DNA of 31,183 bases from a virus. Position 1 is the first letter of the stretch; every line of letters starts with the position of its first letter. The notes under the pieces were generated by a model. That model had not been told where the DNA came from. It saw only the letters and a list, made by a program, of their open reading frames with translations, and made no database searches. The stretch is taken from the IMG/VR virus record IMGVR_UViG_3300025769_000515, positions 1-31,183 of that record; one strand, given 5' to 3'. Shown one piece after another: positions 1 to 31,183 of the stretch. The translations under genes were made by a program, and so were the position numbers.

Positions 1-451
1 ATAACATTTCTTTATCTGTAAGTGTTTTAATTCCAAAAGGTAAATAGTATTCATAGTTATTACCAACCATTTCACAAACACCCTTAAAAGAACGTTGAGC
101 GTAATACTCGCCTTGTTCTGTATCAAAATCTAATACATACTTATCGGCTTCTCTACATGAAACTATATTAGGAAAATACTCATTTGCATTACCACCAATG
201 TAAGAAGCCGCAACAGCTCTTTTAAAAAATGATTTTTTAGATTTTTGAGGTGCTACTATTGCACTCATTTCACCATAAGTAAAAGTAGCGTTTAAATAAC
301 TCTTATCTTTATAATCGTGATGACCTATACCTAAAGCAATTGGTGGTGCTTGTATTTCTTTATTAACATCAACAAAACATTCTTTATATGCTTTATCAAA
401 ATCAAATTTACTTTCGTTATTATTAAAATCTTCTAATTTTAGTTTTTCCAT
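1..451 (-). CDS. RecA/DnaB-type AAA ATPase, probable replicative helicase (5' part only)
   Basis: I translated this from the ATG at 451; 150 codons are visible before the left edge. The segment APQKSKKS (residues 67-74) sits where a Walker A loop is expected, after a short strand (EMSAIV). It is degenerate, lacking the usual second glycine, as in some phage RecA/DnaB-like ATPases. The segment YVLDFDTEQ (105-113), followed by YAQRS, resembles the strand and acidic residues after the Walker A helix in AAA_25/RepA-like helicases. It is the last gene reached by the early replication operon, which fits a helicase or recombination ATPase. The C-terminus is missing; the right-edge fragment at 31059-31183 may be its end if the genome is circular. 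ATPase class is fairly secure, exact role is inferred. Confidence 0.65.
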   Translation of the reverse strand, partial: MEKLKLEDFNNNESKFDFDKAYKECFVDVNKEIQAPPIALGIGHHDYKDKSYLNATFTYGEMSAIVAPQKSKKSFFKRAVAASYIGGNANEYFPNIVSCREADKYVLDFDTEQGEYYAQRSFKGVCEMVGNNYEYYLPFGIKTLTDKEML

Positions 452-467
452 ATTATTAATTTAAAGT

Positions 468-485
468 CGAACATTAAAACGTTCG
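468..485 (-). promoter_or_regulatory. Small hairpin in the leader of the ATPase gene
   Basis: CGAAC (468-472) and GTTCG (481-485) form a perfect 5-bp stem with an 8-nt loop, 17 nt upstream of the ATPase start. The loop and arm contain the 10-mer CATTAAAACG (472-481), which recurs at 504-513 and at 30812-30821, each time in non-coding DNA upstream of a minus-strand gene. It could be an operator or an mRNA leader structure. Confidence 0.3.
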
Positions 486-491
486 ATAACA

Positions 492-536
492 GTTGCTATA
501 AATCATTAAAACGATTCTTATCTTTGTGTTAGCAAC
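492..536. repeat. GTTGCTA / TAGCAAC inverted repeat, intergenic
   Basis: GTTGCTA at 492-498 and TAGCAAC at 530-536 are perfect inverted copies separated by 31 nt. The same heptamer pair recurs, extended to 9 bp, inside the neighbouring gene at 683-720. Four alternating copies in about 230 bp suggest a protein binding site series or a mobile hairpin. Confidence 0.4.
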
Positions 537-539
537 CAT

Positions 540-773
540 TTAATAAGGCTCGTTGTTCTTAATTGCTCTCATCCATTCTTTACACTCAAACCTTACTTTA
601 TTTTGTTCATCTTCACTTAGTAAACCAAAATCGTGTCTGTAACTAAGACAAACATTATCAATGAACTTTTGGTCAGAAAAACGGTTGCTAACACTGTGTA
701 TAGTGCATTTTTTAGCAACCATATCTTCTATCATTTTTACAAATTTCTTTCCTTTACTGCTTCCGTTTAACAT
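540..773 (-). CDS. Hypothetical protein, 77 aa
   Basis: I do not recognise this family. It is a small, charged, soluble-looking protein with no membrane segment, lying between the DnaD-like gene and the ATPase gene and read in the same direction, so it is probably part of the early replication operon. The ATG at 773 is the only sensible start; a 37-nt gap separates it from the upstream gene. Its coding sequence contains a 9-bp inverted repeat (683-691 with 712-720), so the mRNA can fold there. Function unknown. Confidence 0.55.
   Translation of the reverse strand: MLNGSSKGKKFVKMIEDMVAKKCTIHSVSNRFSDQKFIDNVCLSYRHDFGLLSEDEQNKVRFECKEWMRAIKNNEPY
683..720. repeat. 9-bp inverted repeat with nested 4-bp stem
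   Basis: GGTTGCTAA (683-691) and TTAGCAACC (712-720) are perfect inverted copies. Immediately inside the first arm, CACT (692-695) pairs with AGTG (702-705) around GTGTAT. The whole forms a 38-nt hairpin with a one-sided bulge. It lies within a coding region yet shares its arms with the intergenic repeat at 492-536. Confidence 0.45.
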
Positions 774-810
774 ATCTATTTAGTTTAAAAACGCACCATA
801 CACTCGTCCG

Positions 811-1590
811 TTATTCTTTTTTATCACCGTAAAGATATTTATTTTTATCGTTATACGCTTGTAAATACCTCTCAAATTCTTTTAAAAAATGCACTGGCGT
901 TGTTCTTAGCGTGTCAATTCCTTTAGGCATTATCTGTTGTTTAAAAAGCCCTAGCATTGCATTATGTATTTCTTCTTGCGTATAAGCGTTACTAATTTCT
1001 TTAAACTGTTCTCTTGAATCATTGCTAGAAAGTCTTTTAACATGACTTGGTTTTTTAAGTATTTTAAATCTTAACTTATTCCAATCTTTTAAGAATGTTT
1101 CTAATTGATAAATTGTTTTACTTTCTATTTCATCTTCTATTTCATCTTCATATTCTACTTCATATTCTACTTCTATTTTTCGAACCCCTGCGAACCCATT
1201 GCAAAGGGTTTCAAACCCTTGTTTTGTTTCTTGTAACTTATTGACGCCCTTTATTTTAAGTTTTTTAGGTAATTCATTATAAGTTCTTATTGCTGATTTC
1301 ATCATATTAAAGTTATAATTTTGATGCTTTAAGAAATTAAGCAATAAAACCCTGTTTTCAGCATATTTGATTTTATTTTTAACTTCAAATTCTTTTAGGT
1401 ATTTTTCAATATCTTTCACAATTATACCAGTTTCAAAAGACACCTTTCTTAATGAAATCTCATAAACCCCTAACATATTTGTTTTTTCGTTAGTAACTAA
1501 GTAAATAAATAAAAGTTTAGCTGACGGTTCTAATAATTCAAACCACGTATCTGACCATATTGCAGTATTTAAACTTCTTAATTTACTCAT
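811..1590 (-). CDS. Phage replication protein with N-terminal winged helix (DnaD/replisome-organiser-like)
   Basis: The N-terminal 70 residues (SLNTAIWSDTWFELL, then KLLFIYLVTN and GVYEISLRKVSFETG) match the winged-helix domain found at the start of phage replisome organisers and DnaD-like proteins: short helices, a wing, then a second helix bundle. Residues about 140-160 are an acidic linker, and the C-terminal part (160-259) is helical and charged, suited to binding helicase or DNA. In the known family such proteins recruit the replicative helicase to the origin. The gene overlaps the upstream nuclease gene by 4 nt (ATGA), so the two are translationally coupled. The DnaD-like assignment is from pattern only. 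Confidence 0.65.
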   Translation of the reverse strand: MSKLRSLNTAIWSDTWFELLEPSAKLLFIYLVTNEKTNMLGVYEISLRKVSFETGIIVKDIEKYLKEFEVKNKIKYAENRVLLLNFLKHQNYNFNMMKSAIRTYNELPKKLKIKGVNKLQETKQGFETLCNGFAGVRKIEVEYEVEYEDEIEDEIESKTIYQLETFLKDWNKLRFKILKKPSHVKRLSSNDSREQFKEISNAYTQEEIHNAMLGLFKQQIMPKGIDTLRTTPVHFLKEFERYLQAYNDKNKYLYGDKKE

Positions 1591-2051
1591 GATAATTTGT
1601 TTTTAAATCCACTTTCAGTTAGCTTATATCCTGATTCATAATTGAAAGAAATACCCTCAAAATTATAACTATAAGAATAATTAATAATGTTTTCCATAAA
1701 ATCATCTAAAAAAATATAATCACTAACAGTGTCTATTTCTCTACCTATTAAAACCATTCTTATTTCAACAAAACCACTAAAGTTTCTGTAATTCACATAT
1801 TCTCTAATGCCTTTAGCATACCTAAGACATTGCAAAAAAGCAGAAATACCAGCCTTATCTTTTTTAAGTTCGTAAACCGTTATATGTAAAATCCTACCCT
1901 CTCTTACCACAGTAACAATATCTGCAACTCCATAGTTTCCTATCCTTAGTTGTCTATATTTTTTACCAAGTATAGAAAGACCTCTATCTCTTAGCTTTTC
2001 ATTATCTGTGGTGAATATGATTTCTTCCAAATCTTTCTCTAATATATTCAT
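1587..2051 (-). CDS. PD-(D/E)XK-like nuclease, 154 aa
   Basis: The core reads YGVADIVTV (D44) then ITVYELKK (E61, K63), the spacing of the D...ExK catalytic signature of PD-(D/E)XK nucleases, with the strand-strand-helix order expected around it (helix at 68-85). Typical members are phage-encoded endonucleases, resolvases or restriction-like enzymes. It is the first gene downstream of the structured RNA at 2070-2155 and overlaps the next gene by ATGA. Its start is the ATG at 2051. It might process replication intermediates alongside the Rad52-like and SSB-like proteins; the substrate is unknown. Confidence 0.55.
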   Translation of the reverse strand: MNILEKDLEEIIFTTDNEKLRDRGLSILGKKYRQLRIGNYGVADIVTVVREGRILHITVYELKKDKAGISAFLQCLRYAKGIREYVNYRNFSGFVEIRMVLIGREIDTVSDYIFLDDFMENIINYSYSYNFEGISFNYESGYKLTESGFKNKLS

Positions 2052-2069
2052 ACATTCCGTATTTAAATT

Positions 2070-2155
2070 ATAAAACCCCTTTACCGTTCGGGATGCAGCC
2101 TACTAAGTAAAAGGGTTTAACCAATATTTTTATGTAAGTTTCTGCATCAAACTTG
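2070..2155 (-). ncRNA. Candidate ~85-nt kissing-loop small RNA (or structured 5' leader)
   Basis: Read on the minus strand from just after the promoter at 2159-2189. Hairpin A: AAGTTT (2154-2149), loop GATGCAG (2148-2142), AAACTT (2141-2136), a 6-bp perfect stem with a 7-nt loop at the predicted 5' end. Hairpin B: AAACCCTTTTAC (2118-2107) with GTAAAGGGGTTT (2084-2073), a 12-bp stem that is complete only in the minus-strand RNA because one pair is U-G, followed by U-rich sequence. The 22-nt loop of B contains CTGCATC (2098-2092), the exact complement of the whole loop of A. Promoter, paired loops and a terminator-like stem make a small RNA plausible. Alternatively it is the leader of the nuclease gene that starts 19 nt after stem B. 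Confidence 0.6.
2073..2118 (-). terminator. Terminator-like 12-bp stem-loop
   Basis: The 12-bp stem (2107-2118 with 2073-2084, loop 22 nt) is followed on the minus strand by TTTTATAATTT. It lies between the SSB-like gene and the nuclease gene, so it could attenuate the early operon as well as end the small RNA. The U-tract is interrupted, so termination may be partial. Confidence 0.45.
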
Positions 2156-2158
2156 TTG

Positions 2159-2189
2159 CAAATATACAACTATTTTTTAAAACGGCAAA
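2159..2189 (-). promoter_or_regulatory. Bacteroidota-type promoter TTTG-N19-TATATTTG
   Basis: On the minus strand TTTG (2189-2186) is followed by exactly 19 nt and then TATATTTG (2166-2159). This is an exact match to the Bacteroidota housekeeping promoter (TTG-N19-TAnnTTTG). Transcription would start near 2154, at the first base of hairpin A. The promoter overlaps the 3' end of the SSB-like gene. Confidence 0.75.
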
Positions 2190-2542
2190 TCATTATCTTC
2201 ATTTTCTCCAATAGGTTCTAATATATTATCTATAACCTTAGCAGCTTCTTTAACAGCATCTTCAGCCTTAAATACTTTCCATGCTTCAATAGTATTAAAA
2301 TATTTTGTTTCGCCCTCTTTATTAGTCCACTCGCGACCTCTTAGGTTAATACTAACATTAACAACATCACCAACCTTATTGTATTTAATAACGTTATCTG
2401 CTTTATCTTTGTTAGACTGTAATTGAATAGTCTGAGGATATTGCTCTTTAGTTTTTACAACCCATTCTACACAAGTAAAATCTTTGTTAGGAAATGTTTT
2501 TAATTCTCCTATTTTAATAATTTCTACATTTTTTAATTCCAT
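2177..2542 (-). CDS. Single-stranded-DNA-binding-like OB-fold protein (DUF3127)
   Basis: The protein has the features of DUF3127, an SSB-like family common in Bacteroidota and their phages: a strand-rich core with VEWVVKTKEQYPQTIQLQ, then VGDVVNVSINLRGREW and KYFNTIEAWKV. The acidic tail ends in DLPF, like the C-terminal acidic tip (DDxPF) by which bacterial SSB recruits partner proteins. In the early operon it most likely coats ssDNA during phage replication and Rad52-type annealing. It sits between the DnaA-like gene (2-nt gap) and the structured RNA. Family assignment is strong, the precise role inferred. Confidence 0.8.
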   Translation of the reverse strand: MELKNVEIIKIGELKTFPNKDFTCVEWVVKTKEQYPQTIQLQSNKDKADNVIKYNKVGDVVNVSINLRGREWTNKEGETKYFNTIEAWKVFKAEDAVKEAAKVIDNILEPIGENEDNDLPF

Positions 2543-2544
2543 TT

Positions 2545-2970
2545 TTATTTATTTATTAATTGTTTGTAATTACTACGTGTTTTTAACATTCTTACATAAG
2601 GGTCTAAACGTGTTTCTTTAAACTCTAATATATCTTTCTCGTTTATCCAGCTAGGAAGCGTTAAAACATTTATATTATTATCTACAACTTTTTCTGGTTC
2701 AACAACACCTAATTTTAATAATATTTTATTATAAACGTTTTTATATTTTTTTATTTTTAAATCACCTTCTATTTTACTAAGTGCAAAATTCATAGAACAA
2801 TGTCTTTGATTAACAGCTTTAGCTATTGAATTATTTGAACTAAAAGAAAGCTCTTTTGCTATTTTATAATACATATATCTGCATATAACAACATATTGTA
2901 TTCTTGTTTTTTTAGTTATATCAACACCAGAAACATCGTTAACGGCTTTTATAATTTCATTTAATTTCAT
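2545..2970 (-). CDS. DnaA domain-IV-like DNA-binding protein without ATPase domain
   Basis: Residues 20-72 align by eye with the C-terminal DNA-binding domain of DnaA. They contain TRIQYVVICRYMYYKIAKEL, corresponding to the R..v..R.iamYl..el helix, a basic turn, then NQRHCSMNFALSKIE, corresponding to the DHSTV signature helix (the D is replaced by R-H-C-S). DnaA uses this helix-turn-helix to bind origin boxes. The AAA+ module is absent, so this protein cannot act as a full initiator. It may bind the phage origin, compete with host DnaA, or load the DnaD-like protein. The ATG at 2970 overlaps the stop of the upstream 32-aa ORF (ATGA). Confidence 0.65.
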   Translation of the reverse strand: MKLNEIIKAVNDVSGVDITKKTRIQYVVICRYMYYKIAKELSFSSNNSIAKAVNQRHCSMNFALSKIEGDLKIKKYKNVYNKILLKLGVVEPEKVVDNNINVLTLPSWINEKDILEFKETRLDPYVRMLKTRSNYKQLINK

Positions 2971-3065
2971 TTTCTGTATTTATGTATTTTTCTAAACCAT
3001 TTATTAATACTCTTTGTGCAATTTGGATTCCATGTCTTAGGAACTACTATCTTTTGTATTTTCAT
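2967..3065 (-). CDS. Tiny basic protein, 32 aa
   Basis: A short ORF read from the ATG at 3065 to a TGA that overlaps the DnaA-like start codon (ATGA). The product is rich in K, R and W, with no acidic residues that I see, so it may bind nucleic acid. The gene fills the gap between its neighbours exactly, which is the main support. Family unknown. Confidence 0.5.
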   Translation of the reverse strand: MKIQKIVVPKTWNPNCTKSINKWFRKIHKYRK

Positions 3066-3067
3066 AG

Positions 3068-3367
3068 TTATTCGTTTTTAAGTTGATTCTGTATGCTTAT
3101 TAAAGTTGATTTAATCACCTCTAATATCTTGCGTGATTCTCTTAGTTCTGGATGCTTTTCATCCGCTTCAACTTTAGCCGCTGCATTAGATTTATTCGAT
3201 AAATATACAATACTATTCCATTCTTTATAGCTTTCTATGCTAATATTTGTGTATTCATATTGCAAACCTATTAACTTTCTTTGCATCATTAAAAGTGTTT
3301 CAGTACTTAAATACTCATCACTTCTATAAGTTTCTATTATATCAACTAAGTCCATTATGATTATCAT
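3068..3367 (-). CDS. Hypothetical helical protein, about 95-99 aa
   Basis: I do not recognise it with certainty. It looks all-helical with a C-terminal coiled-coil region (residues 55-98, charged with regular hydrophobic spacing), as in small phage proteins near recombination genes. Two starts are possible: ATG at 3367 overlaps the upstream gene by 26 nt; ATG at 3355 (beginning MDLVDII) overlaps by 14 nt and is more likely. It lies in the early operon next to the Rad52-like gene, so a replication or recombination accessory role is a guess from position only. Confidence 0.55.
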   Translation of the reverse strand: MIIIMDLVDIIETYRSDEYLSTETLLMMQRKLIGLQYEYTNISIESYKEWNSIVYLSNKSNAAAKVEADEKHPELRESRKILEVIKSTLISIQNQLKNE

Positions 3368-3572
3368 TTATATAACGCTCTAACTGTAAAGTAGCGTTAT
3401 TTTTAATTTTAAGTAGGTTTTTATACGATTTATCCTCTTTTAGGTGGTCTACGTTAGGAAACTTTTTATAATGCGTTAGAGAGCTTCCTAATAAGTTTTC
3501 TAATGTTTTAATTAAATTATACTCAATTAAATCATTATCTTCAATCTTAACTGTAAAGTTTATTTTTCTCAT
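3342..3572 (-). CDS. Hypothetical protein, 76 aa
   Basis: Small charged protein with no recognisable domain. It is placed directly downstream of the Rad52-like gene (2-nt gap), in the same direction and overlapping the next gene, so it is translated as part of the early operon. Predicted helical with a basic centre (roughly residues 35-60). Function unknown. Confidence 0.5.
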   Translation of the reverse strand: MRKINFTVKIEDNDLIEYNLIKTLENLLGSSLTHYKKFPNVDHLKEDKSYKNLLKIKNNATLQLERYINDNHNGLS

Positions 3573-3574
3573 GG

Positions 3575-4057
3575 TTATTTACTTAAAGCGTTGCACCATT
3601 TACTAATATCATCACCGTAAACAAATCTACCAGTCTTTTCAGAATATGGCAACCATTTATTCTGTTGATTCTGTTTAGTAGGAAGTTTAATAATATCTTT
3701 AGAATATAAAAATCTACCAATACCCCACATAACAGCAGCACGTTTAAAAGCATCTGACGCCTCGCCTTTTTGTTTTTCAACTTGGCTTTCAGTGCCGCAG
3801 TCTGACTTCCAACACCAAAAACGCTTCATTTCCATATTATCTTTTACGAATGTATGTGTATTTATACCAATGCTACAAAATAAGTTTCCCTTATGTTCTT
3901 CAAATTTACATTGCCAGTTTTCAGAACCAACAACTTCATCTAATAAATCTTGTACTTGTCTGCTGTCTATGTATGCCACACATGATGCACCGTATTGATT
4001 TGCACTTTGTACACGCCACTTAAATGGTATTTCTTTTTTTAATTCTTCTAAATTCAT
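3575..4057 (-). CDS. Rad52/Rad22-family single-strand annealing protein
   Basis: The order of motifs fits the Rad52_Rad22 family of phage annealing proteins: PFKWRVQ near the start, VAYIDSRQVQDLLDEVVG (residues about 27-44), then NWQCKF, and the diagnostic KGEASDAFKRAAVMWGIGR followed by FLYS (about 97-119). These proteins bind ssDNA as rings and anneal complementary strands during phage recombination. It works next to the SSB-like protein in the same operon. At 160 aa it is of normal length for the phage branch. The start ATG at 4057 overlaps the stop of the 48-aa ORF upstream (ATGA). Confidence 0.85.
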   Translation of the reverse strand: MNLEELKKEIPFKWRVQSANQYGASCVAYIDSRQVQDLLDEVVGSENWQCKFEEHKGNLFCSIGINTHTFVKDNMEMKRFWCWKSDCGTESQVEKQKGEASDAFKRAAVMWGIGRFLYSKDIIKLPTKQNQQNKWLPYSEKTGRFVYGDDISKWCNALSK

Positions 4058-4200
4058 CTTAATATGTTTTTAATTTGGTTTAATAAATATTTTAAAAAAC
4101 TTTGTTTGTTTTTTGGTTCTGAATAATAAGGGCTATAAAGTGTTTTTATATTTCCTTTTTTATCATAGGTTATTTCTACACCTGTGTTTAATCTTTTCAT
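4054..4200 (-). CDS. Small hypothetical protein, 48 aa
   Basis: ORF from ATG 4200 to a TGA that overlaps the Rad52-like start by ATGA. The N-terminal half is basic and the C-terminus helical. It fills an otherwise empty 147-nt gap in a tightly packed operon, and the overlap argues for translation. No family recognised. Confidence 0.5.
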   Translation of the reverse strand: MKRLNTGVEITYDKKGNIKTLYSPYYSEPKNKQSFLKYLLNQIKNILR

Positions 4201-4204
4201 ATTA

Positions 4205-4465
4205 TTAAATATTAGTATTCCATTTTCTTAATGTTTCCGCTTTACCTTTTATATAGTTAGTTCTACTTTCAATAAACGCATCAACTATAAAAACTTTAGT
4301 GCATGGTTTACTACGGTCTATTATAACATTGTTATTACCATGTTGTAGCTTGTATATGTTTAAGTCAGTTTCATCATTGATTTGTCTTAATGCGTCTGTA
4401 TTAGGTAGTGGTAATAAATCGCTTCTAAAAACGTCTTTATTAAATTGCAGTTGGTTTATTTTCAT
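4205..4465 (-). CDS. Hypothetical protein, 86 aa
   Basis: Soluble mixed alpha/beta protein without a recognised motif. It belongs to the early operon: the upstream ORF overlaps its start by 29 nt, and a 4-nt gap separates it from the following 48-aa ORF. The ATG at 4465 is used because the next in-frame methionine would remove most of the protein. Function unknown. Confidence 0.5.
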   Translation of the reverse strand: MKINQLQFNKDVFRSDLLPLPNTDALRQINDETDLNIYKLQHGNNNVIIDRSKPCTKVFIVDAFIESRTNYIKGKAETLRKWNTNI

Positions 4466-4553
4466 TTCTTGTAAATGTTTTAGACCATTGGTCTTTAATT
4501 AATAATTCGTTTACTAATCTTTCTATTTGTTTTTCTTCGTAAGTAGTTTTCAT
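4437..4553 (-). CDS. Tiny hypothetical protein, 38 aa
   Basis: ORF from ATG 4553 to TAA at 4437-4439. It is highly charged with an amphipathic helix in the first 25 residues. It starts 3 nt after the HTH gene ends and overlaps the next gene by 29 nt, as many small phage operon genes do. The support is positional only. Confidence 0.4.
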
Positions 4554-4555
4554 AA

Positions 4556-4789
4556 TTAATAGTCTTTTATTTCAATTATATCTTTTACATCACAATCACA
4601 TATTTCAGCGATTTTAAAAACGGTGTTAAATCCTTTTGGAACATCACCCCTTTCCCAGTTTGATAAAGTAGTGTAGTTAAACGTACCACCAATTTTATCT
4701 ATTAACTTTTTTCTAGTTAGCTTTTCATTGTTCTTAGATTTGTAAATAGCTAACGCTTTATCTACATCTATTTTAATTTGTTTTGCCAT
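4556..4789 (-). CDS. Cro/CI-type helix-turn-helix regulator, 77 aa
   Basis: The layout is that of a single HTH_XRE domain: a first helix (VDKALAIYKSK), then LTRKKLIDKIGG and NYTTLSNWERGD, where NWERG is the usual end of the recognition helix, followed by VFKIAEICDCDVKDII, matching the typical fourth and fifth helices. There is no dimerisation or protease domain, so it resembles Cro or a small repressor. As the second gene of the early operon, it may bind the palindromes at 5019-5039 or 5039-5060 beside the early promoter; that is inference. The acidic, cysteine-containing C-terminus is short. Confidence 0.75.
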   Translation of the reverse strand: MAKQIKIDVDKALAIYKSKNNEKLTRKKLIDKIGGTFNYTTLSNWERGDVPKGFNTVFKIAEICDCDVKDIIEIKDY

Positions 4790-4790
4790 G

Positions 4791-4964
4791 TTAGTATTTT
4801 AAAGTTGCATATATAGCCCCCAATCTGAATAGTTCTGAGTTATAATAATATTCTATTGTTGCTATTCCGTTACTCCATTCTATTAATTTAACTTTTAATA
4901 AGTCACACGCTTTTTTTAACGCGTCTATCTCTTCTGGTTTGATAATTAATTCAATTTGTTTCAT
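4791..4964 (-). CDS. Small hypothetical protein, 57 aa; first gene of the early operon
   Basis: ORF from ATG 4964 to TAA at 4791, ending 1 nt before the HTH gene. The N-terminal half forms a basic amphipathic helix (KPEEIDALKKACDLL) and the remainder looks like short strands. It starts about 18 nt downstream of the predicted transcription start of the early promoter at 4988-5017, which makes it the first translated gene. No family recognised. Confidence 0.55.
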   Translation of the reverse strand: MKQIELIIKPEEIDALKKACDLLKVKLIEWSNGIATIEYYYNSELFRLGAIYATLKY

Positions 4965-4987
4965 AATATTAAGTTTTAATTATATTA

Positions 4988-5017
4988 CAATATTACAAAA
5001 ACTTTTTTAATTATCAA
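4988..5017 (-). promoter_or_regulatory. Early promoter, TTG-N19-TAATATTG
   Basis: On the minus strand TTG (5017-5015) is followed by 19 nt and TAATATTG (4995-4988), one base off the Bacteroidota TAnnTTTG element. It is placed upstream of the whole replication operon with no competing gene. The predicted start near 4982 leaves a leader of about 18 nt. Confidence 0.6.
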
Positions 5018-5018
5018 A

Positions 5019-5039
5019 ATATATTTGTATAAAATATAT
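5019..5039. promoter_or_regulatory. Candidate operator next to the early promoter
   Basis: ATATATTT (5019-5026) and AAATATAT (5032-5039) are perfect inverted repeats with a 5-nt spacer, immediately upstream of the -33 element. The size suits a Cro/CI-type dimer site. The AT richness makes chance palindromes more likely, so confidence is limited. Confidence 0.35.
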
Positions 5040-5060
5040 GGAATATTTGAGATTATTCCA
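5039..5060. promoter_or_regulatory. TGGAATA / TATTCCA inverted repeat
   Basis: TGGAATA (5039-5045) and TATTCCA (5054-5060), spacer 8 nt, followed on the plus strand by TTTTT. It could be a second operator half-pair or a weak plus-strand terminator. It lies between the early promoter and the main minus-strand terminator. Confidence 0.35.
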
Positions 5061-5072
5061 TTTTTAAGGCAT

Positions 5073-5105
5073 AAAAAAAGGCGCAATAAATAAATATCAC
5101 GCCTT
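5073..5105 (-). terminator. Strong rho-independent terminator closing the lysis operon
   Basis: On the minus strand AAGGCG (5105-5100), a 16-nt loop, CGCCTT (5083-5078), then a run of seven T (5079-5073). The stem is GC-rich against an AT-rich background. It ends transcription arriving from the lysis genes and from the promoter at 5149-5179. Confidence 0.8.
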
Positions 5106-5145
5106 GCTATTAACCAAAATTAAATCTATGAAAAAAATCTTACCA
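5073..5145 (-). ncRNA. Candidate ~70-nt small RNA
   Basis: A perfect promoter at 5149-5179 predicts a start near 5144 and the terminator at 5073-5105 ends the transcript, giving about 70 nt. The minus strand has no start codon with a useful ORF in this stretch. The architecture, with identical promoter elements and a terminal hairpin, parallels the element at 2070-2155. The upstream half is U- and A-rich and has no strong internal stem that I can see. Confidence 0.45.
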
Positions 5146-5148
5146 CTT

Positions 5149-5179
5149 CAAATATATAACTTTTTATTTAAATTACAAA
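5149..5179 (-). promoter_or_regulatory. Bacteroidota-type promoter TTTG-N19-TATATTTG
   Basis: TTTG (5179-5176), exactly 19 nt, then TATATTTG (5156-5149) on the minus strand, identical in both boxes and spacing to the promoter at 2159-2189. It overlaps the stop codon of the metallophosphoesterase gene, and only a terminator follows within 80 nt, so it must serve a short RNA or readthrough. Confidence 0.7.
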
Positions 5180-5883
5180 GACATTAAGCAATTAATTGCA
5201 GTATGACCTCCAATTACTACGCCACATCCTATTGCTGGCTTCTTACCTCGTTTAGCGTATGCCATTGCATAACTATCATGGTTTATGCCACAACCTACTT
5301 GCATACCAAACACTCTGAAGTTTTGACCTACAAACCATTGAACGTAACATTGTGTGTGTAAATGACCTTGCACCGTACTCATCATGTCAGCACGACATTT
5401 AGTATGAGCAGTTCCACCCTCGCCATGCACATATTGAACATTATCATAAATAACTCTATCTACAAAACGCCATTTAGGCACTTCTAAGACATCTTTATAT
5501 TGTTTAATCCACTTGCTAGGTATGTTGCTTGTTTGTGCTTTACGCATGATTATACGGTCATGATTTCCAATTGTTACATATGCATTAGGAAACGCATCAT
5601 ACCATCTACTTAATCTATCAATTGCAATATCTAATTCATCAGCACCACCCAATCCATCTGCATCTGTTTCATGGTAAGAACTATAATGATTATCAATAAC
5701 ATCACCTATAAATACAACTTTGTTGCAGTTATATTTTGAGTATGTTTCTTTACAATGTTCTAAATATTCATCTAAACAAAAAGGTTCGTGTAAATCCCCT
5801 ATTACTAAAACTCTATTTTCTTTTTTAGTAATGTTTTTAAAGGCTTTAAGTTTATTACCTCGTAATCTTGGTCTTATTTCCAT
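5173..5883 (-). CDS. Calcineurin-like metallophosphoesterase, 236 aa
   Basis: All motifs of the metallophosphatase fold are present in order: GDLH (D30, H32), GDVID (D61), GNHD (N107, H108, D109), H153 in YVHGEGG and GHLH (H174, H176). These residues bind two divalent metals and hydrolyse phosphoester bonds. Substrates in phages are mostly unknown: nucleotides, nucleic-acid ends, or protein phosphates. The gene is the last of the lysis/late operon, directly before the terminator at 5073-5105, which is an unusual place for a nucleotide enzyme. The catalytic set is complete, so it should be active. Confidence 0.85.
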   Translation of the reverse strand: MEIRPRLRGNKLKAFKNITKKENRVLVIGDLHEPFCLDEYLEHCKETYSKYNCNKVVFIGDVIDNHYSSYHETDADGLGGADELDIAIDRLSRWYDAFPNAYVTIGNHDRIIMRKAQTSNIPSKWIKQYKDVLEVPKWRFVDRVIYDNVQYVHGEGGTAHTKCRADMMSTVQGHLHTQCYVQWFVGQNFRVFGMQVGCGINHDSYAMAYAKRGKKPAIGCGVVIGGHTAINCLMSL

Positions 5884-5904
5884 AAACGCAATTTAAGAAT
5901 AAAA

Positions 5905-6102
5905 TTATAAACCTAACAATTTTTTATGTATTAATTCTTCTAATTCGTTTAACTTTTGTTTTTCTTCGTCATCCAACCCATCTTTAGACCATTGACGCTT
6001 ATATTTCTTTAATCTACGTTCTAAAAAACGTATATCTTTCTTAGACTTATTACCACTTAATAGTAGATTAATCAATCCGCTTATTATTTCTATTGGTTTC
6101 AT
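5905..6102 (-). CDS. Small protein of the lysis region, 65 aa
   Basis: The first 16 residues (IEIISGLINLLLSG) are hydrophobic or amphipathic, followed by a strongly basic segment (KDIRFLERRLKKYKR) and an acidic helical tail. This is not a clear transmembrane protein; it could associate with the membrane peripherally. It follows the holin gene and its hairpin and precedes the phosphoesterase gene, so a lysis-accessory or antiholin role is possible but unproven. Confidence 0.5.
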   Translation of the reverse strand: MKPIEIISGLINLLLSGNKSKKDIRFLERRLKKYKRQWSKDGLDDEEKQKLNELEELIHKKLLGL

Positions 6103-6108
6103 AAAAGA

Positions 6109-6132
6109 ATAAAAGCGGTTTTTACACCGCTT
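6109..6132 (-). terminator. Weak terminator or attenuator after the holin gene
   Basis: AAGCGG (6132-6127) and CCGCTT (6118-6113) form a 6-bp GC-rich stem with an 8-nt loop, followed by TTATTC on the minus strand. It stands in the gap after the holin gene and could lower expression of the two genes beyond it. Confidence 0.5.
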
Positions 6133-6138
6133 ATTTAA

Positions 6139-6408
6139 TTATTTTAAAACTACTTTAGCCTTAATACGACCCCAAATAGCCAACAACGTACCAAACACTT
6201 CAGTTAGTTGCACCCATAGTTGGTCGCCTGTTTGTGCTACTAATTCAGCAGCCTCAAAACCATCATCAGCAATACCACCTAAATCTAAAGTTAATTCAGG
6301 ATTAATAGCCTTAACAATAGTCGGTATAAAAGCAACTAAAATACCTATAATAGTTTTCGATTGATACCATGCTTTAGCGTTTGTAACGCCATCTTGTAAA
6401 TTACCCAT
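6139..6408 (-). CDS. Holin-like membrane protein, 89 aa
   Basis: Two hydrophobic segments are visible, TIIGILVAFIPTIVKAI (19-35) and LWVQLTEVFGTLLAIWG (64-80), separated by a loop with acidic and small residues, and the protein ends in a basic tail (RIKAKVVLK). The start AWYQSKTI and the end LLAIWGRIKAK resemble a holin group common in phages of Gram-negative hosts. Holins form the membrane lesions that time lysis. It is next to the DUF5675 protein and the spanin-like gene, which together make a lysis cassette. Family call from pattern, role well supported by context. Confidence 0.7.
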   Translation of the reverse strand: MGNLQDGVTNAKAWYQSKTIIGILVAFIPTIVKAINPELTLDLGGIADDGFEAAELVAQTGDQLWVQLTEVFGTLLAIWGRIKAKVVLK

Positions 6409-6430
6409 TTTTATTTATTTAATTATTAAT

Positions 6431-6847
6431 TTATTCTATTTCTAAATACACACTTGTTTCACCTTTTAAAGCGTTATGAAAATCTTTCATAGTTTGCTTA
6501 CTACTTGTTACATCAATATAACCATCTTTATTCATGTCTTTAGGTCGTCTACCTAAAGCAATACATCCATTTAATTGATGCCAATAATTAGAAGCATGAA
6601 ACTTACACTCGCTTCTATTAGGTACGTTTTTTAATTCCCATAACTTAGTTTTAAATCTAGGAGAGTATTCTAACTCAACTAAGTATCTGCCTTTTGGTAC
6701 GCATGATACATTACGTTTATTTTCTAACCAACCACGTTCCAAACTAATAGCAGAAAATAAAGGATTAAAACTACTATCAAAAACACTACATATCCCAAGC
6801 GTTTGTTTTTCATCCCAATTATATCTTTTGATTTTAACGGTTTTCAC
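6431..6847 (-). CDS. DUF5675-family protein, candidate lysis enzyme
   Basis: The sequence fits DUF5675: CVPKGRYLVELEYSPRF (from residue 49), VPNRSECKFHASNYWH (75-90), NGCIALGRR (93-101). The H84...G94-C95 arrangement resembles the histidine and glycine-cysteine of YkuD L,D-transpeptidases, although the spacing and the missing serine make that only a suggestion. DUF5675 proteins often occupy the endolysin position in Bacteroidota phages, and no other peptidoglycan enzyme is visible in the window. A cell-wall-active function is therefore my inference. It has no signal peptide, so it would need the holin for export. Confidence 0.65.
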   Translation of the reverse strand: MKTVKIKRYNWDEKQTLGICSVFDSSFNPLFSAISLERGWLENKRNVSCVPKGRYLVELEYSPRFKTKLWELKNVPNRSECKFHASNYWHQLNGCIALGRRPKDMNKDGYIDVTSSKQTMKDFHNALKGETSVYLEIE

Positions 6848-7082
6848 AATCTTTTAGTCTTTGTTTTAAAATTTGTATGTCGTGATATTCTTTAGCTTCA
6901 TTTGCTTTACGTTCTGCAATACGGTCTGCACGTTCTTTATTATAAGCAATTTGTTCTTCATGTCTTTGTTGCTTTTGGTAAAATATAGATGCAGTATTAG
7001 TTCCTATAATAACACTTATCATCATTGGGATAAAGTTTCGCCACTTCATTATAAAAAGTCCTTCTTGCGTTTCTTTAATCAT
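6834..7082 (-). CDS. Inner-membrane spanin-like protein (one TM plus coiled coil)
   Basis: The protein begins with a transmembrane helix (FIPMMISVIIGTNTASIFY) and continues as a charged, heptad-like helix (about residues 37-80), the architecture of i-spanins such as Rz. These span the periplasm and disrupt the outer membrane at lysis. Two starts exist: ATG 7082 overlaps the previous gene by 8 nt; ATG 7049 (MKWRNF) gives no overlap and places the TM at the very N-terminus, so it is likely the true start. No o-spanin partner with a lipobox is seen nearby. Function is inferred from topology and position. Confidence 0.55.
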   Translation of the reverse strand: MIKETQEGLFIMKWRNFIPMMISVIIGTNTASIFYQKQQRHEEQIAYNKERADRIAERKANEAKEYHDIQILKQRLKDCENR

Positions 7083-7263
7083 CTTTTTTGTTTATAGTTT
7101 TATCGTTTTGCATTAATCTAAACCATTTAAAAGCAGTGTAGCCAATAGATACCACAAGAAGAATAATTTTAAGAACATCAACAATATCCGTAAGCGATAA
7201 GGTAAACGCCCCAATATTGATAGCGTATAATTTAAAGTCATCCATTTTAATAATTTTTTCCAC
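7075..7263 (-). CDS. Small membrane protein, holin-like, 62 aa
   Basis: One strong hydrophobic helix (VLKIILLVVSIGYTAFKWF, about 29-47) follows a moderately hydrophobic N-terminal region (INIGAFTLSLTDIVDVL), and the tail is basic. Single- or double-pass proteins of this size are frequent in flavobacterial phage lysis cassettes. The start could be ATG 7263 or ATG 7245 (MDDFKL); the second is typical of homologues I recall. It may be a second holin or an antiholin. Confidence 0.6.
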   Translation of the reverse strand: MEKIIKMDDFKLYAINIGAFTLSLTDIVDVLKIILLVVSIGYTAFKWFRLMQNDKTINKKDD

Positions 7264-7302
7264 AATTTATGTGCTGTTTAAGGTTGGTTATTTTTAAATT
7301 TT

Positions 7303-7848
7303 TTAAGCAGAAACCCAAGCTGTGCCATTATAAAATACTGGACAAACCACAGCTCCACCACCAGTAAGTGTGCCTAAATATGTTGGAGCAGTCGCATCTG
7401 TTACAAAGGCTCTATCACCTTGTGTTGCTGTTGGTAATGTTGCAACTGTATAACCAGCAGTTCTAACTGTTCCAGTAGCTATAAAATTACCAGTTGTTCT
7501 TTCAAATGTGAATTTAGTTCCAGTACCAGCTTGTCTAATATATAAATCCCCAACATCTAAATCTAAATAACTATTAATTCCGTTAGAAAATACACCTAAT
7601 GTATCGCCTCCGGTTGTTCCAAAATATAATCTAACGCCAGTATTAAAAGTCACAGGACTATCAACTGTATCTGTTAAATATAATGTGTCAAAATAAGTCT
7701 TTAATGTAGATTTTACCAAAGACCACAAACTCTTTTTAGATGTTCCTTGTGGACTTGATGTAGTATCACTAACATCTATAACGTGTATTAAATCCGCATC
7801 ATCAAATGATGATAAACTGCCTTTATCTGTTAATTTTTGGTCTGCCAT
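7303..7848 (-). CDS. Tail fibre / receptor-binding-type protein, 181 aa
   Basis: I place the start at ATG 7848 (MADQKLTDKG), just after the upstream gene ends at 7853. A longer in-frame ORF exists, but its extra 18 residues are a spurious hydrophobic stretch. The N-terminus, with LSSFDDADLIHVIDVSD and then SKKSLWSLVKSTLKTYFD, is a familiar start of phage fibre proteins. The middle is glycine- and threonine-rich beta sequence, and the end (YNGTAWVSA) is like many fibre C-termini. It probably forms a thin trimeric fibre contacting the host. The receptor cannot be read from sequence. Confidence 0.65.
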   Translation of the reverse strand: MADQKLTDKGSLSSFDDADLIHVIDVSDTTSSPQGTSKKSLWSLVKSTLKTYFDTLYLTDTVDSPVTFNTGVRLYFGTTGGDTLGVFSNGINSYLDLDVGDLYIRQAGTGTKFTFERTTGNFIATGTVRTAGYTVATLPTATQGDRAFVTDATAPTYLGTLTGGGAVVCPVFYNGTAWVSA

Positions 7849-7852
7849 TTTT

Positions 7853-8431
7853 TTAATTAAATATATAATTATTGCTATCGTTAAAAATAAAATTATTATC
7901 ATCCATGAAATTGTATGTATTTACTTCGTTGTAGATTTCAAATCCTACACTAAGTAAATTGTTAATGTAAGCTGCTTGGTATCTCTCTTTAGAATTTATT
8001 GAAACCCTATAACCGTTAAATTCGCTTTTAGAACCGCCTGAAACTAATTCTAATGAGTTTATTTCAGCACCATTATATAAACCACCTATTTTTAAAGAAC
8101 CGTCGTTAAACTCAACTATGTATCGCAAATCAATGTTACGTAACGTGTTTAGTTTTATAGTTGTTGCTAAGTCTTGTTTTGTTAATGTAAAACTTAACTC
8201 TTGATTATATAAAATTCCGTTTTCGTCGTTTTGGATATTCTCATTAAAAGAACCCCCTTTTATTTCGTACTCATGAATAGTGGTTACTGGAAAAGATGTT
8301 AATTCAACACCTTTTTCTCCTACTATTTGGCTATAAGCATAATTAACATATTTAAACAAATAGACTTTTTTAATGCCACCTATATTGTTATAACACGTTA
8401 ATTCATTCCTGCCTTTTGTTAATATGCTCAT
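7853..8431 (-). CDS. Tail-tube-like protein, paralogue of the major tail protein
   Basis: It shares a line of matching blocks with the 176-aa tail tube protein at 11200-11730: GRNELTC / GRTEPCS, IGGIKKVYLFKYV / IGGLKAIYLLDYI, a YE motif followed by FNE, LTKQDLA / LKKQTLA, and SGGSKSEFNGY / SGGAKAEFNGY. The C-terminus carries an extra asparagine-rich tail with three NF/IF-containing repeats (NNFIFNDSNNYIFN). It could be a minor tube or tail-tip protein, or connect to the fibre encoded next. The start at 8431 overlaps the 36-aa ORF by 29 nt. Confidence 0.7.
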   Translation of the reverse strand: MSILTKGRNELTCYNNIGGIKKVYLFKYVNYAYSQIVGEKGVELTSFPVTTIHEYEIKGGSFNENIQNDENGILYNQELSFTLTKQDLATTIKLNTLRNIDLRYIVEFNDGSLKIGGLYNGAEINSLELVSGGSKSEFNGYRVSINSKERYQAAYINNLLSVGFEIYNEVNTYNFMDDNNFIFNDSNNYIFN

Positions 8432-8513
8432 AGTGTTTTTTTAAATACAACTTTAGCTTTTCTAAATTCTCTTGCTTAACTTTGTTGTATCTTATTCTTT
8501 TTTTATCGCTCAT
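8403..8513 (-). CDS. Tiny basic protein, 36 aa
   Basis: ORF from ATG 8513 to TGA at 8403-8405. The start overlaps the stop of the connector gene (ATGA) and the 3' end overlaps the following gene by 29 nt, so it fills the gap completely. Composition is lysine-rich and helical. Function unknown. Confidence 0.5.
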   Translation of the reverse strand: MSDKKRIRYNKVKQENLEKLKLYLKKHYEHINKRQE

Positions 8514-9025
8514 AAATTATCTCCAAAAAATAAACCGCTTATTGTTCTTAACCCTGTCTTTGGGTCTATGTCATAATCTTCATCTTGTGAATCATCATAT
8601 TCAGCAACATTAACATCGCATAAATATCTTTCTAGTCTAGCAATATATGCATCTGCTTTGCTTTGATACGCTTTCGCTAAACTATCAATTTCGTCTTGTG
8701 ATGCACTTTCGCTATTATCTGCTAAATGTTTATAAAGCCCTTTATTAGAAACCCAAACAGAACCAAGTTTAACATATTCAGCAAATACACTATGCCACAT
8801 TACTTGTTTTATGTAATCATTAAACATAGTTAAATAAACACCAGATAAAGAATCATTATCAAAGTCTGTTAATATTTTTTCATATAGTTTAGTTCCTAAT
8901 ACTGGTTCTAATATTAAATCTTGAACATCAATGATTAGATTAGTGTATTTATCAGGGTCAACATTACCACCCATAGGTGTATTCTTTGCTATCTCGCTTG
9001 ATGTTATTAAATAAATATCTGTCAT
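8510..9025 (-). CDS. Head-tail connector protein (DUF6712-like)
   Basis: The helical pattern with TSSEIAKNTPMGGNVD, then IIDVQDLILEPVLGTKLYEKI, is characteristic of the DUF6712 head-tail adaptor family in Bacteroidota phages, with the usual length (about 170 aa) and a C-terminal region containing IARLERYLC. Proteins at this position bind below the portal and close the head after packaging. It is directly downstream of the portal gene (4-nt gap), which supports the role. Confidence 0.75.
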   Translation of the reverse strand: MTDIYLITSSEIAKNTPMGGNVDPDKYTNLIIDVQDLILEPVLGTKLYEKILTDFDNDSLSGVYLTMFNDYIKQVMWHSVFAEYVKLGSVWVSNKGLYKHLADNSESASQDEIDSLAKAYQSKADAYIARLERYLCDVNVAEYDDSQDEDYDIDPKTGLRTISGLFFGDNL

Positions 9026-9029
9026 TGTT

Positions 9030-10778
9030 TTATTTTCTATATAATGGGTCTAAGCTCCACCAATTATTAAAAGGGTTTGCCGATTGTGCTACTTTTGGGT
9101 CGTTTTGCTCCCATTTAGCATCAGCTCTATCTTCTGGTTCTAATTTTAATATTAGTTTTCTAGCTTCATTAACACTAATGTTTTTATTTCCTTTCTTTAA
9201 AAATATGACACGTTTCCACCAATGCTTACAATTAACACCGCCTTTATATAAAAACACATTGTAACTATTCTTTCCTTTAGGTGCAAAATCTTCATTATAA
9301 ACAGAATTAAAATCTAAATCTTCAGCACGATATACTTTTTTAGCCTTTATTACTTTATTGCAAAAATCACGTTCACCTTCTGGATTGCCTGCATATTCAT
9401 AACGTATTTTAAAAAGACTTGTATCTTGACCACTATTCTTTTTAGATGTTTTTGGTGTTGATGCAAATTGAAATATTGTGTTTAATTCATTTTCTTTTAA
9501 TGTCATTTCGTGACAATCACGATAATCTACTAACTCCCATTCATCTTCATTAATATCCTCGCCTAACTCAATCAAATCATCTACATTAACACAATCAGAA
9601 CTTAATTCAATATCTTCTTCAGTTGTATTTTCTTCTGCATCTACCGTATCATCAACAGGCGTTTCTTTTTCTACTTGTTCAGTAGATTTATATGTTTCTC
9701 TTAAAGGTATAAATGCTAAATCAGTATCTAAACCGTTTAATTCTATAATAGAAGCTAATTCATCAATAAATAACCCTTGCTTTGGTGATACTTGATAATC
9801 TTGTATCATTCTGCTTTGTACATCTAATTCGTCTGCATTACTTGATAAACCATTAGCTGTTGCAATACCAAATAAGTTAGGGTAAGCACCATGACCTGTT
9901 ATTAATTGTTGTCTTGCTTCTTGCACTAAAAATTCCCATTGATTATGAGCATCATTAACTTCTAATGGTGCAATAGTAACTTCAGCTTCTTTACTATCAT
10001 TAAATGATATAATAAATTTACCTGCGTTAGAACTACCTGTTAATTTATCTTTTATTTTGTTTTCAATTTCTTGTTTTTCTGCATCTGTTAAATCACCACC
10101 ATTATTAAAGTTAATTATATAACCAAATGATAAACCTGATTTAATATGGTTTATAAAAAAGTTAGATATTTCTTCTTCTAAATCTGCATATTGTAAAGCT
10201 GGTAAATAATCAGGGTCAGAAAAATAAAACTTTCCAGCACTATAAGGTCTAACAGATTTAACCATTAATGATTCTGTCATCTTACCATTAGAAACGGTAA
10301 ACGATGGATAAAATTTAGGTGGGAATTTTGTTGGATTAGTCCAGTCGTCACAATACCAAACACCATTGATATTACCGTCTTTATCTGCTTTATCCATTCC
10401 TAACTTATTAGTAGGTAAATGAAGTATTTGAGCAACACCACCACCTTTAGCACGTAAAACCTGCATATCGTATTGACCGAATGTTTGTAAATCAGCAATG
10501 CATTTTTTCTGTTCTCTTTTTGGGAATATTTCGTTTAACTCATCGTAAAGTATATCGTTCCCATTTACTACAATCCCTTTACCGTAAATAAGTTTATTAT
10601 ATGTGTCTATAATAGCCTTATTTGTAGGTGAGCCGTTATATCTGTCTATAACATATTTAAAGAAACTATTATACTTGCCGTTTAACACCCATTCAACACC
10701 CAAACGTTCCTCAATAGGCGGTTTAACGTAATTAGATAACTGTATTAGAGTTATATTATTCTTATTGTACTTAGACAT
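9030..10778 (-). CDS. Portal protein with an extra C-terminal domain, 582 aa
   Basis: Residues 1-370 look like a siphovirus portal: GVEWVLNGKYNSFFKYVIDR, then YNGSPTNKAIIDTYNKLIYG in the N-terminal part, and RQQLITGHGAYPNLFGI before the clip/stem region. An acidic low-complexity linker follows (about 372-410). The last 140 residues form a separate block (ERDFCNKVIKAKKVYRAEDL, NVFLYKGGVNCKHWWKRVIF) of a kind I associate with head-maturation or minor-head proteins. The protein forms the ring through which DNA enters. The fusion is discussed in the findings. The 3' neighbour is the connector, as expected. Confidence 0.8.
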   Translation of the reverse strand: MSKYNKNNITLIQLSNYVKPPIEERLGVEWVLNGKYNSFFKYVIDRYNGSPTNKAIIDTYNKLIYGKGIVVNGNDILYDELNEIFPKREQKKCIADLQTFGQYDMQVLRAKGGGVAQILHLPTNKLGMDKADKDGNINGVWYCDDWTNPTKFPPKFYPSFTVSNGKMTESLMVKSVRPYSAGKFYFSDPDYLPALQYADLEEEISNFFINHIKSGLSFGYIINFNNGGDLTDAEKQEIENKIKDKLTGSSNAGKFIISFNDSKEAEVTIAPLEVNDAHNQWEFLVQEARQQLITGHGAYPNLFGIATANGLSSNADELDVQSRMIQDYQVSPKQGLFIDELASIIELNGLDTDLAFIPLRETYKSTEQVEKETPVDDTVDAEENTTEEDIELSSDCVNVDDLIELGEDINEDEWELVDYRDCHEMTLKENELNTIFQFASTPKTSKKNSGQDTSLFKIRYEYAGNPEGERDFCNKVIKAKKVYRAEDLDFNSVYNEDFAPKGKNSYNVFLYKGGVNCKHWWKRVIFLKKGNKNISVNEARKLILKLEPEDRADAKWEQNDPKVAQSANPFNNWWSLDPLYRK

Positions 10779-11109
10779 TTATTTTATATTTTTGTGTAAC
10801 TTGCGAAGTGGCAAACGCTTTCCCACGCCATAAGACTTCATCATTTAAAATACCATCAAAATTATATAGTGTTAATCTGAATGTTTCATTATTATTAGCT
10901 GTGAACTCAAAACCAACATTTATAGAAACTGTATCTAAAGCTGGTGTTGTCATTATTTTTGTAATAGGTGGTAAAAGTCCTGTATCTGTATAATAAGATA
11001 CAGTTTCCATTGTATCTTCATTGTATATTTTAAGAAGATAATATGTTGCTAATGAGCGTGGTGTTATTTCAAACTCTTGAACATCTGTATCAGTGTTAAA
11101 TATCTTCAT
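10771..11109 (-). CDS. Conserved phage structural protein, 112 aa
   Basis: I choose ATG 11109 (MKIFNTDTDVQEFEI); a longer ORF would start inside the terminator region. The sequence is beta-rich (EFEITPRSLATYYLL; ETFRLTLYN; EVLWRGKAFATSQVTQ), suggesting a small beta-sandwich, and it overlaps the portal start by 8 nt. Proteins of this type precede portal genes in related phages, but I cannot name the function. The start lies only 10 nt after a TTGTTATTATA motif, so the transcript leader would be extremely short. Confidence 0.6.
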   Translation of the reverse strand: MKIFNTDTDVQEFEITPRSLATYYLLKIYNEDTMETVSYYTDTGLLPPITKIMTTPALDTVSINVGFEFTANNNETFRLTLYNFDGILNDEVLWRGKAFATSQVTQKYKINV

Positions 11110-11111
11110 AT

Positions 11112-11122
11112 TATAATAACAA
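11112..11122 (-). promoter_or_regulatory. Recurrent motif TTGTTATTATA (portal operon)
   Basis: The minus strand reads TTGTTATTATA just upstream of ATG 11109, with AAAAACA 8 nt before the TTG. The same core lies upstream of operons at 14176, 25642 and 27208. It may be a phage-specific promoter -7 region. No TTG at the expected -33 distance is visible. Confidence 0.45.
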
Positions 11123-11142
11123 TAAAAATGTGTTTTTGTTTT

Positions 11143-11176
11143 AAAAAAAAAGAGCAAACAGAACGTCTACTCTTTT
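11143..11176 (-). terminator. Terminator after the tail tube gene
   Basis: AAAAGAG (11176-11170), a 15-nt loop, CTCTTTT (11154-11148) and a run of nine T (11151-11143) on the minus strand. It isolates the highly expressed tail tube gene from the portal operon, which has its own upstream motif. Confidence 0.65.
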
Positions 11177-11199
11177 AAGAAAAATGAAAATAAGAAAAA

Positions 11200-11730
11200 T
11201 TAAGGTGTTACATTCGTCACACTTACTAAAGCGTCTAATGCTGTTATTGTTGCAGCGTCTAAATAAGGAGCTACATCAGTTTCAGTTGCTGTAAATGTTA
11301 GGTTATAACCGTTAAATTCTGCTTTAGCACCACCTGAGATAATGTCACCAGTACAAGCTGTGCCATCTGATATACCCATTATTTTATAGTTATCCATTCT
11401 GTCCTGAACTACTACAATTGGTCTTGCTTTTATTACTAATGCTAATTCTCTAGCACTCGCTAATGTTTGTTTCTTTAATACAACCGCTAAAGACTGTTCG
11501 TAAGTACTAGTACCTGCGTTTATGTCTTGTGTAAATGGCTCGTTAAATGTATTACCGTCTGCTAACAATTCATATTTGTAAACAGCAGTAATCGCCACGT
11601 TTATAGCTGTTGCTTCGTTACTCGTAACGGTAAAACTATCCTCAATGTAATCTAGCAAATAAATGGCTTTTAATCCACCAATCGCATCGCTACATGGTTC
11701 TGTTCTTCCGCTTGTTAATACACACGCCAT
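11200..11730 (-). CDS. Major tail tube protein, 176 aa
   Basis: A beta-rich, alanine/threonine-rich protein of usual tail-tube length with no long helices. It lies between the major capsid gene and the portal operon and is flanked by a terminator on each side, as expected for a strongly expressed structural gene. A paralogue is encoded at 7853-8431, sharing IGGLK, LKKQTLA and SGGAKAEFNGY. The C-terminus (PYLDAATITALDAL) is helical. Tail tube assignment comes from composition, size and neighbours, not from a signature motif. Confidence 0.65.
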   Translation of the reverse strand: MACVLTSGRTEPCSDAIGGLKAIYLLDYIEDSFTVTSNEATAINVAITAVYKYELLADGNTFNEPFTQDINAGTSTYEQSLAVVLKKQTLASARELALVIKARPIVVVQDRMDNYKIMGISDGTACTGDIISGGAKAEFNGYNLTFTATETDVAPYLDAATITALDALVSVTNVTP

Positions 11731-11745
11731 ATTATTTATTGTTTT

Positions 11746-11774
11746 AAAAAAGGCGACGAATTAACACCGCCTTT
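11746..11774 (-). terminator. Terminator after the major capsid gene
   Basis: AAAGGCG (11774-11768), a 12-nt loop, CGCCTTT (11755-11749), then TTTT on the minus strand. It lies between the capsid and tail tube genes; some readthrough must occur, because no separate promoter for the tail tube gene is apparent. Confidence 0.7.
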
Positions 11775-11788
11775 ATATTATTTATTTA

Positions 11789-12706
11789 CTAGTTTCCTGC
11801 GTTAGTGATACCGTAAGTAATCACATCTTCTGGATTGGCGCAAACCACACCATCAGCCCATTTCATAACAACGTTTACATTGTTAGAACCATCTAAAGGT
11901 GATTGGTCGATAACATCAACTCTTTGAGCATCACCAGCCGAACCTACACCATACCAAAGGTTTTCAGCGTAAGTAGCAAACATTACATCATCAGAAAGAC
12001 CTGAACAATGGATTAATGGAACGCCTTGAAAAGTTAATCCAGCTCTACGCTCATTAAAAGCATCATAAGCTCCTAAAGCTGCTTGTGCTTGAATATAAAA
12101 CTTATATGCTGCTGTTGAAATTCTAATTGCAAAAGATTCTTTAGAAAATAAAGCACTTGAAGCTGCGTCAATTACTTTTTCTAATTCAGCTACAATATTA
12201 GCTTTAGTTAAAGTAGTACCAGCAATTTCATAACCAGTAGGTTGCAACGCTTCGCTTGTAAATAATGCCTCAAAACCGTTAAATTCTCCTTCTGTTGCAG
12301 CAGCACCTTGCCATATAGTGTTTTCTCTTGATTCTGCTACTTCAGCACCTACTAAACTAACTAAGTAGTTAGCGAATTCTGAAGCTAAACCTGCGTGAGC
12401 AGATGCAGCCATTTTATCAAATGTAGGTCTGTAGTTAGACTTGCATAATTTAGTATTAACCTCAAATTCTTCTACGGTTAAAACTCTCTCGTTTCTTGTG
12501 ATAGTTCCTACATCTGTAAAATCACAAGTGCTATCTGCTATAAGACCTGATAAGTTAACTCGTGGTAAATTCCACTTGTAACGAATCCCATCCATTAAAT
12601 CAACACCACCGTTTACGATAGATGTTGGTTCTTTTAATACTGCTGAAAAATACCTACTTGCGGCTTCGCCAGCATAATTTGAACTAATTGTTTCTGTTGT
12701 TGCCAT
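11789..12706 (-). CDS. Major capsid protein, 305 aa
   Basis: The length and composition fit a HK97-fold capsid protein of Bacteroidota siphoviruses: the N-terminus (NYAGEAASRYFSAVLKE) is a helical arm, then an early domain with KWNLPRVN, a P-domain helix (FANYLVSLVGAEVAESRENT), ISTAAYKFYIQAQAALGAYDA, and GLTFQGVPLIHCSGLSDD near the end, a motif typical of the A-domain. It follows the protease/scaffold and decoration genes in canonical order and precedes the terminator at 11746-11774. No additional Ig-like domain is present. Confidence 0.8.
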   Translation of the reverse strand: MATTETISSNYAGEAASRYFSAVLKEPTSIVNGGVDLMDGIRYKWNLPRVNLSGLIADSTCDFTDVGTITRNERVLTVEEFEVNTKLCKSNYRPTFDKMAASAHAGLASEFANYLVSLVGAEVAESRENTIWQGAAATEGEFNGFEALFTSEALQPTGYEIAGTTLTKANIVAELEKVIDAASSALFSKESFAIRISTAAYKFYIQAQAALGAYDAFNERRAGLTFQGVPLIHCSGLSDDVMFATYAENLWYGVGSAGDAQRVDVIDQSPLDGSNNVNVVMKWADGVVCANPEDVITYGITNAGN

Positions 12707-12734
12707 GCTTTTTTTTAAATTATTTTTTTTGTTT

Positions 12735-13193
12735 TTATGCTTCGGAAGCCCAAATGCCAGTAGAAAATGTTACCACCCATGCACCTGTTCCTGTTGTTCC
12801 TGTTGATACTAGTGTAACACTGTTTCCAGTTGTTGCAGTAGATTTTGTGTTAATTAAATCTTTATTTACAACACCACTTAACTCTACTACTGAAGCGGCT
12901 AGTGTTATTGTTCCGTTTATACCGTCGGCTGCTGCTGGTGATATTGTTATAATGTTGTTTCCGTCAGCACCACTGTTTACAAAAGTGTAAGTAGTTCCTG
13001 CTGGAGCAGCGTCTGATGAAGCTCCAAGACCTAAACTTCCCACTGGTGGTAATGTTACTGTTAAAGCGTCTGTTGCGACAAGGTAAATCTTACCACTATC
13101 ACCAGAACTTAATGTAGAACTAGCTGTAACTGTTTCTACTTGCTCTCTAGCTCTATCATCGCTATTTGATGTATAATAAATATTGGTTGCCAT
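12735..13193 (-). CDS. Head decoration (cement)-type protein, 152 aa
   Basis: Sequence dominated by G, S, T, A and short beta strands (TVTLPPVGSLGLG, GTTYTFVNSG, NNIITISPAA, GTGAWVVTFSTG), with no helices. The position between the protease/scaffold gene (TAATG overlap at 13193) and the major capsid gene is that of small proteins that trimerise on the capsid surface. The sequence also resembles head-fibre domains, so an exposed role is likely. No family is identified with confidence. Confidence 0.6.
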   Translation of the reverse strand: MATNIYYTSNSDDRAREQVETVTASSTLSSGDSGKIYLVATDALTVTLPPVGSLGLGASSDAAPAGTTYTFVNSGADGNNIITISPAAADGINGTITLAASVVELSGVVNKDLINTKSTATTGNSVTLVSTGTTGTGAWVVTFSTGIWASEA

Positions 13194-14173
13194 TAGTTAA
13201 ATACTGTTTTATTTAATGATTCAAAAACTCTTGCTTTAGTGTCTTTAAATCTGTTAATTGGTTGTTCTATTACCTCTACCTTAGATTCAGGATTAGCTTT
13301 AATAGGCGCAACTTCTGGTTGCTTTGCTAATTCTGTTTCTAATTCTTCAATCTTTTCGTCTTTAGCTTTAACTTCTTCTTTAACCTCATCAACAACTTCT
13401 TCTTTAGAAAGTTCTGTTTTTAAAGTTTCGATTTTAGTGTCAACTTCAGACTTAAATTCCGCCATAATTTCTTTTATAGCTTCCATCATGTCGATTTGAG
13501 GTTTTTCAGTGTTCTCAGTTACTTCTGCAACCTCTTCTGTTTTAACCTCGATTTCTTCAGCTTTAACATCTTCTACTTTCTCAGATTCACTAGAAAAAGA
13601 AAAAATGTTTTTAAGCTCGTTTAAAAAATCTTGCTTAGTCATATTTATATTTGTGTTTAATTTTAACTCTTGTAATCCTAATAAAGCATCTATTGAAAAC
13701 CCTTTAAAAGTTCCGTTAGTTGCTTGTTCGTATATTTCTGGTGATACTTTAGCCATAGTTACCCATGTGCCTTTTTCGTATTTCTTACCGTATAATGCAG
13801 ATTTATCAATAGCTGGGTTTTCTACTTGCCATGATTCTACAAAAGAAACATCAGATAATTGTACCTCATGTTCAGCACTTGAATTGTTTTGGTTTCCTTT
13901 AGTAATAAAATCGTGTGCTAATTGCCCTATTGTATCACTTGTAAAAGTTATATAGAACTCATTACCGTCAATGTTTCTGTATATTTTCTTTTCAGGAATA
14001 AGAACAGCACCTAGTAAAAGCCTTTTAGCTTCGTCTACTGCTGCAAACTGTAATTCTGCTTTTTGTTCACTTAGTGCAATCCACTCATCCTCCATAGCTG
14101 GGTTTTCAACTAAAGAAATACCATAAACACCTTGCGAATCTTTATTATTATAAATAGCTTCGTACACTTTCAT
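13193..14173 (-). CDS. Prohead protease (XkdF-like) fused to a scaffold region, 326 aa
   Basis: The N-terminal domain (about 1-170) matches the XkdF-like serine protease group: GVYGISLVENPAMEDEWIAL, then SDVSFVESWQVENPAID and KGTWVTMAKVSPEIYE, ending in GTFKGFSIDALL. H101, in a segment SSAEHEVQLSD, and the FVES serine are candidates for catalysis. From about 180 on, the sequence is acidic and lysine-rich with long predicted helices (SEKVEDVKAEEIEVKTEE, later KEEVKAKDEKIEELETEL), as expected for an internal scaffold that guides capsid assembly and is then cleaved. Order with the decoration and capsid genes is canonical. A TTGTTATTA motif lies close upstream of the start. Confidence 0.75.
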   Translation of the reverse strand: MKVYEAIYNNKDSQGVYGISLVENPAMEDEWIALSEQKAELQFAAVDEAKRLLLGAVLIPEKKIYRNIDGNEFYITFTSDTIGQLAHDFITKGNQNNSSAEHEVQLSDVSFVESWQVENPAIDKSALYGKKYEKGTWVTMAKVSPEIYEQATNGTFKGFSIDALLGLQELKLNTNINMTKQDFLNELKNIFSFSSESEKVEDVKAEEIEVKTEEVAEVTENTEKPQIDMMEAIKEIMAEFKSEVDTKIETLKTELSKEEVVDEVKEEVKAKDEKIEELETELAKQPEVAPIKANPESKVEVIEQPINRFKDTKARVFESLNKTVFN

Positions 14174-14175
14174 AT

Positions 14176-14186
14176 ATTAATAACAA
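14176..14186 (-). promoter_or_regulatory. Recurrent motif TTGTTATTAAT (capsid operon)
   Basis: The minus strand reads TTTTATTGTTATTAATATATG, ending in the protease/scaffold start codon. The core TTGTTATT is identical to the other three operon motifs; the last bases differ. It is followed almost at once by the start codon. Confidence 0.4.
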
Positions 14187-14242
14187 TAAAAAATACTAGT
14201 CGTTATAAAAATGAATATTTTTTTTTTGTATATTGCGATATT

Positions 14243-14297
14243 ACACATAACAATAAAATATGATTTGTTTTAATAAATTATATTGACTGTTATGTGT
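14243..14297. promoter_or_regulatory. 10-bp inverted repeat flanking the plus-strand promoter region
   Basis: ACACATAACA (14243-14252) and TGTTATGTGT (14288-14297) are perfect inverted copies, centres 45 bp apart, close to four helical turns. They sit in the 139-nt gap between the divergent genes, just before the start of the only plus-strand gene. A regulator binding both arms could loop the DNA and silence that gene. Confidence 0.45.
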
Positions 14298-14312
14298 TTT
14301 AAATTAAAAATT

Positions 14313-14810
14313 ATGAATATAGAAAAAGCCTTATCCCATTTTGAATGGAAATTTAAAAACTCTTGGAAACCAACAAGTAAAGATATAGAAGCATATAATT
14401 CTATTTTAGAATGGAAAGAATTACAAGAAAGTATTGTGTTTCAAGAAAATGAACTACTAGCAAAGTTATGGATTGAAAAACTAATAACTTTAAGTGAAAC
14501 AAAAATGTATTCTGGTGAACGTTCAATTCAAGTAATTGATGAAATATTAAACAAATCGGTATATGAAATGGTGTGTATCTTAAAATCTAAACTAAGTGTA
14601 ATGCGTTTTAATGCGATATTAAACGAAAACGACATACTTAATCAAATAGATATTTTAAATGAAGATAAATGGCTTAGTGCTGCTAATAAAATAATTGATA
14701 ATAATCCCGATAAATTAAAAGACGCTTTAATAGACGATATAAAAGAAAAAAATGTTATTAAATTTGTAGAAAAACAGATTAATAGAATTATAAATAAATA
14801 TGAAAAATAA
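14313..14810 (+). CDS. Lone plus-strand gene, 165-aa hypothetical protein (moron-like)
   Basis: The reading frame can start at TTG 14283, but that codon lies within the regulatory gap; ATG 14313 (MNIEKALSHFEWKF) is the sensible start. The product is helical and charged (WKPTSKDIEAYNSILEWKE; VIDEILNKSVYEMVCIL), with no membrane segment or known motif that I can name. It is inserted between the protease/scaffold and tape measure genes, opposite to all other genes, and ends 15 nt from the tape measure stop in a convergent arrangement. That layout is typical of a moron expressed independently of the phage programme, although similar proteins may occur in other flavobacterial phages. Confidence 0.7.
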   Translation: MNIEKALSHFEWKFKNSWKPTSKDIEAYNSILEWKELQESIVFQENELLAKLWIEKLITLSETKMYSGERSIQVIDEILNKSVYEMVCILKSKLSVMRFNAILNENDILNQIDILNEDKWLSAANKIIDNNPDKLKDALIDDIKEKNVIKFVEKQINRIINKYEK

Positions 14811-14825
14811 ATAATATTATTTGTT

Positions 14826-16235
14826 TTATCCTATTGTAGCGGTTTCTGTTATTTGACGGTCAAGCGCTTGACGTGTTGACATTTCAGTACTTACTACATA
14901 AGCACGTAAAGGTTCGTCTTGTTGTTGTAATGTCTGAGCTAGTTGATTAGTTCCCGAAGTACCCACTACATTAAAAGATGGTGCTTGTTGTTGCGCTCCG
15001 AATCCACCACCACCTCCAATATTAGGCTTTGTTTTACCTGAAGAATCTGTTGAAAGTATTTTAGCTACGTTTGCAAATCCAGCAACACCAACAGCAGCAG
15101 CGTTTACAAATCTCAATGTTTGTGTGGGTGTAAAATCAGTTGTTTCAGCTAATGCTTTGTTTATACCTAAATATGTTGATAATACAGCTTGTGTTAACGC
15201 TATCCCTTTAGCAAATGCAGAACCTTCTTCTGCTAAACCACTTAAAGCATCTAAAACATTAAAAGCAGTATCTATTTTGTAATCAGCTAAAGCCCTTTCT
15301 ATAATAGCCTCTTCATCGGCTCTATTTCTGTTTATTTCTATTAGCTTATCAGCTACTATTTGAGCGTTTTCTATTTCTGCTAATTGAGCTGGTTTTAATT
15401 CACCGCTAACAACAGAAGATACTTGTCCTCTAACAACACCGTCACCAACAGTAGCATCAGATTCAGGGTTTTGTGCTTTAAATACTTGGATTTCTAACTC
15501 AACCTGCTTTTGTTTAGCGTCATTTATTCTTTTTTGTAACTCTAAGGTCTTTTCATTTGTTTCTAACTGAGAAACAGCTTCTAATGCAGCAGCTTTAGTT
15601 GGGTCAACTATTCGTAAGGTTTCAACTTTAATCTTTTCCCATATAGTAAGCTCTTTTGCTAATGCTTTTTCATTTTCTAATTGCCATTCTAGTTTTTCAA
15701 TTAAAACACCGTTTATTTCTTGCTCCTGAGCTAATAAAGCTAATTTTTGCTTTTGTAATTCTTCGTTAGACCTACCTTCTAACTCGTTTAATTCCATTCT
15801 CTTATCAAGAATAGATATTTGTTGGCTTAATTCGTCTGAAACAGATTCTAATTGTGATATTTGTTTGCCTAATAAGAAATTAGTATCACTAACAGCTATT
15901 TTTATCTCATCCCAGTAAGCAATAACAACGCCTAAAGCAACAACTAAAGCACCAATACCTGAAGCAATTAAAGCTGTTTTAGTAGCCTTTAAATTAGTAT
16001 TAAATAACTTACTAGCCTCAGCAGCATCACGAATACGGGTAGCAAGACCACCAGTAAACGCATCTAAAGTAGATATTGCACCACCATTATCGCCAACTTT
16101 CTTTAATCCACCGTCTGCTTTTTTAGCTTCACTATCAACTTTGTTTAAATTTTTATCTAAAGACTGTAAATCCTTGTTTATTTCATCTAAACCAGTTTCG
16201 GTTACTTTTATGTTAACTTGCTTTTCTACTGCCAT
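14826..16235 (-). CDS. Tail tape measure protein, 469 aa
   Basis: The N-terminus is coiled coil (residues 1-60), followed by a hydrophobic segment (TALIASGIGALVVALGVVIAYW, about 88-109), a long central helical region rich in Q, E and L (130-300), and a second hydrophobic stretch (LTQAVLSTYLGINKAL; FVNAAAVGVAGFANVA, about 345-395) before a glycine- and glutamine-rich end. This is the signature of a tape measure protein, which sets tail length and is ejected into the host. With about 1.5 A per residue, the length predicts a tail of roughly 70 nm. Confidence 0.8.
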   Translation of the reverse strand: MAVEKQVNIKVTETGLDEINKDLQSLDKNLNKVDSEAKKADGGLKKVGDNGGAISTLDAFTGGLATRIRDAAEASKLFNTNLKATKTALIASGIGALVVALGVVIAYWDEIKIAVSDTNFLLGKQISQLESVSDELSQQISILDKRMELNELEGRSNEELQKQKLALLAQEQEINGVLIEKLEWQLENEKALAKELTIWEKIKVETLRIVDPTKAAALEAVSQLETNEKTLELQKRINDAKQKQVELEIQVFKAQNPESDATVGDGVVRGQVSSVVSGELKPAQLAEIENAQIVADKLIEINRNRADEEAIIERALADYKIDTAFNVLDALSGLAEEGSAFAKGIALTQAVLSTYLGINKALAETTDFTPTQTLRFVNAAAVGVAGFANVAKILSTDSSGKTKPNIGGGGGFGAQQQAPSFNVVGTSGTNQLAQTLQQQDEPLRAYVVSTEMSTRQALDRQITETATIG

Positions 16236-16372
16236 GCTTTCGCTCTTTTACGTTGTTCCCATGCTTCTTTAAAAGAAGTGGTTAGTTTATATTTACCTTT
16301 GGCAATATCTACACGCTCTGAAACGTTGTATAAATCGCCTATTTGTAGCATTTGATGTATTAATTCTATCAT
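16226..16372 (-). CDS. Small protein upstream of the tape measure gene, 48 aa
   Basis: ORF from ATG 16372 to TAG at 16226-16228. The start overlaps the previous stop (ATGA) and the end overlaps the tape measure start by 10 nt, so translation is probably coupled. The sequence is basic towards the C-terminus (KEAWEQRKRAKAW). It is in the position where other phages have the tail chaperone extension, but it shows no frameshift signal. Confidence 0.55.
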   Translation of the reverse strand: MIELIHQMLQIGDLYNVSERVDIAKGKYKLTTSFKEAWEQRKRAKAWQ

Positions 16373-16962
16373 AACGCACCGTTATTTAATCTATGTATGC
16401 TTATTTGACGTTTAGCTATCGTAACAGTTCCGCTATCAGTTTTTAAAAATATTTGACCACTATTCGCTACAAAATTTGATAAACAAAAGATTGGGAAACC
16501 TATACTTACAGTATATGGTGGAGTTTTACCAGTACCAATTATTCTTTCCACAATTACTATTGTTGGTGTTGCACTACCACCAATATCTAATTCAAATACT
16601 ATTTCTGATGGTGAACCACTTTTTGCTGTAATTCCTAAATCAATTCTAAGTGTGTAACCATCGCCTAAATTAATTGGTGTTATTAAGTCATTTGTAGTAT
16701 CCCAAAGTTCACCAGAACCTCTTATTTCACGTGGTAAATAGTCAGAATTAGATGTTGCACCAGCACCATCTATTGATAATTTTTGCGTTGTTGTTGTTAT
16801 TACTTGTGTCGGTGTTGTTGTTTCACCATCCACATAAAAACCCCAACCACCTACATTATACAACTCCGTAAAGTTATCATTTGTCTTATCCATAGCGGTT
16901 CTTAACGGGTCACCTGTTCCATCGTTTGCCGAAGCACCTATGTTTATTGTTTGTTTAGCCAT
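16369..16962 (-). CDS. Tail protein, fibre-type N-terminus and beta-rich C-terminal domain, 197 aa
   Basis: The start INIGASANDGTGDPLRTAMD, continuing with KTNDNFTELY, is a well-known N-terminal module of phage tail spike and fibre proteins, probably used for attachment or trimerisation. The rest (about 45-197) is beta-rich with evenly spaced strands, compatible with a C1q/TNF-like jelly roll used as a receptor-binding head. It overlaps the upstream hub-like gene by 8 nt. Receptor unknown. Confidence 0.65.
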   Translation of the reverse strand: MAKQTINIGASANDGTGDPLRTAMDKTNDNFTELYNVGGWGFYVDGETTTPTQVITTTTQKLSIDGAGATSNSDYLPREIRGSGELWDTTNDLITPINLGDGYTLRIDLGITAKSGSPSEIVFELDIGGSATPTIVIVERIIGTGKTPPYTVSIGFPIFCLSNFVANSGQIFLKTDSGTVTIAKRQISIHRLNNGAL

Positions 16963-19330
16963 TATCTACTGTTATTGTATTGTTATCTACTGTTATTGTA
17001 TTACTATCTACTGTTATTACTGTTATTAGTGCAGCTAATTGTGTTATTGTATATGAAGGGTCATTGATACCATCTACCATTTGTATTTGCATATATCTAG
17101 TAGAACTTATTGTATTTGCATCTATATCAAACGATATATTTGAAACGCTACCAACTGAAGTTCCTGTTGTAATTGTAACCCATGAAACACCATCACCTGT
17201 GTCTACTTTACTTGCCGTAATACCATCAAGACCAATGTATTTGAAGTCATCTAATTGTGATGAACTTGAATATATTTCACCTATTGGTTGTATTGTAGAT
17301 GTGTTTAATGTGTCACTAGCTAAAGGAGCATCATAAATATCGTTTATTAACTCTAGTTTTTCAGTTTGTTCTGTTAAATTAGTTGTTATACTGTTAATAA
17401 TATATCTACGGTCTTTTATAATAAGTCTGTCATTCAATTTAAGCGTGTTTTTTAACCATAATGGTAACTTAGCACTAATATCATATAAACGTCGTTTAGA
17501 ACTGAATATGTCACCTATGTAGTCGTTGTAATACCTATCATACAAAGTATCTTCATATACTTCATATGTATATTCATTTACTACTGAATTAAAATTTAAA
17601 TTAAAAGACGCTACATCCATTTCTTTTGAATGACTTGGCATTAATAAAGTAGTGTTTATTTGACTATAAGCACCAACACTATCATTAAAACCAATAGGAT
17701 TAGAAGATACATTAACACTTGGTAAATACATTAAAAATGGCTCTCCTACTTGTGTGTTAAAATCCTCATCAGCCATCAAACCATACTGTAATGTTGTTTC
17801 TGTATTAGTGTCTAAATCAAATAATCTTTCAAATACAGGGTTTTCAAATATACTTTCAATTTCTAAAGTAGTACCATCAATAAGTTCGCCACTTTCATCT
17901 TCTAACCTATATTCTAAATTACCATAACCTATGTTATTATTTTGTTTGTATTCATTAGCTAATATACTTTCGCTTTCTTTAAATTTAAAGTTCAATATAT
18001 TGTATATATCACTTTTCTTAATTGTCTGGCTTTTAGTGTCTACATAGGGTGTTATGTCGTATATTTGCCCTTCTGAATACCATGACTGTAAATCGTTAAT
18101 ATATAAATCGTCGTCAACTGGCGTTATAACTAAATTAAACATCTTAATTAAACCAGTTAAAAAGTCATAAACCTTAATATCTTTTATTTGACTTGTTATA
18201 TTAGCGTTTAAGTCTATTGATTGATTAGGATATGAATTATTAAATACTGCTATATTAGGTATTAAAGGATAATCAATATATGCTTCAGTAGTTGCGTCAA
18301 ACTCAAAATCAACTTCTGTTATAACAGTTGCTTTACAAGTGTAATCTGTTGGAACTACTTGAACCTCCCCTTTTTTTGTTTTCGTTCCTATAAATGTATT
18401 TGTGTTTTCATATACAGTAGCACCATTAACTTCTAATTTTATCTTATAAGGGACTGTTGTAAACCCAGCTTTTGGTGTTATAGTTGTTTTATAAACAAAC
18501 ACATCGTTAGAAATAGAACTTTCTCCTACCGTTGTGCCACTTACATCTTCATATTCTTTAACACCGTTTAATAATGTTTCAGATTTATCATTATAAATAT
18601 TAACATATATTTGCTTGAATATTTCAGTTCCAAAAAAGTTTTCAGTAAATGTTAAACCATACTTTTCAGTTATAGCTTGCAATATCAATTCAAGTCTTAA
18701 CGCTGGTCTTAGCTCATTCCATTCAACACCCGCTGTTTTACTAGCGTTATAAGCTATGTCACATAATACATCTGTATTAGTGTCTGTTGTTGCACTGCTA
18801 TCATAAACCCATTGACGCTTATAACTAATAAAAGGATAACAAACCGCTTTTGTATATGTATCACCGTCAAAAGTAAAATCTAAACCAGTTGTTAAACCTG
18901 TTTGAACGTTAGCAGAAGTATAATCATGATTAAAGTTATCTAACCATTCTAAATCTTTTAGTTTGTCATCACCTAATAAATCTTTAACTTTAATTGTATT
19001 GCCATAAAAAACTAAACTATAACTTTCTGGATTGTTTTCAGTCATTACAACATCAACTAAAGAAATCTTACCAACTTTAAATGTTAAAGTATCTACATTT
19101 ATAACAGCGTCTTTACGTATTCTAGCATCAAAACCACCATCTACATCAGCGTTATAATACTGTTTGAATATCTTGTTATTTCTTTTGGAAGCTGGCACTT
19201 TAAAAGATTGACTAAAGTCCATAAACAATTTAGATATATCTTTTACATCTTGTACACTTGACTTAATAGATATTGTTTCATCATCAAATATATCTAGCCT
19301 TTCGCCTTCTATGAATATAGTAACTGCCAA
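16955..19330 (-). CDS. Large tail/baseplate hub-like protein, 791 aa
   Basis: The N-terminus (FIEGERLDIFDDETISIKSS, DFSQSFKVPASKRNNKIF) is characteristic of a large tail protein family seen in flavobacterial phages. The middle (about 350-600) alternates beta strands, and the segment LKLNDRLIIKDRRYIINSIT, with LTEQTEKLELINDIYD after it, resembles the end of gp27-like hub proteins. The C-terminal 90 residues end in three tandem copies of a short unit (NTITVDN) encoded by the 21-bp repeats at 16963-17025. It probably forms the distal tail or baseplate between the tube and the PKD-domain protein. Confidence 0.6.
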   Translation of the reverse strand: MAVTIFIEGERLDIFDDETISIKSSVQDVKDISKLFMDFSQSFKVPASKRNNKIFKQYYNADVDGGFDARIRKDAVINVDTLTFKVGKISLVDVVMTENNPESYSLVFYGNTIKVKDLLGDDKLKDLEWLDNFNHDYTSANVQTGLTTGLDFTFDGDTYTKAVCYPFISYKRQWVYDSSATTDTNTDVLCDIAYNASKTAGVEWNELRPALRLELILQAITEKYGLTFTENFFGTEIFKQIYVNIYNDKSETLLNGVKEYEDVSGTTVGESSISNDVFVYKTTITPKAGFTTVPYKIKLEVNGATVYENTNTFIGTKTKKGEVQVVPTDYTCKATVITEVDFEFDATTEAYIDYPLIPNIAVFNNSYPNQSIDLNANITSQIKDIKVYDFLTGLIKMFNLVITPVDDDLYINDLQSWYSEGQIYDITPYVDTKSQTIKKSDIYNILNFKFKESESILANEYKQNNNIGYGNLEYRLEDESGELIDGTTLEIESIFENPVFERLFDLDTNTETTLQYGLMADEDFNTQVGEPFLMYLPSVNVSSNPIGFNDSVGAYSQINTTLLMPSHSKEMDVASFNLNFNSVVNEYTYEVYEDTLYDRYYNDYIGDIFSSKRRLYDISAKLPLWLKNTLKLNDRLIIKDRRYIINSITTNLTEQTEKLELINDIYDAPLASDTLNTSTIQPIGEIYSSSSQLDDFKYIGLDGITASKVDTGDGVSWVTITTGTSVGSVSNISFDIDANTISSTRYMQIQMVDGINDPSYTITQLAALITVITVDSNTITVDNNTITVDNG
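16963..17025. repeat. Three tandem 21-bp repeats at the 3' end of the hub gene
   Basis: Copies start at 16963, 16984 and 17005, each beginning TATCTACTGTTATTG or a one-base-shifted variant; the first two are identical over 19 of 21 nt and the third diverges at its end. The unit length is a multiple of three, so copy number can change without frameshift. Confidence 0.75.
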
Positions 19331-21043
19331 TTATATGTTATTTATAGTATTAAAAGCATAATCAAACTCTATTGTATAATTAATTACTTTATCGTTTGTT
19401 CTAGTTTTATAATCAAAATTAGTTGATGTTACATTTACAGGAACGAAAGAACTGTTTTCATAAAAATATACATTCTCGCTCAACATTAACTCTTTAAACA
19501 ATTCATTTTCATCTTCTGTTAAATAACCACTGTTTAGAGTAATCTTTTCATTACCATAAACATTATAGTCTTTTATTTGATGTTTAGATATATCATAAGT
19601 ACCACCCTCGATATAATTGTTTTTAAATTGTTTTCTTTGAACGCTTAAAGATTCTTTACGCTTCTTAAACATTGTGACGTTTTCAAACGCACCATATCTA
19701 TTCTCAAACACTACATTAGTAGGTGTATATCTACACTCGTCTATAATCTGATAAGTAAACGTATCGCCACTAGGATTAGCTGTTATTAATATATTGTCAT
19801 CAGTAGTAGCTTGACTTACATCAACACAAACGTATTGCACATATTCAGTCGCACTAAATCCAGTAGACACCGTTAAAGTATCGTTTATAGTACCTAAATC
19901 ACTATCCACATCGAAACTCGTTATATTTCCATTATTAACAAAAGGCAATATTATAAAACCTGTTCTATCTACTTTCCTAAAATCACAAGATGTTAATACT
20001 TCATTGTCTGGCGTTGTTGGATTTGCACCCTCTTGCATATAACCATAACCATCTAAAGCAACCCCTGTGCTTTCTATATCTGGTATAGTTTCAACTGGGT
20101 CTGTATATGTAACCGTATAACTAAACCAAACAACGCTATCATCACTATTATCTACTATTTGGCTATCACTAGTTAAGTCTAATACAGGTGTAGGTGTGAC
20201 ATAATCTCTTATTGTTTTAGATATATCTATATTAAATTCTTCAAAGTCTACACTAGGTCTTAATGTTGTTATCGTTCTAGTCGCTGAGGCTGGCGGTATA
20301 TTAACATCACTACTCCATATAAATATTTCAATAGTTGCTTTTGTTGTTGTAGAATAAATAAAAGGTACGTTTACATAATGTGGCGACCTTGTTAGTATTG
20401 CACCTACATTAGTAGGCGATGGTGCTGGCGGTTCGCTTACCACAACATAACCTACCTTATTTTCAGCATCAGAACCACCACTATTAGTCGCTGTTAATTG
20501 TACGTCATAAGTTCCTGCGTTAGTGTATATCTTGCTAGGGTTTTGACTTGTTGAAGTTCCACCATCGCCGAAAGTCCAAGCCCATGACGTAGGTGTATTT
20601 GTAGACGCATCTATGAATGTTACTGTTAATGGTGCTGTACCTGTTAATGGTGTTCCACTAAATGCCGCTACTGGTGCTGGTGTAGATGCGTTGTCTACAA
20701 CATAAGTTAGCGCACCCGTGTTCAAGCCTCCAGCTCTAGGATTGCCAAACTCTTCACCTGCTGTTTCACTTTCTATTAATACCTCATTTGTATTTTGAAC
20801 AGCAGTAACATAACCCGTTGGGTAGTCTAAATCAAACGCCGCTTTAAAATTTATTGCCGCTCTCTCTCCTGCGCTACCTGTTGGCGTTCCTGTTGTTACT
20901 TCAAATGCTGATGAGCGTGTTGTAACCCACATCCAAAAACCACCCTGATATGTGGACGCTCCTAGTGTTGTAATAAAGTCTAATGTATCACCACTAACCC
21001 AATCATTTGTAAACGTTATCGTTACACTGTTAAATGTAGCCAT
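19331..21043 (-). CDS. Tail protein with PKD domain, 570 aa
   Basis: After an N-terminal domain (1-115), residues about 122-206 form a clear PKD domain: PVAAFSGTPLTGTAPLTVTF, SWAWTFGDGGTSTSQNPSKI and GTYDVQLTATNSGGS, with the diagnostic WxFGDG and the YxxxGTYxVxLxxxN pattern. PKD domains are Ig-like modules used for surface contact. The remainder includes DFRKVDRTGFIILPFV and a C-terminal region (FKKRKESLSVQRKQFKNNY) that resembles tail assembly proteins. It directly precedes the hub gene and is probably part of the tail tip. Confidence 0.65.
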   Translation of the reverse strand: MATFNSVTITFTNDWVSGDTLDFITTLGASTYQGGFWMWVTTRSSAFEVTTGTPTGSAGERAAINFKAAFDLDYPTGYVTAVQNTNEVLIESETAGEEFGNPRAGGLNTGALTYVVDNASTPAPVAAFSGTPLTGTAPLTVTFIDASTNTPTSWAWTFGDGGTSTSQNPSKIYTNAGTYDVQLTATNSGGSDAENKVGYVVVSEPPAPSPTNVGAILTRSPHYVNVPFIYSTTTKATIEIFIWSSDVNIPPASATRTITTLRPSVDFEEFNIDISKTIRDYVTPTPVLDLTSDSQIVDNSDDSVVWFSYTVTYTDPVETIPDIESTGVALDGYGYMQEGANPTTPDNEVLTSCDFRKVDRTGFIILPFVNNGNITSFDVDSDLGTINDTLTVSTGFSATEYVQYVCVDVSQATTDDNILITANPSGDTFTYQIIDECRYTPTNVVFENRYGAFENVTMFKKRKESLSVQRKQFKNNYIEGGTYDISKHQIKDYNVYGNEKITLNSGYLTEDENELFKELMLSENVYFYENSSFVPVNVTSTNFDYKTRTNDKVINYTIEFDYAFNTINNI

Positions 21044-21227
21044 TTATTTTTTCTTTTGTTAATTCTAATTCGTAATGTTGTGTTGATTCTATACCTAATG
21101 CTAATGTGTATATTAAACCACCATCAAGACCAATCTTTATGTCTGTTACAACTCTAAGTAATTGTTCTGGTTCTGTAACTAAATAAACAGGACTCCCTAA
21201 CTCGTATTTATTATCAATTAACATCAT
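21030..21227 (-). CDS. Small conserved phage protein, 65 aa
   Basis: Short beta-rich protein with the pattern NKYELGSPVYLVTEPEQ, then VVTDIKIGLDGGLIYTLALG and a charged C-terminus. I have seen this layout in flavobacterial phages next to tail genes, but no function is known to me. It overlaps both neighbours by a few nucleotides (upstream 4 nt, downstream 14 nt). Confidence 0.55.
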   Translation of the reverse strand: MMLIDNKYELGSPVYLVTEPEQLLRVVTDIKIGLDGGLIYTLALGIESTQHYELELTKEKINGYI

Positions 21228-21712
21228 CTATTATCTTTTAAAGTAAGTTCCATAAAGTTTTCTACATCTAAAGCGTATGCATCAACAACTTCTTCTGGTA
21301 ATGACCTAAATGCTTGTTCAAACGGTGTTTCAAAAAACTTAGTAGGTTTAATACCATACTTAAATATATGATTCTGTAATGCAAACGCACTACTTTTTCT
21401 ATCTCTTGCTAAAAACTTTCCTGTTTTTCTTTTAAGCCATGTTTGTAAAAACTTAACAGGTGGCTTTTTATTTTTATAACTAAATGGTGTGCTATATTTC
21501 TTCTTAGTGCCTGAAACACCTTGGTCTATAAACGGTAAGTAATCTTCAGCACTTATTGATGCTTGTATAGAGTTTTTAGAAACTTTTACTTTGTCAGCTT
21601 TTATTGAGCGTTTTAAACTACCCGATGCTTTAGGTGCTTTCTTTCTAGCCTCTCTAGCAACATAGTTAACAAAGTCTTGTAATACTTTTTCTAATTCGTT
21701 TGTTTCTAACAT
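21224..21712 (-). CDS. HK97 gp10-like tail-completion protein, 162 aa
   Basis: Residues 10-60 (VNYVAREARKKAPKASGSLKR, then SISAEDYLPFIDQGVSG) match the HK97 gp10-like group: a helical N-terminus with alternating basic residues, the short KAPKASGSLKRS loop, and a beta hairpin with the FIDQG motif. These proteins join head and tail or act as minor tail proteins. The C-terminal part is mixed helix. It overlaps the next genes by 4 and 7 nt. Confidence 0.7.
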   Translation of the reverse strand: MLETNELEKVLQDFVNYVAREARKKAPKASGSLKRSIKADKVKVSKNSIQASISAEDYLPFIDQGVSGTKKKYSTPFSYKNKKPPVKFLQTWLKRKTGKFLARDRKSSAFALQNHIFKYGIKPTKFFETPFEQAFRSLPEEVVDAYALDVENFMELTLKDNR

Positions 21713-22173
21713 GACTTAGTATAAATATCAGGCACGTCTACCGTCCAAGTTTCTTGCCAACCATCTAAAGTGTTTTCTTTTGCAAAAGACAAAATATTTG
21801 CTGCTGTTGCACTCGTTATAGTTACATCTGAACCATTTATGTTTTTTACTAATTTGTTTTGTGCTTCTTTTAAAATACTTCGTGTTTCGTTCCAATTATC
21901 ATGTCTGTTATCATTTAGCCAAAACTTATCGTTAATAATTTCCTTGTTAATATCACGTATATCAACAACCGTTACTTCAACATTATATCTAACTACTGCT
22001 GTGGTGTCTAAAGTTATAAAAGGACTATCTAAAACGTTAAGATGAACCAAAGGATATAAATTCTTTTTATTAATATCTATATCATCATCGCCTGAAGTTG
22101 TTACAGTATTAACCCTAGCATCTTCTTCAAACGTGTCTTTTATAGTTGTTATTAACTTGTAGTATGTATTCAT
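21706..22173 (-). CDS. Probable tail terminator/completion protein, 155 aa
   Basis: An alpha/beta protein: N-terminal helix (YKLITTIKDTFEED), a strand with LYPLVHLNVLD, then VRYNVEVTVVDIRD and a helix (ETRSILKEAQNKLVKNI). This order is typical of gpU-like tail terminators that cap the tube. It lies directly before the gp10-like gene (7-nt overlap), the usual partner. No catalytic residues. Assignment is by fold pattern and position. Confidence 0.55.
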   Translation of the reverse strand: MNTYYKLITTIKDTFEEDARVNTVTTSGDDDIDINKKNLYPLVHLNVLDSPFITLDTTAVVRYNVEVTVVDIRDINKEIINDKFWLNDNRHDNWNETRSILKEAQNKLVKNINGSDVTITSATAANILSFAKENTLDGWQETWTVDVPDIYTKSC

Positions 22174-22176
22174 TAT

Positions 22177-22404
22177 TTATACTGTTAAATAATCATCGTC
22201 GTTTATAATAACACCAGCTTTGGCTAAATCTTCTTTCCACTTATCATACTTGTCTTGTTTGTACTCTTTAACTGTTTGATGTATAGTTTCCATTACTTGA
22301 TTAGGCTCTATAACACCATAAGCAGAAGCATCTGTTTCTAAATCTACTTTCTTAGCTATAAAGTAAGTTCTTTCTAAAGGATATTCTATTTTCTTGTTTG
22401 CCAT
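22177..22404 (-). CDS. Hypothetical small protein, 75 aa
   Basis: Charged protein with an amphipathic helix in the second half (VMETIHQTVKEYKQDKYDKW). No motif recognised. It sits between the BspA-like adhesin and the tail terminator gene (3-nt gap), in the tail operon. Function unknown. Confidence 0.5.
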   Translation of the reverse strand: MANKKIEYPLERTYFIAKKVDLETDASAYGVIEPNQVMETIHQTVKEYKQDKYDKWKEDLAKAGVIINDDDYLTV

Positions 22405-22417
22405 AATTATTTATTTA

Positions 22418-24391
22418 TTAAGCAGCACCACCATCTGTGATAGCACCCCATTTTGATATTAAACTTGTTCTTGCTGCTTCAGCTGCTCCACCACTCGTAT
22501 ATGTAGAACCACCAAAATCAACCGTTCCACTGTAACTCATTACTCCTTGTGCGTCCCAAGCGATTAAAAGAGCGTCATAATTTGCAGTAGATAAGCCAGT
22601 TGCAGTTTGCATAAATCCAACAAAAAGTGTTACCTGAGTAACTTGCCAACTGCTAATATCTTGGTCAAATGAATCTGCATTGTAAAAAACATTTCTCATA
22701 TCTATAATAGAAGAAGTGTCCCATGAGTTTAAAGGTTGGTTAAACACATCACAATCTCTAAACATTCCTTGAATTATCGTTACATTTGAAATATTCCATG
22801 AGTTTAAAGGCTGATTAAAAGCATTATTATTAAAAAAGAAAGAATCCAAAGACTCAACATTTGACATATCCCAATCACTTATATCTGTATTAAATCCTAA
22901 TGCAGATGTAAACATTTTGTCCATGTCAGTTAGAACGTTTAAATTTGGTTTATCCGTAGCTGTTAAAGTTGTAATAAACTCACATCCTCGAAAACTAGAA
23001 TCAAAACTTGTCCAAATATTAGCACCCCAGTTTTTAATATCAATTAATTTGTTTTTATCACCGCCATTATTAAAATTAATATGAGTACCACCAGTTACCT
23101 TAACTTCATAAGTACTAGCAATTGAATAAGTATGCGTTTGCGTTCCGCTTTGTGCTAAGTCTGTGTTTCCATCACCCCAATCAACATCGTAAGTACCAGT
23201 AATCATCGGTAATGTAAATTGGTCGTTATTAGACGTACCGACATTGTCCGTTTTAACAGAAATTATAAATTCTGGTGCATACAATGTACAACCACTATCT
23301 AATCCACCATCTATAATAGCTCCCCATTTTGTAACTAAAGATGCTCTAGCTATCTGTGCAGCTTCACTACAATATTTGAATGTTCCAAAAGTAGCTGTGC
23401 CAGAATAAGACATAGCACCTTGTGCGTCCCACCCTATCAATAAAGCATCATAGTTAGCTGTTGACATTCCATCACAGTTAGAAAACACTCTAAGTATTTG
23501 CGTAGCTTGGTTTATATCCCACCCACTTATATCTTGGTCAAAGGTGTCGTTATCTCTAAACATATCAGCCATTAAATTAAATGCTGTTGTTGTCCAACCA
23601 CCAATATTAGTTGTGTTAAAAGCTAATGCGCCTCTAAACATACTTGTTGTGTTACTTACACTTGAAACGTTCCAAGCACTTAAATCTTGATTAAATGCTA
23701 AACAATCTCTAAAAAGGTCTGTCATATTTGTAACGCTTCCAGTACTCCAAGATGAAATGTTACCATTGAAATTAGTGTTTTTATAGAATACACTCGACAT
23801 AAGCAATGCGCTTGATGTATCCCAAGAATTTAAGTCTTGATTGAAATTAGTACAACCGTAAAACATTAAACTAAATATATCAACTATTGAAACATCCCAA
23901 TCGTCCATGTTACTAACAGTTGTTAGATTTGTACACCCTCTAAACATTCCTTGTAAAGTTGGATTCGCACCTGTTAAGCCACTTAAATCTGGCGTATCTG
24001 CTGGAGTTACTGCTGTTAAAGCGGTACAACCTTCAAAGGCATCTAGCATGGTCGTCCATTGACTTGTTCCCCAATTTGAAATGTTTAATAATTTTAAACA
24101 ATCACCACCATTATTAAAATACATTTGTGTTCCACCAGTTACTTTAATTTCATAAGTACCAGCAGACGAATATGTATGAGTTTGCGCACCGCTTTGTGCT
24201 AAATCAGTATTACCATCCCCCCAATCAACGTCATAAGTACCAGCTACCATAGGTAGCGTAAATTGGTCATTATTAGACGTACCAGCATTGTCCGTTTTAA
24301 CAGAAATTATAAATTCTGGTGCACCACCACCACCACCTTTAGGTTTCCAACCTTGCGAACTAATACCTATGCCAAAACCAATACCTCCCAT
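22418..24391 (-). CDS. Duplicated BspA/DUF285-type repeat protein with PKD-like modules, 657 aa
   Basis: The protein is two homologous halves. Each begins with PEFIISVKTDN and QFTLPM, followed by a PKD-like module (YDVDWGDGNTDLAQSG, THTYS, STYEVKV or GTYEIKV). Then come BspA-type leucine-poor repeats (pattern MF..C..FNQDL..WD.S.V), and a shared end (LSTANYDALLI, WDAQG, MSYSGT, KWGAI). BspA/DUF285 repeats occur in adhesins of Bacteroidota and Firmicutes. There is no signal peptide, so it is a virion or tail component rather than an exported host protein, probably a side fibre or adhesin. Half A runs to about residue 373 and half B from 374. Confidence 0.75.
   Translation of the reverse strand: MGGIGFGIGISSQGWKPKGGGGGAPEFIISVKTDNAGTSNNDQFTLPMVAGTYDVDWGDGNTDLAQSGAQTHTYSSAGTYEIKVTGGTQMYFNNGGDCLKLLNISNWGTSQWTTMLDAFEGCTALTAVTPADTPDLSGLTGANPTLQGMFRGCTNLTTVSNMDDWDVSIVDIFSLMFYGCTNFNQDLNSWDTSSALLMSSVFYKNTNFNGNISSWSTGSVTNMTDLFRDCLAFNQDLSAWNVSSVSNTTSMFRGALAFNTTNIGGWTTTAFNLMADMFRDNDTFDQDISGWDINQATQILRVFSNCDGMSTANYDALLIGWDAQGAMSYSGTATFGTFKYCSEAAQIARASLVTKWGAIIDGGLDSGCTLYAPEFIISVKTDNVGTSNNDQFTLPMITGTYDVDWGDGNTDLAQSGTQTHTYSIASTYEVKVTGGTHINFNNGGDKNKLIDIKNWGANIWTSFDSSFRGCEFITTLTATDKPNLNVLTDMDKMFTSALGFNTDISDWDMSNVESLDSFFFNNNAFNQPLNSWNISNVTIIQGMFRDCDVFNQPLNSWDTSSIIDMRNVFYNADSFDQDISSWQVTQVTLFVGFMQTATGLSTANYDALLIAWDAQGVMSYSGTVDFGGSTYTSGGAAEAARTSLISKWGAITDGGAA
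23214..23279. repeat. Direct repeat copy 1 within the BspA-like gene
   Basis: These 66 bp match 24258-24323 with only three differences, at an offset of 1044 bp (348 codons). They encode the start of the second half of the protein and show recent duplication. Confidence 0.85.
24258..24323. repeat. Direct repeat copy 2 within the BspA-like gene
   Basis: Partner of 23214-23279. Flanking sequence on the low-coordinate side is also similar between the copies, although more diverged, so the duplicated unit is longer than the 66-bp core. Confidence 0.85.
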
Positions 24392-24392
24392 A

Positions 24393-24635
24393 TTATTGTA
24401 GTGCTATTATATCAGTTGCAGTTGTTCCAGCAGTATTTACTTGTTTTACTACACAAGGGAAAAAACCAACTGGTACTGCTTTGAAAATTATCGCAGAAGT
24501 ATCGCCTTGTAGTATTACCTCTAAATCACCTGATACACCAACGTATAATGCCTCGTTATCAAGTGTTTCATTTCCAGCTAACGCTAATGTTCTGCCAGTA
24601 ACTGCGAAGTCTGGTCTATTTGCAAATTGTCCCAT
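24393..24635 (-). CDS. Small conserved virion-type protein, 80 aa
   Basis: The protein starts MGQFANRPDFAVTGRTLALA and ends in TAGTTATDIIALQ, with beta sequence between (ALYVGVSGDLEVILQGDT). This matches a class of small phage proteins that I associate with fibre or tail attachment, with no established function. It lies immediately upstream of the BspA-like adhesin gene (1-nt gap), so the two may act together. Confidence 0.55.
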   Translation of the reverse strand: MGQFANRPDFAVTGRTLALAGNETLDNEALYVGVSGDLEVILQGDTSAIIFKAVPVGFFPCVVKQVNTAGTTATDIIALQ

Positions 24636-24658
24636 TATTTAATTTGTTTTATTTATTA

Positions 24659-24790
24659 TTATTGTTCTATTTCTATGTCTGGGTTATACATATTTATATG
24701 TTGCGTAACCCCGTTTTGTTTTTCTTTATAACTATAAACCAACTCTATATATTCAGATTGATTATATGTATCGTCGCTTATGTATATCAT
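24659..24790 (-). CDS. Small acidic protein, 43 aa
   Basis: ORF from ATG 24790 to TAA at 24659-24661. Its start codon overlaps the stop of the frameshifted chaperone extension (ATGA), which supports both reading frames. It is short, acidic and rich in tyrosine. Function unknown. Confidence 0.5.
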   Translation of the reverse strand: MIYISDDTYNQSEYIELVYSYKEKQNGVTQHINMYNPDIEIEQ

Positions 24791-25044
24791 TTCTTTTTCT
24801 TTATTAATTCACTTTCTAATCTATTTTTATCCGCTTCAAAACTTAGAAACATTAACGCCTCATGTAATCTTAACTTACCGACATCATTGAATTTAAAGAT
24901 ATCCCCTTTCGCAAGTCCGTAATAGTTTTGATACCAACCCCATTTTGCTCCAAAGTTTGTAATATCTTCTTGTCCTTTACCGCTTCCTGACCTATGTAAT
25001 TCAGGGTATAATTCAACAAGTCGTTTTGCAAAGTCAAAAAAAAA
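24787..25044 (-). CDS. -1 frame extension of the tail assembly chaperone
   Basis: This frame has no start codon near its beginning and opens right after an in-frame TGA at 25047-25045. It is entered by a -1 slip on the T9 run at 25044-25036. Conserved-looking protein sequence follows: FGAKWGWYQNYYGLAKGDI, then FKFNDVGKLRLHEALMFLSF, ending KKKK. The ORF ends in TGA overlapping the next start (ATGA). A slip after D157-F158-F159 would yield a 242-aa fusion with 83 new residues. Tail assembly chaperones of many siphoviruses are made in this way (lambda gpG/gpGT). Confidence 0.65.
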   Translation of the reverse strand, partial: FFFDFAKRLVELYPELHRSGSGKGQEDITNFGAKWGWYQNYYGLAKGDIFKFNDVGKLRLHEALMFLSFEADKNRLESELIKKKK

Positions 25045-25514
25045 TCAATAGCTCCTAACATTATATCTAAAGGAACGTCTAAACTATTGCCTTCGCCTTT
25101 ATAATCTTCAATTAAATACTTATCACGCTTCTTTACAGTTATTGGTCTATACATAACAGCAGCAGCTTTATCAAACGTTTTAACGTCTTTTAATAGCGTA
25201 TCAATATCTGCTTGTTCGTCTAATGTAATATCATCTAACTTAGGTATAAAACCATATTCCACACCGTTCATTTTAAAACGCTCTACAAACTTAGGTTTTT
25301 GTTCTAATGCTTTTTCAATCGTTTCTAGTGCATCGTTAAAGTCGCTCTTTTTCATCTTACCAACTAAAGATTCATCAATGTTACAGAATATACTAATAGT
25401 CTTTCTGTTGATATAATCTACATCTTCATTGTCTTTAGTTGCTTCTATAAACTCTTTATACTGTGATAATTTAATATCGTTTAGAGTTGTGGGTATTCGC
25501 AAACTTAATTTCAT
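24870..25514 (-). CDS. Probable tail assembly chaperone (zero frame), 214 aa
   Basis: The N-terminal part (LRIPTTLNDIKLSQYKEFIE, KTISIFCNIDESLVGKM, GFIPKLDDITLDEQADIDTL, then AAAVMYRPI) is a helical pattern typical of chaperone-like proteins in flavobacterial phages, with the core ending at about residue 160. After the slippery T9 the zero frame continues for 55 residues of less conserved character (QNDLLNYTLNYIGQ). The translation start ATG 25514 overlaps the stop of the small ORF upstream. The protein would bind the tape measure and prevent premature tube assembly. Confidence 0.65.
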   Translation of the reverse strand: MKLSLRIPTTLNDIKLSQYKEFIEATKDNEDVDYINRKTISIFCNIDESLVGKMKKSDFNDALETIEKALEQKPKFVERFKMNGVEYGFIPKLDDITLDEQADIDTLLKDVKTFDKAAAVMYRPITVKKRDKYLIEDYKGEGNSLDVPLDIMLGAIDFFLTLQNDLLNYTLNYIGQEAVKDKKILQTLEQNGVGIKTITDLRKGISLNSMMSVS

Positions 25515-25639
25515 AATATACCTAGTTTTTCTAATTCTCTTTTTTCTAAGTGTTTTCTTATCTTATTACTCATTATGTGTGAATAATCGTTTAATAAATA
25601 AACTCTTTTAATTTTTCCTAAATTACTTTTACACTTCAT
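25511..25639 (-). CDS. Small basic protein, 42 aa
   Basis: ORF from ATG 25639 to TGA overlapping the chaperone start (ATGA). It is strongly basic and helical (SNKIRKHLEKRELEKLGIL). It starts 3 nt after a TTGTTATTATA motif and is the first gene of the tail operon behind the terminase genes. No family recognised. Confidence 0.55.
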   Translation of the reverse strand: MKCKSNLGKIKRVYLLNDYSHIMSNKIRKHLEKRELEKLGIL

Positions 25640-25641
25640 AC

Positions 25642-25652
25642 TATAATAACAA
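25642..25652 (-). promoter_or_regulatory. Recurrent motif TTGTTATTATA (tail operon)
   Basis: The minus strand reads TTGTTATTATAGTATG, ending in the start codon of the 42-aa gene. TAAACA lies 7 nt upstream of the TTG. It is identical over 11 nt to the motifs at 11112 and 27208. Confidence 0.5.
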
Positions 25653-25681
25653 TTTTATTTGTTTATTGTTTTGTTGTTAAT

Positions 25682-26917
25682 CTATCTAATGTCATATTTA
25701 TTTCTATTAGGATTAGATAAATGATAAAACACATTATAACGAATGGCATCAATAGCATGGTTAAAATCATCCACATATAGCTTACTGCCTTTGTCTGCAT
25801 ACACATAGTTATTTAGTTCTTTAGCAATGTTAATACTGTTAGGCTCTACTATTATTTCAAAGTCTTGCATCAATGCAATACCAGCAGATATACTACCCTG
25901 TCCTTTTTCAGTTGCTTTGATATTACAACCTTTAGATTTAAGTTCTGCAATAAGTCTAGGTTCTGCGCTATCAGCTATTATAAGCTGTTTTAACGCATGA
26001 GTAATGTTTATCATTGCTATCTGTGTAGTTGTTAGTTTTGGTTTGTATAAACACTCTCTAACGTATAGCTTCTTACGTTTTTTATCAATAGCAACTTCTA
26101 CTAATGTAGTAGGGTCTATACTGAAACCAAAATCTTGCCCAAATGATGTTTGTAATTTGTTTGGATTAAACTCACCATAAGACCAATTATCAAATACAAC
26201 ACCTTCTGCTTTATCTAACCAACCACCTAACACAACGTGCTTGTATTTAGATGGGTTATGTTTTTTGATATACTCAAATGTATTAACACTCTCTTCTGGT
26301 GTAAACTCTAAACAATCCATATAAGTCGTATGTATATAACACACGCCATTTTTTACACCATTCCACCCATCCTTAACTCCTGCGTTTTGAAAGTACCTCT
26401 TATGTATGAAATGTTCTTTAGATGTTGGATTTAATATGATTATTTTTATATTCTTTTTGCCAGAAGATTTTTTATTACCTCTAATAGATAGACTTATTTT
26501 ATCATATATATCTTCATCAACAAGCTCCTCGCCTTCGTCTAATATCCACATAGAGAAATCTTTTAGTCCTTTTAAGTTTGCTGTTTGTATTTTACTACCA
26601 GCTTTTAGCCCCTTAAAAACTATCTTACCTTTACCTTGTGATGGAACTATTCTATCTTGATGCATAGTGAAGAAGCCACCAAGATTCATCATATCAACTT
26701 TTTCTTCAACCTCAGCATAGATACTATCCTTTAAAGACATATTTGTATAACGAGAATATAAAACTCTATGTTCGTGTTCTGTTGATGCGTTTACAGAAGC
26801 TAGTGATACGGCAAATGATTTTTGAGAGTTACGTCCACCAGTAACTATAAAGGTATGTACTTCTGGAGGTAATGTAAACAATGGTTCAAACTTTTCACTT
26901 ATATTTAAGCTATTCAC
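25682..26917 (-). CDS. terL: Terminase large subunit, 411 aa
   Basis: Full set of terminase motifs: Walker A variant GGRNSQKS (27-34), with the conserved arginine and lysine; Walker B WILDEGE (D127, E128); a coupling region LNPTSKEHF (161-169); and the nuclease triad in GQDFGFSIDP (D261), IADSAEP (D315) and VDDFNHAIDAIRY (D382/D389). This is the PBSX/phage_terminase_3 type. The enzyme translocates DNA into the prohead and cuts it. The upstream small gene overlaps by 8 nt. The portal gene is about 15 kb away in transcription order, which is unusual. Confidence 0.9.
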   Translation of the reverse strand: MNSLNISEKFEPLFTLPPEVHTFIVTGGRNSQKSFAVSLASVNASTEHEHRVLYSRYTNMSLKDSIYAEVEEKVDMMNLGGFFTMHQDRIVPSQGKGKIVFKGLKAGSKIQTANLKGLKDFSMWILDEGEELVDEDIYDKISLSIRGNKKSSGKKNIKIIILNPTSKEHFIHKRYFQNAGVKDGWNGVKNGVCYIHTTYMDCLEFTPEESVNTFEYIKKHNPSKYKHVVLGGWLDKAEGVVFDNWSYGEFNPNKLQTSFGQDFGFSIDPTTLVEVAIDKKRKKLYVRECLYKPKLTTTQIAMINITHALKQLIIADSAEPRLIAELKSKGCNIKATEKGQGSISAGIALMQDFEIIVEPNSINIAKELNNYVYADKGSKLYVDDFNHAIDAIRYNVFYHLSNPNRNKYDIR

Positions 26918-27182
26918 TCTTAGTAAATTTTATTACTGGAACGATTGGGTTTTCTTCACTATTTTTAAGTTCGGTTTGCTTTAGTTGAGGTATAACGTAT
27001 TTAGAGAGGTCTAAGAATAACCTTATTCTATCTTTAGAATCCAACTCAGCAAAGTCTTCTTTTAATTGTTCTAAGTTATCCTCTAATAGTTTAGTATATG
27101 CTTCACGCACTTTAGAAGTTGCTTTATTGTAACTCCCTTTTGGTCTACCTGTTGCTTTATTGTGTCCTTTCTCAAAAGGCAT
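26910..27182 (-). CDS. Terminase small subunit-like protein, 90 aa
   Basis: It starts MPFEKGHNKATGRPKGSYNK, a lysine/arginine-rich motif (GRPKGSxNK) that resembles an AT-hook, as in many small terminases and DUF5681 proteins, followed by SKVREAYTKLLEDNLEQLKE and a helical central region. It is directly upstream of the large subunit with an 8-nt overlap, as expected for DNA recognition. A TTGTTATTATA motif lies in the leader. Confidence 0.7.
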   Translation of the reverse strand: MPFEKGHNKATGRPKGSYNKATSKVREAYTKLLEDNLEQLKEDFAELDSKDRIRLFLDLSKYVIPQLKQTELKNSEENPIVPVIKFTKSE

Positions 27183-27207
27183 AATATATTATTTTATATT
27201 TGTTTAA

Positions 27208-27218
27208 TATAATAACAA
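27208..27218 (-). promoter_or_regulatory. Recurrent motif TTGTTATTATA (terminase operon)
   Basis: The minus strand has TTGTTATTATA 25 nt upstream of the small terminase start. AAAACAAAAACA lies 8 nt before it, as at the portal operon. It is the best match to the shared longer pattern. Confidence 0.5.
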
Positions 27219-27236
27219 CAAATTAATGTTTTTGTT

Positions 27237-27470
27237 TTAGTTACACTTAATTACATAGTATGTATTACTTCCTGTTTCAAATCTACCCTCATCAGTACAA
27301 TCAACGCTTTCGTTATTTAATACAATAGTTCTAGTGCCTGTTTTAAACACTCCATTCTCATAATAAGAATATTGTTCTGTTTCATAATTAGTCTTGTTAC
27401 AATCACATACTTCATCCTTACTACATGATGTAATTAATAATAATCCTGTTAATAATAATAATTTTTTCAT
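27237..27470 (-). CDS. Surface-exposed lipoprotein with LES signal, 77 aa
   Basis: The N-terminus is a lipoprotein signal peptide (MKKLLLLTGLLLITSC) with lipobox ITSC, so Cys16 would be acylated. It is followed by S-K-D-E, which matches the lipoprotein export signal of Bacteroidota (C-X-K-(D/E)-(D/E)) that sends lipoproteins to the outer face of the outer membrane. The mature part is small, with three further cysteines near the start and end and beta-like sequence. Because a virion part has no use for such a signal, it is likely a host-altering protein, for example for superinfection exclusion. That role is inference. Confidence 0.75.
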   Translation of the reverse strand: MKKLLLLTGLLLITSCSKDEVCDCNKTNYETEQYSYYENGVFKTGTRTIVLNNESVDCTDEGRFETGSNTYYVIKCN

Positions 27471-27489
27471 TTTTCTAATATTTAAGTTA

Positions 27490-27505
27490 TAACTATATGT
27501 AGTTA
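27490..27505. promoter_or_regulatory. TAACTA-TATG-TAGTTA palindrome
   Basis: A 6-bp inverted repeat with a 4-nt loop in the gap upstream of the lipoprotein gene, overlapping the stop codon of the 45-aa ORF. It could be an operator or an mRNA hairpin that controls the lipoprotein. The AT richness lowers confidence. Confidence 0.3.
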
Positions 27506-27640
27506 ATTTTCTTCTTTTGTTACATCTTTTTCTGTTAAAACTATTGATTCAACTATTTTTAATCTTTCGTTTACTAAAAACAATGCTTGTTCTAGTATGT
27601 TGCATCTTTGTTTTAGTGTTTGTTTGTTTGGTGTTTTCAT
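27503..27640 (-). CDS. Small helical protein, 45 aa
   Basis: ORF from ATG 27640 to TAA at 27503-27505. The sequence looks like one amphipathic helix (LEQALFLVNERLKIVESIVL). It starts just after the upstream gene ends (1-nt gap). Function unknown. Confidence 0.45.
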   Translation of the reverse strand: MKTPNKQTLKQRCNILEQALFLVNERLKIVESIVLTEKDVTKEEN

Positions 27641-27641
27641 A

Positions 27642-28166
27642 TTATTTCTTATAGTTTAAATACACTTGGTCTATCTCTAAAAAGAACTTGTTTACACAGC
27701 ACGACATTACACGTAATTGTCTAGCGAATAGTTGAGCATAAATAGGTATCATTATTCCTTTTTGAATACCTGCGTTTATTCTAACAAACTCATTTGCTTT
27801 TTCGTTATAGTGTTCGTGCCTAAATGTTTTCCATGTATTATACTGTTGTTCTGTAAAACATCTAACTACTGGAAATCTTAATCTATTTCTTTTTTTATTA
27901 TTTATTGAGCCTAAAAATTCATCAATATTATTATATTTTTCAGGATAAATAACACAAACATTTTTTTTATATAATTCAATTTTATTTGCTTTAAATTTCC
28001 TATCATCACATCCACACCCATCAGTAACAGCCTCAACTAATCTCTTAACTCCAGTAACTTTTGCTGCTTTCTCAATAACATCGCCAACACCAACAGAAAC
28101 TTCTTGTTGTGCTTTCTTAAACTCTCTATATTCTTTTTTCCTTTTATCGCCTTTGTATTCTTCCAT
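27642..28166 (-). CDS. Conserved phage protein with cysteine motif, 174 aa
   Basis: The N-terminus is a charged helix, followed by VGVGDVIEKAAKVTGVKRLV, and a cysteine cluster (DGCGCDDRK, residues about 49-57). A second pair is found near the end (VMSCCVNKFFLEIDQVYLNY). In related phages such proteins lie near terminase genes; a metal-binding or DNA-binding structural role is possible. I cannot name the function. It follows the GIY-YIG gene with a 2-nt gap. Confidence 0.5.
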   Translation of the reverse strand: MEEYKGDKRKKEYREFKKAQQEVSVGVGDVIEKAAKVTGVKRLVEAVTDGCGCDDRKFKANKIELYKKNVCVIYPEKYNNIDEFLGSINNKKRNRLRFPVVRCFTEQQYNTWKTFRHEHYNEKANEFVRINAGIQKGIMIPIYAQLFARQLRVMSCCVNKFFLEIDQVYLNYKK

Positions 28167-28168
28167 TT

Positions 28169-28570
28169 TTAAAATCTTATTAAGTTATATTTATTATCTT
28201 TGTTTTTTAAATAACCTCTAACACTTGCGTAATTATAATTCATAGCCTCACACGCTTCTTTTATACTGTCATAATAAACACCTGTTAATGTATGTAACAC
28301 CGTTTTTGAATAAGGATTGTTTTTACCTATTTGATTTCGCACATTACTTACTTCATAATTCAATTTTATTTGCATATTATATTCATATTCTAATGCTTCA
28401 TCTAAATCATTAAACTCTTTTAATATTTCACAATAATCTACATTTCTTTTATTGTAATTTCTATGTTTGATTAATCTTTTAAAAACGTTTGTAGTAACCC
28501 CAATGTATTTTTCATTAACTAAATGATACACATAAAAAGGTGGGTTACAATTTTTTATTCTTCCGCTCAT
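28169..28570 (-). CDS. GIY-YIG endonuclease with NUMOD-type DNA-binding segment, 133 aa
   Basis: The catalytic fold shows YVYHL (13-17) for the GIY strand, KYIGVT (21-26) for YIG, R32 and a glutamate in EYEYNMQ, in expected order although the YIG arm is short. The C-terminal segment VLHTLTGVYYDSIKEACEAM, with NYASVRGYL after it, resembles NUMOD1, which recognises DNA in homing endonucleases. The combination is typical of free-standing phage homing endonucleases. It overlaps the sigma-like gene by 4 nt (ATGA), so if it invaded, it did so without disturbing the operon. Confidence 0.7.
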   Translation of the reverse strand: MSGRIKNCNPPFYVYHLVNEKYIGVTTNVFKRLIKHRNYNKRNVDYCEILKEFNDLDEALEYEYNMQIKLNYEVSNVRNQIGKNNPYSKTVLHTLTGVYYDSIKEACEAMNYNYASVRGYLKNKDNKYNLIRF

Positions 28571-29010
28571 AATAAATCTTTTAATTTTTCTAATGCTATT
28601 TTTTTGTTATAAAATAACGTCATTACACTTAATCCTGTTTCTTTACTTAAATATCTTAAACTCTTTTCACTTGTCTGGAGTAGTATTTCTCTATCCCACA
28701 AATCTAAAGAATCTAATGCCTCGCTAACCTCTTTTCTTTTTTTTAGTATTTCTTCATCACCAACTAAATCTTCTATATTTCTAAAAAGTTCAATAGATAT
28801 TTCATATTTTTTATGTTTTGTTTTAAGTTTGTTTAAAAATATATTTCTTATAGTAACCCACACAAACCATTCATTTATTTTATCATATTCTTTATCGTGT
28901 AGTTTTAAATACATTTCTTGGACAAGTTCATCGGCTAGATGTTTATCATTGCAAATCTTATATGCAATATCTCTCCAATCTTTATCTCTTTTTGAAAGTT
29001 CTTCTAACAT
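28567..29010 (-). CDS. Sigma-70-like transcription factor, 147 aa
   Basis: Residues 10-62 look like sigma region 2: IAYKICNDKHLADELVQEMY followed by LKLHDKEYDKINEWF and VTIRNIFLNKLK. Residues about 100-147 (SLDLWDREILLQTSEKSLRY, LSKETGLSVMTLFYNKKIAL) form a region 4 helix-turn-helix. It is a short sigma of ECF type. A phage-coded sigma in the middle operon could switch host polymerase to the TTGTTATTATA motifs in front of the late operons, which is inference. A palindrome at 29014-29036 lies just upstream. Confidence 0.75.
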   Translation of the reverse strand: MLEELSKRDKDWRDIAYKICNDKHLADELVQEMYLKLHDKEYDKINEWFVWVTIRNIFLNKLKTKHKKYEISIELFRNIEDLVGDEEILKKRKEVSEALDSLDLWDREILLQTSEKSLRYLSKETGLSVMTLFYNKKIALEKLKDLL

Positions 29011-29013
29011 TTA

Positions 29014-29036
29014 GTAAATATAATAAAAATATTTAC
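29014..29036. promoter_or_regulatory. GTAAATAT / ATATTTAC palindrome before the sigma gene
   Basis: An 8-bp perfect inverted repeat with a 7-nt spacer, ending 4 nt upstream of the sigma-like start codon and overlapping the end of the 49-aa ORF. It could be an autoregulatory site or a hairpin covering the start. AT-rich, so chance is possible. Confidence 0.35.
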
Positions 29037-29182
29037 AATATAGCATTATCTATTGTTTCAATTAAATGTCTTAGTTCCTCTCTTGAAAAAGTGCCTTTAA
29101 TTTCTTCTTTATAAGATTTGATTGATAGCTCATAATAATCTTCTTTGTTTTCTAATTGGTTTACTTTTGTTGTTATTTTCAT
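29033..29182 (-). CDS. Small hypothetical protein, 49 aa
   Basis: ORF from ATG 29182 to TAA at 29033-29035. Charged, helical at the C-terminus (SREELRHLIETIDNAIL). Its start shares one nucleotide with the stop of the outer-membrane-type gene (TAATG). No family recognised. Confidence 0.5.
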   Translation of the reverse strand: MKITTKVNQLENKEDYYELSIKSYKEEIKGTFSREELRHLIETIDNAIL

Positions 29183-29697
29183 TAGTTAAATTTTTTAGTT
29201 ACACCTAAACTCCCTTCAAATATACGAATATTTATATCATTTCTTTTAGTTAATTTACCAATTAATTCTATTGTTATAAAACTTAAATCATAACTAATCT
29301 TACCACGAGGATTAAAATAACTATCTGTAGTACCTAAATATTTTTGTTTTTTGTTTCTTATAGTTACATGATATTGATTTCCTAAACTTAAATAAACGTT
29401 TTCTAAAGGATTTATTATATAATCTACGCCTAGCCCGTAGTTTTGGTAATTAGCGTTGTAAAACATACCGTAAAACACATATACACCAATATTATTTTCT
29501 ATTGCTCCAACTTCAATATCAAAATCTAATCCGTTTACTATTGTTCTTTTGTTTTCTTTAATGTTTAGTAAATTATTGGCATCGACATTAAAAGAAATGT
29601 AAGGTTGTGCATTACATTGTCTTATTGCAAATAAGAATAAACCTAATGATAGTAAAGTAACCATCCAAATACTTTTTAAATCTGTTTTAATTTTCAT
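29182..29697 (-). CDS. Secreted outer-membrane beta-barrel-like protein, 171 aa
   Basis: The N-terminus is a signal peptide (basic start, hydrophobic VTLLSLGLFLFAI, cleavage probably after CNA at residue 30). The mature 140 residues alternate hydrophobic and polar positions in at least seven strands (YISFNVDA, FDIEVGA, GVYVFYGMFY, YGLGVDYII, VYLSLGNQYHVTI, ISYDLSFITIELIGKL, INIRIFEGSLGVTKKF), as in a small outer membrane barrel. Such a protein, with no role inside the virion, points to alteration of the host surface. The gene overlaps NinG by 11 nt. Confidence 0.65.
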   Translation of the reverse strand: MKIKTDLKSIWMVTLLSLGLFLFAIRQCNAQPYISFNVDANNLLNIKENKRTIVNGLDFDIEVGAIENNIGVYVFYGMFYNANYQNYGLGVDYIINPLENVYLSLGNQYHVTIRNKKQKYLGTTDSYFNPRGKISYDLSFITIELIGKLTKRNDINIRIFEGSLGVTKKFN

Positions 29698-30298
29698 AAT
29701 CTAATAGTTTTTTTAATTTTTGTTTATAATATTGTCTTGTTTTTTTTAATTGCTCCCTATCCCATTTAAAAGATGTTTTTTTATCTAATAACGCTTTGCT
29801 ATCTAAAAGGTCTAAAAATCCTTTAGAGTATCGTTTAATTAATCCTACACGATAACCAGACTCATTACCATCTTTAAAATTATTACACCCTATACACTGA
29901 CCATGTATATTTGTTTCATCTAACTTTAATGTAGAAAATAATTCAGCTTTATAAAAATGCCCAGCATGAAAATCACTATGCCATGCTTCATTACATGAAA
30001 TACATGGTTTACCTTTATCTCTTTCTTTAATATAATCATGACAAGCGTTTACTGTGTTTTGTAATAACCAACTTAAAGATTTATTATTTTTATGTTCTTC
30101 TTTTGCTGTTTCTAAATCTTTTCTATGTTTAGTTGCTTTAATAGTTGCTTTGTTTAGCCTCTCCTTACCTTCTGGATTATTCAAATAGTAATCTGCTAAA
30201 CAACCATTAAAACAATAACCGTATTTATGGGCATAAGTTTTTAAACCGTTTCTTTCGGTGTATTTAATTGGTTCTTTACAGTTTTTGCATTTCTTCAT
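29687..30298 (-). CDS. ninG: NinG/Rap-type recombination nuclease with zinc ribbon, 203 aa
   Basis: The N-terminus has CKNC (4-7) and C29/C33, a zinc ribbon. The NinG core follows: CHDYIKERDKGKPCISC (C99, C102), then HAGHF (H111, H114) and IHGQCIGCNNFKDGNESGY (H132, C135, C138, N139), which make up the HNH-like active site and zinc site. NinG (Rap) of lambda cuts branched recombination intermediates. In this phage it could work with the Rad52-like protein. Size matches the family. Confidence 0.8.
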   Translation of the reverse strand: MKKCKNCKEPIKYTERNGLKTYAHKYGYCFNGCLADYYLNNPEGKERLNKATIKATKHRKDLETAKEEHKNNKSLSWLLQNTVNACHDYIKERDKGKPCISCNEAWHSDFHAGHFYKAELFSTLKLDETNIHGQCIGCNNFKDGNESGYRVGLIKRYSKGFLDLLDSKALLDKKTSFKWDREQLKKTRQYYKQKLKKLLDYEN

Positions 30299-30299
30299 G

Positions 30300-30521
30300 T
30301 TAAAAAGGTAAATATTGTTTTTTAGGTATTAATTCTATGTGTTTATTTATTTCCTGTTTCTTTAAATATCTGTCTTTTATAAAAAACCCTCTTTCGTTAT
30401 AAGTAAGTAATTTATTTGTTTTGGTATTTATTACTTTTTTACATGGTGTAATTTTATATTCAGGATATTTTTTAAATTGCCATTTAAGTTTAAATTTTAC
30501 ATATATTATATTCATAATCAA
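30300..30521 (-). CDS. Hypothetical protein, 73 aa
   Basis: Basic, with a middle region KITPCKKVINTKTNKLLTYN and a C-terminus ending in LPF. The layout suggests a small beta structure. It lies 1 nt upstream of NinG and in related phages similar genes often neighbour NinG, but no function is known to me. M3 is an alternative start. Confidence 0.5.
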   Translation of the reverse strand: MIMNIIYVKFKLKWQFKKYPEYKITPCKKVINTKTNKLLTYNERGFFIKDRYLKKQEINKHIELIPKKQYLPF

Positions 30522-30568
30522 TTAGTTATTTGAAACAAAGGTGATTATATACCATTGTTATAAAACAT

Positions 30569-30781
30569 TTAATCGTGTTTCACAACTTTGTTAAAAAATT
30601 GGATTGGTATGCCGTTCATTTCACAAAACTCTTGTTCAGTTTGCCCACCACCATTTGCTTGCCACATCACTTTCAATGTCTCAATAAATTCTTTTCCGTA
30701 TTTTTTGCTCATTACTTTAAATGTGTACTTCCAATTTTTTGTATCACTATCAAAGTCCATTGCTTCTATAATTCTATTCAT
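30569..30781 (-). CDS. Hypothetical protein, 70 aa
   Basis: I use ATG 30781 (MNRIIEAMDFDS) because the longer version extends into the motif-bearing leader. The sequence is helical in the middle (YGKEFIETLKVMWQANGG) with no known motif. It is the first gene after the structured non-coding region. Function unknown. Confidence 0.5.
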   Translation of the reverse strand: MNRIIEAMDFDSDTKNWKYTFKVMSKKYGKEFIETLKVMWQANGGGQTEQEFCEMNGIPIQFFNKVVKHD

Positions 30782-30791
30782 AATAAACGTT

Positions 30792-30800
30792 TTATAACAA
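30792..30800 (-). promoter_or_regulatory. TTGTTATAA motif before the 70-aa gene
   Basis: The minus strand reads TTGTTATAAAACG, 11 nt upstream of ATG 30781. It shares TTGTTAT with the structural-operon motifs and TTGTTATAA with 31004-31012. A plus-strand copy of the same sequence lies at 30555-30566. Confidence 0.35.
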
Positions 30801-30850
30801 TAAATAAAAAACATTAAAACGATTTTTTATTAAAACCGTTATAAGTAATT

Positions 30851-30996
30851 AAATAGCTAAGGTTTCGAGCCTTAAAGCAGTCTTAATAGTGTAGGCGTAT
30901 CCAATATCTTATATAGGTTTGTAACCTAACCACTGCGACTTCATTCACATAATACACTAAAATTATACTTGTGTCTTAACCATCGACACGCTATTT
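30851..30996 (-). ncRNA. Candidate structured RNA with tRNA-like ends, 146 nt
   Basis: Minus strand, numbering from 30996. P1: AAATAGC (1-7) with GCTATTT (140-146), 7 bp. P2: GTGTC (8-12), loop GATGGTTAA, GACAC (22-26), a D-arm-like hairpin with GG in the loop. P3: TAGTGTA (38-44) with TACACTA (104-110), 7 bp. P4: TAGGTT-ACA-AACCTA (69-83), 6 bp. P5: TAAGG (123-127), loop CTCGAAA, CCTTA (135-139), a T-arm-like hairpin with the T55-C56-G57-A58 core and a G-C closing pair, directly followed by the P1 strand and an A as discriminator base. All stems are perfect. The centre has 96 nt where a tRNA has 21-41, so it is not a normal tRNA. Confidence 0.55.
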
Positions 30997-31003
30997 AAAA
31001 AAC

Positions 31004-31012
31004 TTATAACAA
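31004..31012 (-). promoter_or_regulatory. TTGTTATAA motif before the structured RNA
   Basis: TTGTTATAAGTTTTTT on the minus strand ends exactly where the structured RNA (AAATAGC) begins. It is the same core as the motif in front of the 70-aa gene and could be its promoter element. Confidence 0.35.
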
Positions 31013-31061
31013 CGTGTATATTGCATAGCCTATCGGCATACGCACCATACACAATGCGTTA
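31004..31061. repeat. attC-like imperfect palindrome
   Basis: Outer TAAC (31007-31010) with GTTA (31058-31061), then GTGTATATTGC (31014-31024) with GCACCATACAC (31042-31052), 9 of 11 positions complementary, and an inner GCC-TATC-GGC hairpin. The outer AAC/GTT and the interrupted arms recall integron attC sites, but the full consensus R boxes are not met. It overlaps the stop codon of the right-edge gene. Confidence 0.35.
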
Positions 31062-31183
31062 CCATTTCGGCTCATCACATTCTTTAGGTATTAAATTATT
31101 CAAGTCCAAATCAAAAAAGAAATCATCAAAAGGCGCACCTCTACTATCTTTTTGTGTTACTTTAACAGGACTATTTTTTTCTT
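31059..31183 (-). CDS. C-terminal end of a gene cut by the right edge
   Basis: The last 40 codons are visible, ending in TAA at 31059-31061. The sequence is acidic and aromatic (GAPFDDFFFDLDLNN, then IPKECDEPKW). I cannot assign a family. The frame matches that of the left-edge ATPase if the window ends are joined, although a direct join would give a TAA codon, so bases must be missing between them. It may be the C-terminus of that ATPase; this is speculative. Confidence 0.5.
   Translation of the reverse strand, partial: EKNSPVKVTQKDSRGAPFDDFFFDLDLNNLIPKECDEPKW

Follow-up and report, generated by a model that had tools for sequence, protein, structure and literature searches.

The window, by which we mean the whole stretch of DNA analysed here, corresponds to a viral record 31,183 bases long whose minus strand carries nearly all genes. 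The element under study lies between a gene for an SSB-like protein, whose 3´ end is overlapped by the element's promoter, and a nuclease gene on the minus strand whose ATG is at position 2051 (Table 1). Location of the element in the early region, as the first-pass annotation had it, was borne out. The nuclease matched the NCBIfam NucS model at 7e-6, which is below that model's cut-off, and its AlphaFold2 structure (pLDDT 90.6) was similar to NucS (2vld) and EndoMS (5gke) in Foldseek, with E values of about 3e-4. When a viral library was searched by fold with the nuclease, named relatives were confined to proteins of PD-(D/E)XK type, and the partial ORF running off the record had no PHROG match. 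Elsewhere in the window, a 657-residue protein (22418-24391, minus strand) contains four stretches of DUF285 (BspA-like) repeats and a PKD-like domain; it is probably a tail or host-binding protein.

Table 1. Features of the element and its neighbourhood in the window, with RNAs of selected relatives
Feature	Position	Strand	Basis or remark
Partial ORF running off record, RecA/DnaB-type ATPase by eye	2..451	-	Walker-A-like APQKSKKS
DnaD-like helicase loader / replisome organiser, overlaps nuclease gene	811..1590	-	PHROG 1701 5e-13
PD-(D/E)XK nuclease, 154 aa, NucS/EndoMS C-terminal-domain-like, first gene behind the RNA	1587..2051	-	
ACGGAATGT directly 5´ of ATG	2052..2060	-	sequence; kept in 24/72 nuclease loci
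T tract TTTTATAATTT, interrupted, 3´ of hairpin 2 stem	2065..2076	-	sequence
Hairpin 2 AAACCCTTTTAC..GTAAAGGGGTTT, terminator-like 12-bp stem, 22-nt loop	2073..2118	-	sequence; -15.5 kcal/mol
Loop 2 segment CTGCATC, exact complement of whole loop 1	2092..2098	-	sequence
Linker, 17 nt, A/T-rich	2119..2135	-	sequence
Hairpin 1 AAGTTT-GATGCAG-AAACTT, 6-bp stem, 7-nt loop	2136..2154	-	sequence; -2.0 kcal/mol fold
Loop 1 GATGCAG, kissing partner of 2092-2098	2142..2148	-	helix covariation in relatives
Promoter TTTG-N19-TATATTTG, Bacteroidota-type -33/-7	2159..2189	-	exact match; kept in nearly all relatives
SSB-like protein (DUF3127), upstream of element	2177..2542	-	PF11325 5e-19, PHROG 4932 6e-31
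Relative L018: CGTTG-aGTAGACG-CAACG with CGTCTAC			
Relative L019: GCTTAG-AGGTCGAAGC-CTAAGC with GCTTCGACC			
Relative L097: loop CGTCCAC with GTGGACG			
Second RNA GTAG-a-GTCGTCG-CTAC with CGACGAC	L195 (tooticki6-1) 11590-11689; L184 2596-2696		

Read directly on the minus strand, all coordinates and pairings given in the first-pass annotation proved right. TTTG-N19-TAnnTTTG occurs exactly twice in the window against a chance expectation of 0.48. One occurrence is the promoter of the element; the only other (5149-5179, minus strand) has no kissing layout behind it according to our detector. From the promoter motif, the transcript is predicted to start at about 2154, which places hairpin 1 at the RNA 5´ end, and relatives possess an equivalent hairpin. 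The stem of hairpin 2 can be extended by 1-2 pairs and includes one U-G pair, possible only in the minus-strand RNA. In many relatives hairpin 2 is followed by a T run and forms a complete intrinsic terminator; since the T tract of the window's own element is interrupted, its terminator signal appears weak and termination there may be weak as well. The site directly before the ATG is probably a translation-start context outside the RNA fold. Its motif, ACGGAAYGT, is common to those 24 nuclease loci despite differing RNA sequences before it, and is possibly a translation-start or operator signal of the nuclease family. The heptamer GATGCAG is found at seven sites in the window (1.5 expected), two of which are the element itself.

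A detector of the full architecture matched one of 55 promoter-like sites in the window, namely this element, and 0.18 sites per window after shuffling. When only the 120 nt 3´ of the promoter were shuffled, the architecture appeared in 11 of 5000 shuffles. Minimum free energy folding of 109 nt was unremarkable (z -0.63), as the method takes no account of loop-loop pairs. It is comparison with relatives that provides the strong evidence for the element.

Homologues of the nuclease, 32-55% identical and originating from viral contigs, have upstream regions that are almost wholly different in sequence. In most of these regions TAnnTTTG is nevertheless followed by a small hairpin and then by a terminator hairpin whose loop 2 includes an exact complement of loop 1, and in one subfamily both loops have exactly 7 bases in most members. 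Nuclease relatives devoid of the RNA include L038, L102, L107 and L110. Since the sequence is not conserved, blastn searches of the phage collection with RNAs of two relatives returned chance matches only, and relatives were reached via proteins and via scaffold patterns with free loops, the latter scanned in viral contigs with no use of the protein. Scaffold-pattern matches mostly had no nuclease behind the RNA. The detector yielded at least 86 distinct RNA-gene combinations, 77 distinct RNAs and 44 loop heptamers, several of which occur within shared scaffolds; these counts are lower bounds, the detector being blind to members with longer or imperfect loop matches, and a few listed detections may be due to chance, as shuffles attain a score of 20.5. 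Pattern matches L156, L158, L159, L162, L163 and L167-L169 lacked the structure and were discarded as chance.

A covariance model of one subfamily (R1) found one copy per locus, with no further subfamily-A copies in any of them. No copies were detected by it in 299 genomes of one bacterial family, and the element was absent from these genomes in the search combining this model with one pattern. No Rfam 15 family reached the gathering threshold in the window or in 15 relatives, the literature searched holds no description of this RNA, and the papers on Mumin and North Sea flavophages mention neither small RNAs nor terminators, so the initial remark that no RNA of such layout had been described still stands. 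The RNA is apparently an undescribed regulatory one, widespread in phages of Flavobacteriia and related hosts.

Variation around the element was also seen. Three loci (L045, L088, L091) carry an extra hairpin of about 35-40 nt between promoter and hairpin 1. In seven others (L036, L037, L051, L061, L067, L089, L105) an opposite-strand GGGGG..CCCCC hairpin with a T run is located just upstream of the promoter of the kissing RNA, and some of them have a TATCTTTG-like box between the two; hairpin and box perhaps specify a short divergent transcript.

Alignment of 23 sequences (A2) allowed us to examine the loop-loop helix. Its seven pairs are standard in 97.5% of cells, compared with 66.6% after shuffling of partners and 25-55% after sliding the helix by 1-3 columns. 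In 47 loop-loop cells both sides have changed, a number reached by no shuffle, and the covariation score of the helix is 0.802 vs 0.198. Over the whole structure 92.1% of cells are paired (79.8% in shuffles) and 18 pairs have changed on both sides. Compensatory change in both loops, named at the outset as the decisive test of their pairing with each other, is thus massive. Because the long stem holds many G-U pairs across relatives, the sense RNA would be the selected molecule, in agreement with the earlier proposal of a function at the level of RNA rather than DNA. These data argue for a kissing-loop RNA, putatively intramolecular, in which pairing between two complementary hairpin loops is preserved by compensatory change.

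Next, we considered the genes behind the RNA. Across the 86 combinations, first genes belong to 15 unrelated protein clusters; the nuclease is the first gene in a cluster of 45 instances, the window included. In L141, L145 and L154 the RNA is identical through the terminator and the genes behind it differ. Behind the RNA, relatives have DnaD-like loaders or several families of replication initiators, in some cases preceded by one small ORF, and next in the operon comes a DnaB-like helicase or a primase/helicase wherever the contig extends far enough. Judged from these gene orders, the constant companion of the RNA is the replication operon and not the nuclease. The suggestion that the RNA regulates the nuclease gene was therefore not supported, the same RNA heading 15 unrelated first genes, and a nuclease-specific leader, a type III toxin-antitoxin and a guide RNA were dropped for the same reason.

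The start codon lies at a median of 12 nt past the terminator stem (10-90%: 4-33; range 2-46) in 84 of the 86 combinations, the longest frame behind the RNA shares its strand in 82 of 82, and no TAnnTTTG is found between terminator stem and start codon in the 86 distinct combinations. A standard promoter is too large for most of these gaps, so the operon would most simply be transcribed by read-through of the terminator hairpin, although a phage-specified promoter of another type may be present between RNA and gene. This predicted read-through is the main argument for a leader acting in cis.

The layout is also present in cultured phages. It directly precedes replication genes in Flavobacterium phages tooticki6-1, snork6-2, lillamy9-1, hattifnatt9-1, hemulen9-1, 11b and elemoA, Tenacibaculum phage JQ and Olleya phage Harreka_1. 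By eye, we recognized it before replication genes of Cellulophaga phages phi13:2 and Nekkels_1 as well, the Nekkels_1 case having been seen by eye only and missed by the detector. Tooticki6-1, in whose record this RNA is at about position 12,625, infects Flavobacterium sp. LMO6, and Nekkels_1 infects Cellulophaga HaHa_2_1. One or two small ORFs separate RNA and replication genes in several cultured phages, and in the five phages of the Mumin group a terminator-like hairpin with a T run separates the SSB gene from the promoter of the element. Tooticki and three relatives harbour a second RNA with loops (GTCGTCG/CGACGAC) different from those of the first. Its terminator reaches the ATG of an endonuclease gene of HNH/NUMOD4 type, and the two RNAs of the tooticki genome have orthogonal loops. 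A variant of the layout precedes the portal gene of Nekkels_1 (L196, 10066-10198). There, a T run already trails hairpin 1 (GTCCACT-ACCTTAC..), and GTAAGGT is found in the loop of a second terminator hairpin; this may be a double-terminator version heading a structural operon.

Comparison of closely related RNAs revealed how the loops evolve. For this we took disjoint pairs of RNAs with no more than 5% difference in the 5´ part outside loop 1; in these, loop 1 differs at 17 of 84 positions (20%) and the flanks at 11 of 448 (2.5%; Fisher p=2.7e-8, a nominal value that treats positions as independent, so that the direction is what counts). Loops thus change about 8 times faster than their flanks while staying matched. 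Every change in loop 1 is accompanied by an equal change in loop 2 (5 of 5 pairs; 9 of 9 at a 15% threshold), which is partly built in, as the detector demands matched loops; the rate contrast between loop 1 and flanks is not. RNAs of L170 and L173, for instance, have no flank differences in 38 positions, and their loops are GTCGCAT/ATGCGAC and GTGAGAG/CTCTCAC. Sequence is conserved on both sides of loop 1, which disfavours simple exchange of the downstream half. Such fast yet matched change suggests selected pairing specificity, possibly acting also in trans between copies of the RNA, and hints that viruses of Flavobacteriia and related bacteria possess a hitherto undescribed RNA switch that carries an identity code of its own.

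We consider it probable, judging from sequence comparison, that the element is a conserved phage-borne leader RNA which gates the replication operon in cis by premature termination, by structure at the start codon or by both, tuned by loop pairing. An intrinsic-terminator hairpin between a promoter and the start codon of the operon it serves, the arrangement by which an attenuator leader is recognized, is predicted here. Transcription would start at the TAnnTTTG promoter just 5´ of hairpin 1, so that the 5´-most hairpin presents loop 1. RNA polymerase would then make the terminator hairpin, whose loop 2 can pair fully with loop 1, and the replication operon (a small ORF or the nuclease where present, then initiator or DnaD-like loader, then helicase/primase) would be expressed by read-through of this hairpin. 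Contact between the loops would set how often polymerase or ribosome passes, and thereby alter read-through or translation of the first gene. Loop pairing and terminator stem are not mutually exclusive, and by eye we noticed no conserved antiterminator; pairing could consequently either help or hinder termination in vivo. The terminated by-product, predicted to be about 85-100 nt long and to contain both loops, could find its partners exclusively among new transcripts of the same phage, which would provide self-specific feedback. The initial description of a stand-alone small RNA of about 85 nt is in this respect partly retained, since such a terminated species is expected, and partly displaced by the leader, which is favoured by the start codon lying no more than 46 nt past the stem in 84 of 86 combinations.

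A purely cis-acting role, taken alone, leaves the fast divergence of the loops unexplained; among versions confined to cis and versions combining cis with trans, only trans action of the terminated RNA would account for code-like loops. Tentatively, loops of accumulating terminated RNAs may pair with new transcripts of phages of the same type and promote or relieve termination in the replication operon, in a way similar to P4 CI RNA immunity or to the attenuators that control plasmid copy number. Feedback on copy number, or mutual exclusion of relatives during co-infection, would result, and selection would diversify the loops. Consistent with such regulation in trans are the in-place switching of loops, always as a matched pair and roughly eightfold faster than flanks, the repertoire of 44 heptamers, several of them within shared scaffolds, and the orthogonal loops on two RNAs of one genome. 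In pT181-type attenuators, too, it is altered kissing loops that confer orthogonality (PMC4878617), and the element sits at the head of a replication operon as in P4 (PMC4825925). Intramolecular pairing only 50 nt away should, however, compete with pairing between molecules, and lysogenic immunity in the P4 sense is unlikely because the element is absent from the 299 genomes of one bacterial family. That loops form an RNA identity code of each phage lineage, terminated leaders pairing in trans with leaders of the same code, is likewise a possibility that we put forward with reserve.

It is improbable that the RNA is a free-standing small RNA with its own terminator and with targets in the host or in other phages, the downstream gene being merely adjacent and the loops following targets or host defences. 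In favour of this reading are the promoter of the RNA itself, the strong terminator of most relatives, the fast evolution of the loops and the fact that the RNA of L141, L145 and L154 is identical through the terminator before different genes. A free gene of this kind, however, needs neither a same-strand ATG at a median of 12 nt past the stem (84 of 86) before 15 unrelated genes, in gaps devoid of promoter motifs, nor a terminator loop that perfectly complements loop 1. The vicinity of initiator genes would be explained if the element acted as DNA at the replication origin, its inverted repeats being recognized by the initiator, or if it served as a replication primer. Either is highly improbable, because the G-U pairs of the stem are strand-specific, promoter and T tract keep a fixed order, sequences change freely with no shared iteron, and a second copy precedes an endonuclease gene. 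Scarcely credible is an RNA antitoxin, inhibitor or guide for the adjacent nuclease, similar to type III toxin-antitoxin operons. The nuclease does lie behind the RNA and its terminator-like stem throughout the 45-instance cluster that includes the window, but the same RNA precedes many other genes, it is a single unit with no tandem repeats, and the protein has a NucS-like fold and not that of ToxN.

The cis leader that we prefer would be of interest since phage gene control is barely known in Flavobacteriia and related hosts, and this RNA is placed where the phage commits itself to replicating its genome. In their behaviour the loops resemble a specificity code under selection, and phages in culture whose hosts are known carry the RNA. 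Bacteroidota have few tools of this type, and leader pairs that are orthogonal by nature could supply them with RNA parts. An identity code, if true, would set the timing of replication or exclude co-infecting relatives with the same code and spare others, its loop repertoire being diversified by selection in the manner of plasmid incompatibility groups, only in phages.

Type III toxin-antitoxin systems such as ToxIN are arranged in the order promoter, structured RNA, terminator and nuclease; their antitoxin RNA consists of tandem repeats and their partner is an endoribonuclease of ToxN/AbiQ fold. Members of the present group that bear the nuclease show the same order, but differ in having no tandem RNA repeats and a PD-(D/E)XK fold of NucS/EndoMS type, and in that the RNA also precedes other genes. 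Copy number of ColE1 and R1 is controlled by kissing loops, that is, by loop-loop recognition acting on replication genes. In pT181-type attenuators, kissing loops with changeable specificity control a replication gene via a terminator in its leader (PMC4878617). Loop-loop recognition of changeable specificity at replication genes is common to these plasmid systems and to ours. Theirs relies on an antisense RNA from the opposite strand, whereas here both loops belong to one sense RNA, and by eye we noticed no opposite-strand promoter in the window element. pT181 additionally has an antiterminator, of which no conserved counterpart was noticed by eye here.

IsrK of Gifsy-1 is a prophage RNA that exists as a short, terminated, trans-acting form and as the leader of a read-through mRNA; the account in PMC4825925 describes for it neither a paired-loop architecture nor rapid matched loop evolution, and its host belongs to a different phylum. 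In phage P4, transcription is terminated prematurely at the head of the replication operon with the help of short complementary leader segments (PMC4825925); processing of the leader yields CI RNA, whose pairing partners are target sites on its flanks. Unlike in P4 CI, the partners in our element are two hairpin loops, one of them within a terminator-like hairpin, the phages are those of Bacteroidota, and the element was not seen in the bacterial genomes searched (299, one family). Both are replication-operon leaders with self-complementary segments (seqA/CI/seqC in P4), with termination predicted in ours.
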